A stretch of 64,000 nucleotides of DNA from Natronoglycomyces albus (GTDB lineage: Bacteria; Actinomycetota; Actinomycetes; Mycobacteriales; Micromonosporaceae), in contig NZ_CP070496.1 in NCBI RefSeq assembly GCF_016925535.1, forward strand, positions 1,736,001 to 1,800,000, written 5' to 3'. Below, in pieces: positions 1 to 64,000 of this stretch. The position numbers and the translations under genes are program-made. Position 1 is the stretch's first letter. Every line of letters starts with the position of its first letter. The notes beneath the pieces are model-generated. The model did not search any database and had not been told where the DNA came from. It saw only the letters and a list, made by a program, of their open reading frames with translations.

Positions 1-1298
1 ACGACGTGCAACGCCGAGTGTGCGCGTTCATCATCGGTGCGATCCTCAGTCAGAAGGGTGGTGCGCAAGGTGCCAGCGAAAAGATAGTCCTCGTGGGTGA
101 GTAGTCGAATGTGGCGGCGCACGTGTTTTAGCTTCACGTCGGCGAGCTTTGATGCGCCCCAGCGGGCGTCTGATTCGCTGAACCGGGTGAGCCGTTTGGT
201 CACCTCGGCTGCGGGCACTGATTCGGCGCTGACCAGGACGGTGAGTTGCGCAGTCGGTACGGTCAGGCCGCTTTCGGGGTCGTGCAGGTCGCCGTGGGGA
301 ATGTTGTCCTCGCCGGTGTCGGGAATGTCGCGGCCGGTGGCGAAATATGCGGCCAGTCTGCCGGCCCCCACTCGCGCGGTGACGATGCGCTCGGACACAT
401 GCAACATGTTGGTTGTGCTGATGACCAGAATTGAGGCGTAGCCGAACACGGCGGCTAGTTGTCCCACGGTGATGGTGCCGTTGAGCGCCATGATGGCGCC
501 CAGCCAGGTGATGGCGGCGACGAAGCCGAACGGAATCGATTGGCGCAGCCCTTGGACCCACGAGACCGAACCGGCCACCCGAAAGCCAAGGGCTCGAAGA
601 TCCATCGCCTGGAGGCGGTAGCGCATCGTGAACTGCAGGTCGCCACCGATGCCGCGCAGGATGCGCAGGCCGCCGACGACATCGGTGGCCTGTCCGGCGA
701 GTTGGCCGACGGCGTCGCGGTAGGAGGCTTGCTTGTGTTGGAGTTTGCCCAGCAGCGGCCCTGTGACGACAGCGGTGAGGAGTACCCCTGCGGCGAGGAC
801 AATGCCCAGCAGCGGGTGGATGTTCCACACCAGGACTGTTCCGGCGGCGAACATGGCAATAGCCATCACGCCGATGGCTAGGTCGGTGATTGCCTCGGCG
901 ACCAGGCGACTGTCATCGGTGGCTAGGTTGACCATCTCCCCGGAGGACACATTGCCCTTGGAACCGGTGCCGATGGCGTTGAGATGATCGGCGATGGCCT
1001 GCGTCCCGCGGCGACGCAGGGCCGCTTCGGGAATGAGCGACATCCGTAGGGAGATGACGAACAGCGGGGGATAGCACAGTGAGACCGCTAGCAAGATGAG
1101 CATCCAGTACCGGAAGTCCTCCCACGACCCGGCCAGGAGACCTTGGTCGATGACTTGGGAGAGGATGTACGGCTCAGCGACCATGATGGCGCTGGTGCCG
1201 ACAAAGCCCAGGGTGCTGATACTAAGCGGGAGGATTGAGGGTTTGACGAACCAGGCGAAGAATCGCCATGGAGTGGTCGGAACGCGAGAATGGGACAC
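1..1298 (-). CDS. ABC exporter half-transporter with degenerate P-loop (3' end off window)
   Basis: Fused membrane/ATPase ABC exporter half, read leftwards and cut by the window edge (about 432 residues visible). The GTG start at 1298 gives VSHSRVPTTPWRFFAW and then an exporter-type membrane domain (about residues 20-320). The start of the nucleotide-binding domain follows. Where GxxGxGK(S/T) is expected after LTVLV, the protein reads SAESVPAAEVTKRLTRF, so the Walker A is lost. The later Q-loop-like stretch THEDYLFAGTLRTTLL is kept. This is the pattern of the degenerate partner of heterodimeric actinobacterial exporters; an intact partner would be expected just beyond position 1. No good Shine-Dalgarno sits at this start, so the start is less sure than the frame. 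Substrate unknown. Confidence 0.8.
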   Translation of the reverse strand, partial: MSHSRVPTTPWRFFAWFVKPSILPLSISTLGFVGTSAIMVAEPYILSQVIDQGLLAGSWEDFRYWMLILLAVSLCYPPLFVISLRMSLIPEAALRRRGTQAIADHLNAIGTGSKGNVSSGEMVNLATDDSRLVAEAITDLAIGVMAIAMFAAGTVLVWNIHPLLGIVLAAGVLLTAVVTGPLLGKLQHKQASYRDAVGQLAGQATDVVGGLRILRGIGGDLQFTMRYRLQAMDLRALGFRVAGSVSWVQGLRQSIPFGFVAAITWLGAIMALNGTITVGQLAAVFGYASILVISTTNMLHVSERIVTARVGAGRLAAYFATGRDIPDTGEDNIPHGDLHDPESGLTVPTAQLTVLVSAESVPAAEVTKRLTRFSESDARWGASKLADVKLKHVRRHIRLLTHEDYLFAGTLRTTLLTEDRTDDERAHSALHV

Positions 1299-1365
1299 AG
1301 TTGAACGATTTTACGCGGCCTCACCTCGAAAGCAAACCCTTTTCGGGCTGGTTGTGGTGATAGTT

Positions 1366-1425
1366 CGGCCCGGCCGCACATCCACAAGAGACATATGAGT
1401 CTTCTGTGGACGTCCGGCCGGGCCG
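1366..1425. terminator. Imperfect long hairpin after kce
   Basis: Arms 1366-1386 and 1405-1425 pair over about 21 bp with two mismatches; the outer 11 bp (CGGCCCGGCCG) are perfect. There is no T-tract. It lies between the kce stop and the ABC exporter start and probably ends the leftward kamA-kce transcript. Confidence 0.6.
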
Positions 1426-1482
1426 ATACTTGTGGGTCCGCTCGTTCTTCGAGGGCGTCCAAGGCCCACGGCACTATGGTCG

Positions 1483-2325
1483 CTATGCGGTGGGTCGGAT
1501 GCCGAGCATGACTCGGGCGTCTGGAACCGACATGGCGGGCCGCTGGGCCAAGGCCGCGGCCTCGGCGGCTCGGGCCACCAATTGTTCATTGCCAGTCACT
1601 GGCTGCCGGCGAGCAAAAGACACCGTGTCCTCCATGCCCACGCGCAGATGGCCGCCAGCGGCGAGCGTACTGAGCATGACGGGAAGGGTGGTACGCCCGA
1701 TTCCTGTGGCGGCGAACGTGGCATCGGGCGGAAGGTGTCGGCGCACCGCGTCCACGAAGTGGATCACCGTGGCCGCATTGCCGGGAGCCCCGCCTGGTAC
1801 GCCGAGCACGAAGTCGACGTGCACATGACCACCGTAGGGCAGCCCGTGCTGGTCAAGCAGACGTTCCAAGGACGCCAGGTGTGCCAGGTCGAAGATCTCG
1901 TACTCGGGCACGATGCGTCTATCTCTCATGCGGCGGTGCAGTTCGACGATGAAGTCCCACCGATTGGAAAAGACCGCGTCACCGAAGTTGACGGTGCCCA
2001 TAGTGCAAGAGGCCATGTCCGGTTGGGCCTCCAACACGCGCATCCGGTCCTCTTCGCTATCGGTGACCGCGCCACCTGAGGACAGTTGCACAATGAGGTT
2101 GGTCGCCTCTGACACGCCTGCCACGGCTTCCTTGGCGCGGCCAAGGTCCAGCGTTGGCCGCGCCTTGTCGTCGCGTAGATGGATGTGGATGACTGCCGCT
2201 CCCGATTTTTCGCAAGCGACGGCAGTCGAAACCAGCTCTTCAACGGTGACGGGCAGTTGCGGGAAGTCGCTTTTATCCAGTTCGGCTCCGGTAGGAGCGA
2301 CGGTGATGAGAGTTGTGGCGCCCAT
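1483..2325 (-). CDS. kce: 3-keto-5-aminohexanoate cleavage enzyme
   Basis: Kce (BKACE/DUF849 family) condenses 3-keto-5-aminohexanoate with acetyl-CoA to give acetoacetate and 3-aminobutyryl-CoA. The protein is 280 aa. Family landmarks seen: ITVAPTGAELDKSD at the N-terminus, the metal-site HIHLRDD near residue 50, QLSSGG in the middle, and YGGHVHVDFVLGVPGG further on. The ATG at 2325 is preferred because AAGGAAGG lies just before it; a longer upstream frame has no family similarity. It starts 7 nt after the kamA stop, and its ribosome site overlaps that stop (TAAGGAAGGTATG), so translation is probably coupled. With kamA, kdd, kamD, kamE and kal alongside, the lysine role is well supported. 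Confidence 0.9.
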   Translation of the reverse strand: MGATTLITVAPTGAELDKSDFPQLPVTVEELVSTAVACEKSGAAVIHIHLRDDKARPTLDLGRAKEAVAGVSEATNLIVQLSSGGAVTDSEEDRMRVLEAQPDMASCTMGTVNFGDAVFSNRWDFIVELHRRMRDRRIVPEYEIFDLAHLASLERLLDQHGLPYGGHVHVDFVLGVPGGAPGNAATVIHFVDAVRRHLPPDATFAATGIGRTTLPVMLSTLAAGGHLRVGMEDTVSFARRQPVTGNEQLVARAAEAAALAQRPAMSVPDARVMLGIRPTA

Positions 2326-2332
2326 ACCTTCC

Positions 2333-3799
2333 TTACTCCCGTGCCTGGCGGGCGGCCGCGGTACGCGACTTTTCGGCCGCCGCGTGGCCGGCCTCGGCGA
2401 CCTGCTCGGGTGGGTGCTTGGCACGCCACCATTCCTGCCCGGCTTCGGGCAGGGTGTCTATTGGGTCGTAGTAGGGGTAGTAACGCGTCAGCGCGTCCGG
2501 GTCCTCCGCCTCGATGGACGTGCGGTAGTTCTTCGTCCAATACGAGATGCCCTGCTCCCGGTCGTAGTCCGATAGCTGGTGTACCCAGCGCTTGCCGACA
2601 AACGGCACATCGCAGATGATGCGTGGCGTCGCGTATCCGGGCAGGTAGCCCATAATCGCCGTTTGTAGGGCTTGCGCCTGCGCCACCGAGGTGCGCCAGT
2701 GCTCGGCGTTGGGGATCATGTCGCACATATAGAAGTAGTAGGGCAGGATGTGTGCCTCGCCTTGCAGCGCGAAACAGAGATCCAGCAAATCAGCTGGGGT
2801 GTCGTTGACGCCGCGCATGAGCACACCCTGGTTGCGCACATCGCGTACGCCTGCCTCCAACATGGCCTCGGCCGCGGCGGCCACTGCTGGAGTCACCGAG
2901 TTGACGTGGTTGACGTGAGTGTGGATGGCCAGACTGACGCCACGTTCCCGGGCGAGTGAAGCAACGCGGCCCATACCGTCGACGACGTCGCTTTGCAACC
3001 AGTGCTGTGGCAGGCCCATGAGCGCTTTGGTCGCCAGCCGAATGTCACGGATCGAATCGATGTCCAGCAGCTGGGTCAGGAAGTTTTCCAGGTTCTTCCA
3101 CGGGACGTTGGCCACGTCCCCACCCGAGACGACGACGTCGCGCACTTCGGGGTGTTTTCTCAGGTAGGCAAGCATGTCGTCGTAGCGGTTGGTGGGCTTG
3201 CCCTTGAGCTTGAGCTTGTCGATGAGCGGGGTGGAGTTTCCGACGAGGTCCATGCGGGTGCAGTGCCCGCAGTATTGCGGGCAGGTTGAGAGCATTTCCG
3301 CGAGCACCTTGGTGGGGTAGCGGTGCGTAAGGCCTTCGGCCACCCACATGTCGTGTTCGTGGAGCGAATCGCGCGCCGAGAACGGGTGGGATGGCCAGTC
3401 TGAGCGGCGGTCGGAAAACACCGGCAGCATGTAGCGGCGTACTGGGTCGGCCCGGAAAGCCTCGGTCCAGGAGCCCGGTGTGGTGTCTTCGATGGTGGGA
3501 ACCATCGTGTTGAGCATTTGCGGGGGCAGGAGCATGGACATTGTCGCCCGCTGTTCCATGTCCTGGGCGAGGTCGTCGTAGAAGTCCTCGCTAAGTAGGT
3601 CGCCGACGATGTTGCGAAGCTGGCGGATGTTCTTCACACAGTTGACCCGCTGCCACTGGGCTGAAGCCCACTGGTCGGCGGTGATGTCACGCCAGCCTGG
3701 AAACCGCTGCCAGTCGGGCTCGACCAGTTCGCGTCGACGGTACTGGTAGGGCTGTTCGATCGCAGCGGGGCCTTGGCTGTCAACCGGTAGGTCCGTCAC
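2333..3799 (-). CDS. kamA: Lysine 2,3-aminomutase (divergent KamA)
   Basis: Radical-SAM, PLP-dependent enzyme that moves the alpha-amino group of L-lysine to the beta carbon, first step of the pathway. The [4Fe-4S]/SAM motif is C173-PQY-C177-GH-C180. An aspartate follows YYFYMC (YMCDMIPN), matching the substrate-binding Asp293 of clostridial KamA, and another sits in IICDVPFVGKRW, matching Asp330. The clostridial PLP segment DAPGGGGK is replaced by DVPFVGK, one residue shorter, so this is a diverged subtype. The GTG at 3799 is chosen because GGAGGT lies 6 nt upstream; an ATG ten codons earlier lacks such a site. Length 488 aa, longer than the roughly 416 aa of clostridial KamA. First gene of the leftward kamA-kce operon. 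Confidence 0.88.
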   Translation of the reverse strand: MTDLPVDSQGPAAIEQPYQYRRRELVEPDWQRFPGWRDITADQWASAQWQRVNCVKNIRQLRNIVGDLLSEDFYDDLAQDMEQRATMSMLLPPQMLNTMVPTIEDTTPGSWTEAFRADPVRRYMLPVFSDRRSDWPSHPFSARDSLHEHDMWVAEGLTHRYPTKVLAEMLSTCPQYCGHCTRMDLVGNSTPLIDKLKLKGKPTNRYDDMLAYLRKHPEVRDVVVSGGDVANVPWKNLENFLTQLLDIDSIRDIRLATKALMGLPQHWLQSDVVDGMGRVASLARERGVSLAIHTHVNHVNSVTPAVAAAAEAMLEAGVRDVRNQGVLMRGVNDTPADLLDLCFALQGEAHILPYYFYMCDMIPNAEHWRTSVAQAQALQTAIMGYLPGYATPRIICDVPFVGKRWVHQLSDYDREQGISYWTKNYRTSIEAEDPDALTRYYPYYDPIDTLPEAGQEWWRAKHPPEQVAEAGHAAAEKSRTAAARQARE

Positions 3800-3978
3800 T
3801 GAGCTACCTCCATCACGTGCAACCTCCATGTTCGGGGTGGGTTCACAGAAAGTTTATTATGTGACTAAAGTCCTTCTGTTACTTAGCTTACCCAAAGGGG
3901 CTGCCCTAGCGTAGCTCCCGCATACTGAGATCGACCACCCGAACGATGAAAAATGATGACGAGGCGAAGGGCGCAAAT
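3800..3978. promoter_or_regulatory. Divergent promoter region of the kam cluster with palindrome
   Basis: This AT-richer stretch separates kamA (leftward) from kdd (rightward) and must hold both promoters. A 22-bp dyad, TCACA (3843-3847) and TGTGA (3860-3864) separated by 12 bp, lies within AT-rich sequence; on the minus strand it overlaps CATAAT, a good -10 candidate for kamA. A regulator could therefore control both arms from one site. No regulator gene is found inside the cluster. Regulation is inference from position and symmetry. Confidence 0.5.
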
Positions 3979-5013
3979 ATGGCGAAAACCTCACCAGTGG
4001 GCCTACATCGGGTGATCTCACCCACCGGGCATTTGCCGCAAGCGGCCACCCAGTTGGACAATGCACGCGACATTGGCGAGGATGAAGTCCGCATCCGCGT
4101 CGAGCGCCTGAACCTCGACGCGGCCTCCTACCGCCAGATGCACACCGAGCATTCCGGCGACGGTGAAGCCATTCGCGACCAGGTTCGGCGCATCATCGAC
4201 GAGCGCGGCAAGATGCATAACCCGGTCACCGGTTCCGGCGGCATGCTTATTGGCACCGTCGATGAAGTCGGAGCGGCCAGTCCCCTTGGCCTTAAAGTGG
4301 GGCAGAAGGTGGCCACGCTGGTCTCGCTGACGCTCACTCCCTTGCGCATTGACGACGCTTTGGAGAACTGGGACGGTCTGTCCGAACAGATCCCCACCTC
4401 CGGTCACGCGATCCTGTTCGCCCGCTCCATTGCCGCGGTCTTGCCCGAAAGCCTCAATGAAGATCTGGCACTGGCCGTGTTTGACGTGTGTGGGGCGCCG
4501 GCTTTGACCCGCCGAGTCGTGGAACGCAAAAACGCCGCCACAGTGGCTGTTCTTGGTGCGGCTGGCAAATCCGGCTCGCTATCCTTGGCCGCCGCGCGCG
4601 ATGCCGGAGCCGCCACCTTGCTCGGGGTGGTCCGTAACGAAGATGAAGCCCGTCAACTGGCGCACACGGGCCTCGCCGACCACATCGTCATCAGCGACGC
4701 CACCGACCCCGTCGCGCTCTCCCAGTCCGTCACCGAGGTCACCGGCCCAGTCGAGGTGACAGTCGTGTGCGTCGACGTGCCCGGTTGTGAACACGGGGCC
4801 ATCCTCGCCACCGCCGAAGGCGGCACGGTCATTTTCTTTTCCATGGCCACGTCGTTTCCCGCCGCCGCGCTGGGCGCGGAGGGCTTGGCCGCCGACGTGG
4901 AGATGCTCATCGGCAATGGCTACGTTCCAGGCCACGCCGACTACGCATTGCACCTGGTGGCCACGAACGACGCCATCAAGCACCACTTTGAGGCGCGACT
5001 GCACGCTCATTGA
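3979..5013 (+). CDS. kdd: L-erythro-3,5-diaminohexanoate dehydrogenase
   Basis: NAD-dependent oxidative deamination of 3,5-diaminohexanoate to 3-keto-5-aminohexanoate, between the 5,6-aminomutase and Kce. The protein is 344 aa. The N-terminus GLHRVISPTGHLPQAATQLDN resembles known Kdd starts. A Rossmann segment VAVLGAAGKSGSLSLAAARDAG lies near residue 190. The ATG at 3979 is preferred over an in-frame ATG at 3946 because GAAGGG precedes it and family N-termini match. First gene of the rightward arm; 140 nt separate it from kamD. Confidence 0.9.
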   Translation: MAKTSPVGLHRVISPTGHLPQAATQLDNARDIGEDEVRIRVERLNLDAASYRQMHTEHSGDGEAIRDQVRRIIDERGKMHNPVTGSGGMLIGTVDEVGAASPLGLKVGQKVATLVSLTLTPLRIDDALENWDGLSEQIPTSGHAILFARSIAAVLPESLNEDLALAVFDVCGAPALTRRVVERKNAATVAVLGAAGKSGSLSLAAARDAGAATLLGVVRNEDEARQLAHTGLADHIVISDATDPVALSQSVTEVTGPVEVTVVCVDVPGCEHGAILATAEGGTVIFFSMATSFPAAALGAEGLAADVEMLIGNGYVPGHADYALHLVATNDAIKHHFEARLHAH

Positions 5014-5153
5014 GTCGCCCGGCGTCGCGCCTGCTCGACAACAGACTCGCAACGGCAAGCGTTTGCCGCATGTAGCCGCATACGAAGCTAAGCCCGACCA
5101 CACCCCGGAACCGGCAAGCGAGCACCGACAACGAACCGCGAGGAGAAAAACAC

Positions 5154-6731
5154 GTGACGTTCAAGCCGCTGATCCCACTGGACCCGGCACAAGTCGACCG
5201 GGCCCGCCGCTTGGCCGCCCAAGCGGGCCAACCCGTCGTCGACATGGCCCGCAGCCACACAACCGTCTCAGTCGAACGCGCCACATTGCGTTTGGCGGGC
5301 CTGACCGGAGCCGACCCCGACGGCATCCCCTGGGTTAACCGCCTCGTCGACTCCATTAGCGAACAAGTGGGCATCGAACACGGCGTGGCGCTGCCGGTCT
5401 ACCACGCCCTCAACAGCGGTGCCTATAAAGACCTCACCGACCTCTCCCACGCCGCCGCCGCTGGAGCCGTCACCTTCGCGATCCCCACCGGGGAGGAAGC
5501 TACGTCCGCTCGGGCCGCCGCCCGCGCCTCAGTCGGCATCGGCATCGACCGCATCGACCAGCAACGCCGCGACCGCGACCGCATGATCGCCGACATCGGA
5601 GACCCCGAACAGCGGCCCTGGATCTACCTCATCGTCGCCACCGGCGACATCTACGAAGACATCAAACAAGCCCAAGCCGCAGCCCGAGCGGGGGCAGACA
5701 TCATCGCCGTCATCCGCTCCACCGGCCAATCCCTCCTCGACTACGTGCCCGAAGGCGCCACCCGCGAAGGATTCGCCGGAACCTACGCCACCGGCGAAAA
5801 CTTCCGCCTCATGCGAAATGCCCTTGACGAGACCTCCCGCGAAGTCGGACGCTACGTGCGGCTATGCAACTACGCATCAGGCCTGTGCATGCCCGAAATG
5901 GCCGCCCTCGCCGGCATCAATCGGCTGGACATGATGCTCAACGACTGCATGTACGGCATCTTGTTTCGCGACATCAACCCCATCCGAACCTTTGTCGACC
6001 AGCGGTTCTCCCGCCAAGTACACGCCCGAGCAGGCATCATCATCAACACCGGCGAAGACAACTACCTCACCACCGCCGACGCGGTCGAAGCCGCGCACAC
6101 CGTCACCGTGTCCCAACTACTCAACGAGTTCTTCGCCCACGAAGCCGGATTGCCCGACGAACTACTCGGGCTAGGACACGCCTTCGAAATCAACCCCGAC
6201 CTACCCGAATCGTTTCGCATGGAGCTGGCCCACGCCCTCTTGGCTCGCCAACTGTTCCCCGACGCGCCGCTTAAATGGATGCCGCCGACCAAACACATGA
6301 CCGGAGACGTCTTCCGAGGAAACCTTCTCGACGGGTTCTTCAACCTCGCCGGGGTCATGACCGGCCAATCAATTCTCCTAGTCGGCATGATGACCGAAGC
6401 CGTCGTCACCCCGTGGCTATCAGACCGCGACATCGCCTTGCAAAACGTGCGCTACGTACTAAACTCCTGCGGCAATCTCACCGAAGACTTCCACCCACCA
6501 GCCGACGGTTTTATCGCCAAACGCGCCCGCGAGGTTCTCAACGAAGCTAACGACCTACTCTCCGACATCGTCGACGATGGACTACTCAACGCCATCGCCG
6601 ACGGAACATTCGGCATCATGAAACGCCCCGCAGATGGAGGCCGCGGCCTCGCCGGAGTGTCCAAACGCAGCGAAGACTACTACAACCCCGCCAGCGAAAT
6701 GCTGGACGAAGGCATGAACGGAGGCCAGTAA
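5154..6731 (+). CDS. kamD: Beta-lysine 5,6-aminomutase alpha subunit
   Basis: Large subunit of the adenosylcobalamin/PLP enzyme that converts beta-lysine to 3,5-diaminohexanoate. The 525 aa length is typical. Recognisable stretches include GIEHGVALPVYHALNSGAYKD, IIAVIRSTGQSLLDYVPEGAT, MNDCMYGILFRDIN-like sequence (seen as LNDCMYGILFRDINPIRT) and the FEINPDLPES region. This subunit forms the TIM barrel; cobalamin and PLP contacts come mainly from KamE. The start is GTG at 5154 with AGGAG upstream. Its TAA overlaps the kamE ATG (TAATG), indicating coupled translation. Confidence 0.95.
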   Translation: MTFKPLIPLDPAQVDRARRLAAQAGQPVVDMARSHTTVSVERATLRLAGLTGADPDGIPWVNRLVDSISEQVGIEHGVALPVYHALNSGAYKDLTDLSHAAAAGAVTFAIPTGEEATSARAAARASVGIGIDRIDQQRRDRDRMIADIGDPEQRPWIYLIVATGDIYEDIKQAQAAARAGADIIAVIRSTGQSLLDYVPEGATREGFAGTYATGENFRLMRNALDETSREVGRYVRLCNYASGLCMPEMAALAGINRLDMMLNDCMYGILFRDINPIRTFVDQRFSRQVHARAGIIINTGEDNYLTTADAVEAAHTVTVSQLLNEFFAHEAGLPDELLGLGHAFEINPDLPESFRMELAHALLARQLFPDAPLKWMPPTKHMTGDVFRGNLLDGFFNLAGVMTGQSILLVGMMTEAVVTPWLSDRDIALQNVRYVLNSCGNLTEDFHPPADGFIAKRAREVLNEANDLLSDIVDDGLLNAIADGTFGIMKRPADGGRGLAGVSKRSEDYYNPASEMLDEGMNGGQ

Positions 6732-7519
6732 TGTCGAACATCATTCGCCCCTATGGGGACACCACGGGTGACGGCATGGTGCAGCTGTCGTTCACCCTGC
6801 CGGTACCCCACGACAAACGCGCCGAAGGCGCGGCGCTACAACTGGCCAACAAAATGGGACTTGACGGCGTCATGGTTGTCCACTCTCATCAAATGGGCGA
6901 CACCCACACCTTCTTCGTGGTTTACGGATCCGCCAACCACCTGGTCAACATGGACGAGGTCAAAGTAGTCGAACGCGACTATCCCCTGCTCAACCCCAAA
7001 GAAGTCAACGAAATCGTCAAGCAGCGCCTCGGCCGCAAACTATGCGTCGTCGGCGCGTGTATCGGCACCGACGCCCACACCGTCGGCATCGACGCAATCC
7101 TCAATATCAAAGGCATAGCCGGAGAAAAAGGCCTGGAGTACTACCGAGAACTGCGCGTCATCAACATGGGCGCCCAAGTGCCCGTACCAGACCTGGTCAA
7201 CCGTGCCGTCGAAGAGGAAGCCGACGCCGTGCTCGTCAGCCAAGTCGTCACCCAACGCGACGCTCACCTTCACAACGCCAAGGAAATGTCGGCCGCCTTC
7301 CGTGAAGCCCTCCCACCACAGAAGCGGCCACTGCTGGTCGTCGGTGGCCCCCGCTTCGATGAGAACGATGCCGACAAACTCGGCGTCGACCGTATCTTCG
7401 CCCGCCGCACCACCCCCGGAGACGTCGCCTCATACCTGGTACACCGCATCGTCCCCTCCGAGACCGCACCAGCCGAACAGCAGAAGTCTGAGTCGCAACG
7501 AGAAGGATCAGTCGTATGA
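6731..7519 (+). CDS. kamE: Beta-lysine 5,6-aminomutase beta subunit, B12- and PLP-binding
   Basis: Small subunit with the Rossmann cobalamin-binding fold. The base-off/His-on motif is DAHTVG (residues 114-119), with His116 as predicted lower cobalt ligand. Lys127, 11 residues later in LNIKG, corresponds to the lysine (Lys144 of the Clostridium sticklandii enzyme) that forms the internal aldimine with PLP. Length 262 aa. Start overlaps the kamD stop and the stop overlaps the kal start (ATGA). Both cofactor residues being intact argues for an active enzyme. Confidence 0.95.
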   Translation: MSNIIRPYGDTTGDGMVQLSFTLPVPHDKRAEGAALQLANKMGLDGVMVVHSHQMGDTHTFFVVYGSANHLVNMDEVKVVERDYPLLNPKEVNEIVKQRLGRKLCVVGACIGTDAHTVGIDAILNIKGIAGEKGLEYYRELRVINMGAQVPVPDLVNRAVEEEADAVLVSQVVTQRDAHLHNAKEMSAAFREALPPQKRPLLVVGGPRFDENDADKLGVDRIFARRTTPGDVASYLVHRIVPSETAPAEQQKSESQREGSVV

Positions 7520-7899
7520 CCAACCACGATGGAACCTGCGTGACCCACCGCCGCTACATCTCCTACGACCACGCCCACTACGGCGGAAACCTGGTCGACG
7601 GAGCCTACGCGCTGGCAATGTTTGGCGACGTGGCCACCGATATCTGTATCCAAACCGATGGGGACGAAGGACTCTTCGCCTCCTACTCGGACGTGCAGTT
7701 CAAAGCCCCGATCCGAGCTGGGGACTTCGTGGAGGCCACTGGCGTCATCACGCGCACGGGCAACCGTAGCCGCACCATCGACTTCACTTTGTCCATTGTG
7801 TGCCGCGCCAATCCTGAACGCGGAGACTCGGCCGCCGACGTCCTGGAGGAGCCGATCGTGGCCACCACGGCTACCGGAACGGTCGTGGTCCCGGCTTGA
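7516..7899 (+). CDS. kal: 3-aminobutyryl-CoA ammonia-lyase
   Basis: Hotdog-fold enzyme that removes ammonia from L-3-aminobutyryl-CoA to give crotonyl-CoA, last dedicated step here. The 127 aa length and the run RRYISYDHAHYGGNLVDGAYALAMFGDVATD fit the family; ASYSDVQFKAPIRAGDFVE is the usual hotdog strand region. It overlaps kamE by 4 nt (ATGA) and the reactivase by 4 nt (TTGA). Identity rests on the family pattern plus its place in the operon. Confidence 0.88.
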   Translation: MTNHDGTCVTHRRYISYDHAHYGGNLVDGAYALAMFGDVATDICIQTDGDEGLFASYSDVQFKAPIRAGDFVEATGVITRTGNRSRTIDFTLSIVCRANPERGDSAADVLEEPIVATTATGTVVVPA

Positions 7900-9308
7900 G
7901 CACCCCAAAGGACATCTTCGTGTGCGTTGACGTCGGCTCGACGTACACGAAAGCCGCCGCCGTCGACGTGGACACGGGGGAACTGCTGGCGACCGCGTCC
8001 ACCCAAACCACGTTGGCCACCGATGTCATGGATGGTTTGCGCCACGTCGCCGGCGAGGTCTCGGCCGAGGCGAGGGTGGCGGACACACTCGTGTGTTCCT
8101 CGGCTGGTGGCGGTCTCAAACTCGGCGTCATCGGCAACGAACCACTCGTGACCGCCCGGGCGGCCTATCGTGCCGGCCTCTCGGCCGGAGCGCGCGTGGC
8201 TCACGTATGTGCCGGGCAGCTCGACGCGGACGACTTCGCCACGTTGGCCACCGCCGAGCCCGACGTCATCTTGCTCGCCGGAGGCACCAATGGTGGCGAT
8301 GCCTCAGTCCTGCTAGAACACACAGATGCCTTGGCCGCGGCAACTAAGAACCATGCGCAACTGCGCGTTCCCGTCGTCGTGGCCGGAAACGCCGACGTGG
8401 CCGACGAAGTCCGGACCAAACTTCAGACCGCTGGACTTCCGGTGCGCTGTGTGGACAACGTCCTTCCCAAGATCGGACACCTCACTCCGGGCCCAGCCCG
8501 CCTGGCGCTGCGCGAGACGTTCTTGCAGCACGTGATCGCGGGCAAAGAACTCTCAGCGGGAGATGACTTCGTCTCGCTGGTTCGAGCGGCCACTCCCGAC
8601 GCGGTCCTGGCTGGAGTGGAGTTGCTGGCCGACACCGCCAATACAGACCTACTGGTTGTCGACGTGGGCGGTGCTACCACCGACGTCTACTCAGTACTGA
8701 CCCCCGACGCGGAACTGGAAGGTCCCCGCGCCGAAGTAGCCGGAACCGCATGGCGTTCCCGCACTGTCGAAGGCGACCTGGGAGTACGCCACACCGCCAC
8801 CGGCATCGTGGAAGCCGCCCAGGACGAGGACCTGCTGCAGCCGGACGAAGCCGATACTCTCACCACCGCGGCGCGGTACCGATACGACAACCCCGAATAC
8901 CGGGCCGACACCGATGCCGAACGCGCGGTTGACGCCCGACTAACCTCGTTGGCCGCCGGGATCGCCGTTCGCCGACATGCGCGAGGCGAACGCATTGGTG
9001 GCCCCAGCGAACCACTGCGCGGAAGTAAGGACCTAGCCGCCGTAGACCTGGTAATCGGGTCCGGGGGAGTACTGCGCGGCAACCCGGTCGCGGCACTGGG
9101 ATGGCTGCGCTCCTCAGTCTGTAACGACACCGCCGGAGGTTTCCGGCCCGCCAGAGACGCAAAGGTGGCCGTCGACGCCAATTACGTGCTCGCCCCAGCT
9201 GGCCTCATCGCCACCGCAGGCCATACCGAAACGGCCCAACGCCTGCTACACCATGAACGTGGAAGCTGGAACGACTACGGCAGCTTCCAGGAAAAGCCAG
9301 TCACCTAA
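7896..9308 (+). CDS. MutL/ASKHA-type reactivase of B12 aminomutase
   Basis: Member of the glutamate-mutase MutL family (not the DNA-repair MutL), with the actin-like ATPase fold. Two phosphate loops are visible: CVDVGSTYTKAAAVD near the N-terminus and VVDVGGATTDVYSVL near residue 250. Such proteins are proposed to restore adenosylcobalamin aminomutases by releasing damaged cofactor. The TTG start at 7896 overlaps the kal stop (TTGA); no better start exists before the first conserved motif. Last gene of the rightward operon, 470 aa. Reactivase role for KamDE is inferred from family and position. Confidence 0.82.
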   Translation: MSTPKDIFVCVDVGSTYTKAAAVDVDTGELLATASTQTTLATDVMDGLRHVAGEVSAEARVADTLVCSSAGGGLKLGVIGNEPLVTARAAYRAGLSAGARVAHVCAGQLDADDFATLATAEPDVILLAGGTNGGDASVLLEHTDALAAATKNHAQLRVPVVVAGNADVADEVRTKLQTAGLPVRCVDNVLPKIGHLTPGPARLALRETFLQHVIAGKELSAGDDFVSLVRAATPDAVLAGVELLADTANTDLLVVDVGGATTDVYSVLTPDAELEGPRAEVAGTAWRSRTVEGDLGVRHTATGIVEAAQDEDLLQPDEADTLTTAARYRYDNPEYRADTDAERAVDARLTSLAAGIAVRRHARGERIGGPSEPLRGSKDLAAVDLVIGSGGVLRGNPVAALGWLRSSVCNDTAGGFRPARDAKVAVDANYVLAPAGLIATAGHTETAQRLLHHERGSWNDYGSFQEKPVT

Positions 9309-9511
9309 GAGATGACCCCTCCCGGCCGTCCCAAGAACCCTTTCGCCGCCGCGCTAATGGGATCAACAGCTCAAATGACTACCCCAACGGACATATTCGG
9401 CTGACTGTTCGGCTTGTGTACAGGGGGAACGCTCGCGCGACACTGGTAGACCTGCCGTAGGGTGTGCTTAGCGTTCTACAACTTGACTTGCCCAAAATGG
9501 AGGTGAGGGAA

Positions 9512-10213
9512 ATGACGAATTTCCCCCCGCAACCCGACCCCAACCACAACCCCGGCGCTGCCGGGCAGGCCCCACACAATCCGCCCCCAAGCGGTGGCTT
9601 CTTGACCGAGTGGGGTATCAAACCGCACCCCGTCCGCCCACAAAAAGTCACCCTGCTGCTGCAATCCCTGTGGGTCTACGCGGCGGCATCGGCTCTGATC
9701 GCCCTATTCGCCCTCATCGCGGCGGCTTCGTTGCCCTACTACTTTGGAACCGGCTACTTCACCAGCGCCGCCATCATCAGCTTGATCTTTGGAGCAGGCG
9801 CGCTGACCGTGGCCTGGTTTATCGTCAAAGAGAAGCTTGGCCTGTTGGGCTCCAACGACCCACGCATCACGCTGTCGATCGGCCTGGGCATCATCGGCTT
9901 CTTCGCGCTATATGGGTTCTTCGGCGGATGGAATGTCGGCTGGTACAGCACCTTCGGCGTTTTGCTGGGCATGGCGCGCCTAGGAGCGGTGGGTCTGGCT
10001 TTTGCCATGGTCTTCCAGCCCGAGACGCTCCACTGGTTGCGTTCCCGGCCCGGAAACCTACCCAATCCCGGTCCCCAGCAGCCCTACGGGACTCAGCCGC
10101 ACCAGGCGCCGGGCCCCAACCAGCCGCCGCTGCCACCGCATGGCGCTGGTCAACAACCGGGTGCCGCGCCCGGCCAACAGCCCCCGGCTCCCGGCCAACC
10201 GCCGCAGCAATAA
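9512..10213 (+). CDS. Four-helix membrane protein with proline-rich tails
   Basis: Predicted inner-membrane protein of 233 aa, not recognised as a named family. Residues 1-30 are Pro/Asn-rich (FPPQPDPNHNPGAAGQ). Roughly four hydrophobic helices follow between residues 45 and 175. The tail from about 185 is a low-complexity Pro/Gln/Gly segment. This layout is common in actinobacterial membrane proteins of unknown function. The ATG at 9512 is preferred because GGAGGTGAGG sits just before it; in-frame ATGs at 9464 and 9497 lack such a site. It stands alone, followed by a strong hairpin. No function assigned. Confidence 0.75.
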   Translation: MTNFPPQPDPNHNPGAAGQAPHNPPPSGGFLTEWGIKPHPVRPQKVTLLLQSLWVYAAASALIALFALIAAASLPYYFGTGYFTSAAIISLIFGAGALTVAWFIVKEKLGLLGSNDPRITLSIGLGIIGFFALYGFFGGWNVGWYSTFGVLLGMARLGAVGLAFAMVFQPETLHWLRSRPGNLPNPGPQQPYGTQPHQAPGPNQPPLPPHGAGQQPGAAPGQQPPAPGQPPQQ

Positions 10214-10232
10214 GGAGCGTCTAAAACCCAAG

Positions 10233-10269
10233 AGAGTGGCTCCCAGCCCGCCCGGCTGGGAGCCACTCT
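10233..10269. terminator. Perfect 16-bp stem terminator
   Basis: Arms 10233-10248 and 10254-10269 pair perfectly around a 5-nt loop, then TTCC follows. It lies between convergent genes (membrane protein and ABC permease) and can serve both strands. Confidence 0.85.
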
Positions 10270-10318
10270 TTCCTGATTTCCTTCAGGTTTCTTCAGAGCG
10301 ACACACACTCTCAAGAAG

Positions 10319-11056
10319 TTAGACGCGACGGGTGGTCACCCACGTCGCCACGGCGATGCCCAGTGCTCCCCACACCGCCAAGATTAGGTACGGCAGCAGC
10401 GAGATTCCCGAAGCCGGAACATCCACGGCTTCCCGCACGGCCTGCGCCATGTACTGCAAGGGTAGGAACTGGTGCACCGTGGCCAACCAGTCCGGCAGGC
10501 GCTCAGCCGGGTAGTTCAGTGGGGCGAACATCAACGCGCCGATCAGAATGAAGTTCGTGACCATGTTGACCATCGTTGGCCTCACCAGGTATGCCACCGC
10601 GTAACCCATCGACACGGTTCCGGCGATGACCAACAGCAATGCGGGTATGACCAGTGGACTCATCGTGAATTCCAGACTGAAGCGGAGACTGGCCGCCAAC
10701 AGGGTCAAGAAGAATCCGGGAATGGCGATCACGACCCAGATCGTGGCGCTGGCGGCCAGAAGTGCCATGCGGGGCACCGGAAGCGAACGCTGATAGTCCA
10801 AGATTCCCTGCTGTTTTTGATAGGCCAGTGAGCCGGGAGCGACTGCGAGGCCGACCGTGATGAGGGAAATCGTCATCGCTCCGGTCGTCAGATACAGAGC
10901 CGATCGCTGGTCGAGGTCGGGAATGAGGAACGAAAATCCGACGACAACACCGATGGAAAGCAAAGCTTGAATGACGAAGATATAGGGAAGCTCCGACTTC
11001 TGCCGAAGAACGTTCCATTTGACGAGGTAGAAGTAACTGCGAAACCACGGTTGCAT
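10319..11056 (-). CDS. ABC-2 type transporter permease
   Basis: Permease of 245 aa with six predicted hydrophobic helices and the ABC-2 layout: cytoplasmic N-terminus, helix 1 IFVIQALLSIGVVVGFSFLI, and the conserved GALMFAPLNYPAERLPDWL segment before the last helix. It pairs with the ATPase gene just upstream (43-nt gap), and both are headed by a winged-helix regulator. Likely an efflux or lipid/peptide exporter whose substrate cannot be read from the sequence. Confidence 0.88.
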   Translation of the reverse strand: MQPWFRSYFYLVKWNVLRQKSELPYIFVIQALLSIGVVVGFSFLIPDLDQRSALYLTTGAMTISLITVGLAVAPGSLAYQKQQGILDYQRSLPVPRMALLAASATIWVVIAIPGFFLTLLAASLRFSLEFTMSPLVIPALLLVIAGTVSMGYAVAYLVRPTMVNMVTNFILIGALMFAPLNYPAERLPDWLATVHQFLPLQYMAQAVREAVDVPASGISLLPYLILAVWGALGIAVATWVTTRRV

Positions 11057-11099
11057 GTTTGTTTCCTTAGGTGTCTGAAGCTATGGGTGGGCGAGGAAC

Positions 11100-12035
11100 T
11101 TACGCGGCTGTCGCGGACGATTCCGACAGGTCGATGTAGATGTCTTCGAGCCCCACGGGTGTGATTGAGAATTCTTCGATGGCGCCTTCGAGCTGCTGCT
11201 TGTGCGCCCAGGAGAGGATCTCGGAGCTCTGGTCGATGTCGACTGGCGCGACGACCCGCTGGCCGGTCACGACGCCGTCGTAGCGCTTGGCGATGGAGTG
11301 TGCGTCTTCGGGGCTGGCCGCCACGATCTCCACGCGCAACTGGTGACCGAGACGTTCGCGCAGCATGGCGGGCGTCCCCTCGGCGATGACCTTGCCTTCG
11401 TCCAGAATGATGAGGGAGTCGACCGCGCGTTCGGCCTCGACCACGTTGTGCGTCACGAGGAGCACGGCGTGCCCGTTGTCGGACAGAGCGCGGATTTGTC
11501 GCCATAGCAGGCGACGCCTGACCGGGTCGACGTCGTTGGTCGGTTCGTCGAGCATGACTAGCTGCCCGGGCTGAGCCACGGTCATGCAAAAGAGCGTCAG
11601 TCGCTTGACGCCGCCGGAGAGGTCTTGTCCGCGTCGGTCGGCCCACGCCTCGATGTCGAGTTCCCGCAACAGGTGTGAGGCGCGCGCTTTGGCCTCGCGG
11701 GTGCGCGCTCCGCGCAGTTGGGCGACAACTTCGATGGCTTGGCGTGGAGTGAAGTTGTCCAGTGGCGCTTGGGTCTGGGGCTGGAAGCTACACACTTCCC
11801 GCGCCATACGCGGATCGGCCAGCGCGTCCGCGCCGTTGACGTGAATCGAGCCCGAGGTGGGCCTGGCGAGGCCGATGACCTGGTTGAGCAGCGTAGTCTT
11901 TCCTGCTCCATTGTGGCCGAGGAGCCCGACGATGGAGCCGTTGGTGACGTTGAACGAGATGTCGTCGTTGGCTTTGACTCCACCGCGAAAGACTTTGGTG
12001 AGGTTGTCGATCTGCAAGAGCGGGTGCGTAGTCAT
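11100..12035 (-). CDS. ABC transporter ATP-binding protein
   Basis: ATPase subunit of 311 aa. Walker A GLLGHNGAGKTTLLNQ, signature DLSGGVKRLTLF, Walker B QLVMLDEPTNDVDP and H-loop LLVTHNVVEAE are all present, so it should be active. A C-terminal extension of about 90 residues follows the ATPase core, as in drug/antibiotic exporter ATPases. Its ATG overlaps the regulator stop by 4 nt (ATGA) and the permease follows, making a three-gene leftward operon. Confidence 0.9.
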   Translation of the reverse strand: MTTHPLLQIDNLTKVFRGGVKANDDISFNVTNGSIVGLLGHNGAGKTTLLNQVIGLARPTSGSIHVNGADALADPRMAREVCSFQPQTQAPLDNFTPRQAIEVVAQLRGARTREAKARASHLLRELDIEAWADRRGQDLSGGVKRLTLFCMTVAQPGQLVMLDEPTNDVDPVRRRLLWRQIRALSDNGHAVLLVTHNVVEAERAVDSLIILDEGKVIAEGTPAMLRERLGHQLRVEIVAASPEDAHSIAKRYDGVVTGQRVVAPVDIDQSSEILSWAHKQQLEGAIEEFSITPVGLEDIYIDLSESSATAA

Positions 12036-12790
12036 GGGGCTTCCTTTTCGGTTTCCGGTGGATCTGTTTCGGTCTGGTCTGGTTGCTGGTCGGGGGTATT
12101 GGGTGCTGCTCCGGGCACGGCCCAGGCGGTGAGTCGGATGGCGCGGGCTCCAGGAGGGCGCTTAGACGGGTCGGACCGTTCGGCGCGGGAGGCGATGTGT
12201 TTGTCAATGAGGGCGCTGATGTCGTCGTTGAGGGCCTGGAGTTCGTCTACGGTCAGGAAGTTGAACGACACGGAAGTGCGGGAAGCCTTGACCCATTCGG
12301 GCTCTACTTGGCGGCGCCGCGCTACCCAGCGATGCATGCCGTCGATTTGCTGGTTAAGCATTGCGTCGCCGAGTTCCTCCATGGCCATGTCCATAGCGGA
12401 GGGAACCTTGCCTTCTTCGGTCTCGGGTCGGCCCAAGTCGATGTTGAAAGCTTTATCCACGACCTTCCATGGGCGAGCCCGGCCCTTGCGCGGCTCAGCC
12501 TCCTCCACGAACCCGTGCTTGTGAAGTTGCCGCAGGTGCCAGGAGCAGTTCGCTTGGCTGTCGCCGACAAATCCGGCCAGTTCGGTCGCGGTCGAGGGGC
12601 CTCGCTGGAACAGTTCTTCGTAGAGCCGGGCACGCAGCGGATGAATGATGGCCTTCAGCGCCGCGAAGTCGGTGATCTGGGGGATGTCATTGACCGTCGG
12701 GCGGTCGACTTCGTTTGCTGCCGTGTCACCTGGTGTTGACTCGAGCCCCGGGTGGGGTTCTGCGCTGTTCGATTCTCTGTCCGCTGTCAT
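12032..12790 (-). CDS. ArsR-like winged-helix regulator of the ABC operon
   Basis: Regulator of 252 aa. The winged-helix DNA-binding domain spans about residues 40-115 (LKAIIHPLRARLYEEL, then ATELAGFVGDSQANCSWHLRQLHKHGFVEEA). The remaining C-terminal half may sense a ligand, and the end is a Pro/Asp/Glu-rich tail. First gene of the operon with the ABC ATPase and permease. The ATG abuts a perfect palindrome with no room for a Shine-Dalgarno, so the mRNA is probably leaderless. Likely an autoregulator acting on that palindrome. Confidence 0.85.
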   Translation of the reverse strand: MTADRESNSAEPHPGLESTPGDTAANEVDRPTVNDIPQITDFAALKAIIHPLRARLYEELFQRGPSTATELAGFVGDSQANCSWHLRQLHKHGFVEEAEPRKGRARPWKVVDKAFNIDLGRPETEEGKVPSAMDMAMEELGDAMLNQQIDGMHRWVARRRQVEPEWVKASRTSVSFNFLTVDELQALNDDISALIDKHIASRAERSDPSKRPPGARAIRLTAWAVPGAAPNTPDQQPDQTETDPPETEKEAP

Positions 12791-12850
12791 GTATCAAAAG
12801 ATATCTTTTGATACCTCGAAGCACAAGAGGTTTCAAAAGAAAACTTTTGA
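12791..12850 (-). promoter_or_regulatory. Promoter with twin palindromic operators for the regulator-ABC operon
   Basis: Site 1 is a perfect 24-bp palindrome at 12791-12814; site 2 is at 12833-12850. Both contain TCAAAAG-N4-CTTTTGA, centres 39 bp apart. On the minus strand, -35 TTGTGC (12826-12821), a 17-bp spacer and -10 TATCTT (12803-12798) form a good promoter, with the ATG 7 nt after the -10. Site 1 covers the -10 and site 2 lies just upstream of the -35, the arrangement expected for repression. Confidence 0.75.
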
Positions 12851-12898
12851 TATGCGCCTAGTTTTTGCGAAACGGCAGGTCAAAAATCATTCGAGCTA

Positions 12899-12920
12899 TT
12901 AGTAAATGGTTGTACACTAA
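12899..12920. promoter_or_regulatory. Candidate TetR autoregulatory operator
   Basis: TTAGT (12899-12903) and ACTAA (12916-12920) form a short inverted repeat directly before the TetR-type gene starting at 12925. Symmetry is limited to five bp per arm, so this is tentative. Confidence 0.35.
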
Positions 12921-12924
12921 CTTC

Positions 12925-13503
12925 ATGGCGCGACCGAGGACGTACTCCGACGAAGATCTGCTGCGTGCCGCGCACGAGACCATCCTCGAACTGGGGGACC
13001 GGGCAACCCTGGCCGACGTGGGAAAACGGGCGGGAGTCTCCCCAGCGGCGCTGAACAAGCGCTTCGGTACCAAACGAGAGCTACTTGTGCAGCTCTCACG
13101 TCGCTGGGTCGACAGCGTCGACGCGCAGTTGGAGCAGGCCGAGACCTCCACCTCGGACGTCATCGAACGCATAGTGGCCGTCGCAACCTGCGGACTAGGG
13201 GAGTTGGACCGACCAGAACAGGTCGGTGCCCAGCTCAGCGCCCTTGCCGACGATCTTCGTGACGCGCAGCTACGGGAACTTCTCGCTCAGGGCTGGGTAA
13301 AGACGCGCCTGCGTCTGGAAGGGCTCCTCGCCGCAGCCCAGAAGGACCTTCCCCGGGCGCCGCATCCGGCCCAGGCCGCACGCATCCTGTTCTCCCTCGT
13401 ACAGGGCGAAAGCCTGTACTGGTCTCTGGACCCGCAGGGTTCACTCACCGAGGAGGTGCGGGGAGACGTACGGTCCGTGCTCGCCGGATGGGCTGGCCAC
13501 TAG
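12925..13503 (+). CDS. TetR-family transcriptional regulator
   Basis: 192-aa regulator with an N-terminal helix-turn-helix (residues about 5-55: YSDEDLLRAAHETILELG, then ATLADVGKRAGVSPAALNKRFGTKRELL) and a helical ligand-binding domain. The ATG at 12925 begins the typical MARPRTY lead; twenty upstream in-frame codons overlap the promoter. It is followed 40 nt later by an SDR gene, probably its target and co-transcribed. Ligand unknown. Confidence 0.88.
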   Translation: MARPRTYSDEDLLRAAHETILELGDRATLADVGKRAGVSPAALNKRFGTKRELLVQLSRRWVDSVDAQLEQAETSTSDVIERIVAVATCGLGELDRPEQVGAQLSALADDLRDAQLRELLAQGWVKTRLRLEGLLAAAQKDLPRAPHPAQAARILFSLVQGESLYWSLDPQGSLTEEVRGDVRSVLAGWAGH

Positions 13504-13543
13504 GCCGAGAAAATTCACTGCCTTCAGATCCAAAGGAGAGACT

Positions 13544-14470
13544 ATGAATGAGTCAGCGCTGCCGCTGTCGGGAAAGGTCGCGCTGGTAGCGGGCGGAACG
13601 CGCGGGGCCAGTAAGGCGACAGCGCTCGAACTGGCCCGCAGCGGTGCTTTCGTCTACGCCACCGGGCGCAGCAGCCGCACCGCGGGCCGCTCGGAGATGA
13701 AGCGACCGGAGACTATTGAGGACACGCATGAGGCGCTCAACGAGATCGGCCAAGGGGAGGGCCTGCGAGTGGATCACCTGGAGCCCAGCGAAGTCAAGGA
13801 CCTCATCGCGCGTATTGACGATCAGCACGGCCGCATCGATATCCTGGTCAACGGCATTTTCGGTGGGGACGCCTACGTCCAATTCGGAAAGAAGCTATGG
13901 GAGCACGACCTGCACGGTGGTCTGAGAATGCTGCGCATGGGCATCGAAACCCATGCCATCACTAGCCATGCCGCGCTGCCACTCCTGATCCGCCACAGCG
14001 GGGGAATGGTCATCGAACTCACCGACGGCACCGAGGAGTTCAACCGCGACTATCGAGCTGACGTGGGCCTCTTTTATGACCTGGTCAAGACCGCCGTTGG
14101 GCGCATGACGAAAGCCCAGGCGCACGAGCTCAAGGCGTACGACTGTGCCGCGATTGCCGTCACGCCCGGGTGGCTGCGTTCTGAGGCCATGTTGGATGCC
14201 TTCGGCGTTTCGGAAGAGACGTGGACCGAAGCCTGCGAGAGAATGCCCCACTTCGCGATCTCGGAGACTCCCCGCTATGTGGCGCGGGGAATCGCGGCTT
14301 TGGCGGCGGATGAGGACCGCCTAGCCGACTCCGGCTCTGTGCTCTCCAGTGCGGATCTGGCTCGGCGCTACGGAGTCACCGATGTCGATGGATCAAAGCC
14401 GGACTGCTGGCGCTACCTCAGTGACGGCCGCATGGAATCGGACACGGCCGACACATCTGGATACCGATAG
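13544..14470 (+). CDS. Short-chain dehydrogenase/reductase
   Basis: NAD(P)-dependent oxidoreductase of 308 aa, longer than the classical 250. The cofactor loop reads VAGGTRGASKATA (residues 15-27), an atypical form of TGxxxGxG, and the catalytic YxxxK is Y178-DLV-K182. Overall it resembles the DHRS1-like group. GGAGAG precedes the ATG. It follows the TetR gene and probably handles the compound that TetR senses. Substrate unknown. Confidence 0.85.
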   Translation: MNESALPLSGKVALVAGGTRGASKATALELARSGAFVYATGRSSRTAGRSEMKRPETIEDTHEALNEIGQGEGLRVDHLEPSEVKDLIARIDDQHGRIDILVNGIFGGDAYVQFGKKLWEHDLHGGLRMLRMGIETHAITSHAALPLLIRHSGGMVIELTDGTEEFNRDYRADVGLFYDLVKTAVGRMTKAQAHELKAYDCAAIAVTPGWLRSEAMLDAFGVSEETWTEACERMPHFAISETPRYVARGIAALAADEDRLADSGSVLSSADLARRYGVTDVDGSKPDCWRYLSDGRMESDTADTSGYR

Positions 14471-14475
14471 GGCGG

Positions 14476-15462
14476 TCATTCCAAGCGCAGAAACATCTGC
14501 TTGAGTAGGTCACCTTCGGTTGGCTGGGGATTGTCGAGACTGGCCGGCCGGACCAACACCCCGGCGGCTTCCAGCTCGTTCATGAGGTCCCAGATCCACT
14601 CGTGGCCCACGATCACAGTGGCCTCGGCCGTGGTGGTGCCCTCCAATAGCTCAAGGATTGCCAGAGCCGTATCCGAGCGAATGGCCGTGGTGAGTGTGCG
14701 CGATATCCGCTCGCTGTGTTGCTCAATGGCCGTGTCTTGCTTGGGATCAATGACGAGCAGGCCCCGCTTTCGCAGCTGCGTGATGTCGGCCTTACGAGTG
14801 AAATCGACCAGCGTGCGCGCCGTCGCGTGAGTCCACATCGCTACGAGCGTGCCTCCGGCGACGCGCTCATCGTTGATTCCCGCCGTGCCGGGTCGCGCCG
14901 GGTGGATGGCCCAGAATAGCCCGTTCCACAGCGGCTTTTCCACGCTGAGTTCACTGGTGGGAACCAGCTGCGCTGCTTTGAGGTCTTCCCAAAACAGGCC
15001 GTCGATGACATGTCCGAAGATCACCGTGTATTCCAACCCGGTGTGGCCATCGTTGCGCAGCTGGGTGCAGATGGCCCCGACATCGTCCATGATCGCGGGG
15101 GCGACTTCGGCTGCGAGCGCCTTGGAACCGGCTCGTACCGCGGCGAGTTTCACGGGCTCCACGATGGGAAACGTCGAGCGCAGGTGCTCCCCTTCAACAT
15201 CGAGCACGCTATAGAGTTGCAACAATTTCAGCTGACTCTCTGTTGGGGAAATGCCGAGTGCGGCCAGCTCATCGAAGGTGATTCCGTTGCGGGCGTGGTA
15301 GAGAATCTCGCCGTTGTCGTCGAGCCCGACGACCGCATGGGGCGTGCTGCGAGCTCCCAGGCAGAAACCATGCAGGCCCCATTGCGCAAGATCGGTGGGA
15401 GCCTCGGCGCTGTGGTGCGAAGTCGTCTCGTGTGGGGTGTCAAGCATTCGTGAGTTCTCCAT
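14476..15462 (-). CDS. Uncharacterised protein in two-component operon
   Basis: 328-aa soluble protein that I do not recognise. It has no signal peptide, membrane helix or obvious catalytic motif. The C-terminal part (TVIVGHEWIWDLMNELEAAGVLVRPASL) could be a winged-helix-like module. The ATG at 15462 is supported by GAGAGG upstream; 22 earlier in-frame codons would overlap the response regulator gene. It is third in the operon kinase-regulator-this gene, 10 nt after the regulator stop, so it likely works with that signalling pair. It faces the SDR gene tail to tail with only 5 nt between. Confidence 0.7.
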   Translation of the reverse strand: MENSRMLDTPHETTSHHSAEAPTDLAQWGLHGFCLGARSTPHAVVGLDDNGEILYHARNGITFDELAALGISPTESQLKLLQLYSVLDVEGEHLRSTFPIVEPVKLAAVRAGSKALAAEVAPAIMDDVGAICTQLRNDGHTGLEYTVIFGHVIDGLFWEDLKAAQLVPTSELSVEKPLWNGLFWAIHPARPGTAGINDERVAGGTLVAMWTHATARTLVDFTRKADITQLRKRGLLVIDPKQDTAIEQHSERISRTLTTAIRSDTALAILELLEGTTTAEATVIVGHEWIWDLMNELEAAGVLVRPASLDNPQPTEGDLLKQMFLRLE

Positions 15463-15472
15463 ATCGGGCCTC

Positions 15473-16090
15473 TCAGATCCAGCCTTGTTCCCAGGCGTGC
15501 TGCGCGGCGGCATAGCGGGAGCGGGCATTGAGTTTCATCATGGCAGAGGACAGGTAGTTGCGGACCGTCCCCTGTGCCAGGTGCACTTCAGATGCGATGT
15601 CCTTGACCGAGCCACCCGCGCGTGCGGCGCGTAGCACGTCGAGTTCCCGGTCGGTCAGCGGGCAGGAGCCCTCTGTCAGCGCAGAGGCCGCGATATCAGG
15701 GTCCACATAGCGTTGGCCGCCGTACACGTCGCGAATGATTTGAGCCAGTTTCAAAGATGGGGTTGTCTTCGGCACGAAGGCGGATACTCCGCAGGAGAGG
15801 GCCCGCCGCAGTACTCCGGGCCGGGCGTGGCGGGTCACCAAGATGATTTTGGTATTCGCTCCCTGCGCTTGTGCCTGGGCTCTGATTTCTTCGGCGGCGA
15901 CCAAACCATCGGCGGGAGGCATTTCCAGATCCAAGACCGCCACATCGGGCCGCAACTGTGCCGCTTGTGTCACCGCGTCAACAGAGTTGTCTACCTGCGC
16001 GATGACCGACAGATCTTCCTCCAAATCGAGCAGCGCCACCAGCGCACCTCGAATCAATGCCTCGTCATCGGCTACCAGCAGCGTGATCAC
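15473..16090 (-). CDS. NarL/DesR-type response regulator
   Basis: 205-aa response regulator. The receiver domain has acidic residues VADDEA near the start, phospho-acceptor Asp in DVAVLDLEMP (about residue 54) and the conserved Lys in VPKTT. The C-terminal LuxR-type helix-turn-helix is CPLTDRELDVLRAARAG with SVKDIASEVHLAQGTVRNYLSSAMMKL. It overlaps the kinase gene by 4 nt. Probably controls the divergent ABC exporter, by analogy with DesKR-like systems. Confidence 0.92.
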   Translation of the reverse strand: MITLLVADDEALIRGALVALLDLEEDLSVIAQVDNSVDAVTQAAQLRPDVAVLDLEMPPADGLVAAEEIRAQAQAQGANTKIILVTRHARPGVLRRALSCGVSAFVPKTTPSLKLAQIIRDVYGGQRYVDPDIAASALTEGSCPLTDRELDVLRAARAGGSVKDIASEVHLAQGTVRNYLSSAMMKLNARSRYAAAQHAWEQGWI

Positions 16091-17247
16091 CTCGTTGTCT
16101 CCTCAGCATTGATACGGACTGAACCGGTGATGCTAAAACGACCTTCGGTGAGGTCCCACTCCAGTGTGCCCCCAGCCGTGGCGAAACGTTCAGCCAGCAT
16201 CGTCAAGCCGTTGCCAGCCACCACCGGTCCCGCCCCTCCTTGGTCGTTGGTCACCGTCACCGTCACCGTTGCCTCGTGCTGCTCGACCTTCAACTCAGCC
16301 CAGGAGGCGCGAGCATGCCGCAAAATATTCGTCGCCGCTTCGCGCACCAAATATCCCAGGAGGGAAACACTGGCGGTGCGAGATCCCGCCGCTATCACCA
16401 CCGTGGCTTCGATCCCCGCCGCTTTCAACACCTGCGCCGCGTTGTCGATCTCCATTTCCAGTGACACCGTGCGGTAGCCAGTGACCACATCACGAGTGTC
16501 CTGCAACGCTTGCCGCGCCAGTCGTTCGATCTCCCGAAGCGCCTCGGTTGAGCTGTGGCCGGTCGTCTCGGAAAGGCGAGCCGCCAGTTCGGCTTTCAAG
16601 GTGATGGCCTGCAAGTGGTGGCCTTGAATATCATGCAGTTCGGCGGCGAAACGGAGTCGTTCGTCGGCCACCGCAAGTTGCGCCGCGACCCGGCGAGCAT
16701 CTTCGGATTGCACTGCCACATCGTAGTTCCACCATTGGCTCCAAATACCCCAGCCGAGAAATGGCGTGAGCACCGTGGAAACCAGGATCGACGAGTGGGC
16801 CTCGACGAGACCTAGCTGATAGGAGCCATAGGAGACCGCGGCGGCCACGCCGGTGATGGCCGCGATCGTGCCCGGGCGACTGCTGAGCTTCACCCAAAAC
16901 AGCGGGCCCGCCGCCAGGAATCCCATGAGGAGCACCCAGTTGGCGTCGACGCGACCGTCGAATCCACAAGCGGCGTATCCGATGGCGAACATAACCAGCG
17001 CCGCCACCCATAGCCTCAATTGCCCTCGACGAGGGCCATTGTGCAGAAAAATCACGTAGGAGGCCAACGCGCATCCGGCAGATATCGTCGCCGCTGTTCC
17101 CGCGATCACAGCCGTGACGAGGCTGACATCGCTCAGTGCCACCCACACCACCGTCATTGCCGCGATACTGACACCCATGGTCAGGAGGGTCAACAACGTG
17201 TAGACGTAGAGGCGGTGAAGGTCCCGAGTTGGCGATGAATCAGACAC
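16087..17247 (-). CDS. DesK-like sensor histidine kinase
   Basis: 386-aa membrane kinase. Five or six hydrophobic helices occupy residues 12-165, with almost no extracellular domain, suggesting sensing in or at the membrane. The HisKA_3 dimerisation motif ERLRFAAELHDIQGHHLQ carries the phospho-His around residue 205. An ATPase domain follows, with REAATNILRHA (N box) and GNGLTMLAERF (G box). The GTG start at 17247 is weakly supported. First gene of the three-gene operon, divergent from an ABC exporter operon. Confidence 0.92.
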   Translation of the reverse strand: MSDSSPTRDLHRLYVYTLLTLLTMGVSIAAMTVVWVALSDVSLVTAVIAGTAATISAGCALASYVIFLHNGPRRGQLRLWVAALVMFAIGYAACGFDGRVDANWVLLMGFLAAGPLFWVKLSSRPGTIAAITGVAAAVSYGSYQLGLVEAHSSILVSTVLTPFLGWGIWSQWWNYDVAVQSEDARRVAAQLAVADERLRFAAELHDIQGHHLQAITLKAELAARLSETTGHSSTEALREIERLARQALQDTRDVVTGYRTVSLEMEIDNAAQVLKAAGIEATVVIAAGSRTASVSLLGYLVREAATNILRHARASWAELKVEQHEATVTVTVTNDQGGAGPVVAGNGLTMLAERFATAGGTLEWDLTEGRFSITGSVRINAEETTR

Positions 17248-17293
17248 CGTCCTATTGCAGCACGGATGGGGTGGCTGCGGGGCCTACCAACCC

Positions 17294-17327
17294 ATGACAG
17301 ATGTCATCGATCGAGGTGACATCCTCA
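17294..17327. promoter_or_regulatory. Palindromic site between kinase operon and ABC exporter
   Basis: ATGACA-GA-TGTCAT (17294-17307) is a 14-bp palindrome; TGACATCCTCA (17317-17327) repeats its half-site 10 bp downstream. The site lies in the 139-bp divergent region, so it is a good candidate for response-regulator binding. Confidence 0.5.
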
Positions 17328-17386
17328 TCGACTGCTGTGTACACCTATCACTGTTGAGATGCGGCTACGCAGATCAGACTTAACTC

Positions 17387-18349
17387 ATGACTGATCAACG
17401 TGCTCACCCTCCGGCGGTTTCTTCGGCTCCCGCCTTCGCCGTGCAGAACGTGACCTGCCAGTACGGAAGCTATACCGCCGTAGAGGAAGTTTCGTTCTCG
17501 GTATCTAGCGGAGAGATCTTCGCGCTTTTGGGTACGAACGGGGCCGGAAAAACCACGACAGTCGAATCCCTGCAAGGCAACCACACTCCCACGTCGGGAC
17601 AGGTGCGAGTCTTGGGAAAGGACCCGGGCCGTCTTTGGCGCACCCTGGCCGGACGGGTAGCTGTCATCAGCCAAGAAAGCGGTTTCGCCCCTGATCTCAC
17701 GGTCGCCGAAACGCTGCGAATGTGGCAGGCACTCAACCCTCGTCGGGAAGCGACGGCCTTCGCCGGCCAAGACCCGATCGACGTGGTCGGCCTTTCGCAT
17801 CGCCGTGACGCCAAGGTGGGTGTGCTCTCCGGCGGCGAAAAGCGGCGTCTTGACCTGGCTCTGGCGGTGAGCACGGGTCCCGAGGTGCTCTTCGCCGATG
17901 AACCGACGACGGGCCTCGATCCGGCTTCGCGGCGTAGCACGTGGGAGGTGCTGCGGACCCTGGCCGCCCATGGTTGTGCGATTTTGTTGACCACTCACTA
18001 CTTGGACGAAGCGGCCGAACTGGCCGATCAGGTAGCCATCATGAACTCGGGCAAAGTGGTGCAATCGGGCACTGTGGCCCAGGTCGTGTCCGCCCAGGAC
18101 GCCACGATTTCGTTTGCCTTGCCTGAGGGCGTGACGGCATCGCATCTGCCGGAGCTAGTACACGGTCGGACTGACTGCTTCGAGACCGGCGGCCGCAGAT
18201 CAGTTGTTGTCTACACCGGCCAGTTGCAGGCTGACATGTTGCGCATTTTGACCTGGGCCGATGAAGAGGGCTTGGTTTTGGAGGAATTGGCCGCGCATCC
18301 AGCTTCGCTCGATGAGGTCTTCGCTGCCTTGTCCGACCAAGACGCGTAG
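17387..18349 (+). CDS. ABC transporter ATP-binding protein
   Basis: 320-aa ATPase subunit. Walker A ALLGTNGAGKTTTVE, signature LSGGEKRRLDLA, Walker B EVLFADEPTTGLDP and H-loop LLTTHYLDEA are intact. A roughly 90-residue C-terminal extension is typical of DrrA-like exporter ATPases. It is followed 45 nt later by its permease. It sits divergently from the DesKR-like operon, a common pairing in actinobacteria and Firmicutes where the system responds to membrane stress or lipids. Confidence 0.92.
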   Translation: MTDQRAHPPAVSSAPAFAVQNVTCQYGSYTAVEEVSFSVSSGEIFALLGTNGAGKTTTVESLQGNHTPTSGQVRVLGKDPGRLWRTLAGRVAVISQESGFAPDLTVAETLRMWQALNPRREATAFAGQDPIDVVGLSHRRDAKVGVLSGGEKRRLDLALAVSTGPEVLFADEPTTGLDPASRRSTWEVLRTLAAHGCAILLTTHYLDEAAELADQVAIMNSGKVVQSGTVAQVVSAQDATISFALPEGVTASHLPELVHGRTDCFETGGRRSVVVYTGQLQADMLRILTWADEEGLVLEELAAHPASLDEVFAALSDQDA

Positions 18350-18394
18350 TTCGCCCTGCCGGTCCCTAGCTACTTCGACCCAAAGAGAGATGAG

Positions 18395-19186
18395 ATGAAA
18401 GTGATGTCGGTACTGACCAACAATGCCCCTCGGGCTGGTTCTCGTCGTGTTCTGCCCGCAGCGTGGGTGCTGGGCGGAGCCGAGATGCGGTTGATCGTCC
18501 GTAACCGCACGGTCCTTCTTACTTCAATGGCGATGCCAATTGGTTTCGCGTTCTTGTGGCTCATGACTGGACGGGACATGGCCGTTGGTGGCGGTGGCGA
18601 CATTGCCGCCATGCAGATGGGATTTCTGCTGCTCTTCGGGGTTTTCCTGGGACTGACTATGACCCTGGCGGCTCGCCGACAGAGCCTGTATCTGAAGCGT
18701 CTACGCACCTCGCCTGCGTCGGCGGCGGCCATTGTCAGCGGACTGACGATACCGTTCGTGGCGCTCGTGACTGCCCAGACTGTCCTGGCTTTGGTCTTGA
18801 CAGCGGTGACGACCGAATCGAGCCCCCAGCGGATCGACATTGTGCTTTTCGCGTTCGTGGTTGGGGTCGTATCGTGTGCGGCTTTGGGCTTCCTGACCGC
18901 CACTTTCACCTCGACCCCGGAGGCCGCGCAGATCACGACATTGCCGGGGTTTTTGGTGCTCATGGGCGGAATCATCTTTTCCCTGATGACGCAACCGCAG
19001 GACATAGCGGTGTGGCATCTGGCTATTCCAGGGGTGGCGATTGGGCACCTGTCACGTATGGGGTGGAACGGCTTGGAGGGCGAGTCGTTGTCGGTCCTGT
19101 GGTTGGGCTTGCTGGTGTCCGTGGTGCTCACGGCGGCCATATGCGCGGTAGCGGCCCGATACTTTCGCTGGCAGCCCCGATTATAG
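18395..19186 (+). CDS. ABC-2 type transporter permease
   Basis: 263-aa permease with six predicted helices (first TVLLTSMAMPIGFAFLWLM). It contains the ABC-2 elements after helix 2, LAARRQSLYLKRLRTSPASAAAIVSGL, a coupling segment for the ATPase. It forms an exporter with the preceding ATPase. Ribosome site AAAGAGAG precedes ATG 18395. A long open frame on the opposite strand (18370-19740) is only a shadow. Confidence 0.9.
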   Translation: MKVMSVLTNNAPRAGSRRVLPAAWVLGGAEMRLIVRNRTVLLTSMAMPIGFAFLWLMTGRDMAVGGGGDIAAMQMGFLLLFGVFLGLTMTLAARRQSLYLKRLRTSPASAAAIVSGLTIPFVALVTAQTVLALVLTAVTTESSPQRIDIVLFAFVVGVVSCAALGFLTATFTSTPEAAQITTLPGFLVLMGGIIFSLMTQPQDIAVWHLAIPGVAIGHLSRMGWNGLEGESLSVLWLGLLVSVVLTAAICAVAARYFRWQPRL

Positions 19187-19213
19187 ATATATCGACAAAG
19201 AGGTAATCGCATT

Positions 19214-19447
19214 ATGAACCCGTACGCCCACAGCTTGTATTCCATGAAACTGCCCGAAAAACTGCGCGTCGAAGTCATCATCGCCGTGACCGGCATGCCC
19301 TTGGTGATCGCAGCGTGCGTGTGGCGTCTCGACGGCACAATGCAGGTGCTGGTACCTCTGGGCGCGGCACTGTACTGGGCGGTGCGAATCGTCATGATCC
19401 TCCTACGAGATCGTCGCACGATGGCAAAACCCCGCCCGCCACATTGA
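19214..19447 (+). CDS. Small two-helix membrane protein
   Basis: 77-aa protein with two predicted membrane helices (VEVIIAVTGMPLVIAACVW and LVPLGAALYWAVRIVMILL) and a basic C-terminus. AAAGAGG precedes the ATG, and it is 27 nt after the permease, so it belongs to the ABC operon. It may be an accessory subunit. No family recognised. Confidence 0.7.
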   Translation: MNPYAHSLYSMKLPEKLRVEVIIAVTGMPLVIAACVWRLDGTMQVLVPLGAALYWAVRIVMILLRDRRTMAKPRPPH

Positions 19448-19504
19448 CCCCACCTGAATCTTCTGCGTCTGTGATTATTAAGGAAATCTTGATATGAATG
19501 AGAA

Positions 19505-20830
19505 ATGACTGATAACGCTGCAACGTACCCGAAGGCGGTCGATGAGGTCGTCGACCTGTGCCGCGACCTCATCCGCATCGACACCACCAACACCGGAGAC
19601 CCTGCCACGGTGGTGGGCGAGCGGGCGGCCGCAGAGTACGTGGCCGAAAAACTGTCCGAAGTCGGCCTCGAACCGACGATCTTCGAGTCTTCCCCGGGTC
19701 GGGCCTCGGTCGTGGCCCGTTTCCCCGGCGCCGACAGCACCCGAGGGGCGTTGCTGCTGCACGGTCACTTGGACGTAGTACCCGCCGAGCCCGGCGAATG
19801 GTCGGTCCATCCCTTCTCCGGCGAGATCCAAAACGGCTACGTGTGGGGACGTGGAGCGGTCGATATGAAGGACTTCGACGCGATGCTCTTGGCCGTGGTT
19901 CGGGAGTGGAAACGAGCGGGGAAGGTGCCGCCACGCGACTTGGTTCTCCTGTTCACCGCCGACGAGGAAGCCGGGTCGATATGGGGTGCTGGTTGGCTGG
20001 TGAAAAACCACCCCGAGATTTTCGAAGGGGTCACCGAGGCCGTTGGCGAAGTGGGCGGTTTCTCCATTTCTATGTCTAACGACCTGCGTCTCTACTTGAT
20101 CATGACGGCCGAAAAGGGCATCGACTGGATGCGGTTGAAGGCAACGGGCCGACCGGGACACGGCTCGATGCTGCACGATGACAATGCCGTGGCTCGGCTC
20201 GCCCAAGCGGTCGCCAATGTTGGCAATCACACCTTCGACGTAGAGATGACCCCGACGGTACAGGCGTTTCTCAACGAGGTCTCGGAGCTGACCGGTATTG
20301 ATGTCAACACCGATGACCCGGAAGCGGCTGTGGCCAAACTGGGGCCACTGGCCCGCATCATTGGGGCGACGCTGCGTAACACGGCCAATCCGACCATGCT
20401 CAGCTCAGGTTACAAAGCGAACGTGATCCCCTCCAGCGCCGAAGCCACGATCGACTGCCGCAGTTTGCCGGGCCGTTCCGACCAACTGCAGGCCAAAATC
20501 CGCGAACTGATCGGCGACGGCGTCGATATGGAATATATCCACCGAGAGCCGGGCATCGAGACCCCTTTTGAAGGCGAACTGGTAGACGCGATGGCAGCGT
20601 CGCTGCGGGAGATGGACCCGGGCGCACGGGCGGTGCCCTATATGCTCTCCGGCGGCACCGACGGCAAAGAATTCGCCAAACTGGGAATCCAGTGTTTCGG
20701 GTTCGCCCCGCTGAAGCTTCCCTCTGAGCTGGACTTCGCCTCGTTGTTCCACGGTATAGACGAGCGAGTTCCGGTCGACGCCCTCAAGTTCGGCGTCAGC
20801 GTCATGGATCGTTTCCTGTCACAGAGCTGA
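19505..20830 (+). CDS. M20/M25/M40-family metallopeptidase
   Basis: Zinc-dependent hydrolase of 441 aa. Metal ligands are visible in order: HGHLDVVP (His and its Asp), GAVDMKD (bridging Asp), and TADEEAG (catalytic Glu-Glu); a dimerisation domain follows from GIDWMRLKATGRPGHGS, and a late His occurs near the C-terminus. Members include dipeptidases, carboxypeptidases and ArgE/DapE-like amidohydrolases; the exact substrate is not readable. AAGGAA lies 20 nt before this ATG and fits better with an ATG at 19494, which opens a five-codon frame ending at the real start (ATGA overlap), so initiation may be by reinitiation. Confidence 0.85.
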   Translation: MTDNAATYPKAVDEVVDLCRDLIRIDTTNTGDPATVVGERAAAEYVAEKLSEVGLEPTIFESSPGRASVVARFPGADSTRGALLLHGHLDVVPAEPGEWSVHPFSGEIQNGYVWGRGAVDMKDFDAMLLAVVREWKRAGKVPPRDLVLLFTADEEAGSIWGAGWLVKNHPEIFEGVTEAVGEVGGFSISMSNDLRLYLIMTAEKGIDWMRLKATGRPGHGSMLHDDNAVARLAQAVANVGNHTFDVEMTPTVQAFLNEVSELTGIDVNTDDPEAAVAKLGPLARIIGATLRNTANPTMLSSGYKANVIPSSAEATIDCRSLPGRSDQLQAKIRELIGDGVDMEYIHREPGIETPFEGELVDAMAASLREMDPGARAVPYMLSGGTDGKEFAKLGIQCFGFAPLKLPSELDFASLFHGIDERVPVDALKFGVSVMDRFLSQS

Positions 20831-20845
20831 TCGCTCAAGGTGAGA

Positions 20846-20886
20846 ACGGCGGAGGCGGCCACACTGGATGTGGCCGCCTCCGCCGT
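20846..20886. terminator. Perfect 18-bp stem terminator
   Basis: Arms 20846-20863 and 20869-20886 pair perfectly around CTGGA. It separates the convergent M20 peptidase and aldo/keto reductase genes and can stop both transcripts. No U-tract. Confidence 0.85.
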
Positions 20887-20895
20887 GCATAGAAC

Positions 20896-21870
20896 TTAGT
20901 AGCTTTCGGGATAGCCGACATCGGGGGCGGAGACGTCATCCAGCGCCAGGCGGATCTCCGGCGGAAGGAACAAACGGTCGGTCGCCAAAGAGGCCCGAAG
21001 TTGACTGGCATTGCGTGCTCCCACGATGGCCGAGGCGACACCGGGCTGGTCCCTCACCCACGCCAGCGCCACCTCAAGCGGGCTCACACCAAGACCGTCG
21101 GCGGCAGTGGCGACGGCCTCGACGATTCCAGCCGAACGTTCGTCCAAGTAGGTGGTCACGAATCGCGACCATTGCGCGGAGGCGGCACGGGAATCGGAGG
21201 GGCGGCCATAGCGATATTTGCCGGAGAGCACGCCGCGTCCCAGTGGCGACCAAGCGAGGACCCCTAGCTCCATCGCTAGGCACGCGGGGAGTACTTCGCG
21301 TTCGACGCCCCGTTGCAGCAGCGAATACTCCACCTGGGTACACGACAACGCGGTACGGGTGGGCCAGGCGTTTTGCCAGGCGGCGGCGCGAGCGGTCTGC
21401 CAACCGGTGAAGTTCGAAACCCCGATGTAGCGCACCCGCCCGGTCTCCACTGCCCAGTCAAGCGTGGAGAGCGTTTCTTCCAACGGAGTGTCGGGGTCGT
21501 AGACGTGAAGGTTCCAAATGTCGATGTAGTCGGTGTTCAGACGCTTCAAAGTCGCATCGAGGGACCGCATGAGCCAAATGCGGGAGGTGTCGCGGCGACG
21601 ATCCGAACCATCGGTTCGGACCCCAGCCTTGGATGCGATGTGTAGGTCACGACGAGGAACGACCCGGTCGATGAGTTGGCCCAGGGCCGCTTCGGCCGCA
21701 CCTTGTCCAAACACATCAGCGGTGTCGACGAGCGTTCCTCCGGCGTCGGCGAACAGCTGCAGTTGGGCAGCAGCGTCCTCAATGCTGGCCTCGTCGGTGG
21801 ACCAGGTCATCGTGCCGAGCCCTAGTCGCGATACCTCGATGCCGCTGCGTCCCAGTGGTCTGCGTTCCAT
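20896..21870 (-). CDS. Aldo/keto reductase-like protein, catalytic Tyr replaced
   Basis: TIM-barrel AKR family member of 324 aa. Landmarks: LGLGTMTW, VDTADVFGQG, HIASKAG (catalytic Lys), DIWNLHVYD (catalytic His), YIGVSNF and LAWSPLGRGVLSGKY. In VDTADVFGQG the position of the usual proton-donor Tyr (DTAxxYG) is Phe; the codon is TTT. The NADPH-binding C-terminal region (VASAIVGARNASQLRASLA) looks intact. It may be catalytically altered or serve a non-reductase role. Confidence 0.85.
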   Translation of the reverse strand: MERRPLGRSGIEVSRLGLGTMTWSTDEASIEDAAAQLQLFADAGGTLVDTADVFGQGAAEAALGQLIDRVVPRRDLHIASKAGVRTDGSDRRRDTSRIWLMRSLDATLKRLNTDYIDIWNLHVYDPDTPLEETLSTLDWAVETGRVRYIGVSNFTGWQTARAAAWQNAWPTRTALSCTQVEYSLLQRGVEREVLPACLAMELGVLAWSPLGRGVLSGKYRYGRPSDSRAASAQWSRFVTTYLDERSAGIVEAVATAADGLGVSPLEVALAWVRDQPGVASAIVGARNASQLRASLATDRLFLPPEIRLALDDVSAPDVGYPESY

Positions 21871-22166
21871 GACCTCACAACCTACATTGAGCCCGGTTCA
21901 CATGTGGGCCACGGCTCGGGGTGGGTGGAATTAACCTTATTGCTCTAACCTAGGCGGCGGCCCTCGTTCACTGCCTGAGGTCGCGTTGGTGACGGGTACT
22001 CGTTTCACATCCACCTTTGCTGCGTCCAGGGGTTCGCGAGGTTTCCGTAAACTGTTCGTGCTGCGGCAGTCGATCCCATCTAGGGCGAACGCCGTACCGG
22101 CTCGAACTCGTCTCGCCATCGCCCATTGTGGTGGCGCTCATTCACAATACGTCCAAGGGGATCAGT

Positions 22167-22988
22167 GTGGAAATTTGGCAAGCGGTCGTGCTTGGCATTG
22201 TGGAGGGGCTAACGGAGTTTCTGCCGATTTCCTCCACCGGTCACCTGGTGGTGTTCTCCAGCTTTTTGGGGCTAGAGGTCAATGATCGCGCCGTTATCGC
22301 TTTCAACGCGATCATCCAGGGCGGGGCGATCATGGCGATTCTCGTCTACTTCTTCAACGACATCAAACGCATCTCATTTGCCTGGGTCAAAGGCGTATTC
22401 AACAAGGATGAGCGAGGTTTCGACTACCGATTCGGCTGGTACGTCATTGTCGGGTCGATGCCGATCGGCGTCGCGGGCCTGGTCTTGAGCGGGTTTGTCG
22501 AGAGAATCTTCAACCTGTGGGTGGTCGTCATCGGCATGATCGGCTGGTCGTTTGTGATGTGGTTTGCCGAAAGGGTCGCCACTCAGCAGCGTGGCGAGCG
22601 CCATATCAATATGAAGGACGCGATTTTCGTCGGCGCGGTTCAAGTTCTGTCGCTGTTCCCGGGTGTATCGCGTTCTGGTGCGACCATGACCGCCGGCATT
22701 CTGCGTGACCTGGACCGGGTGACGGCGACGCGCCTGGCGTTTTTCCTGGGAATCCCCGCGCTCGTCGGCGCGGGGGGCCTGGAGATGCGCGAGGCATTCG
22801 GTGGCTCAGTGCCGTTCGCCTCTCTCCTGGTCGGTATCGTGGTCTCGGCTGTGGTGGCCTACGCCTCAGTAGCGTGGTTGATGAAATTCGTCGCCAACCA
22901 CAGCTTCATGATCTTCGTCTGGTACCGGCTGGCCTTCGGCGCAATCGTGGCGCTCCTGCTCCTCCTTGGCGTGCTCTCACCAACGTAA
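22167..22988 (+). CDS. uppP: Undecaprenyl-diphosphatase
   Basis: Membrane enzyme that dephosphorylates undecaprenyl diphosphate to recycle the peptidoglycan lipid carrier and gives bacitracin resistance. 273 aa, about eight helices. Signature motifs are EGLTEFLPISSTGHL at residues 11-25 and PGVSRSGATM near residue 170. The GTG at 22167 is preferred because AAGGGG lies 6 nt upstream and the protein then begins at the usual point; a longer frame from 22017 adds 50 unlikely residues. Confidence 0.95.
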   Translation: MEIWQAVVLGIVEGLTEFLPISSTGHLVVFSSFLGLEVNDRAVIAFNAIIQGGAIMAILVYFFNDIKRISFAWVKGVFNKDERGFDYRFGWYVIVGSMPIGVAGLVLSGFVERIFNLWVVVIGMIGWSFVMWFAERVATQQRGERHINMKDAIFVGAVQVLSLFPGVSRSGATMTAGILRDLDRVTATRLAFFLGIPALVGAGGLEMREAFGGSVPFASLLVGIVVSAVVAYASVAWLMKFVANHSFMIFVWYRLAFGAIVALLLLLGVLSPT

Positions 22989-23115
22989 ACCCAGGTTGCC
23001 GCCCCGAGCTTCTGTGCTACCCACTGTTGAGGTGAGGCCCTTCTCACCACCGTTCAACGCGATTGTGGAGCAACTCATTCGGCGTTCCGACGCGAAACGG
23101 ACTACCATTCCCACC

Positions 23116-24357
23116 ATGGAATCCTGGCAGAAACCCGAGCTGGCCACCCTTCCTGGCCACGGAAAACCACTGCGCCTTTTCGACACCTCGTCGCAAGAGA
23201 CTCGCAACCCGCTGGAACCCGGACAGCACACAGCCACGCTGTATGTCTGCGGCATTACGCCCTACGACGCCACCCACCTGGGTCACGCCGCCACCATGCT
23301 CACGTTTGACCTGGTGAACCGCTACTGGCGGGATGCTGGGATCGAAGTGAGATACGTGCAGAACGTCACTGACGTCGACGAGCCGTTGTTCGAGCGCGCC
23401 AAGCGTGACCAGGACGACTGGAGAATCCTGGGCATGCGCGAGACCGCCCTATACCGCGAGGACATGGAAGCGCTGGCCATTGTGCCGCCGGAGAGTTTCG
23501 TCGGTGCTATCGAGACCATCCCGGAGGTAGCCCAGGCGGTCGCACAACTACTGGAGTCTGGCCACGCCTACCGCCACCCTGATGAGGACGGTGACATCTA
23601 TTTCGATGTGACCTCGCACAAGGAGTTCGGCTATCAGTCTGGATACGACCGTTCCACGATGCTGAAGTATGCGGCTGAACGTGGGGGCGACCCCGACCGG
23701 CCCGGCAAACGTGATCCGCTGGATCCGAAGCTGTGGAACGGGCCGCGGGGCGACGAACCCTCGTGGGATACGCCTGTGGGCCCGGGCCGCCCTGGCTGGC
23801 ACATTGAGTGCACGGTGATAGCCCGTAAATACCTGAAAGACTGTATCGATGTACAGGGTGGAGGCAATGACCTGATCTTTCCGCACCATGAGTGTTCCAT
23901 CGCCCACGCCGAGGCGCTCTCGGGCACTCATCCGTTCGCCAGTGTCTACAGCCACACCGGCATGATCGGGTTGGAGGGCGAAAAGATGTCCAAGAGCTTG
24001 GGTAACTTGGTGTTCGTATCCCGTCTTCGTGCCGATGGGATCAACCCTGACGCCATCCGAATCGCTTTGTTCGACGGACATTACCGCTCCGACCGGCAAT
24101 GGACCCAGCAGAGTTTGGCGCGGGCGGAGGAGCGACTGCGGAAATGGTCGGCCGCGTGCGAGGCACCGGCCGGGGCTGAGGGGTTGGTACTGGTGAACGA
24201 AGTGCGCGACCATATCGCCAACGACCTCGACACTCCAGCGGCGCTTGCGGCGATCGACGCATGGGCTGCCCGCACCCTCGGCGGTGAGACCGTGGATGCC
24301 GACGCACCCGGGCTGGCTCGAACGATGCTTTCCTCCTTGTTCGGCGTCACCTGCTAA
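23116..24357 (+). CDS. mshC: Mycothiol ligase: L-cysteine:1D-myo-inosityl 2-amino-2-deoxy-alpha-D-glucopyranoside ligase
   Basis: ATP-dependent ligation of cysteine to GlcN-inositol in mycothiol synthesis. Class I aminoacyl-tRNA synthetase fold related to CysRS, 413 aa. Visible: MESWQKPELATLPGHGKPLRLFDT start typical of MshC, zinc-site Cys in YVCGITPYDATHLGH with the HIGH-like TxLGH, HIECT and FPHHECS zinc ligands, and EKMSKS. No Shine-Dalgarno is present. TACCAT at 23103-23108 is 7 nt before ATG, consistent with a leaderless transcript. Diagnostic for actinobacteria. Confidence 0.95.
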   Translation: MESWQKPELATLPGHGKPLRLFDTSSQETRNPLEPGQHTATLYVCGITPYDATHLGHAATMLTFDLVNRYWRDAGIEVRYVQNVTDVDEPLFERAKRDQDDWRILGMRETALYREDMEALAIVPPESFVGAIETIPEVAQAVAQLLESGHAYRHPDEDGDIYFDVTSHKEFGYQSGYDRSTMLKYAAERGGDPDRPGKRDPLDPKLWNGPRGDEPSWDTPVGPGRPGWHIECTVIARKYLKDCIDVQGGGNDLIFPHHECSIAHAEALSGTHPFASVYSHTGMIGLEGEKMSKSLGNLVFVSRLRADGINPDAIRIALFDGHYRSDRQWTQQSLARAEERLRKWSAACEAPAGAEGLVLVNEVRDHIANDLDTPAALAAIDAWAARTLGGETVDADAPGLARTMLSSLFGVTC

Positions 24358-24816
24358 ATTGCCCAAGTCAGCACGTGGATCGGCCAATCGGTCTGCCGCT
24401 GAGCGAAACGGCCCCTGCTTGTCGAACGTCCAGCCGTTGCGTCTTCGCTCTAGGCTCGATACCCTCATTGTCGAGCGCCGCCGGAGGGGGACGCGATTTT
24501 AGAGGCCACAGTGGCAGTAATCGTGTATTAGCAGTCGGTTTCGCATGACACGGCTTGCCAAAGAGGGCTGCTGTGACGTTATGTTTTCGCACAAGCACGA
24601 CCGCTGGCACACGATACCCCTTGAATTGCCGACCCCTTGGGAGATTTGTTATGTCCACAGAACTCTCCCGCAGGGTCGAGGGATCGTCAATGTGCCCTAG
24701 TCGACCCGCCCACCAACTGAAAACCCAAGGCGTCTCGATCCGAACCTCCGCCGCCGCGCAACCTCCCGCGCGACGGCGACGTCCTGCGAGAGTCTTGCTT
24801 CCCCAAGGAGACGGCG
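24358..24816 (+). other. Long leader region upstream of hypX
   Basis: 459 bp without a convincing gene. A possible leader ORF begins at ATG 24651 after GGGAGA, runs 77 codons, contains one Cys and a basic segment, and overlaps the first part of hypX out of frame. The sequence GCCACAGTGGC near 24510 recalls part of a B12 box, but no cobalamin riboswitch core is present. No terminator for mshC is evident. Confidence 0.35.
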
Positions 24817-26499
24817 TTGAAAATCCTATTGCTGGTATCGGCCTTCAACGGGCTAACCCAGCGGGTCTGGTGCGACCTGCGTGATTCCGGCCATGAAGTC
24901 GGAGTCGAATTGGCCGCGACCCATGAATCAGAGGAGGCGCTCACCAAAGTCGTTGCGGATCTTGATCCGGATCTGATCTTGTGCCCGTTCCTCAAACACC
25001 GCGTTCCAGAAGCGGTGTGGAGGCGGTGGACCACTGTCATCGTCCATCCGGGTCCCGCTGGTGATCGCGGGCCGTCCTCACTGGATCACGCCATTATGGA
25101 TGGTCGGAGTCATTGGGGAGTCACGGCCCTCCAAGCGGTCGAAGAAATGGACGCTGGACCTATTTGGTCCACCATCAATTTCGCCATGCCCAACCCACCG
25201 GTATCCAAGAGCGCCCTCTATAACAGCGCGGTGGCTGATGCCGCCATGCTCGCCATCGAGGAGACCATCGCCAAGGTCACCGCCGGGCACGGACCCACCC
25301 CAGTTGAACAGACTCCACATGAGATCCCCGGTACCGGCGAGCTACCACTACTGCGCCGAGCCGCTTTTGCTCTTGACTTCAATCGACCTGCTCCCGAGTT
25401 GGCGCGCATTATCGCTGCCGCCGACGGCTCACCTGGGGCCACTGGTCTTGTCAACGGCGAGCCAATGTGTCTCTACGACGGGGTCGCGACTGCTGTGAAC
25501 AGTCATGGACGACCTGGTGAAACAGTCGCCGTCGACAACGACGCCGTTGCGATCGCCTGTGCCGAAGGCACCTTGTGGGTCGGCTATGCGGCCCGTCTTG
25601 ACGGTAAGCGACGCGGCCCCAAACTGCCCGCCGCTCATCTACTGCAAACTCCTGGATACGGATCGGGCCACCTGCCCTATCAACCTGGCCCGGTGGAGTT
25701 GGCTGAGACCACCTACCATCGCGAAGGTGATGTCGGGTTCGTCACCATCCGGTCCTATTCCGGAGCTATGCACACCGGTCAATGCCACCGGCTCTACGAA
25801 GTGGTCCGTAAAGCCCTTAACGAAGACACCAAGGTTCTGGTCTTGCAGGGCACCGAACACACCTTCTCCAACGGAGTCCACCTTGGCGTCATCGACGCCG
25901 CTCCCGATCCAGCCGTCGAAGCCTGGGCAAACATCACCGCCATCAACGATGTGTGTCGGGCTTTGGCCGATTCACCCAGCCACGTGACCGTCGCAGCCTT
26001 CACCGCTAACGCGGGAGCTGGTGGGGCGATGATGGGCTTGGCCGCTGACGTGGCTGTCGCTCGCGACGGTGTCGTGCTCAACCCTTACTACGATATGGGC
26101 TTGTACGGTTCGGAGCTACACACGTATTCGGTCGCGAACCGTCTCGGTGACGATCTAGCTCAGGAGCTTCTTGCGGGCAAACAGCCAATCTCAGCCGCCC
26201 ACGCCGCCGAGATCGGACTCATCGAGGCTGTCGGGCCGCGCTCATGGTACGACTTCCACAGTTGGCTGGTAGACATCTCGACCTTCTGCACCACCGCTGA
26301 GGCGTGGGCCGCCGAGATGGAGGCCAAGCGTGCTCGTGCCTCTCGTTCCAAGCCTCTGGACTACTACGAGACCCTTGAACTAGCCGAGATGGCTCGAGAC
26401 TTCTTCGATGACCGCAATGGTTTTGCGCGCAAGCGCCACGAGTTCCTGCGCAAAGTCGCGCCCACGGCCACGCCCGACCACCTTCGACCCCGTTGGTAA
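24817..26499 (+). CDS. hypX: HypX/HoxX-like hydrogenase maturation protein
   Basis: 560-aa fusion. Residues about 1-270 are a formyl-transferase-like module (MKILLLVSAFNGLTQRVW, then TVIVHPGPAGDRGPSSLDHAI resembling the HPGxxGDRGPSSLDWAI signature of HypX), and residues about 290-560 are an enoyl-CoA hydratase/isomerase-like module (VLVLQGTEHTFSNGVHLGVID, ANAGAGGAMMGLAADVAVAR). HypX proteins make CO for the NiFe site from N10-formyl-tetrahydrofolate under aerobic conditions. The TTG start at 24817 has AAGGAG six nt upstream. No hydrogenase or other hyp gene lies in the window; metH, another folate enzyme, follows after a hairpin. Confidence 0.85.
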   Translation: MKILLLVSAFNGLTQRVWCDLRDSGHEVGVELAATHESEEALTKVVADLDPDLILCPFLKHRVPEAVWRRWTTVIVHPGPAGDRGPSSLDHAIMDGRSHWGVTALQAVEEMDAGPIWSTINFAMPNPPVSKSALYNSAVADAAMLAIEETIAKVTAGHGPTPVEQTPHEIPGTGELPLLRRAAFALDFNRPAPELARIIAAADGSPGATGLVNGEPMCLYDGVATAVNSHGRPGETVAVDNDAVAIACAEGTLWVGYAARLDGKRRGPKLPAAHLLQTPGYGSGHLPYQPGPVELAETTYHREGDVGFVTIRSYSGAMHTGQCHRLYEVVRKALNEDTKVLVLQGTEHTFSNGVHLGVIDAAPDPAVEAWANITAINDVCRALADSPSHVTVAAFTANAGAGGAMMGLAADVAVARDGVVLNPYYDMGLYGSELHTYSVANRLGDDLAQELLAGKQPISAAHAAEIGLIEAVGPRSWYDFHSWLVDISTFCTTAEAWAAEMEAKRARASRSKPLDYYETLELAEMARDFFDDRNGFARKRHEFLRKVAPTATPDHLRPRW

Positions 26500-26601
26500 C
26501 AGGTCGCGAGATACAACAATGCGGTATCTAGCGCCCTGAACTGGGTAAACGCCGGTCAACGCCTGTGAAGGCCGCCAAGGGGACAAGCAGTGGCCATCGG
26601 C

Positions 26602-26630
26602 GGCCCGCGTCCACACTATGGACGCGGGCC
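26602..26630. terminator. Perfect 12-bp stem terminator after hypX
   Basis: Arms 26602-26613 and 26619-26630 (GGCCCGCGTCCA and its complement) with a 5-nt loop, about 100 nt after hypX and 45 nt before metH. No U-tract. Confidence 0.7.
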
Positions 26631-26675
26631 GTACGTTAACGAAGAAAGCGCCATCGGCGGCCTATCCTTGGAAGC

Positions 26676-29600
26676 GTGTCTGAGAATGAGCTGCTGAAAA
26701 CCATGTCCCGTCGCGTTGTCATCGCCGACGGAGCGATGGGGACGATGCTGCAAGATTCCGACGCCACCGATGATGATTTTCTCGGCCTCGAAGGCTGTAA
26801 CGACATCCTGTGTGTCACCAGACCCGATATCGTACGAGACATTCATGGGGCCTACCTTGATGCCGGTAGCGAATGCGTCGGCACCAACAGCTTTAACGCC
26901 AACTTGGGCGGATTCTCCGAATACGACATAGCCCATCGCATCCGGGAAGTAGCGGCAGCTTCGGCCCGGCTGGCTCGCGAAGCCTGCGACCAGGCCTCCA
27001 CGCCCGACAATCCACGCTTCGTACTTGGTTCGATGGGGCCTGGAACTAAACTTCCTACCCTCGGACACGCTCCGTTCGCGCAACTACGCGACGCCTACCA
27101 GGAGTGCGCCACAGGGCTGCTCGACGGCGGGGCGGACGCGATCCTCATCGAGACCAGCCAAGATCTGCTGCAAACTAAGTCGGCGGTCATCGGCGCGCAG
27201 CGCGCCATCACCGATACCGGCATCCATGCGGCAATCATCGCCCAAGTCACCGTCGAAACCACTGGCACCATGCTTGTCGGTTCTGAAATTGGGGCGGCCC
27301 TCACCGCATTGACCTCCCTGGGTATTGACGTCATCGGAATGAACTGCGCGACAGGGCCCGCCGAAATGACTGAGCACCTGCGCCATCTGTCGCGCCACTC
27401 CAAGGTGCCTATCTCCGTTATGCCCAACGCGGGACTACCCGAATTGACACCCAACGGTGCCTACTACCCGCTCACTGCCGATGAACTTGCCGACGCCCAT
27501 GAGACGTTCATCCGTGACTACGGCATCAACCTCATTGGCGGATGCTGCGGCACCACACCGGAACACTTCCGCGTTCTCAGCCGACGCCTAGCCGGGGCCG
27601 TGCCTCCGCCACGCTCAGTACAGATCGAACCGGGCGTGTCCTCTAGCTACCACCATGTGCCCTTCGCTCAAGACGCCACGATCCTCAACGTCGGTGAACG
27701 CACCAACGCCAACGGCTCGAAAGCGTTCCGCAACGCCATGCTGGAGGCCGATTTCGACACCTGCACCGAGATCGCTCGCGAGCAAGCCCGAGGAGGCTCG
27801 CACCTTCTGGACCTATGTGTGGACTACGTCGGACGTGACGGGGCCGAGGACATGCGCCAGCTGGCCGGCCGCTTCGCGACCGCCTCCACACTGCCCATCA
27901 TGCTCGACTCGACCGAACCGGCAGTCATTGAAGCGGGGTTGGAAAGTCTGGGCGGTCGCTCCATTGTCAACTCGGTCAACTTCGAAGACGGCGATGGCCC
28001 CGAATCCCGCTACGCCCGCATGATGCCACTGGTGGCCGAGCACGGCGCGTCCGTCGTTGCCCTCTGCATCGACGAAGAGGGGCAAGCCCGCACCAAAGAG
28101 TGGAAACTTGCCGTCGCCTCCCGGCTCATCGACGACCTCACCGGCCGCTGGGGCCTCAACCGCGCCGACATTTTTGTCGACTGCCTGACATTCCCCATCT
28201 CCACCGGACAAGAAGAAACCCGCCGCGACGGAATCGAAACCATCGAGGCGATCCGCGCGATCAGCGAACAATACCCAGGTGTGAACTTCACCCTGGGCGT
28301 CTCCAACATCTCCTTTGGCCTCAACCCCGCTGCCCGCCAAGTCCTCAACTCGGTGTTCCTCCATGAGTGCGTCCAAGCCGGACTCACCTCCGCCATCGTC
28401 CACGCCTCCAAGATCCTGCCCATCGCCTCAATACCCCAACAGCAGTACCAAGTCGCCCTCGACCTGGTCTATGACCGGCGCAGAGAAGACTACGACCCAC
28501 TCCAGCGCCTCATCGAACTATTCGAAGGCGTCGACGCGGCCTCCTCGAAAGCCTCCCGTGCCGAAGCGCTCGCCGCGCTCCCCCTGGGGGACCGGCTGCG
28601 GCAACGCATCGTAGACGGAGAAAAAAACGGCCTCCACGACGACCTTGAAGAAGCCCTGCAAGACAGCTCCGCCCTCGAGATCATCAACAACCACCTGCTC
28701 GAAGGAATGAAAGTCGTCGGAGACCTCTTCGGCTCTGGAAAAATGCAACTACCGTTCGTCTTGCAATCCGCCGAGGTCATGAAAACCGCCGTGGCCCACC
28801 TCGAACCTCACATGGAAAAGACGGACTCCTCGGGCAAAGGCACCATCGTCCTCGCCACCGTGCGCGGCGACGTGCACGACATTGGCAAAAACCTCGTTGA
28901 CATCATCCTGTCCAACAACGGCTACACCGTCGTCAACCTCGGCATCAAACAACCCATCAACGCGATCCTCGACGCGGCCGAAGAACACGACGCCGACGTC
29001 ATCGGCATGAGCGGACTACTCGTCAAGTCCACCGTCATCATGAAAGACAACCTTGCCGAAATGATGGCGCGCGGAATGGCCGGGCGCTGGCCCGTCCTAC
29101 TTGGTGGAGCCGCCCTGACTCGCTCCTATGTCGAAGACGATCTCCGTGACATGTTCACTGGAGGGGATGTCCTCTACGCGCGGGATGCTTTTGAGGGCCT
29201 CAACCTCATGGACAAAGTGATGACCTCCCGGGCCACCGGGGCCCCCATCCTCGATGAGGCTCGCCAGCGAAAGATCCAGCAGCGTCGCGAACGACGGGAA
29301 CGCCACGCGGCGGTGGTGACCGAAACTCTGCCCGATCTCGACGACACCAGCGTGCGTTCCGACGTCGACCCCCACACCGAGATCCCCGTGCCTCCGTTCT
29401 TCGGCACTCGCGTCGTTAAGGGAATCGCCCTAGCCGAGTACGCATCAATGCTCGACGAACGCGCCACGTTCCTAGGTCAGTGGGGTCTACGCCCAACTCG
29501 AGGAGACGACGGGCCCTCATACGAAGAACTGGTCGAAACCGAGGGGCGGCCACGCCTACGTTATTGGCTGGACCGCCTTGCCGCAGACGGTGTCCTCGAA

Positions 29601-30197
29601 GCCGCGGCCGTCTACGGCTACTTCCCGGCCTATTCTGAGGGCAACACGATCGTCATCCTGGACGAAAATGGTCACTCCGAACGCACGCGCTTCACATTCC
29701 CCCGCCAGCGTCGTGAACGCCGTCTGTGCCTAGCGGACTTCATTCGAGCTAAAGGGGAAGGGCCCCTGGACGTCATCGGGATGCAGCTGGTCACCATTGG
29801 CAGGCCAGCTAGCGATTACACTGCCAAGCTCTTCGCCGAGAACGCCTACCGCGATTACTTGGAAGTGCATGGGCTCACCGTGCAGCTGACAGAGGCGTTG
29901 GCCGAATACTGGCACCGCCGCATTCGCTCTGAATGGACCTTGCCCTCAGGCGGCGCTGTCGTTGACTCCGACCCCGCTGAGCTACGCGGCATCTTGGATG
30001 TCGGCTTCCGTGGCTGTCGCTATTCCTTTGGCTACCCCGCCTGCCCCGATATTTCCGACCGACGCGCCTTGGTTGACCTGCTTGAGGCCGAGCGCATCGG
30101 CGTCGAACTATCGGAAGGCGATCAGCTGCATCCCGAACAGTCGACTGACGCAATCGTGCTGCATCATCCGGAGGCGAGCTACTTCAATGCGCGTTGA
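26676..30197 (+). CDS. metH: Cobalamin-dependent methionine synthase
   Basis: Transfers methyl from 5-methyl-tetrahydrofolate to homocysteine through methylcobalamin. 1173 aa with all four modules: homocysteine domain (about 1-310; zinc Cys224, Cys290, Cys291), pterin domain (about 330-600, starting near ILNVGERTNANGSKAF), B12 cap and Rossmann domain (DVHDIGKN with lower-ligand His near residue 732), and SAM-binding activation domain at the C-terminus (RFTFPRQRRERRLCLADFI; RGCRYSFGYPACPD). The GTG start has no Shine-Dalgarno; TATCCT at 26663-26668 lies 7 nt before it, consistent with leaderless expression. Confidence 0.96.
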   Translation: MSENELLKTMSRRVVIADGAMGTMLQDSDATDDDFLGLEGCNDILCVTRPDIVRDIHGAYLDAGSECVGTNSFNANLGGFSEYDIAHRIREVAAASARLAREACDQASTPDNPRFVLGSMGPGTKLPTLGHAPFAQLRDAYQECATGLLDGGADAILIETSQDLLQTKSAVIGAQRAITDTGIHAAIIAQVTVETTGTMLVGSEIGAALTALTSLGIDVIGMNCATGPAEMTEHLRHLSRHSKVPISVMPNAGLPELTPNGAYYPLTADELADAHETFIRDYGINLIGGCCGTTPEHFRVLSRRLAGAVPPPRSVQIEPGVSSSYHHVPFAQDATILNVGERTNANGSKAFRNAMLEADFDTCTEIAREQARGGSHLLDLCVDYVGRDGAEDMRQLAGRFATASTLPIMLDSTEPAVIEAGLESLGGRSIVNSVNFEDGDGPESRYARMMPLVAEHGASVVALCIDEEGQARTKEWKLAVASRLIDDLTGRWGLNRADIFVDCLTFPISTGQEETRRDGIETIEAIRAISEQYPGVNFTLGVSNISFGLNPAARQVLNSVFLHECVQAGLTSAIVHASKILPIASIPQQQYQVALDLVYDRRREDYDPLQRLIELFEGVDAASSKASRAEALAALPLGDRLRQRIVDGEKNGLHDDLEEALQDSSALEIINNHLLEGMKVVGDLFGSGKMQLPFVLQSAEVMKTAVAHLEPHMEKTDSSGKGTIVLATVRGDVHDIGKNLVDIILSNNGYTVVNLGIKQPINAILDAAEEHDADVIGMSGLLVKSTVIMKDNLAEMMARGMAGRWPVLLGGAALTRSYVEDDLRDMFTGGDVLYARDAFEGLNLMDKVMTSRATGAPILDEARQRKIQQRRERRERHAAVVTETLPDLDDTSVRSDVDPHTEIPVPPFFGTRVVKGIALAEYASMLDERATFLGQWGLRPTRGDDGPSYEELVETEGRPRLRYWLDRLAADGVLEAAAVYGYFPAYSEGNTIVILDENGHSERTRFTFPRQRRERRLCLADFIRAKGEGPLDVIGMQLVTIGRPASDYTAKLFAENAYRDYLEVHGLTVQLTEALAEYWHRRIRSEWTLPSGGAVVDSDPAELRGILDVGFRGCRYSFGYPACPDISDRRALVDLLEAERIGVELSEGDQLHPEQSTDAIVLHHPEASYFNAR

Positions 30198-30743
30198 ACT
30201 GCGCAAACAAGTTCCGTAACCAAGCAAATACTGTCCTGCGTCACGTGATGGTCACCACGATTACGATTCGATATCCCAGTGAATCTAAGGCTGGGGAACA
30301 TTTCGGCAGTATTAACAACTGTTAACCAGGGCATCGCTGCCATGTTAAAAAGGGTCAACCACTGCCAGTGTGATCACGAATACGTGTGACGCAGGCAAAA
30401 ACGCCTTACATTCTCAAGGCGTCCATGCGTAGCATTAAGGCGTAAGCCAAACAAGAACAACACAGCTCAACGATCACCAGCTGGTTGAACTTGAACGGCC
30501 GCACGTGGAATCAGTGATCGGACTCCACAGCAGATGTCGACAAAGGCGTCTTCGACACCTGCAACCACCGCTCTCAAACGCAACCCCGCCACATCCGGCA
30601 ATCGGTGCGACTTCTTCGAAACCCAAGGGCGAAGAACCTTGCCCACAAGGCAAACCCACGCACCGCCGCCAAGAGAGCACATCCCACCCGAGACATCACA
30701 TACCACTTAACCGGCAGCAATCCTGCCCAGAAAAGGAATCACC
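30198..30743 (+). other. Intergenic region with weak terminator after metH
   Basis: 546 bp without a credible gene. ACGCCTT (30401-30407) and AAGGCGT (30416-30422) form a 7-bp hairpin with an 8-nt loop that may end metH transcription. Roughly 30210-30400 is AT-richer than its surroundings. Open frames here read into or across the following small gene in other phases and look like shadows. Confidence 0.45.
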
Positions 30744-30953
30744 ATGGAGTTCTACTCAAGCTACCTCGCCGTCGACGCCGCCCGCCGCTTCGCTCACTCC
30801 GCGCTGCCGACCGCGCCGATTGTTGACGACGGACGCGCCAACGAGCGCTTCCAGCAACGGATGGCTAACCGTGGACGCCTGCGTCGCACCACCGCATCGG
30901 CCCTGCACCGCATGGCGACGCGCCTGGAGCGAAACGTCCAGGTATCCCGCTAA
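30744..30953 (+). CDS. Small Arg-rich hypothetical protein
   Basis: 69 aa, MEFYSSYLAVDAARRFAHSA followed by a basic tail (ten or more Arg, e.g. RMANRGRLRRTTASALHRMATRLER). Ribosome site AAAGGAA lies 7 nt before ATG. It is followed by a hairpin terminator, so it appears to be its own transcription unit between metH and the HAD gene. No family recognised; an amphipathic basic helix could bind nucleic acid or membrane. Confidence 0.55.
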   Translation: MEFYSSYLAVDAARRFAHSALPTAPIVDDGRANERFQQRMANRGRLRRTTASALHRMATRLERNVQVSR

Positions 30954-31053
30954 GGAACTCACAGTTCACGTTTCCCCCAGGGAAACCCACTTAGAAAAGC
31001 CATCACAATGGAGCTACCGAAACGCATCGAACCCGATGCACACTTTAAGACCG

Positions 31054-31081
31054 CGCGCTGAGGCACCATCGCCTCAGCGCG
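31054..31081 (+). terminator. Hairpin terminator after small gene
   Basis: CGCGCTGAGGC (31054-31064) pairs perfectly with 31071-31081 around a 6-nt loop; TTCGTCGTTTT follows, giving a partial U-rich tail. Confidence 0.75.
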
Positions 31082-31202
31082 TTCGTCGTTTTACAGCCGA
31101 CCTTCTCCCGCGACCACCGACCACCAAGCGCCACCACGGCTCATTGACACCCTCCACCCCCGCAGACCCGACCGCCCCAACCAGACAACCTAAGGTGACA
31201 GA

Positions 31203-31865
31203 GTGACTGACTTTCTGCACGCCGTCCTCTTCGACATGGACGGAACCCTAGTGGACTCCGAATCCCTCTGGGACGTCGCTCTCGAAGACATGGCCCGCGA
31301 ACTCGGCGGCACCCTCAGGGACTCAGTGCGCATCGACATGGTCGGTAAATCCGAGGAGTACAGCATCCCGCTGCTCCTCAACGACCTCGGGCGAGCCGAG
31401 GAAGACACCAACCAGTGGCGCGAATGGGTCGTCGCCCGCATGACCGAGCTACTCAAAGACGGCGTCGAATGGCAACCCGGAGCCCAAGAACTCCTCGGAT
31501 CCGTAGTCGAAGCCGGATACCTCACCGCCCTGGTCACCGCAACCCGCCGCAGCCTGACCGAAGTCCTACTCGACCAACTCGGACGCCATAACTTCACCAT
31601 CACCATCACCGGCGACGACGTCACCGAAAAGAAACCCGCACCCGAGCCCTATACCAAAGCCCTCGCCCAACTCGGAGTCACAAGCGACAACGCCATCGTT
31701 ATCGAAGACTCTTGGTCCGGCATGACCAGCGGCATCGGTGCTGGCTGCACTGTGGTCGGAGTGCCTAGCCTCACCAGCGTTCCCCAAGCTGCGCCGGGAC
31801 AGCTCCATATTGTGGATTCACTCGAGGCCATCAATGTGGAGTTTTTGCGCAGACTCCACAGCTGA
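31203..31865 (+). CDS. HAD-superfamily hydrolase (phosphatase)
   Basis: 220-aa haloacid dehalogenase-type phosphatase of the PGMB/CbbY-like subgroup. Motif I VLFDMDGTLVDSE, motif II Thr in LVTATRR, motif III Lys in EKKPAPEPY, motif IV IVIEDSWSGMTSG. The helical cap sits between motifs I and II. GTG start at 31203 has AAGGTG six nt upstream. Sits downstream of metH, as in some other actinobacteria. Substrate unknown. Confidence 0.9.
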   Translation: MTDFLHAVLFDMDGTLVDSESLWDVALEDMARELGGTLRDSVRIDMVGKSEEYSIPLLLNDLGRAEEDTNQWREWVVARMTELLKDGVEWQPGAQELLGSVVEAGYLTALVTATRRSLTEVLLDQLGRHNFTITITGDDVTEKKPAPEPYTKALAQLGVTSDNAIVIEDSWSGMTSGIGAGCTVVGVPSLTSVPQAAPGQLHIVDSLEAINVEFLRRLHS

Positions 31866-31917
31866 ACGCATAGCGTGAGGGGCACGACCAGCTGGTCGTG
31901 CCCCTCACGCTATGCGT
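31866..31917. terminator. 52-nt perfect palindrome terminator
   Basis: Arms 31866-31891 and 31892-31917 are perfectly complementary over 26 bp without a spacer (loop formed by the innermost bases). It begins one base after the HAD stop codon. It separates HAD from the convergent KamA-like gene. Confidence 0.85.
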
Positions 31918-32044
31918 CAACTCAGTAGATGCAGCGGCGATGTTTGCCGCGCACGCCTCCATATTCATGAAGCTCCCTGCCTTCAGCACTGAGGCCTATG
32001 CAAGAACGTACTCCTGGTTGAGATGGCTGCTTGTTCAGCAGCGC

Positions 32045-33340
32045 TTACTGCTGAAAGGGAAACCGATCCGCAAAAGCGGGCTTCAAGTGGTCGAGCCAAA
32101 TCGCGTTTTCGTCAAACTTCGCGAAGAATGGGCGCCCGACCAGGTCAGGGTCTCTTGCCTGCAACATTCGCAGCGCGAAGATTTTCTCGCCGTTGACCTC
32201 GGTTACGCCATCGACGACGACTTTGCCAGGCGTGGCCGACATCGACGGTCCGCGGACGGTCCGGCACAGTCCGGAGACCTGAGCCAGCGCATCCCGGTAG
32301 ATTTCCCACGCCTTGTACAGCGGTACTGAGAAATAGTCCTGCGGTCCTGTGTCACGCTCGACGAACATGTAGTACGGAATCATGCCCATCTTGTGCTGGG
32401 TCCGCCACATGCCAGCCCACTGCTCGGCAGTGTCGTTGATCGTGCGGATCAAAGGAGCCTGGGTGCGGATTGTCGCCCCGGTGTTCAGGATTCGGCGTAC
32501 CGCCTCCTGAACCAGGTCGGACTCCATTTCCCGATGATGGGAGAAGTGCGCCATGAACGCAAGGTTGCGCCCGGACTTGACGACTCTTTCAAACAGCCGC
32601 AGCGTGTCATCGGCATCGGGATCGGTCACGAATCGCTGAGGCCAGTAAGCCAGAGCCTTCGAACCGATTCGGATGGACTCAATGTGGTCCATCTCCAGCA
32701 ATGGATCGATGTACTTGCTCAGAACAGTCTCACCCATGATCATGGGGTCGCCGCCAGTGAGCAGAACGCTTGTCACCTCGGGGTGATTGCGGACGTAGCC
32801 GGTGAGCCGCTCGACATCGTTCGAGGCGATCTTCAGCTCGCTAATACCCACGAACTGGGCCCAACGGAAACAGTAGGTGCAGTACGCGTGGCAGGTCTGT
32901 CCCTGCTGGGGGAAGAACAGCACAGTCTCTTTGTATTTGTGCTGCAAACCTTCGACGGTTTCGTCTTCGAACTTGGGTAGGTTCAACTCTTGCTGCCCTG
33001 CCGGGTGCGGGTTGAGTTTGAACCGGATCTCGTTGGCCGTGCCAGTGATCTCGGCTTTGGGCGCGTCAGTCTTGATGAGGTGGGCGATACGGTCGACATC
33101 CTCAGCCGGGAGCATGTCCTCCTGGGGGAAGACGAGCCGGAACATGGGGTCTTCGAGGGCGTTGTCCCAGTCGATGAGCTCATCGAGGACATACTCGTTT
33201 GTGCGAAAAGGCAACACCGAAGCTACCGCACGTGTGCGGAGCCTTTGCTCCTCCGTCAGTTTCGCCCGCTGCAAGAGTTCATCCAGGTGACGGATGGTGT
33301 ATGCGCGGAACCGCCTACCAGTGTTTTCTGGGGTACTCAT
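32045..33340 (-). CDS. KamA-family radical SAM aminomutase, substrate uncertain
   Basis: 431-aa PLP/radical-SAM protein. The cluster motif is C150-HAY-C154-TY-C157. The LAM-like core continues through SVLLTGGDPMIM and the C-terminal PGKVVVDG, whose Lys may bind PLP. The two lysine-recognising Asp positions of KamA are not conserved: the counterpart of YQCD reads MFVERD with a shifted Asp, and the counterpart of VVDAP reads TVRGP. A substrate other than lysine is therefore likely; glutamate 2,3-aminomutase is one option, EpmB is less likely on length. The ATG at 33340 has AAAGGAGGT upstream. Stands alone. Confidence 0.8.
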   Translation of the reverse strand: MSTPENTGRRFRAYTIRHLDELLQRAKLTEEQRLRTRAVASVLPFRTNEYVLDELIDWDNALEDPMFRLVFPQEDMLPAEDVDRIAHLIKTDAPKAEITGTANEIRFKLNPHPAGQQELNLPKFEDETVEGLQHKYKETVLFFPQQGQTCHAYCTYCFRWAQFVGISELKIASNDVERLTGYVRNHPEVTSVLLTGGDPMIMGETVLSKYIDPLLEMDHIESIRIGSKALAYWPQRFVTDPDADDTLRLFERVVKSGRNLAFMAHFSHHREMESDLVQEAVRRILNTGATIRTQAPLIRTINDTAEQWAGMWRTQHKMGMIPYYMFVERDTGPQDYFSVPLYKAWEIYRDALAQVSGLCRTVRGPSMSATPGKVVVDGVTEVNGEKIFALRMLQARDPDLVGRPFFAKFDENAIWLDHLKPAFADRFPFQQ

Positions 33341-33648
33341 GGCGGATTCGACCTCCTTTACGGTGCATCGTTGTTGTCGGGCAATTTGTTGGCAAGGCGT
33401 GGGTGGCACGCCTCATCAGGATGTTCACCGCCAAAGACGATCGTTGTTCCCGATGCCGACGGCTCTGTCGGAATCATGCCAAAGGCGGTACCAGAGACAG
33501 GGGCTACGCCCGTCTCCCACCCACCTAGACCACGTTTTGTGAGGTCGCATCGGTGTGAAGGACGACTGCGTGTACCCCTGTCTCGAAGGTCCCGCCCATA
33601 TGCCAGTAAAACTGCTGGGTATGTAGTTTTCTCAGGTATCTATCAACC
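33341..33648. other. Intergenic region between KamA-like and osmC-like genes
   Basis: 308 bp with no credible gene. It must hold the promoter of the KamA-like gene and the end of the OsmC unit, both read leftwards. No clear terminator hairpin seen. Confidence 0.4.
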
Positions 33649-34074
33649 CTAGCGCAGCGCGGCGTCCAAACTAATGGGCACCGACTGCAGGGCCTGGCTG
33701 ACTGGGCAGCCGGTTTTGGTCGCCTCCGCGATCTGCGCGAACTCATCCGCGCCAATGCCGGGAACCGACGCTCGTACATTCAGTGAGATACCGGTGATAC
33801 CGGTTCCGGCCTTGAAGTCCACGTATGCCTGAGTCTCGATGTCCTCGGCGGTGTACCCGGCCTTGCCCAGTCCCGCTGAGAGCGCCATCGAATAACATGC
33901 CGAATGCGCGGCCGCGATGAGCTCCTCGGGGCTGGTCTTTCCGTTGGGCTTCTCCGAACGCGCCGGCCATGACACGGGAGTTTTTTCGATACCCGAGGAA
34001 ACGAACGTCACGACTCCTTCGCCGGACGGGAGGTCACCTTGCCAATTGGTGCTGGCGGTGCGAGTTACGGTCAT
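33649..34074 (-). CDS. OsmC/Ohr-family peroxiredoxin
   Basis: 141-aa thiol peroxidase-like protein. The two redox Cys are in HSACYSMALS and KTGCPVSQAL; the fold segment TSPEELIAAAHSACYSMAL is characteristic of OsmC. Reduces organic hydroperoxides. The ATG at 34074 has AAGGAGG eight nt upstream; 36 earlier codons are not conserved. Read leftwards as a single gene. Confidence 0.92.
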   Translation of the reverse strand: MTVTRTASTNWQGDLPSGEGVVTFVSSGIEKTPVSWPARSEKPNGKTSPEELIAAAHSACYSMALSAGLGKAGYTAEDIETQAYVDFKAGTGITGISLNVRASVPGIGADEFAQIAEATKTGCPVSQALQSVPISLDAALR

Positions 34075-34221
34075 GAGATATGCCTCCTTGACATTGACGC
34101 TCAATATTCCCTGCCCGGCTGAATCGTATCTCTCCGAGCTGGGTTCGCGGCCCGATCGACCGAGGCGATTCTGCAAAAGCAACGTCGCACAGGGCGCTGT
34201 GCGGGTCCCTGGCTCGCGTCG

Positions 34222-34833
34222 TTACGTGGGGCCGATGCCTGTGAAGAGAGTGTCGATGATCAGTGCGGCCGTTTGGTCTGCTGTGGCGGCATCGAAGGTT
34301 CCCTCCTGCCCGGTGGCATCAGAGTCATGAGTGTCCAGGTGGGTGACAACAGCCGCCTTGAGGAGGGCGAAATAGACAAGGCGCGCCCAGGTGAGGTCGA
34401 CATTTGCCCGAATGTGTCCGGTTTCCTGGGCTCTTCGAAATACGGTTTCGCAGGGCCGGTAGACGTGTTCGTGTACCTGTTCGCGCAGGTCTGGGCTTAG
34501 GTCCAGCCCCAGGGAATAGGGCCATTTCGCCTTTACGATGAGGATATTGGCTGTCGCTTGGTGGAGTGCGACTAGTGGGGGAGCGGATTGCGGTCGGGCC
34601 GAGGCTATGGCTTCGGTGAGGAGCTGGTGCGCGTTCTGAGCCAGGCTTGCCAACAGGGCGTCGCGGTTGCTGTAGCGGCGGTGGATCGTCGTCCTGGAAA
34701 CGCCAGCGGCTTCGGCGATTCGCTCCAAGGTCGCCGCCGAATCGATGCTGAGCACCCGTTCAGCAGCCTCCAAAATGGCGATGGCGCTGCGCTGGGCGTC
34801 TGCGCGCAGGCTTTTTGAGTTTTCTCGTGCCAT
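34222..34833 (-). CDS. TetR-family transcriptional regulator
   Basis: 203-aa regulator with an N-terminal helix-turn-helix (residues about 15-60: AILEAAERVLS, ATLERIAEAAGVSRTTIHRRYSNRDALL) and a ligand-binding helical domain. It is divergent from an SDR gene 136 bp away, with a palindrome in between, the classic arrangement of a TetR repressor and its target. Confidence 0.9.
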   Translation of the reverse strand: MARENSKSLRADAQRSAIAILEAAERVLSIDSAATLERIAEAAGVSRTTIHRRYSNRDALLASLAQNAHQLLTEAIASARPQSAPPLVALHQATANILIVKAKWPYSLGLDLSPDLREQVHEHVYRPCETVFRRAQETGHIRANVDLTWARLVYFALLKAAVVTHLDTHDSDATGQEGTFDAATADQTAALIIDTLFTGIGPT

Positions 34834-34896
34834 GAATCGGTCCTCCTGGTCCTCGCCTGCATAGTACGCCGAGAGCTAGATCCCTCCATAACTGAA

Positions 34897-34917
34897 CCAA
34901 TAAGTTGCAGTTAATGG
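34897..34917. promoter_or_regulatory. Candidate TetR operator
   Basis: CCAATAA (34897-34903) and TTAATGG (34911-34917) form an inverted repeat with 6 of 7 matches and a 7-bp spacer, in the AT-rich divergent region. Confidence 0.55.
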
Positions 34918-34969
34918 TATTACATAGTACTCTACGTATCAATTAGATGCTCGATGAAGGAGAATTGGC

Positions 34970-35776
34970 ATGACAAATGTGACCTGGGCGCTCGTGACCG
35001 GTGCCTCGTCCGGTATCGGAGCTGAGTTCTCCCGCCAGCTGGCTCAGCGCGGCCATAACCTGATTTTGGTCGCCCGAACCAAAACCGCCATGATGGAACT
35101 GGCCGACGAAATTCGCTCGACACATGGACGAGAGGTAGAGGTCATCTGCCAGGACCTCACTGAGTCGCAGGCGGCTTTGGCGGTAGTCGACCAGGTGCGG
35201 CGGCTGGGCCACGATGTGGATGTCCTTGTGAACAACGCCGGTTTTGGCACCGTCGGGCATTTTGAATCCATCCCGGCGGATCGGGAGCATGACGAAGTCA
35301 TGCTCAACGTCGTGGCATTGACCGACCTGACCAAACAGTTCATCCCCGACATGGCTGCGCGAGGTCGCGGCTCGGTCATCAATGTCGCTTCAACAGCTGG
35401 GTTCAATCCCGCCGCCTACTTCGCTGTCTATTCCTCGACCAAGGCCTACGTCTTGAACTTCAGCCTCTCGTTGTGGAGCGAGTACCAGGGGCGTGGGGTG
35501 AAAGTTCTGGCGGTCGCGCCGGGGCCAGTCGCGACGCCGTTCTTCGCCAACAGCGGCATTGTCAGAGAGTCTCTTGGTCCCCGGGCTACAAGCCCGGAAT
35601 TTGTGGTCAGCAAGAGTCTCAAGGCTCTCGATCGCAACCGCGGCTATGTAGTGCCTGGGGGAGGCAACTTCGTCATGGCGCACCTGATGCCTCGCCGACC
35701 CCGTCGCTTTATCGCCAAGCTCAGCCGCAAGTTCACCCGTCCAGCCCTGCGGGCCTCTGGTTCACGTCCTCTCTAA
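34970..35776 (+). CDS. Short-chain dehydrogenase/reductase
   Basis: Classical SDR of 268 aa: cofactor motif TGASSGIG (residues 10-17), NNAG, catalytic Ser in INVASTAG and YSSTK. DltE/YqjQ-like group. It carries a basic C-terminal tail (MPRRPRRFIAKLSRKF) that could associate with membranes. AAGGAG precedes ATG. Probably repressed by the divergent TetR. Confidence 0.92.
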   Translation: MTNVTWALVTGASSGIGAEFSRQLAQRGHNLILVARTKTAMMELADEIRSTHGREVEVICQDLTESQAALAVVDQVRRLGHDVDVLVNNAGFGTVGHFESIPADREHDEVMLNVVALTDLTKQFIPDMAARGRGSVINVASTAGFNPAAYFAVYSSTKAYVLNFSLSLWSEYQGRGVKVLAVAPGPVATPFFANSGIVRESLGPRATSPEFVVSKSLKALDRNRGYVVPGGGNFVMAHLMPRRPRRFIAKLSRKFTRPALRASGSRPL

Positions 35777-36333
35777 GCATCGATAGCCCAAACGGCGATC
35801 GGTGTACGTTCGGGTCCCGCTGCGCCCGAAAACGACATAATGGCAGCTCAAGGGGGAGCCGCAGCTAAGGTCGACCCCCCTTGACAGCCACCCCCATGGG
35901 TCGCGTATAGTTACTTCTTGTCCGAGGGGAACGAAGAAAACAGGAACCGCTGACAGGCCAAACGGCACTGGCGCGGCTGTTAGATTTCCCGAGGGGTCTC
36001 TCATTATTACCTAGAATGAGTTTCGGTGCCCGGTTTTGGGCGCTGGTTCTTGTTCTGGTAGTGTTGTGGGGTTGCTCTTCTCAGGTTGTGGTCTGGTTTT
36101 GGCTGGGTTGTGTCTGGGTGGGGGTTGTTGTTTGAGAACTCAACAGGGTGTTTGGATAGTCGATGTGTGGGCCTGCAGGGTGCGCGTTGATGGTGGCTGG
36201 TTTTGGCTGGTTGCTGTTGTGTGTGTTTTGTTTGGTCTTTGTTTGACTGTCTTTTCCTTGACATTATTATTGGCATTTTTTGTGCTGGTGTTTTGTTGTT
36301 AAATTCGGTCAGGTGTCTTTTTAACATAGTTTT
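35777..36333 (+). promoter_or_regulatory. rRNA operon promoter and leader
   Basis: Best promoter: -35 TTGACA (35881-35886) and -10 TATAGT (35906-35911), spacing 19 bp. Downstream, TTTGAGAACTCAACAG (around 36132) matches the leader element commonly found before actinobacterial 16S genes, probably antitermination or processing. The AT-rich stretch with a second TTGACA near 36258 has no good -10. TTCGGG (35809-35814) and CCCGAA (35825-35830) make a weak hairpin that may end the SDR unit. No protein gene here. Confidence 0.75.
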
Positions 36334-41424
<5,091 letters not shown>

Positions 41425-41596
41425 ACCCACACACACTCTTGTGTGTGGCGCATGTGATCACCGCAGCAAACACAACACACACGCACGCACACTATACGAT
41501 TCTGAAACAACACAGAACACACCAGTCTGCCGCACCACGTCCTCCACCAACAGGAGAACGTGAGTGCGAGACATAAAAATAGTTGTTTCACCGTTT

Positions 41597-41716
41597 TGCT
41601 TGGTGGCGATAGCGGGAAGGCTACACCCGGACCCATACCGAACCCGGTCGTTACGTTTCCCAGCGCCGATGGTACTGCACCCGAGAGGGTGTGGGAGACT
41701 AGGACACCGCCAAGCA
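41597..41716 (+). rRNA. rrf: 5S ribosomal RNA
   Basis: About 120 nt. Termini pair (GCTTGGTGG with CCGCCAAGC). Internal landmarks CCCATACCGAACCCGG and AGCGCCGATGGTACTGCA are diagnostic. Last gene of the rRNA operon. Confidence 0.95.
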
Positions 41717-41729
41717 TCCAACACACAAA

Positions 41730-41772
41730 TAGAGGGCTCTCCTTGACCACAACGGTCAAAGAGAGCCCTCTA
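41730..41772 (+). terminator. rRNA operon terminator
   Basis: Arms 41730-41748 and 41754-41772 pair over 19 bp with a single mismatch around a 5-nt loop, 14 nt after 5S. Confidence 0.88.
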
Positions 41773-41877
41773 TTCACACACCAACCCCCACACACCAAAA
41801 CCCAGATGCAAAAGCAACACTCCTGACTCTGTAGCACTGGGCGTTGTGAGCTCTTATAGGTAGTGACAAACCACGAC

Positions 41878-41905
41878 AAGGCCCTGATTTTCGGGGCCTT
41901 TTTGT
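41878..41905 (+). terminator. Intrinsic terminator with T-tract
   Basis: AAGGCCC (41878-41884) pairs with GGGCCTT (41894-41900), followed by a T run. Likely back-up terminator of the rRNA operon; one of the few in this window with a classic U-tract. Confidence 0.8.
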
Positions 41906-41950
41906 ATGCAGACGCTTGGTGGCTTGCTTGCTAGCATTTTCTATCCTCGT

Positions 41951-42061
41951 TCGAAGTCTCGAAGTCTCGAAGTCTCGAAGTCTCGAAGTCTCGAAGTCTC
42001 GAAGTCTCGAAGTCTCGAAGTCTCGAAGTCTCGAAGTCTCGAAGTCTCGAAGTCTCGAAGT
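41951..42061. repeat. 8-bp tandem repeat, about 13.9 copies
   Basis: Uninterrupted copies of TCGAAGTC. Because 8 is not a multiple of 3, every reading frame cycles through the same 8-residue peptide (SKSRSLEV on this strand) with no stop on either strand, so an apparent 60-codon ORF across it (41906-42088) is not evidence of a gene. Confidence 0.98.
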
Positions 42062-42628
42062 GTAGAAGCTAGAGCCGCTCTTGACTGATGCTGAGTTACC
42101 CGTCAGCGGCGGAAGCCTTCAAAGACATGTTTTCGCGAACTGAGAATCCTCATATCGGTATCAATCCGTCGCGCGGCGGAAACGTGATGCAGGACTGTCC
42201 CCGGTGCGAAATGACAGGGACGGACAAGCCGCTGGTATGCAAAGCCTCGTGAATGCTGGAGGAGATCGACAGCGCGATCATCGCCTGCGAGTGCCCACTC
42301 GATCATGCTCTTCAGGAACGTTGAACCGGCCGCACAGCTGGAGAAAGAGGTAGTCGACGGCAGAATTTTCGGCCAGGGATCAGTCGCATGATCGTTGATG
42401 ACTGTGATCGGTAGGCTCGCAGCTGGGGCCGAATTGCTGGGCTTGACGGCAGCCATCACCGGCATAGAGGCGCACCCGTTCGTATGAACAGGCGGGGGTT
42501 TAAACAGATGGGGCTGCGGTTTATGAAAACAGAGTCACCCGTCGAAGTAGATCAGATGTAGCGCGAAGCTTGGCCTCCCAGGGCCGCTTGCGCGGACGGT
42601 GATGAAAGCTGTCTGAGCCCTAGAGGCA

Positions 42629-42772
42629 CTATCCGGCAATGGCGTCGCGGATGCGCATTGATAGGAACATACTGCCGAACACTACGGCGACAGCGAGGAA
42701 CGCCAGGAACGATAGGCTGATGATGAGGGCGGCTACGCCGAGCGCGCCGACAAGACTAAAGAACGAACCCAT
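42629..42772 (-). CDS. 47-aa small membrane protein
   Basis: MGSFFSLVGALGVAALIISL opens a single long hydrophobic segment (about residues 5-38), ending SMRIRDAIAG. GGAGGAGG lies upstream of the ATG with suitable spacing. One or two membrane helices. No family recognised; located just before the CMD-like gene but on the other strand. Confidence 0.65.
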   Translation of the reverse strand: MGSFFSLVGALGVAALIISLSFLAFLAVAVVFGSMFLSMRIRDAIAG

Positions 42773-42887
42773 CTAGGGCCTCCTCCGTTGCAGGCTCTAA
42801 GGCGGGCCGTAGTCAGCCCGCTGAACGATTGTTTCACAACTAGCCGTTGTGCGTAACTTCTATCACAAGTGAGTTGAGTCATAAGGT

Positions 42888-43439
42888 ATGTCTATAGTGC
42901 GTTCATCAGGGAAAACAGATGACTCAGGGCAGATCAGTCGGCTTCCAAATACGGAAATGACGTCAGCGGTGAGACAGCGTCTGGAATCGATCGGTCGGCC
43001 ACCGATCAACTTGCATCGGGCCCTGGCCCACACTCCTGAGCTATTGGCACCCCTGCTTGACCTCATTCATGCGGCCCGGTTCGACGCGAAGACGTCACGA
43101 TCGGCCCGTGAGCTGATGATCGTCCGGATTGGGCAGCTGGAAGCCAGCGAGTACGAGTTGGCCCATCATCTTCCGATGGCTGTGGAGGCGGGCCTGAGCG
43201 AGGAACAGTTGGGGGCGGTGTCGAACTGGTGGCCCAGTTCGCTGTTCGACGACTACCAGCGCGCGGTCCTCCATCTTGCTGACCATCTTGGAGGCGGGGC
43301 CGCACTGGACCCGCGCGTCGTCGATCAGCAGTTGACTCCGGCCGAGCAGGCCGAGCTGGTGCTGGTTGGCTCGACATACATCGCGATCGCCCGCACGATA
43401 CGCGCACTGGACATCCAAGTTGACGATCACTTGCGATGA
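42888..43439 (+). CDS. Carboxymuconolactone decarboxylase-like protein
   Basis: 183-aa helical protein of the CMD/AhpD superfamily. Core: SARELMIVRIGQLEASEYELAHHLPMAVEAGLSEEQL. The AhpD-type CxxC is absent (ASEYELAHH), so this belongs to the non-peroxidase subgroup. The start at 42888 is not well supported (only AAGGT close by). Function not assigned. Confidence 0.82.
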   Translation: MSIVRSSGKTDDSGQISRLPNTEMTSAVRQRLESIGRPPINLHRALAHTPELLAPLLDLIHAARFDAKTSRSARELMIVRIGQLEASEYELAHHLPMAVEAGLSEEQLGAVSNWWPSSLFDDYQRAVLHLADHLGGGAALDPRVVDQQLTPAEQAELVLVGSTYIAIARTIRALDIQVDDHLR

Positions 43440-43540
43440 CGCCGGCTGCCAGTGTCTCCGTTGTCCACGAGGGCGCAATGGCTGAAACGGACGACTCCAT
43501 TCGGTAATTACTTTGCCTGACCTAGCCGCGCGGTGACAGG

Positions 43541-44311
43541 ATGAGCCGCATGAACCGTAGTTTTGTGGATTTGGTGGATGAGGCCAACGCTGTCTCCGTC
43601 GATGGTTGGGACTTCTCGTGGTTGGAAGGACGCGCCTGGGAAGAACGTCCCAGTTGGGGCTATGCGTGGCGCATGGCGCGACGTTTGGCGACCGCGAAGG
43701 CCGCCCTGGATATTCAGACCGGTGGGGGAGAGGTCCTCAATGAGGCCGAGACGCTTCCAAAATTGATGGTGGCAACCGAAGGGTGGCCCCCGAACGTTGA
43801 GAAGGCCACGCGCTTGTTGAGCCCGCGCGGCGTAGCTGTGGTTGCCGATGAGGACCAACCGCCCCTGCCGTTCGCCGACAACACGTTCGATCTCGTGCTG
43901 AGCCGACACCCGGTGACGGCTTACTGGGACGACATAGCGCGGGTCTTGGCTCCGGGTGGGACCTACTTCTCCCAACAAGTCGGTCCGGCAAGTGTCTTCG
44001 AATTGACCGAGTTTTTCCTTGGCCCGCAGGACGACCAAACGCGGAACAGTCGACATCCCGATTTCGCCGTGGAGGGGGCGAAGAAGGCCGGGCTCGACGT
44101 GGTCGACTTGCGGTCGCAGCGATTGCGGATGGAGTTTCACGATATTGGGGCGGTGATTTACTTCCTGCGCAAGGTCATCTGGATCGTTCCTGGGTTCACA
44201 GTGGAAGACAACCTGGAGAAGCTGCGGAAACTACATGATCGTATTGAGGCAGATGGTGTATTCGTCGCCCACTCTGCTCGTTTCCTGATCGAAGCGCGAA
44301 AGCCAGCCTAG
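43541..44311 (+). CDS. Class I SAM-dependent methyltransferase
   Basis: 256-aa protein. SAM-binding motif I reads ALDIQTGGGEVL; motif II/III region FADNTFDLVLSRHPVTAYWDDIARVLAPGGTYF includes the APGG turn typical of Methyltransf_11. Substrate unknown. Start ATG 43541, with an alternative ATG three codons on. Confidence 0.85.
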   Translation: MSRMNRSFVDLVDEANAVSVDGWDFSWLEGRAWEERPSWGYAWRMARRLATAKAALDIQTGGGEVLNEAETLPKLMVATEGWPPNVEKATRLLSPRGVAVVADEDQPPLPFADNTFDLVLSRHPVTAYWDDIARVLAPGGTYFSQQVGPASVFELTEFFLGPQDDQTRNSRHPDFAVEGAKKAGLDVVDLRSQRLRMEFHDIGAVIYFLRKVIWIVPGFTVEDNLEKLRKLHDRIEADGVFVAHSARFLIEARKPA

Positions 44312-44314
44312 GCG

Positions 44315-44638
44315 CTAGCGCTTCCTACGGCCTTTGCCTTGCCCGCGATCGTGCTTGAAATAGACGAAGAGCCGCCCGAAGTTCTTACTGTCCTTGTCGA
44401 CTCGGTGATATTTGGCCTTGATCTCTTTCTGGTCGAGAAAGCGCAACACCTTCTTCTTCAACTGGCCAGAGCCCTTACCTGGGATGATCTCGACGGTGTC
44501 GATTTTGCGGTCGACGGCCTCGTCTATGACCTCGCGCAAGGCAGCGTCGATCTTCTGGCCCTTGTTGAAAATGTCGTGTAGATCCAAAACCAGCTTTGCC
44601 ACGACCCCATCTTTCCATATGCTCATCGCCGGCGCCAT
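44315..44638 (-). CDS. Smr-domain protein
   Basis: 107-aa single-domain protein. LDLHDIFN (the LDLHG motif region) and VEIIPGKGSGQLKKKVLRFL (the GxGxG loop) identify an Smr domain, as in the MutS2 C-terminus, which binds or cuts nucleic acids. C-terminus is basic (GQGKGRRKR). Tail-to-tail with the methyltransferase gene, 3 nt apart. Confidence 0.88.
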   Translation of the reverse strand: MAPAMSIWKDGVVAKLVLDLHDIFNKGQKIDAALREVIDEAVDRKIDTVEIIPGKGSGQLKKKVLRFLDQKEIKAKYHRVDKDSKNFGRLFVYFKHDRGQGKGRRKR

Positions 44639-44908
44639 GACCTGGTTTCCTTTGAGATTAGCCGCGCATCAGCAGCCGTCCCGTGCTATCGATTCGCGCC
44701 TGAGGGCTCCGGCTGCACAACCGCACCGAGGCAACATAGTCCACCGGTCATAAGCCCTCACACCCGCACACTTTGCGATGCCTGGGGTCGTCCGGAGTGA
44801 ATTGGATAGCGCCTATGCAATTGCGGCTGCGCTACCGCTGTCACTAGCAGGAAGAGGTTCCTTTAGCGACCGTCAGGTGCTCTTTAGCTGCGAGCGAAGA
44901 GCGCGAAT

Positions 44909-46066
44909 ATGATGAGAATTATGGAAACTGAAAGTAAACTTCACCATTGGTCCGTTGTGGATCTGTCGATCTCGATCATGACCCACCCCAAGCGCCGCGA
45001 TGCCGCTGAAGCCATCGCCGATCGCGTTCGTCCGCACCCAGTCCGCCTTGCGATTGACCCTCAACCGGATGGTCCACCCACAGCTCTTCGCAGCGCCACT
45101 GTGGCATTCCAACAAGCGCGCGAAGCCGACAGCACACATCATCTTTTGCTGCAAGATGACATTGAGGTCCCCGAAGACTTCGTCGAAGCTGCCCGGCGAA
45201 GCGTGGAATTGCACCCGTCGTCAGCGGTTAGCCTGTATGTCGAATGGGGCTCGCGTACCGCGACCCTTGCCCGTATGGCCGCCCTGAGCGGGGACCACGC
45301 CGTTCCCGTCGTCAACCCCTACGTACCAACGTCGGCAGTGGCCATACCCCACCACCACGCTATCGACTTCGCCACGTTCCTGGAGTGCCAAGCGCGTGCA
45401 GACGAAGCCGACGACGAAGCTTTGCTGCGATTCGTGCACAGTCGTGCCATCGAGACGGTGGTGATGGTACCCAACCTGGTCGAACACCGGAGTGTCCCCA
45501 GCATTGTGGGCAACGATGAGCATGGTCTCCGCCGATCGGTGTGCCTGCGGCACTCGCCTGCGTTCGAATACAACGATTCGATCCTGACTCCGCCCCGGCT
45601 CATACCGCACCTGGCCTGGACTACCGGGCACGCCGTTATCGTCGACCTTGCCAACGATGTTCCCGCAAACCACGTTCCGACCGCCACGGCTTTGGCTCAG
45701 TGGGGCATTAGCGAACGGACGGTCCGCACGTCGCTGTCCGAGGCCGTCTCCGCCTTCGATAAGGGCGAACACTTGGCAGCTTGCATGTCGGGCCAGCATT
45801 TGCAGGATTTGTGGGTAACCGCGATCGCCTTCGGGGCCATTCTCCACGAACATCGGCCCGAAGCCATGCACAAACTTGACTCTCGTCATGAAGACCCCCT
45901 CGTCGCACACGCCCTTGGAACATTCGCCCCGGGCGTTCTCAGGAACTTCGTTGACGCTGCCACCTTGTGGGAATGGCGCAGCGACATCGCCTCATTCCTG
46001 GCGGCAGGCATGGAGATTGGGGCTGCGGAGGGGCAACCCAATATGGAGTCTCTACCCGCAGCGTGA
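44909..46066 (+). CDS. Glycosyltransferase-like protein
   Basis: 385-aa protein. DLSISIMTHPKRRDAAEAIA and HHLLLQDDIEVPEDFVEAA resemble the first strand and DxD-like metal site of GT-A fold transferases. The rest has no recognised domain. No signal peptide. The start region has three close ATGs (44909, 44912, 44921) and no clear ribosome site. The glycosyltransferase reading is tentative. Confidence 0.55.
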   Translation: MMRIMETESKLHHWSVVDLSISIMTHPKRRDAAEAIADRVRPHPVRLAIDPQPDGPPTALRSATVAFQQAREADSTHHLLLQDDIEVPEDFVEAARRSVELHPSSAVSLYVEWGSRTATLARMAALSGDHAVPVVNPYVPTSAVAIPHHHAIDFATFLECQARADEADDEALLRFVHSRAIETVVMVPNLVEHRSVPSIVGNDEHGLRRSVCLRHSPAFEYNDSILTPPRLIPHLAWTTGHAVIVDLANDVPANHVPTATALAQWGISERTVRTSLSEAVSAFDKGEHLAACMSGQHLQDLWVTAIAFGAILHEHRPEAMHKLDSRHEDPLVAHALGTFAPGVLRNFVDAATLWEWRSDIASFLAAGMEIGAAEGQPNMESLPAA

Positions 46067-46154
46067 CCTGAAGGGTTCGCCTGATTCGCCTCCGTACAGA
46101 TGCCTACGTGGATACGATCGCCCGATGACCACCACTAAGAATTAGGGGTCGACT

Positions 46155-47759
46155 TTGGGTAATCATTCGCAAGGTAACGCGGGCAACCTCAGTGAGGGCG
46201 GGGTCCCTGACCACGGTAGGCACACGGGTGACGGCGCACAGCTCGACGCCGCCGAACACGATTCCGACCACTTGCCAGCGGCCGCGATCTTCGTGGCAGG
46301 GGCCGCCGCCCTGGGAGGATTCCTTTTCGGATTCGACACGGCCATCATCAATGGCACTGTGGGAGCCCTAGAAACGACCTTTGGCATCTCATCGTTCTCG
46401 CTGGGGTTCGTCGTATCCTCGGCGCTGATCGGCTGCGCGGTCGGCGCGTGGTTTGCTGGGCCACTGGCAAACTGGTGTGGGCGCACTCGCGTCATGATGA
46501 CCGCTGCGGCATTGTTCTTCGTCTCTTCCATCGGGTGTTCATTGGCGATGACACCGTGGGATCTGACGATGTGGCGCATGATTGGGGGCCTGGCAGTGGG
46601 CGCGGCAAGTGTCATCGCGCCTGCCTATATCGCCGAGATCTCCCCCGCGAAATGGCGGGGTCGGCTAGGTTCCCTCCAACAGCTAGCTATCGTGACTGGC
46701 ATTTTCACAGCGCTGATGGTCGGCTATCTCATCGCTGAAATCGCAGGTGGCTCCGCTGCTGAGACCCCATGGGGCGGGGCGGCGTGGCGATGGATGTTCG
46801 CCACCGAAACCATTCCGGCGTTTCTATACTTCATCGTTGCCCTCCACATCCCCGAGTCTCCTCGCTACCTGGTCTCGAAGCAAAAATTTAGATCCGCACG
46901 CAACGTGCTGAGCCGTACCGTCGGCGGTGACGTTGACAAGAAGGTCGGCGAGATTCGCCGCTCCTTGAAAAGTGAACACGAACCGCGTTTGTCCGATATC
47001 AGAGGACCACGCTTTGGGCTGCTGCCGATCGTATGGATCGGGATCCTGTTGTCGATGTTTCAACAGTTCGTCGGCATCAATGTCATTTTTTACTATTCCT
47101 CGGTACTGTGGCAGGCCGTCGGGTTCACTGAATCGGACTCTTTGCTCATCACCGTGATCACCTCGATCACGAACATAGTCACGACCGTCGTTGCGATTAT
47201 GTTGGTCGACAAAGTCGGACGAAAACCCTTGCTCCTAGTCGGATCCACTGCCATGACAGTGAGTTTGGCGGTGATGGCCTACCTCTTCGCTACCGCGCCC
47301 AAGGTCTATAGTTCCGACGAAGGTGAAATGGTGCCGCAGCTGGGAGAGGTGGCGGGCCCTGTCGCCCTTGTGGCGGCGAACGTGTTCGTATTCGGCTTCG
47401 GCTGTTCGTGGGGCCCAGTCATTTGGGTGCTGCTGGGAGAGATGTTCGGCAACCGCATCCGGGCCAGCGCGCTCGCGCTCGCGGCCGCGGCTCAATGGAC
47501 GGCCAACTGGACAATCACGATGACCTTCCCTTGGCTATCCGATGTCAGTCTGGGGCTGGCATATGGGCTGTACGCGACGTTTGCGCTTTTGTCGCTGTGG
47601 TTCGTGTGGCGATTTGTCATAGAGACAAAGGGTCAAGAGCTTGAGGACATGGATGAGCTGCAAAAACGTGCGGTGAAGGTGCCGCGCTTAACTTGTATAC
47701 ACAAGGTGAGGGGGCTGGTACCAAACGCGGTTTCGTTTGGTACCAGCCCCCTCACCTAA
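46155..47759 (+). CDS. MFS sugar porter with terminator-encoded C-terminus
   Basis: 534-aa major facilitator transporter of the sugar/H+ symporter family, twelve predicted helices. Motifs: GGFLFGFDTAIINGT (helix 1), GRTRVMM, APAYIAEISPAKWRGRL, PESPRYLV, QQFVGINVIFYYS, and ETKGQELEDMDELQ near the usual end. The reading frame then continues for 28 residues through a 24-bp perfect hairpin, stopping at TAA on its last base. TTG start at 46155 with AGGGG six nt upstream. Sugar specificity unknown. Confidence 0.9.
   Translation: MGNHSQGNAGNLSEGGVPDHGRHTGDGAQLDAAEHDSDHLPAAAIFVAGAAALGGFLFGFDTAIINGTVGALETTFGISSFSLGFVVSSALIGCAVGAWFAGPLANWCGRTRVMMTAAALFFVSSIGCSLAMTPWDLTMWRMIGGLAVGAASVIAPAYIAEISPAKWRGRLGSLQQLAIVTGIFTALMVGYLIAEIAGGSAAETPWGGAAWRWMFATETIPAFLYFIVALHIPESPRYLVSKQKFRSARNVLSRTVGGDVDKKVGEIRRSLKSEHEPRLSDIRGPRFGLLPIVWIGILLSMFQQFVGINVIFYYSSVLWQAVGFTESDSLLITVITSITNIVTTVVAIMLVDKVGRKPLLLVGSTAMTVSLAVMAYLFATAPKVYSSDEGEMVPQLGEVAGPVALVAANVFVFGFGCSWGPVIWVLLGEMFGNRIRASALALAAAAQWTANWTITMTFPWLSDVSLGLAYGLYATFALLSLWFVWRFVIETKGQELEDMDELQKRAVKVPRLTCIHKVRGLVPNAVSFGTSPLT
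47704..47757. terminator. 24-bp perfect hairpin inside the porter's coding end
   Basis: Arms 47704-47727 and 47734-47757 pair perfectly around a 6-nt loop. It separates the convergent porter and permease genes but is translated as the last ~18 residues of the porter; the stop codon TAA begins on the last stem base. Confidence 0.9.
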
Positions 47760-47776
47760 AGGCGATGTTCTTTTAG

Positions 47777-50317
47777 CTATTCATATGAGATGGCCTTCAG
47801 GACGTCGAGCTTCGCCGCTCGCACCGCTGGAGCGATGGCTGCGAGGAAACCGACGACGATGGCCGCGATCAGGTAACCGATGATCAATCCGGTCGGGACG
47901 GCGAAGGTGTCGATTCCCGCTCCATCGATCCCTTCAACGAAGATCCAGCCTAGAGCCACACCCAAGCCGATACCTAGCAATGCTCCGAACACGGCGATCG
48001 TGACACTCTCGATCGTGATCATCCGGGTCGTCTGACCTCGTGTCATACCAACGGCTCGCAACAGGCCCAGTTCACGGGTCCGTTCCAGCACCGACAGGAC
48101 CAAGGTGTTGATGACGCCGATGACAGCGATGATCAATGCCAGAGCTAGAAGTACCTGAATGGCGATGAGGAAGAAATCGAACGGGGCCGTAGCCTGCTCG
48201 ACGAATTCCTGGTGGTTTGACACGCTCACTTCGGGCTCGTTGTCGATGATCGTCTGAACCTGCCCTTGGACCGCGTCGGTGTCGGCCCCGTCCACGAGCT
48301 TCACGAAAGCCTGAGCTGGTTTCGGGATCGAGAAGTCGGCAATGTGATCGGGTGCGACCCAAAGGCCGTTCAGCAGGTCATTATCTGTGAAAACACTGGC
48401 GACGCGGAAGTCTTGCTCTTCTCCACGCGACAGCTGCAACGTCAACGTGTCTCCTTCGGAGACGTCGTATCGTTCGGCGTTGTTTTCGTTGAGGATCACC
48501 TCGTTGACCGCGAGGTTATTCAACGTGTTCGCGTCGACGTCCCCTTCAAGCTGTGAGAAGGTGTCCGCCATATTCTGCGAGGAATACACGATCGCCATGT
48601 TCTCGTCGACTTGGGTGAAATCGAAGTACATGTCGGCCACGGAGTCAACATCCGACAGAGCTCCGATCTCGGAGACGCGCTCGGCTTCGAACGTCGGCGG
48701 GATTGGTCCGGTCTGGACTCCACCCACGATGAGTTCGGCGTCGATGTTGTCTTCGAAGAAGTCGGCGGTGGACGCCTTGACACTCGAGAGCATAGTGGCG
48801 ATGGCCGTTACCAGAGCCACACCGATCATGATCGCTGAGGCGGTGATGGCCGTGCGCCTTGGGTTGCGGGAAGCGTTCTGGCGACCAAGTTTTCCTGGCA
48901 TACCCCACGCCATGAGGCGACCCAAGAGTCCAACAATGGGCCGTGACAGAAGTGGCGTCAGCAGGGTCGCACCGATAAAGAGCGCGAACATACCGATAAA
49001 GGTGCCTTGAACGCTGAAACCACCCATTTGGCCTTGCAAGCCGAAGATGATCAGCCCGATACCGCCGGCGGTGATGATGGAGCCGAGGATCGTCGGCACC
49101 AAGATCGACTTGTCAGGTGTGGCGGCATCGCGCATCGCGGCCACCGGCGGCACCTTGGAGGCACGCCGCGCCGGAATGAGAGCCGAGATCAGTGTTACAC
49201 CGACGCCAACTCCGAAGGCCCACAACACCGCTGAGAGCGGAATGTTGAAGGGGACATCGATGCCACCCAAAGCGAAGTTAGCTGCGGCGTTCGACAGCCC
49301 GTAACCGGCCAGCACTCCCAGCCCAAGGCCGATGATGGAGGCGATGAGTCCCACGACCAGCGCTTCGAGCAGCACGGAGCGTTTCACCTGTTTCCGGCTG
49401 GCACCCAGGGCACGCATGAGCGCGAGTTCCTTCAGACGCTGGGCGACGACGATATTGAAGGTGTTGTAGATCAGGAAGATCGACACGAAGACGGCGATGA
49501 GGCCGAAACCGAGGAAGATCCACCCAGCCACGTCGGTGATGGTCGACAGCTCTTCGGACATCGCTTCACTGGCTTCTTCACCGGTGACAACTTCGACGTC
49601 GTCATATGCTGATAGCTCGCCGCGAATGATGTCGCGCAGCTGTTCGGCTGAGGTTCCGTCGGCGGCCTGTACCAGCACGTCGGTGTAAGCGTCCTCGCCG
49701 CCGAACATGAGCTCTTGGGCGGAGGGAACAGTGAACATCAGCGATGTTTCGCCCGCGAAGGAGTCCCGGCCACCGGGCCACCCGTAGGTGCCAACGATGT
49801 CGTACTCAGCGCGTTCGGCGGTGCCCGAGTAAACGGTCACGGTGTCACCGATGCCTAGACCAGCTGTGGACTCAAACAAGGTTGAGACGGCCACTTCGTT
49901 GTTTTCAACAGGGCCCCTGCCGTCGAGCAGTTCGAGGGACGGGTCGTCGTCATTCCATGCGAAGCCCATATTGGGGGCGAAGTTGCCCACCAGGTCTCCG
50001 CGCACGTCAAGCGCGTTGACGAAGCCTTCGATGTTACCGAAGGTGCGTTCTGCCTCAGGTACGCCTTCCACAAGGTCCTTGATTTCAGCGGGAACTGTGT
50101 CATGCGTTCCGCCGCTATCGAAGGACCGATCCTCAGGCTGTACGACGACGTCGATTTCCGAGTAGGCATCAGCCAGAAGGTTCCCCGTGGCGTCGCCCAG
50201 GGAATTGGTCAGTACCATCGCGGCCGAAACGAAGAGGGCCGCCAGCATCACAGCTAGGGATGTGAGCAGCAGGCGCGCTTTACGCGCCAGCATTCCTCTC
50301 AGAGTTGCCCGAAACAT
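47777..50317 (-). CDS. MacB/FtsX-type ABC permease
   Basis: 846-aa permease with two FtsX modules. An N-terminal helix (LLLTSLAVMLAALFVSAAMVL) precedes a large external domain, then three helices (about 265-385), several central helices (about 410-510), a second acidic external domain, and three final helices ending PAVRAAKLDVLKAISYE. External domains are rich in Asp/Glu. Its start overlaps the ATPase stop (TAATG). Probably exports a lipid or peptide, or acts as a mechanotransmitter. Confidence 0.92.
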   Translation of the reverse strand: MFRATLRGMLARKARLLLTSLAVMLAALFVSAAMVLTNSLGDATGNLLADAYSEIDVVVQPEDRSFDSGGTHDTVPAEIKDLVEGVPEAERTFGNIEGFVNALDVRGDLVGNFAPNMGFAWNDDDPSLELLDGRGPVENNEVAVSTLFESTAGLGIGDTVTVYSGTAERAEYDIVGTYGWPGGRDSFAGETSLMFTVPSAQELMFGGEDAYTDVLVQAADGTSAEQLRDIIRGELSAYDDVEVVTGEEASEAMSEELSTITDVAGWIFLGFGLIAVFVSIFLIYNTFNIVVAQRLKELALMRALGASRKQVKRSVLLEALVVGLIASIIGLGLGVLAGYGLSNAAANFALGGIDVPFNIPLSAVLWAFGVGVGVTLISALIPARRASKVPPVAAMRDAATPDKSILVPTILGSIITAGGIGLIIFGLQGQMGGFSVQGTFIGMFALFIGATLLTPLLSRPIVGLLGRLMAWGMPGKLGRQNASRNPRRTAITASAIMIGVALVTAIATMLSSVKASTADFFEDNIDAELIVGGVQTGPIPPTFEAERVSEIGALSDVDSVADMYFDFTQVDENMAIVYSSQNMADTFSQLEGDVDANTLNNLAVNEVILNENNAERYDVSEGDTLTLQLSRGEEQDFRVASVFTDNDLLNGLWVAPDHIADFSIPKPAQAFVKLVDGADTDAVQGQVQTIIDNEPEVSVSNHQEFVEQATAPFDFFLIAIQVLLALALIIAVIGVINTLVLSVLERTRELGLLRAVGMTRGQTTRMITIESVTIAVFGALLGIGLGVALGWIFVEGIDGAGIDTFAVPTGLIIGYLIAAIVVGFLAAIAPAVRAAKLDVLKAISYE

Positions 50318-51120
50318 TAACGGGCCTCCCCGGCGTCGGCGGCCTGGTTGGCCTCTTCCTTGGCAGCGACGATTTCTTCGAAGTGCTTCATCTTGTCCAG
50401 CACTGTTTCGGCAGTGGGGGACTGGAGCTCGTCTACGATCTGGCCGTCAGCGAGAATGACCACCCGGTCGGCATACGAGGCGGCGACTGGGTCGTGGGTG
50501 ACCATGACGATGGTCTGGTTGAATTCATCGACAGACTGGCGCAGGAATCGCAGCACCTCAGTGCCGGACTTCGTGTCCAGGTTTCCAGTGGGCTCATCTG
50601 CGAAGACCACGTCGGGACGGGATGCCAAAGCGCGTGCGCATGCGACACGTTGTTGCTGTCCACCGGAGAGTTCCGAGGGACGGTGCTTGAGCCTGTCGCC
50701 TAGGTCGAGAACCTTGACAATGCGGCTGACCCATTCGCTGTCGGGCTTCTTACCCGCAATTCCCAACGGCAGCAGGATGTTTTCTTCGGCGGTCAACGTG
50801 GGAAGCAGGTTGAACTGTTGGAAGATGAAGCCAATTTTTTCCCGGCGCATCTTGGTGAGGGCTTTGTCTCCCATGCCGGTGATTTGTGTGTCGCCGACGT
50901 TGACAACGCCGTGGTCGGTGTAGTCCAATCCAGCCAGGCAGTGCATCAGGGTTGACTTGCCGGAGCCCGAGGGGCCCATGATGGCGGTGTACTGACCGGT
51001 GGCAAATTCGATCGAGACATCTCGCAGCGCGACGACTTGGGCTTCGCCGTGGCCGTAGGCCTTCCATAGGCCCTCGGCGCGAACCGCGTTGGTCTTGGCG
51101 ACAGCTGGTGTAGTAGACAC
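50317..51120 (-). CDS. LolD/MacB-type ABC ATPase
   Basis: 267-aa ATPase. Walker A GPSGSGKSTLMH, signature ELSGGQQQRVACARAL, Walker B VVFADEPTGNLD, H-loop MVTHDPVAA. Partner of the following FtsX-type permease. GTG start at 51120 with GGAGG eight nt upstream. A bulged hairpin in its leader (51206-51229) may affect expression. Confidence 0.93.
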   Translation of the reverse strand: MSTTPAVAKTNAVRAEGLWKAYGHGEAQVVALRDVSIEFATGQYTAIMGPSGSGKSTLMHCLAGLDYTDHGVVNVGDTQITGMGDKALTKMRREKIGFIFQQFNLLPTLTAEENILLPLGIAGKKPDSEWVSRIVKVLDLGDRLKHRPSELSGGQQQRVACARALASRPDVVFADEPTGNLDTKSGTEVLRFLRQSVDEFNQTIVMVTHDPVAASYADRVVILADGQIVDELQSPTAETVLDKMKHFEEIVAAKEEANQAADAGEAR

Positions 51121-51581
51121 AGCTGTTCCTCCTTAGCTTCGTGTGAATCCGAGTAGTTCGTTATCGGTAGGTACAAAACTATGCTGATTACGGGCCGAAA
51201 ACCTCCTGCTTGGGCAGGTTTTTGTATCTCCACCTGTAGGGGGAGAAGCAGCCCGATGGTCCTCCTGGGAGCGGGCCCACAGGAGGAGACAACCCATCGA
51301 GCGATGGACGACACACTCCTCCCATTTTCCGTAACCCCAGCTAGATAGCGCCCTATGACATATCGGACATCGTACTCGGGAGTGGCGAGTTGGGGCTCTT
51401 GTAGATGATGGGACGCCGCGATTCCTTGACGGAGGGCACTTTTCCGTGTGCGCGCGGAGACTCTATCCACGTTTGAAGAAGGGCACTCACGTCTGGGTGG
51501 GAGTCAGCATGGCGCGCATGCCATATTCCTGATGTCGTTGGCGCCTTGGGGCGCGGGACGTCGAGTGTCTCGCCGGTAGAT
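51121..51581. other. Intergenic region with leader hairpins
   Basis: 461 bp upstream of the MacB-type operon and downstream of ltrA. On the minus strand a bulged hairpin at about 51206-51229 ends in a T run, a possible attenuator for the ABC operon. A second nested inverted repeat, CGATGG...CCATCG (51254-51299) enclosing CCTCCTG...CAGGAGG (51261-51286), may end ltrA. No gene seen. Confidence 0.5.
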
Positions 51582-52745
51582 TCAGGCACTGTGTGACGGC
51601 CTGGCTTGTCGCTGGTGAGCGGTGAGGGCGGCCAAACTTCCCGTGACCGTGAGGACGGCCAAGCTGAGCACCAAGATCGGAAGATCGTCGACGGCGAAGA
51701 TGCCGGCAACTCCGATAACAGCCAGGACTCCCATGGCGAGAAAGCGGGATCGCGCAATCCGTCCAAAGCGAGAGCGGAGGAACAAGATGTTGCCGATGAG
51801 GTAGACCAGGGGACCGCCCACGGTGACGATCACAATTGCTGGTGTGAGGTGGTCGTGAGAGAGCCGCAGCTCGGTGGAGACTGCGACCAATATCGCGCCG
51901 AAGACCATGAAGGCATGGGCGTAGGCGTACGCCGACCGTAGAGCGCCGGTGGAACCGTCACCCCCTTTTGTATCGGGACCTGCAAGCGCGAAGTAGTTCC
52001 ACCACAGCACGAACAAGGACGCGAACCCCACTAGGAGGCTCAGCGCCATCGACGGTGTGATCCCGCCTGCGTAGACGACGGTGCCACCCATCAACAAGAT
52101 GGATTCGCCCAAGGCGATGATGAACACGAGGCGATTGCGTTCCGCCAAGTGTTCTGAGTCGGTCTCCCACAGATGCATGGGAGCAGCGCCGACTCCGGGA
52201 ACTCGAAAGTGGGCCAACGGTGCAAGGTAGTCGATGAGAACCGCGATCAGCCACAAGATCAACCGTGCCTCTGGTTCCGCAGCCGCCCCAGCCACCCAAA
52301 ACACTCCAGCGGCCAATGTCCATATGAGCAACATCCGGTAGTTGGCCGCGAGCTGTTCGCCTTTGAAGGTGAGCATGATGAAAACGGGCCGCAGGATTCC
52401 CATGAAGAGGTAACAGGCCACGAACAGCCACGCGCCGTTACCGAAAGCGTCTGGTATCGCGATCGACATGCCCAAGGCCGCCAACATGAGTGTGCCGGAG
52501 AATAGCTGTACTGATGTGCGGGAGGGATTGAGCCAGTTCATGGCCCATGCGGTGTAGTTCCACCCCCACCACACCGCACCGAACACGATGACTGTTTGAG
52601 CAGCTCCCTGCCACGTTAGATGCTCGATCAGCAAGTGTGAGAGTTGAATGATCGCAAAGACGTAGACTAGATCAAAGAATAGTTCAACCGGCCCGACTTC
52701 GGACTTGCTTCGACGGGTGCGGGTACGCCGGGACGTTGTATCCAA
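51582..52745 (-). CDS. Low-temperature-requirement A (LtrA) family membrane protein
   Basis: 387 aa with about eleven hydrophobic helices. Family landmarks: VGPVELFFDLVYVFAIIQLSH at the start, YMLLIW/WTLAAG helices, HLAERNRLVFIIALGESIL in the centre. LtrA proteins are of uncertain biochemical role. Basic N-terminus (RRTRTRRSKS). Single gene read leftwards. Confidence 0.9.
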   Translation of the reverse strand: MDTTSRRTRTRRSKSEVGPVELFFDLVYVFAIIQLSHLLIEHLTWQGAAQTVIVFGAVWWGWNYTAWAMNWLNPSRTSVQLFSGTLMLAALGMSIAIPDAFGNGAWLFVACYLFMGILRPVFIMLTFKGEQLAANYRMLLIWTLAAGVFWVAGAAAEPEARLILWLIAVLIDYLAPLAHFRVPGVGAAPMHLWETDSEHLAERNRLVFIIALGESILLMGGTVVYAGGITPSMALSLLVGFASLFVLWWNYFALAGPDTKGGDGSTGALRSAYAYAHAFMVFGAILVAVSTELRLSHDHLTPAIVIVTVGGPLVYLIGNILFLRSRFGRIARSRFLAMGVLAVIGVAGIFAVDDLPILVLSLAVLTVTGSLAALTAHQRQARPSHSA

Positions 52746-52973
52746 AGCCAGTCAGTCCTTACCGTTGTAGCGTATGAAGCGAGTCCTCAGTGACGGCGAG
52801 ATTCACACTAAATCTCGCAGCTGATCCTATCTTCAAATGTCCTCGTTTTTTGAATTATGGAGATGTGTTGATATTTCGAAAATGGTTCGCATATGAGGGC
52901 GTCTCTTAGGTGGATGCCAGTGGCCGTCGCGCAGATGGGCCACTGTGTAATGGGTGAGAAGGTATATGACCTC

Positions 52974-53143
52974 CTAAGAGCTTCTATCAGGTTTCTCTTC
53001 CTACTGCGGTGGTGTGCTGTCGCGCCTGGCCGCGTTGTCAGCCCTTGCCCATACCCGCTGGGTATGAACAAGCACCTCCGCCTCCCCACGCACTGACAGC
53101 ACACCATCCTCACCACGGAAACAAACCTGATAGGAGCTCTAAG
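52974..53143. repeat. 170-bp concentric palindromic element
   Basis: Outer arms of about 50 bp match imperfectly: left from 52974 (CTAAGAGCTTCTATCAGGTT) and right reversed from 53143 (CTTAGAGCTCCTATCAGGTT), with a shared GGTGTGCTGTC further in. At the centre CATACCC (53050-53056) and GGGTATG (53060-53066) form a 7-bp hairpin on the same dyad axis. Looks like a MITE-type or structured element; only one copy in the window. Confidence 0.7.
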
Positions 53144-53153
53144 TATTATCAAT

Positions 53154-53253
53154 GAGGCTTATGCAAAAGGCACTTTCAGCGTTCTCGTCGGCTCGTTTAC
53201 CCGCGTAAACTTCGCCTCCTGCGGCCTTGAATTTGCACTTTTGCATAAGCCTC
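53154..53253. repeat. Nested palindromic repeat, copy A
   Basis: 100 bp. The 16-bp terminal inverted repeats are perfect (GAGGCTTATGCAAAAG and complement). In the middle GTTTAC (53195-53200) and GTAAAC (53205-53210) form a second hairpin on nearly the same axis. Closely related to copy B at 63115-63213. Confidence 0.9.
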
Positions 53254-53329
53254 TGAGTACGCTAACGATCTCATTTCGCGTAGTAGTATTTCGGTATCCT
53301 TGCGGCATTTGACGCAGGAAGCCGGAGTC

Positions 53330-53569
53330 GTGAATGTGCTTGAAAATGGGCTGAGTTCGCTCGACGAAAGGTTTCGAGCGTGCACTGTGGATGATAATGG
53401 TGAGGAAATTCAATCACAGTGGAGGGAAAACATACCTTACGGGATACTAACGTTTATTCGGTGTCGACGACCGATAGATATCCCGTGGTTACTAGTTTTG
53501 TGTCCGAGAGACGAAGGCGTTCTATACCAGTTTTTCTTGGGCTCAGGCGCCGGGCTGGACCAGCCCTGA
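53330..53569 (+). CDS. Possible small hypothetical protein
   Basis: Open frame of 79 aa from a GTG after [26 protein letters not shown] to [13 protein letters not shown]. No family recognised. Its end overlaps the response regulator gene on the other strand by 27 nt, and it starts close to a palindromic element. May be a gene remnant. Confidence 0.3.
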
Positions 53570-54232
53570 TTCGTAGGCCAGTACGACCGCTTGAACGCGG
53601 TCGCGGACACCGAGCTTGGCCAATAGGTTGCCCACGTGGGTCTTGACCGTGGTTTCACCGACGACGAGTTCGGCCGCGATCTCGGAGTTCGTGAGGCCCT
53701 TGGCTACGAGCATGAGGACTTCACGCTCGCGGTTGGTGAGGTTGTTCAGGGTCTCAGGCGACTTTGTCGCCGAGGTCGGGTCGTGTTCGGCGAAACGACC
53801 CAGCAGCGTCGTGAGGATACGCGGCGCGACAACAGCGCCACCGTTCGCGACCGTGCGAATCGCCTCGACCAAGTCTTCGGACGGCACATCCTTGCACAGG
53901 AAACCGGCGGCTCCGGCGCGCAGCGCCCCGACCACATATTCATCCAAGTCGAACGTGGTGAGGATGAGAACGCGGACCGGAAGATTCGCCTCGGTGATAT
54001 CGGCCGTCGCTGCCACGCCGTCCTTGCGAGGCATGCGAATGTCCATCAAGATGACGTCGGGTTGCAGCTTGCGGGCCAGTTCGATGGCCTCCACTCCGTC
54101 GCCAGCCTCGCCGATGACATCAATGTCCTCTTCGGCCCCCAACACCATCTTGAACCCGACGCGCAAGAGTTGTTGATCGTCGGCCAGCAGCACCCGAATC
54201 GGCCGCTTTTCGGCGGTGTCCTCAATGGTCAC
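53543..54232 (-). CDS. NarL/LiaR-type response regulator
   Basis: 229-aa response regulator. Receiver domain: [13 protein letters not shown], phospho-Asp in [11 protein letters not shown], Lys in [10 protein letters not shown]. LuxR-type output domain: [43 protein letters not shown]. Start GTG 54232 overlaps the kinase stop (GTGA); the longer frame to 54337 would run 108 nt into the kinase gene. Targets unknown; the MacB-type operon upstream is a candidate. Confidence 0.94.
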
Positions 54233-55476
54233 GTGTGCGATTCCCTTCTCGATTCGGCGCTTGTCGGAGTCATCTGTGGATTCGACGGAAATGTGGCTCT
54301 CACCTGGAACCCGCCGCCTGGACGCGGCCCCAGCCACAGGCTACCCCCATACAAAGACACCCGCTCCCTCATCCCAACCAGGCCATGCCCCACCGTTCCG
54401 TCCAACGCTCCAGTGCCTTGCCCAGAGTCGGCCACTTCGACGGTGAGATCCTTCTCGTTGTAATTGACGACTATTCCGGCTCTGGCATTCTTCCCACCAT
54501 GCTTCAACGTGTTGGTCAACGCTTCCTGCACGATCCGATAAATGGCCAATCCGACGCCAACCGGTGGAGCAAACGGTCGACCTTTAACAGTCATTTTGAC
54601 TGGTAGACCTGCCTGCCGGGACTGAGAGACCAGGGTTTGCAGTGATTCTAGGCCCGGCTGCGGCATCATCTGTGAGGCATCATCGTCGGCGTCATTGCGC
54701 AAAACCTCGAGGATTGCGCGCATCTCCTGCATCGCGGTTCGAGAGGTGTCGGTGATGACCTCCAGCGCCTCGCGCGCCTGTTCGAGGTCCGTATCAAGCA
54801 CCCGTTGCGCACCCGAGGCCATGACACCCATCGCGGCCACGTGATGCGCCACCACATCGTGCAACTCTCGGGCGATGCGACGCCGCTCGTCGGCAACTGA
54901 TTGCGCCACCAAACCTCGCTGATTGGCTTCAGCAACCTCGGCACGATCCAACAACTCCTTGACCCGGGTTCGCCGATTCTGCGTCACCCAGCCAAAGAAG
55001 AACGCAGTCGAAAGCGTCATCCAGTTCGTGACGATCAGGATTGCCGTGATGAGAAGAACCTGTTCCTCAGGTGGAGACAGAATCAGCGACAGCGCCACGG
55101 GAGGCGTCCACAAAGTAAGCGACAGGAGCACAGCCTCTGGGAACTTCCGATACGCAGCCGCCGTGTAGGTCATGACCAGATACGCGAACACCTCCGCCGC
55201 GATCCATTCGGGAGATAGCGCTACCGCCAACACCGAAATCGCCATCAAGGCAACCGTGGCTGGCCACAATGCGACTCGCCGAAACGCGACCGTGGCCATA
55301 CCCAAAGTCATGGTAATCAGGGGGACGACTACGCCCAACTCTGAAATCTCGCTACCCAAAAGGGTCAGAGGCAAACCCACCAAGGCCCACAAGCCAAACG
55401 CCAACAACGAGTCGGCAGCAACCGGGCGGTCACGCAACCAGGCGCGCAGGTGATGCAGATGAGTTTTCAGAAGCAC
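54229..55476 (-). CDS. NarL-type sensor histidine kinase
   Basis: 415-aa membrane kinase. Five or six helices in residues 20-175, then HisKA_3 motif [24 protein letters not shown] with the phospho-His near 210. ATPase domain has [12 protein letters not shown]-like sequence ([13 protein letters not shown]) and [11 protein letters not shown]. Short external loops suggest membrane-embedded sensing. Co-transcribed with the response regulator. Confidence 0.94.
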
Positions 55477-55560
55477 ATCTCAACGTTAGAGGCCTCCTGA
55501 AGGCTAGACCACCTGTTACAGGCGGAAACCAGTCTCCTACCCAGGGAGGAGAGTCCTGCG

Positions 55561-56379
55561 CTAGGTGCCCGCCAATGGCAGCGGTAGCGGATACGCCGGC
55601 GGCGTACCGCCAAACTCCGGGCACAACTTCTGGTGTGCACACCACCCACACAACTTTGACGTGCGCGGCTGAAAGTCACCAGTATCCATCGCCTCTTGCA
55701 TCGCTGCCCACAACGCCTGGACCGTACGCTCGAACTTCTCCAGCTCCTCAGCTGTGGGGGAGTAGTCCAGCACCTGCTGGTCCTGCAAATACATCAGCCG
55801 CAGCAGTGTCGGGACAACCTCGTGCGTGCGCCACCACACAAGCGCGTAAAACTTCATTTGAAAAAGGGCCTTGTCCTGATACGCCTGTGGAGGGGCCTTG
55901 CCCGTCTTATAGTCCACCAGCCGTACCTGACCGGCCGGGGCGATATCGGCCCGGTCAAGGACCCCGCGCAACCGCGTACCGTCAGCCAACGTCGCCCCCA
56001 CAAACGACTCCCTACTCGCTGGCTCCAACCGCGATGGGTCCTCCATGCCGAAATACGACTCCACCAAGCCGCGAGCCGACTTCAACCACAGCGACTCCTC
56101 AGTCGAGGACGCAAACAAGTCAGCATATTCCTCTTGATGCTTCTGTCGCAGCTGCGACCACTGAGGCTCCAGCATCGTCAACGCCTCCTCGACCGTGCGC
56201 CGCCGCGCGTCCACCTCATAGAGCTGATCGAGCACCGCATGCACAAGCGTCCCCTTCACCTGCGCCTGCGACGGCGGCTCTGGCAATTTGTCGATCGCGC
56301 GCAACCGATAAAGAAGCGGACACTGTTTGAAGTCGCTGGCGCGAGAAGGCGACAGCGCACGAGGACGAGAAACAGACAT
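55561..56379 (-). CDS. RecB-family PD-(D/E)XK nuclease with Fe-S cysteines
   Basis: 272-aa nuclease. Active-site core RGVLDRADIA (Asp) and VRLVDYKTGK (D-x-K). One Cys near the start (FKQCPLLYRLR) and three at the end (CGWCAHQKLC) match the four-Cys Fe-S pattern of AddB/Cas4 nucleases. Mycobacteria carry a homologue next to trmI, consistent with the local order here. The ATG at 56379 follows TACAGT (complement of 56386-56391) by 6 nt, so it may be leaderless. Confidence 0.9.
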   Translation of the reverse strand: MSVSRPRALSPSRASDFKQCPLLYRLRAIDKLPEPPSQAQVKGTLVHAVLDQLYEVDARRRTVEEALTMLEPQWSQLRQKHQEEYADLFASSTEESLWLKSARGLVESYFGMEDPSRLEPASRESFVGATLADGTRLRGVLDRADIAPAGQVRLVDYKTGKAPPQAYQDKALFQMKFYALVWWRTHEVVPTLLRLMYLQDQQVLDYSPTAEELEKFERTVQALWAAMQEAMDTGDFQPRTSKLCGWCAHQKLCPEFGGTPPAYPLPLPLAGT

Positions 56380-56429
56380 GAGTCGACTGTATCGCCTAGG
56401 TCCGACGCGTTTCCGTACCATGGATCGCG

Positions 56430-57536
56430 ATGGCTTCCGTAACTTCGATGCGCCGGAGTGGATTCACGATTCTCCGCCTTGGCGGCATCCCGATCATCCT
56501 CGGCTACACCTGGCTGCTCCTGGCCGGACTCATCGTGGTCATCTACGCGCCCGTGGTCGACCGACTCGTCCCCGACCTTCCCACTGCCGCCCTGTTCGCC
56601 GTCAGTTCCCTCTTCGCCCTCACTTTGCTGCTGTCAGTCCTTCTGCACGAGCTGGGCCACGCGGTGACAGCCCGCCTCTGCGGAATCGGCGTCACCTCCA
56701 TCACCCTCGATGGGCTAGGAGGCTTCACCGAAACCACCCGCGAAGCCCCACGACCAGGCATTTCAGCTGGAATCGCGTTGGCTGGCCCCGCAGTGTCCGC
56801 CGCTTTGGGCCTAGTCGGCATCGCTGGCATGCTTGCCCTTCCCAGCCAAACCATCGTATGGACCGTGGCCTTCCAAATCGCCATCGCAAACCTGCTGGTC
56901 ACCGTCTACAACCTGCTGCCAGGGCTGCCTTTGGACGGGGGCCGCGCCTTCCATGCCCTGCTATGGAAAGTCAGCGGCAACAAAGACGGTTCGTATGTCA
57001 TCGCCGGACAAGCGGGCCGCGCGATCGCCCTAGCCACAATCGGCCTCGGGTTGTACCTCTTTTCCAGCGGTTGGCTATCGCTACTTGGGCTAGTCATCCT
57101 CGCCATCGTCGGCGTCGAACTATGGTTCGGAGCCTCCAACGCCGTCACACTCGGTCGGATGCGCAGCAAACTCACGCGCGTCCGTGCCGCCGATCTATAT
57201 CTACCTGTGGTGGAGGTCCCCCTCGGAACTCGGCTGAACCACCTACCCAGCGAATTCGGGCCCCAGCGCCCCGCGATCGTCATCGACAACGGCAGACCAG
57301 TCGGAGTCGCCCACTCCCACATCGTCGGCTCAGTGCCCCCAGAACGCACCGGGGAACTGGGCATCGAGGACCTCATGCGTTCGCTACAGCACTTCCCGAG
57401 CCTTGAGGTCGATCTGACAGGCGGCGACCTCATCGACGCGATGCGTGCGCGACCAGCCGACGAGTACCTTGTCTGCGACGGCGAGGAGCTCAAGGGAATT
57501 CTGCTCGCCTCGGCCGTAGTACGACGCTTGCGCTAA
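56430..57536 (+). CDS. M50 site-2 protease family membrane metalloprotease
   Basis: 368-aa intramembrane zinc protease. Catalytic HELGH near residue 73 and second metal motif NLLPGLPLDGG near residue 165 are intact. About six helices, followed by a CBS-like cytosolic C-terminal domain (from about residue 245, ending VCDGEELKGILLASAVVRRL). Rip3-like. Divergent from the RecB-type gene, 50 bp apart. TACCAT (56416-56421) lies 8 nt before the ATG; probably leaderless. Confidence 0.9.
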   Translation: MASVTSMRRSGFTILRLGGIPIILGYTWLLLAGLIVVIYAPVVDRLVPDLPTAALFAVSSLFALTLLLSVLLHELGHAVTARLCGIGVTSITLDGLGGFTETTREAPRPGISAGIALAGPAVSAALGLVGIAGMLALPSQTIVWTVAFQIAIANLLVTVYNLLPGLPLDGGRAFHALLWKVSGNKDGSYVIAGQAGRAIALATIGLGLYLFSSGWLSLLGLVILAIVGVELWFGASNAVTLGRMRSKLTRVRAADLYLPVVEVPLGTRLNHLPSEFGPQRPAIVIDNGRPVGVAHSHIVGSVPPERTGELGIEDLMRSLQHFPSLEVDLTGGDLIDAMRARPADEYLVCDGEELKGILLASAVVRRLR

Positions 57537-57645
57537 ATCAGCTCGCCACCTGTGCCACAGCCCCCGATATCCCCCTGGCCCGCCGCACCGACATTGTGCG
57601 GGCCGTACCATGAACGAGTTTGTGCGCCGTGTGAGAGGAACATTT

Positions 57646-58641
57646 GTGGAGCCTAAAGTCAGCGAAGCCGCGAGGAACGATGCCTCCTGCGAGGAGGAAA
57701 CCCTAGCCGCGGCACCAGAGGTGGCCGAGTCGGCTGAAGCGACGCCGACCGCGCCAGAGCTCTCCCGCACCATGCGACCGGGCGATCGCGTCCAGCTGAC
57801 CGATCAAAAGGGCCGCCACTCCACCATCACCCTCGCCGAAGGCGGCTCATTTCACACCCATCGCGGACAAATCAACCACGACGACCTCATAGGCGGCCCT
57901 GACGGGGTCGTGGTCGAGTCCTCAGGCGGCACCGCATACCTTGCCCTCCGTCCGTTGCTGCCCGACTACATCCTGTCGATGAGGCGCGGGGCCCAAGTCA
58001 TATACCCCAAAGACTCCGCGATGATCCTCACTTACGGCGACATCTACCCAGGCGCCCGCGTGATCGAGGCAGGCGCCGGTTCAGGAGCGCTGACCAACTG
58101 GTTGCTGCGAGCCGTCGGCGAAACCGGGCACGTCCACTCCTGGGAACTGCGCGAGGATTTTGCTCAGATCGCCCGCCAGAACGTCGAAAACTGGCAGGGC
58201 AGGAAACCCGACAACTGGACGCTCACCGTCGGCGATGTCTCTGAATGTGATGTCGAATCCGCCGACCGCTTCATACTCGACATGCTGACTCCCTGGGAAG
58301 CCCTCGACACCGTCGAGAAAACCCTTCGGCCCGGCGGAGTCTTCGTCGGCTACGTAGCCACCACGACGCAAATGTCGGATCTCGTCGAAGCATTGCGTGA
58401 GAGGGGCTGCTTCACCGAACCCGCAGCCTTCGAATCGATGGTGCGAGGATGGCACCTCGAAGGGCTCGCCGTACGCCCCGATCACCGTATGATCGCCCAT
58501 ACCGCGTTCCTGGTCGTCGCCCGCAAGCTGGCCCCGGGAACAAAGGCCCCCCAGCGCAGGCGCAAGCCTTCGAAAGGTTCGCAGGCGCTGGCGGACCGTA
58601 AAGCTCGGCAGGCGCAACTCTCAGCGGGGACCGATGAGTAG
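57646..58641 (+). CDS. trmI: tRNA (adenine-58-N1)-methyltransferase
   Basis: SAM-dependent enzyme making m1A58 in tRNAs. Residues about 40-110 form the N-terminal barrel (FHTHRGQINHDDLIG; LRPLLPDYILSM), then PRG-like RRGAQVIYPKDSA and SAM motif VIEAGAGSGALTNWLL, and a catalytic Asp in FILDMLTPWE. Start: GTG 57646 has AGAGGA six nt upstream; an ATG at 57610 in the same frame lacks one, so either is possible. The tail is basic (RRRKPSKG). Confidence 0.93.
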   Translation: MEPKVSEAARNDASCEEETLAAAPEVAESAEATPTAPELSRTMRPGDRVQLTDQKGRHSTITLAEGGSFHTHRGQINHDDLIGGPDGVVVESSGGTAYLALRPLLPDYILSMRRGAQVIYPKDSAMILTYGDIYPGARVIEAGAGSGALTNWLLRAVGETGHVHSWELREDFAQIARQNVENWQGRKPDNWTLTVGDVSECDVESADRFILDMLTPWEALDTVEKTLRPGGVFVGYVATTTQMSDLVEALRERGCFTEPAAFESMVRGWHLEGLAVRPDHRMIAHTAFLVVARKLAPGTKAPQRRRKPSKGSQALADRKARQAQLSAGTDE

Positions 58642-58673
58642 TTCGAAAATTTGCGGCTAGCTGCCAATTTTCG

Positions 58674-58703
58674 GCGGTAAGCGGTTGCGCAACCGCTTAC
58701 CGC
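58674..58703. terminator. 30-nt perfect palindrome after trmI
   Basis: GCGGTAAGCGGTTGC and its perfect complement, 33 nt after the trmI stop. No U-tract. Confidence 0.8.
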
Positions 58704-58790
58704 TTCCCGTTGAGGCGAGGCATTCCCGCCATGTGGAAGCTTCGCTACCCAGTGTTGTCGGATAGTTGATTTTTGTCATTCAAGCACAGC

Positions 58791-58830
58791 GCGCCCAAGG
58801 CGATTTTTTCTCGTCTTGGGCGCATTTTTT
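58791..58830 (+). terminator. Intrinsic terminator with T-tract
   Basis: GCGCCCAAG (58791-58799) pairs with CTTGGGCGC (58815-58823) around a 15-nt loop, followed by ATTTTTT. Back-up terminator for trmI on the plus strand. Confidence 0.82.
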
Positions 58831-58849
58831 ATCGGACGGCGTGGTGCCT

Positions 58850-59131
58850 TTAATCCTCGGCGTTGGGGCCCGCGACGTCCTCTCCGTTGCGCGCGTTGCG
58901 AACATAGATGCACTCGCCCGGGCAGTCTCGCGCGGCATCGACGATATCGAGTCTCAGGTGGTCAGGGACTGGAACGCTCGCCCCTTCGGCGGTTTTGAGC
59001 TCGCCCGAGGAGTCTTTGACATACGCCAATCCGTCGATGTCGAACTCGAACACGTCGGGCGCATACTGGACACAGAGACCATCTCCGGTACACGCGTCTT
59101 GGTCGATGAGAACTGTGACATCTTCTGGCAT
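58850..59131 (-). CDS. Ferredoxin, 3Fe-4S or 4Fe-4S type
   Basis: 93-aa acidic electron carrier. Cluster ligands in DACTGDGLCVQYAPDVF and ARDCPGECIYV. The first group has three residues fewer than a full CxxCxxC, typical of 3Fe-4S ferredoxins that serve P450s or other oxidoreductases. The ATG at 59131 is used; a GTG three codons earlier is also possible. Divergent from arc. Confidence 0.88.
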   Translation of the reverse strand: MPEDVTVLIDQDACTGDGLCVQYAPDVFEFDIDGLAYVKDSSGELKTAEGASVPVPDHLRLDIVDAARDCPGECIYVRNARNGEDVAGPNAED

Positions 59132-59191
59132 GGTAGACACATTCCTAGACTAATTGCCGTCGAGATGCTGGCGCAATGACAGTGTCGAGTC

Positions 59192-59224
59192 TTACTATGG
59201 GCTACCTTCAACCGTTACGGTTGA
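59192..59224 (+). promoter_or_regulatory. arc promoter with palindrome
   Basis: TACTAT (59192-59197) is a -10 candidate. Directly downstream, TTCAACCG-TTA-CGGTTGAA (59206-59224) is a 19-bp palindrome spanning the likely transcription start or 5' leader, before the arc GTG at 59255. It could be an operator or an mRNA hairpin. Confidence 0.5.
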
Positions 59225-59254
59225 AGCAGGACCCTCACCCGGGAGGTGTGACCC

Positions 59255-61042
59255 GTGGCACGAAATGATGACGACCGTAGGACAACCGTTGGCGCAAACA
59301 CTGATCCCGAGGACCTCACTCAAGAGGTAGAAGAATTGCAAGACGAACTCGCAGCGGCGCGACGAAAGCTCACTGAGTCTCCGCGCCAGGTCAACATGCT
59401 CGAAGAGCGGCTCGCTGCCGCGCAGGCTCAAGTTGACCGCCTGGGAGAACAGAATGATCGACTGGTTGCCACCTTGAAAGAGGCCCGCGACCAGATCGTG
59501 TCCTTGAAAGAAGAAATCGACCGACTTGCTCAGCCCCCGTCGGGCTACGGGGTGTTCCTCCAAGCGAGGGAAGACGGTACGGCCGACGTGTTCACGTCGG
59601 GCCGAAAGTTCCGGGTATCGCTGGCGCCGTCGATCGAGGTTGAAACCCTCGAAAAGGGCCAAGAGGTGTTGCTCAACGACGCTATGAACGTCGTCGAGGT
59701 GCTCGACTATGAACGCATCGGAGAAGTTGTCACCCTGAAGGAGCTGTTGGAAGATCCCGAGGGGGGATCTCCCGACCGGGCCTTGGTGACTAGCCACGCT
59801 GACGAGGAGCGCGTGGTCTACCTGGCCGACATTTTGCGGAACACTCCGCTGCGGGCGGGAGACTCGCTGATGGTGGAGTCCCGTGCTGGCTACGCCTACG
59901 AGCGCATCCTCAAGAGCGAGGTCGAGGAACTGGTCCTGGAAGAAGTTCCCGACGTCGATTACTACGACATCGGTGGACTCGATGGGCAAATCGAGCTCAT
60001 CCGTGATGCCGTGGAGTTGCCATTCCTGCACGCGGAGCTGTTCGCCGAGCATCAGCTACGTCCGCCAAAGGGAGTGCTGTTGTATGGGCCTCCTGGTTGC
60101 GGTAAGACGCTGATCGCTAAGGCCGTTGCCAATTCGCTGGCGAAGAAGGTCACCGAACTGCGCGGTGATGGCGGAGAAAACCAAACCAAGAGCTTCTTCC
60201 TCAATATCAAGGGGCCGGAGCTACTCAACAAGTACGTCGGAGAGACCGAACGCCACATCCGACTGGTCTTCCAGCGGGCACGAGAGAAGGCTTCCGAGGG
60301 CCTGCCGGTGATCGTCTTCTTCGACGAGATGGACTCCGTGTTCCGTACTCGCGGCTCTGGTGTCTCCTCGGACGTGGAGAACACGATCGTCCCGCAGCTA
60401 CTCAGCGAAATAGACGGCGTGGAGGGCCTGGAGAACGTCATTGTCATCGGGGCCTCGAACCGGGAAGACATGATCGACCCGGCTATCCTGCGACCCGGTC
60501 GTCTTGACGTCAAGATCAAGATCGAACGCCCAGACGCCGAGTCCGCCAAGGACATCTTTTCGAAGTACATCACCACTGATCTGCCGCTACACGCGGATGA
60601 CCTGGCCGAGAACGACAAGGACCGAGAAGCCACAGTGCAGTCGATGGTGCAGGCGGTCGTGGAACGCATGTACGCGGAAACCGATGAGAACCGTTTCCTT
60701 GAGGTCACCTATGCCGATGGCGACAAGGAAGTCCTGTACTTCAAGGACTTCAACTCAGGGGCCATGATCGAAAACATCGTGGCCAGGGCCAAGAAAATGG
60801 CGATCAAGGACTTCCTCAGCACGAACAAGAAGGGTATCCGTCTGAACCACTTGATGGATGCGACCGTTGACGAGTTCCGGGAAAACGAGGACTTGCCGAA
60901 CACCACCAACCCCGATGACTGGGCTCGAATCTCCGGTAAGAAGGGTGAGCGCATCGTCTACATCCGCACCTTGGTCAGCGGTAAGGGCGATGACTCGGGC
61001 CGTTCCATTGACACGGTGTCCAATACTGGCCAGTACCTATAG
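59255..61042 (+). CDS. arc: Proteasome-associated AAA ATPase ARC/Mpa
   Basis: 595 aa. Recognises pupylated proteins and feeds them to the 20S proteasome. Coiled coil (residues about 18-95) that binds Pup, two OB domains (about 96-245), and AAA module with Walker [10 protein letters not shown] and Walker [11 protein letters not shown]. It ends in QYL, the penultimate-Tyr tail needed for docking to the proteasome. GTG start at 59255 with GGGAGGTG upstream. Confidence 0.97.
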
Positions 61043-61487
61043 GTTGTCGATGTCGTCTCAGAGGCGCACTGTTGAAGTGCGGTGATGGGTATTTCTCGAC
61101 GTGACTAAGAGTTCAGCCCGACCGCAGGTCGGGCTGAACTCTTAGCAACTGGTCGGGTATGGCGGCATCGCGGCGAACATGTTCGTACCACCCGGCGAAT
61201 ATGACAGCTGCGAATGCGCCAACGGCACAGCCAGATTTCCGCAACAGTCACGACCAGGTTCAGTGGCCTCAGGACAGTGAGGCCTTCCCAGGCAAGCAAC
61301 CTGCGAGGCGCGGCCGAACAATTCATCATCGGTACCGTGTTTCGTTTTGATGCCGAAGCCTAGGAGGCCCCTCGCTGTTCGGGGTCAAACATCCGTTTCG
61401 CGGTCCATTCAGCACGCAAGGGCCGAAATCGCCAGATTTCATCGCCGCATTGGTGCCGCGTTCAGGGGAAACAGTTAGGCTCAAAGC
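61043..61487. other. Intergenic region arc-dop
   Basis: 445 bp. Holds the arc terminator and the dop promoter; TAGGCT (61476-61481) lies 6 nt before the dop ATG, pointing to a leaderless transcript. Minus-strand frames here show some hydrophobic stretches but no credible gene. Confidence 0.55.
61105..61145. terminator. Perfect 19-bp stem terminator after arc
   Basis: Arms 61105-61123 and 61127-61145 pair perfectly around a 3-nt loop. No U-tract. Sits 62 nt after the arc stop. Confidence 0.85.
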
Positions 61488-62993
61488 ATGACCGTACGTC
61501 GCATCATGGGTACAGAAATCGAATATGGCATCAGCGTGCCTGGTCAGCCAGGCGCGAATCCGATGGTGACCTCCTCCCAAATTGTCAACGCCTATGCGGC
61601 CCGGCCCGAGTTGGCCAAGGGCGGACGGGCTCGCTGGGACTATGAGGAAGAAACTCCGCTGCGGGATGCGCGTGGGTTCACCTATTCCGGGGCGCTCTAT
61701 GACCCGGCCGAGAACCTCGCCGACGACGACACCGGGCTGGCCAACGTCATTTTGACCAATGGCGCGCGGCTCTATGTCGATCACGCCCACCCCGAATACT
61801 CCACGCCGGAGGTCACAAATCCGGCCGAGGCGGTGCTCTATGACAAAGCTGGCGAAGTCACCATGGCTGAGGCTGCTGCCCGAGCGGCTGCCACTCCGGG
61901 TATCGGCGCGATTAACCTCTACAAGAACAACACAGATAACAAGGGCGCTTCCTACGGGGCGCATGAGAATTACCTCATGAGTCGCTCCGTACCCTTTTCC
62001 GACATCATTTCGCACTTTACGCCGTTTCTTGTGTCGCGGCAGGTGATGTGCGGAGCGGGGCGTATAGGTATTGGGCAAGACGCCTCGGAGTCGGGCTTCC
62101 AGATAACGCAACGTTCGGACTTCTTTGAAGTCGAGGTCGGGCTTGAAACGACCTTGAAGCGGCCGATTATCAATACCCGTGATGAGCCGCACGCGGATGC
62201 GGAGAGATATCGACGTCTACACGTGATCATCGGCGACGCCAACCTGGCTGAGTACGCGACATACTTGAAGTTGGGTACCGCCTCGATCGTGCTGGCGATG
62301 ATTGAGGCGGGAGCGTTTGATGGGTCACTATCCATTGCGGACCCAGTTCCCGAGTTGCGGGCCGTTAGCCACGATCCGACTCTCCAACACGAGATCCGCC
62401 TGCGTAATGGTAAGAAATTGACCGCCGTGCAATTGCAGCAGGAGATTCAGAAGCAAGCCGAGGCTTTTTGCGGTACTGACCCCGATGATGAGACCAAGCG
62501 GGTCTTGGCACTGTGGGGAGAGGTTCTGGATAAGTTGGCGCGTGACCCGTTCGAGTGTGCCGACCTATTGGACTGGCCGGCGAAATTGCAACTGCTCAAC
62601 CGCTACCGGGACCGGGAGAGTCTTGATTGGAACTCGACCAAGTTGCAAGCTATCGACCTGCAATATCACGATGTTCGACCTGAAAAGGGGCTGTACCACC
62701 GTCTGGTTTCGCGGGGGCGGATGCGGCGTATGTTTACCGACGAACAGGTCAATGAGGCAATGTTTGAACCCCCGCATGACACTCGTGCTTTCTTCCGGGG
62801 CCGGTGTCTTTCTCGGTATCCATCGGAAGTGGTTGCCGCATCGTGGGATTCGGTCATCTTCGATGTCGGATCTGACTCGTTGGTGCGAGTGCCCATGATG
62901 GAGCCTGAGAAAGGTACGAAGGCTCATGTTGGTGATTTGTTCGACCGCTGCGCGGCGGCCAAGGACTTGCTCGACATCATCACAGGTGATTAG
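61488..62993 (+). CDS. dop: Pup deamidase/depupylase
   Basis: 501 aa, glutamine-synthetase-like fold. Deamidates the C-terminal Gln of Pup to Glu and also removes Pup from substrates. N-terminal metal-site motif GTEIEYGI at residues 8-15; the Dop loop region (about 40-80, REL-type insert) and VDHAHPEYSTPE, NNTDNKGASYGAHENYL, and AGRIGIGQ are characteristic. ATG 61488 appears leaderless. Confidence 0.96.
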   Translation: MTVRRIMGTEIEYGISVPGQPGANPMVTSSQIVNAYAARPELAKGGRARWDYEEETPLRDARGFTYSGALYDPAENLADDDTGLANVILTNGARLYVDHAHPEYSTPEVTNPAEAVLYDKAGEVTMAEAAARAAATPGIGAINLYKNNTDNKGASYGAHENYLMSRSVPFSDIISHFTPFLVSRQVMCGAGRIGIGQDASESGFQITQRSDFFEVEVGLETTLKRPIINTRDEPHADAERYRRLHVIIGDANLAEYATYLKLGTASIVLAMIEAGAFDGSLSIADPVPELRAVSHDPTLQHEIRLRNGKKLTAVQLQQEIQKQAEAFCGTDPDDETKRVLALWGEVLDKLARDPFECADLLDWPAKLQLLNRYRDRESLDWNSTKLQAIDLQYHDVRPEKGLYHRLVSRGRMRRMFTDEQVNEAMFEPPHDTRAFFRGRCLSRYPSEVVAASWDSVIFDVGSDSLVRVPMMEPEKGTKAHVGDLFDRCAAAKDLLDIITGD

Positions 62994-63469
62994 GGATTGC
63001 TCTCTAGGAGGTCGTAACGTCCGCCCGTAGTATCCGGGGCCTAGGGGTGCGGTGCCATTGTGCGGTGGCCGCGAAACGCCATGTGGAACATGGAGCATTG
63101 CTCTGGTTTGCAGTGAGGCTTATGCAAAAGGTGCTTTCGGTTTCTCGCCAGCTCGTTTACCTGCGTAAACTTTGGCTACTGCGGCTTTGAGTTTGCCCTT
63201 ATGCATAAGCCTCGGTGTCGGAGAGATGGATTTCACGGCAGACCGAACCGGAACGATCAGCCGTTCTAGCGGCGGCTTTGCCAGAGATTACGAATCGTGA
63301 ACCCGCTTTGGTCGGGAAGTTGCCGAACCCGGAAAGGGGTTTTTGTGACCAAAGCTCGGAATCGGGAATATGTAGCCGAGGTTGGGCGTAGGACTAGTAA
63401 AAGGTCGTAGACGCGCGGTAGTGTAACGGTCATACGACACGGATAGCTCTATATAGAGGGGAGTGCGAG
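62994..63469. other. dop-pup intergenic region carrying palindromic element
   Basis: 476 bp. Copy B of the nested palindrome lies at 63115-63213. AACCC (63326-63330) and GGGTT (63337-63341) with following T's make a weak terminator. An AT-richer stretch before pup (TATATA near 63452) may hold its promoter. No gene seen. Confidence 0.7.
63115..63213. repeat. Nested palindromic repeat, copy B
   Basis: 99 bp, closely matching copy A at 53154-53253. Terminal repeat GAGGCTTATGCA is kept on both ends; the central GTTTAC-N4-GTAAAC hairpin is conserved. Inserted between dop and pup. Confidence 0.9.
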
Positions 63470-63685
63470 ATGGCTACCAAGGATTCAGGCGGGCAGTCAC
63501 AGTCGCAACGTTCCCGTCAAGAAACCGAACACGAGGAAACCGAAGCCACAGTCGACTCGGATGTGGCTGAACGACACGAAGAGATCACCGAGGAAGTCGA
63601 TGACCTACTCGATGAGATCGACGATGTTCTGGAGACGAACGCCGATGAGTTCGTGCGCTCGTTTGTCCAGAAGGGCGGCCAGTAG
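63470..63685 (+). CDS. pup: Prokaryotic ubiquitin-like protein Pup
   Basis: 71-aa intrinsically disordered modifier. Acidic helical part ([19 protein letters not shown], residues about 36-54) binds the ARC coiled coil. The C-terminus is Gly-Gly-Gln, so Dop must deamidate it before ligation by PafA. GAGGGGAG lies before the ATG. The proteasome subunit genes prcB/prcA should lie to the right. Confidence 0.97.
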
Positions 63686-64000
63686 TCGGCTGGCCCGACG
63701 GCACGCTAAGCGCGCGGTCGGCCTCAACGTTCGTCGCTGAGGCCCAGGGGGTTTCGAGGCCGTCTGATTTCGGCAATCATGCATTGCGGTAAACGGGGCT
63801 TCGAAAACCAGGAACGACGTTATACGGCAAGAAGAAGCAGGTGTCTGGTTGTCGACCTACCTGTTCGCACTCGATAGCCGTATGGCAGGTCCACTGACCC
63901 CCGTGCCATGCGTTCGTCTTGGATGGAATGCTGAACTTCGCTACGACGTGAACTGACCGCTGTGACTGTCTTGACGCAGTCGAGTTCGACGTCGAGATCC
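63686..64000 (+). other. Region after pup, no gene seen
   Basis: 315 bp to the window end. GGCCTCA (63720-63726) and TGAGGCC (63738-63744) form a 7-bp hairpin that may end the pup transcript. No credible open frame on either strand. Confidence 0.55.

Follow-up and report, generated by a model that had tools for sequence, protein, structure and literature searches.

A stand-alone KamA-family radical SAM protein of Natronoglycomyces albus as a candidate glutamate 2,3-aminomutase, with an unlinked IdnL3-like gene in the same genome

A KamA-family gene of Natronoglycomyces albus, found in a stretch of 64,000 nucleotides (the window; contig NZ_CP070496.1, positions 1,736,001 to 1,800,000), probably codes for an IdnL4-type glutamate 2,3-aminomutase, a radical SAM/PLP enzyme that stands alone. 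A two-step pathway to 3-aminobutyrate, in which an unlinked IdnL3-like enzyme takes the second step, is proposed more tentatively. The chemistry is known; the subfamily is separate and its genomic setting is new. We know of no enzymatic activity for any member of this family, and literature searches found no paper on its stand-alone members. We infer the substrate, the product, and the coupling of the KamA-like and IdnL3-like genes.

The gene is intact: it opens with an ATG at 33340, its stop codon ends at 32045, and it has 431 codons plus the stop (Table 1). The genome of this organism (G000; 4.01 Mb, 99.93% complete) carries exactly two KamA-type genes (E ≤ 0.001), this one and that at 2333-3829, as expected from the original prediction, which had called ours the second KamA of the genome. 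The two proteins are 26% identical over 310 aligned positions. The other gene, on the minus strand, is of the lysine 2,3-aminomutase (LAM) type and belongs to a lysine-degradation type locus (window 1483-9308), where it adjoins genes resembling kce, kdd, kamD/kamE, and a reactivase (named by eye). Among the ORFs adjacent to the gene studied here, no acetyltransferase partner was recognisable by eye, in line with the same prediction. A complete rRNA operon (16S, 23S, 5S) is located at 36334-41715 of the window on the plus strand. In the Glycomyces loci L003, L004, L007, and L008, a 16S gene is also found upstream of the KamA-like gene and divergent from it, which suggests that the gene and the rRNA operon are in conserved synteny.

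Table 1. Positions of the KamA-like gene, its sequence features, and rhizobial homologs
Feature	Position	Strand	Basis
KamA-family radical SAM/PLP gene, candidate stand-alone glutamate 2,3-aminomutase	32045..33340	minus	translation, 431 aa
Shine-Dalgarno-like AAAGGAGG, upstream of the ATG of the KamA-like gene	33352..33359	minus	sequence inspection
Radical SAM CxxxCxxC, C150/C154/C157 of CHAYCTYC	32870..32893	minus	invariant in 35/35 representatives, common to LAM
R159, directly after the radical SAM motif	32864-32866	minus	invariant in 35/35 representatives
R329-D330-T331-G332, R329 at the LAM Asp293 place	32345..32356	minus	ungapped 2a5h alignment; invariant in 35/35
R363-GPSMSATPG-K373, K373 the presumed PLP lysine counterpart	32222..32254	minus	translation and family alignment
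Rhizobial plasmid KamA homologs	L101:5974-7116; L102:5731-6873		Arg at the LAM Asp293 position

The AlphaFold2 model of the window protein (mean pLDDT 88.4, pTM 0.88; 36 aligned sequences) had LAM (KamA/AblA; 2a5h) as its top Foldseek match, with an E value of 1.9e-16. Superposition on 2a5h by VIA-align gave Z 31.6 (325 aligned, rmsd 3.3, 24% identity), and the next entry reached Z 13.3. Judging from the cysteines, the PLP lysine, the carboxylate Arg, and the modelled fold, all of which resemble those of LAM, the protein appears to be a KamA-fold radical SAM/PLP 2,3-aminomutase. The CHAYCTYC motif and a C-terminal PGK, on which the original prediction had relied, were both found in the translation. 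Ninety positions are identical in all 35 family representatives compared, including C150, C154, C157, R159, R329, D330, T331, G332, R360, R363, S368, and K373. With Arg134 of LAM as the carboxylate-binding residue and Lys337 as its PLP lysine, the counterparts here are presumably R159 and K373, respectively. Unlike LAM, the family has one extra residue after C-F-R.

The window protein lacks both Asp residues with which LAM contacts the side chain of lysine. In the phmmer alignment with 2a5h (C. subterminale LAM), Arg329 of MFVERD is placed without gaps on chain residue 293, the Asp of PYYIYQCD; the first lysine-contacting Asp is indeed replaced at MFVERD, as had been proposed. The adjacent Glu328 varies (Ala in L089 and L143). 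Asp330 of LAM, which we take to be the second lysine-contacting residue, corresponds to Ser366 when the phmmer register is extended ungapped to the PLP lysine, and to Met367 in a MAFFT alignment with actinobacterial LAMs. Residues 364-368 are G-P-S/V-M/L-S in all 35 representatives and include no acid, so the loss of the second Asp still stands. Its earlier placement at TVRGP was rejected on register: Arg363 aligns with an Arg of the actinobacterial LAMs, so TVRGP does not represent a change at the lysine site.

In the NCBIfam search, neither the window protein nor the LAM-type protein of the window reached any cut-off. Their scores for TIGR00238 (KamA family) were 153 and 158 bits, respectively, against a cut-off of 199, which is not informative here since the LAM-type protein also misses it. 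For TIGR03820 (lysine 2,3-aminomutase; cut-off 525), they were 116 and only 162 bits. The window protein scored 92 bits for TIGR04468 (arginine 2,3-aminomutase; cut-off 600) and 110 bits for TIGR03821 (EpmB; cut-off 369). The clostridial glutamate 2,3-aminomutase has the same presumed reaction but, compared by its NCBIfam model TIGR04368, belongs to a separate subfamily (84 bits against a cut-off of 650). In that enzyme, which Ruzicka and Frey reportedly described in 2007, Lys and Asn stand in place of the two LAM Asp residues; a basic residue therefore occupies the first Asp site in both proteins, Lys there and Arg329 here. The rhizobial plasmid homologs L101 and L102 likewise carry Arg where LAM has Asp293 (PYYLFQGR), but they are about 30-36% identical to the window protein, and their neighbours are ATP-grasp-like, proB-like kinase, and ectoine synthase genes.

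The family to which the window protein belongs is actinobacterial and large, and it stays below every NCBIfam cut-off. At least 584 stretches in genome contigs encode relatives, of which the best 80 are 69-83% identical and near full-length; these come from Glycomyces, Nonomuraea, Actinomadura, Nocardiopsis, Thermobifida, and others, six of the 80 being named Nocardiopsis. More distant members (about 50-62% identity) are found on plasmids and chromosomes, several of them beside NRPS or PKS genes.

The glutamate reading is drawn from macrolactam gene clusters. According to the excerpted text of the incednine report, feeding shows β-glutamate to be an intermediate, IdnL3 was shown to decarboxylate β-glutamate to (S)-3-aminobutyrate, and IdnL1 activates the product; IdnL4 is presumed to convert L-glutamate to β-glutamate, and disruption of idnL4 confirms its involvement, while in vitro, as far as the excerpt goes, IdnL4 gave no activity (PMC11284099). 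For pretilactam, an excerpted table gives as consecutive entries a carrier of 82 aa, AMP ligases of 529 and 507 aa, an acyltransferase of 308 aa, a PLP enzyme of 419 aa, a glutamate 2,3-aminomutase of 450 aa, and a P450 of 395 aa (PMC6631532). Relatives of the window protein that adjoin IdnL3-like genes, near full length and 51-67% identical to it, share one tree and the same invariant residues with it. Of known systems, the presumed aminomutases of the incednine, pretilactam, and micromonolactam clusters come closest; members of the expected cluster type stood in for IdnL4 itself in all of these comparisons.

IdnL3-, IdnL1-, IdnL7-, PKS-, NRPS-, and MurL-like neighbours were sought by tblastn at 30 loci and at the best 80 loci. 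Codon-based gene calls on the GC-rich L132, L136, L137, L142, and L100 missed the family gene, and tblastn was used instead. In nine of the 30 loci viewed singly, an IdnL3-like PLP enzyme gene lies 1.2-1.4 kb or less from the family gene, on the same strand in L137, L140, L141, L142, L143, L144, L145, and L147 and on the opposite strand in L098 (L141 and L142 belong to the same genus). IdnL1-like ligases are nearby in L140, L142, L145, and L147. Both ligases, an ACP, and a PKS are present in L140, L142, and L145, and the best-preserved clusters, with IdnL1- and IdnL7-like genes and a PKS, have the incednine-type macrolactam layout. The best PDB match of the IdnL1-like ligases was 5jjq (783 bits for L140, 682 bits for L147) and that of the second L140 ligase was 6akd; we take these entries to be IdnL1 and IdnL7, respectively. 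The L140 run consists of a P450-like protein (395 aa, by eye), the family member (464 aa), a PLP enzyme (418 aa), ligases (514 and 545 aa), and a carrier (82 aa), similar in order and sizes to the pretilactam table.

In contrast to these clusters, the window copy is chromosomal and alone, with no IdnL3 gene next door, and falls in a separate clade. The genome contains a single IdnL3-like gene (E ≤ 1e-10; 49% identity) at C1:2602771-2603976, on the same contig at a distance of about 833 kb; no IdnL1-type ligase was found in it, the best match being 33%. The earlier statement that the gene stands alone therefore applies to the locus, but perhaps not to the genome. Among the best 80 of at least 584 loci, the flanks (≤6 kb, shorter at contig ends) gave no match above 150 bits to any of the six neighbour types. 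No neighbours conserved across orders were found among the loci compared. An OsmC-like gene occurs in 12 Glycomyces-type loci, and many other loci have PlsX-, ArgS-, and ABC-transporter-like genes (by eye); this recurrence is probably plain synteny.

Other settings were observed among the more distant relatives. Family members in L094, L095, L135, and L136 lie beside NRPS genes, with no IdnL3-like gene in flanks of about 8-10 kb; these are candidates for direct use of β-glutamate by an NRPS. In L133 (7911-13774) and L134, from one genus, the order is amidase, KamA-like, MurL, and MurD. The MurL (UDP-MurNAc-L-Ala-L-Glu epimerase) scores below its cut-off, and the run is another glutamate-related setting, possibly for a modified peptidoglycan or a peptide. 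A Rhodococcus plasmid cluster (L099:3023-17269) contains KamA-like, cupin, SidA-type N-hydroxylase, class I tRNA-ligase-like, saccharopine-dehydrogenase-like, luciferase-like monooxygenase, and ATP-grasp genes; it looks like genes for a hydrazine-type (N-N bond) natural product, for which a β-amino acid input is possible.

In a 51-row tree, the window protein is in a 25-row clade (support 100/98) and far from the LAM rows (100/100); support is weak for the branches that separate the deeper clades, and the branches of L099 and L100 are long. The phylogenetic check thus did not place the protein with lysine enzymes, and residues and tree agree with the original prediction that it is not one. For 24 of the 25 rows, no IdnL3-like gene is present in the flanks examined, some of only about 1.5 kb. 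The exception, L147, encodes a protein 67% identical to the window protein and adjoins IdnL3/IdnL1-like genes. The cluster-type members form a separate clade of eight rows (96/95), six of which adjoin an IdnL3-like gene, L095 and L096 being those that do not. In the IdnL3 tree, the stand-alone IdnL3-like proteins and that of L098 form a 27-row group (100/98). The IdnL3 of L147 is outside this group and joins the seven remaining IdnL3s of the cluster type on an unstarred branch (93/80). At L147, an aminomutase of the stand-alone type apparently works with partners of the cluster type, which argues for the same activity in both clades.

Unlinked pairs of the two genes recur widely. In a class sample of 394 genomes, the family was found in 50 (E ≤ 1e-60) and an IdnL3-like gene in 55 (>360 bits): 43 genomes had both, seven only the family, 12 only the IdnL3-like gene, and 332 neither (by genus 23, 1, 2, and 112, respectively; n = 138). 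In the seven family-only genomes, the copies all fall outside the stand-alone clade (L132-L136, L138, and L139; L134 and L136 placed by identity). Every genome with a stand-alone-type copy, G000 included, also has an IdnL3-like gene (37/37; identity ≥67%, L147's genome excluded, clade judged by identity where there was no tree row), and the two genes are on different contigs or hundreds of kb apart on one contig. In the order of G406 (probably Streptosporangiales; 249 genomes, E ≤ 1e-60), the family occurs in 214 genomes and the IdnL3-like gene in 227, with both in 212, the family only in two, the IdnL3-like gene only in 15, and neither in 20; unlisted misses were obtained by subtraction, and the lower-scoring IdnL3-like G433, G514, G515, G594, and G624 (E 1e-64 to 1e-88) were scored as having the gene. 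The two family-only genomes are G539, with a distant-type copy, and G638, a 90% complete genome with a stand-alone-type copy. Among 41 relatives of G000, seven have both genes, one the family only, one the IdnL3-like gene only, and 32 neither. A Fisher test was run on the order sample, but co-occurrence p-values are only descriptive because related genomes are not independent; shared ancestry inflates the counts. The IdnL3-like gene is found without the family in 12 of 55 genomes in the class sample and 15 of 227 in the order.

It should be mentioned that the IdnL3 homologs of g64 (probably Streptomyces; about 40-44%, 204-289 bits) were left out of the strong co-occurrence count, as the five members tested form a separate clade; counting them would weaken the association in that genus. 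Cluster-type and stand-alone IdnL3s (seven sequences with the short L144 omitted, and 27 of the stand-alone clade with L098 among them) have 71 invariant columns in common, of which 23 are absent from the five g64 sequences.

In 12 of 16 loci, the stand-alone IdnL3-like gene has a divergent LysR-like gene (by eye) next to it; one of these 12 loci, L190, is from a genome without the window-protein family. In L150, the LysR-like gene (474-1394) is divergent from the IdnL3-like gene (1495-2730), and a conserved element lies between them in related genomes. Of 19 genomes, 17 have the LysR-type element GCTTGT-N3..5-ATG within 250 bases upstream of the IdnL3-like gene. None of the 19 has it upstream of the KamA-like gene, and shared regulation was rejected. 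The best PDB matches of the IdnL3-like protein are aspartate aminotransferases, so that transamination is another possible activity for it.

As expected from family knowledge, a [4Fe-4S] cluster on Cys150, Cys154, and Cys157 would cleave SAM, and the resulting 5'-deoxyadenosyl radical would attack L-glutamate held as a PLP aldimine, with Lys373 as the PLP lysine. Shift of the amino group from C2 to C3 would yield β-glutamate. Arg159 would bind the α-carboxylate, and Arg329, where LAM has Asp293, that of the side chain. The unlinked IdnL3-like PLP enzyme might then decarboxylate β-glutamate to 3-aminobutyrate. Conversion of glutamate to β-glutamate, which the original prediction had offered as a guess, is the best-supported activity through the IdnL4-type relatives.

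β-Glutamate might instead accumulate as a compatible solute under salt stress, the IdnL3-like gene being unrelated or disposing of it. We consider this somewhat unlikely, and it is not exclusive with the aminomutase reading. Excerpted sources report β-glutamate in Nocardiopsis halophila (PMC1224877) and list Nocardiopsis, the genus named for six of the best 80 loci, as a β-glutamate maker (PMC5884947); in methanogens, the former excerpt states, an aminomutase route to β-glutamate was ruled out by NMR. The flanks of the best 80 loci, free of the partner genes sought, would also suit a solute. On the other hand, the presence of an IdnL3-like gene in all 37 genomes of the class sample with stand-alone-type copies suggests further metabolism, so that β-glutamate may be an intermediate and not an end product. 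Many carriers (Nonomuraea, Actinomadura, and Thermobifida) are not typical halophiles. Riboswitch control was also rejected, since Rfam at gathering thresholds gave rRNA only in 11 loci. The IdnL3-like gene points to 3-aminobutyrate, with an osmolyte role possible. The osmolyte ABAGG of Micromonospora was considered as a 3-aminobutyrate derivative and rejected; the excerpted source describes an anthranilate derivative (PMC10513789).

Action on another acidic or polar amino acid, such as aspartate or 2-aminoadipate, from which the macrolactam-type members would have changed to glutamate, is improbable in our view. Arg329 would suit any carboxylate side chain, and the clusters are varied (NRPS without IdnL3, the hydrazine-type Rhodococcus cluster, the MurL-MurD run, type III PKS). 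The substrate may differ across the family, given the NRPS-linked members and the cluster-type L095 and L096 without an IdnL3-like gene. However, Arg159, the R329-D330-T331-G332 stretch, Arg360, Arg363, Ser368, and Lys373 are invariant across these contexts, and L147 of the stand-alone clade adjoins IdnL3/IdnL1-like genes. A drifted lysine 2,3-aminomutase or EpmB-like enzyme, suggested by the KamA fold and the similarity to the LAM-type protein, is very improbable in view of the non-acidic Asp sites, the distance from the LAM rows, the low EpmB score, and the LAM-type gene already present in the genome.

With glutamate 2,3-aminomutase as the preferred activity, the label 'lysine 2,3-aminomutase', which most plasmid-borne members carry, is probably wrong for the family. 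Such a lone KamA-like gene may be the sign of an overlooked route to unusual amino acids, since a partner gene usually co-occurs and no antibiotic cluster was seen beside it. We can imagine, with some reserve, a dispersed two-gene pathway from L-glutamate via β-glutamate to (S)-3-aminobutyrate as ordinary metabolism outside antibiotic clusters, in most of one actinobacterial order (probably Streptosporangiales) and in Glycomyces-like relatives, with the IdnL3-like step probably LysR-controlled; macrolactam clusters might have drawn their starter-unit enzymes from it. The excerpted literature on bacterial β-glutamate names no biosynthetic gene. If the reading is true, the family would supply candidate genes for the β-glutamate reported in Nocardiopsis and further homologs to try in the in vitro assay in which IdnL4 gave no activity, and 3-aminobutyrate would be predicted in genomes without macrolactam clusters.
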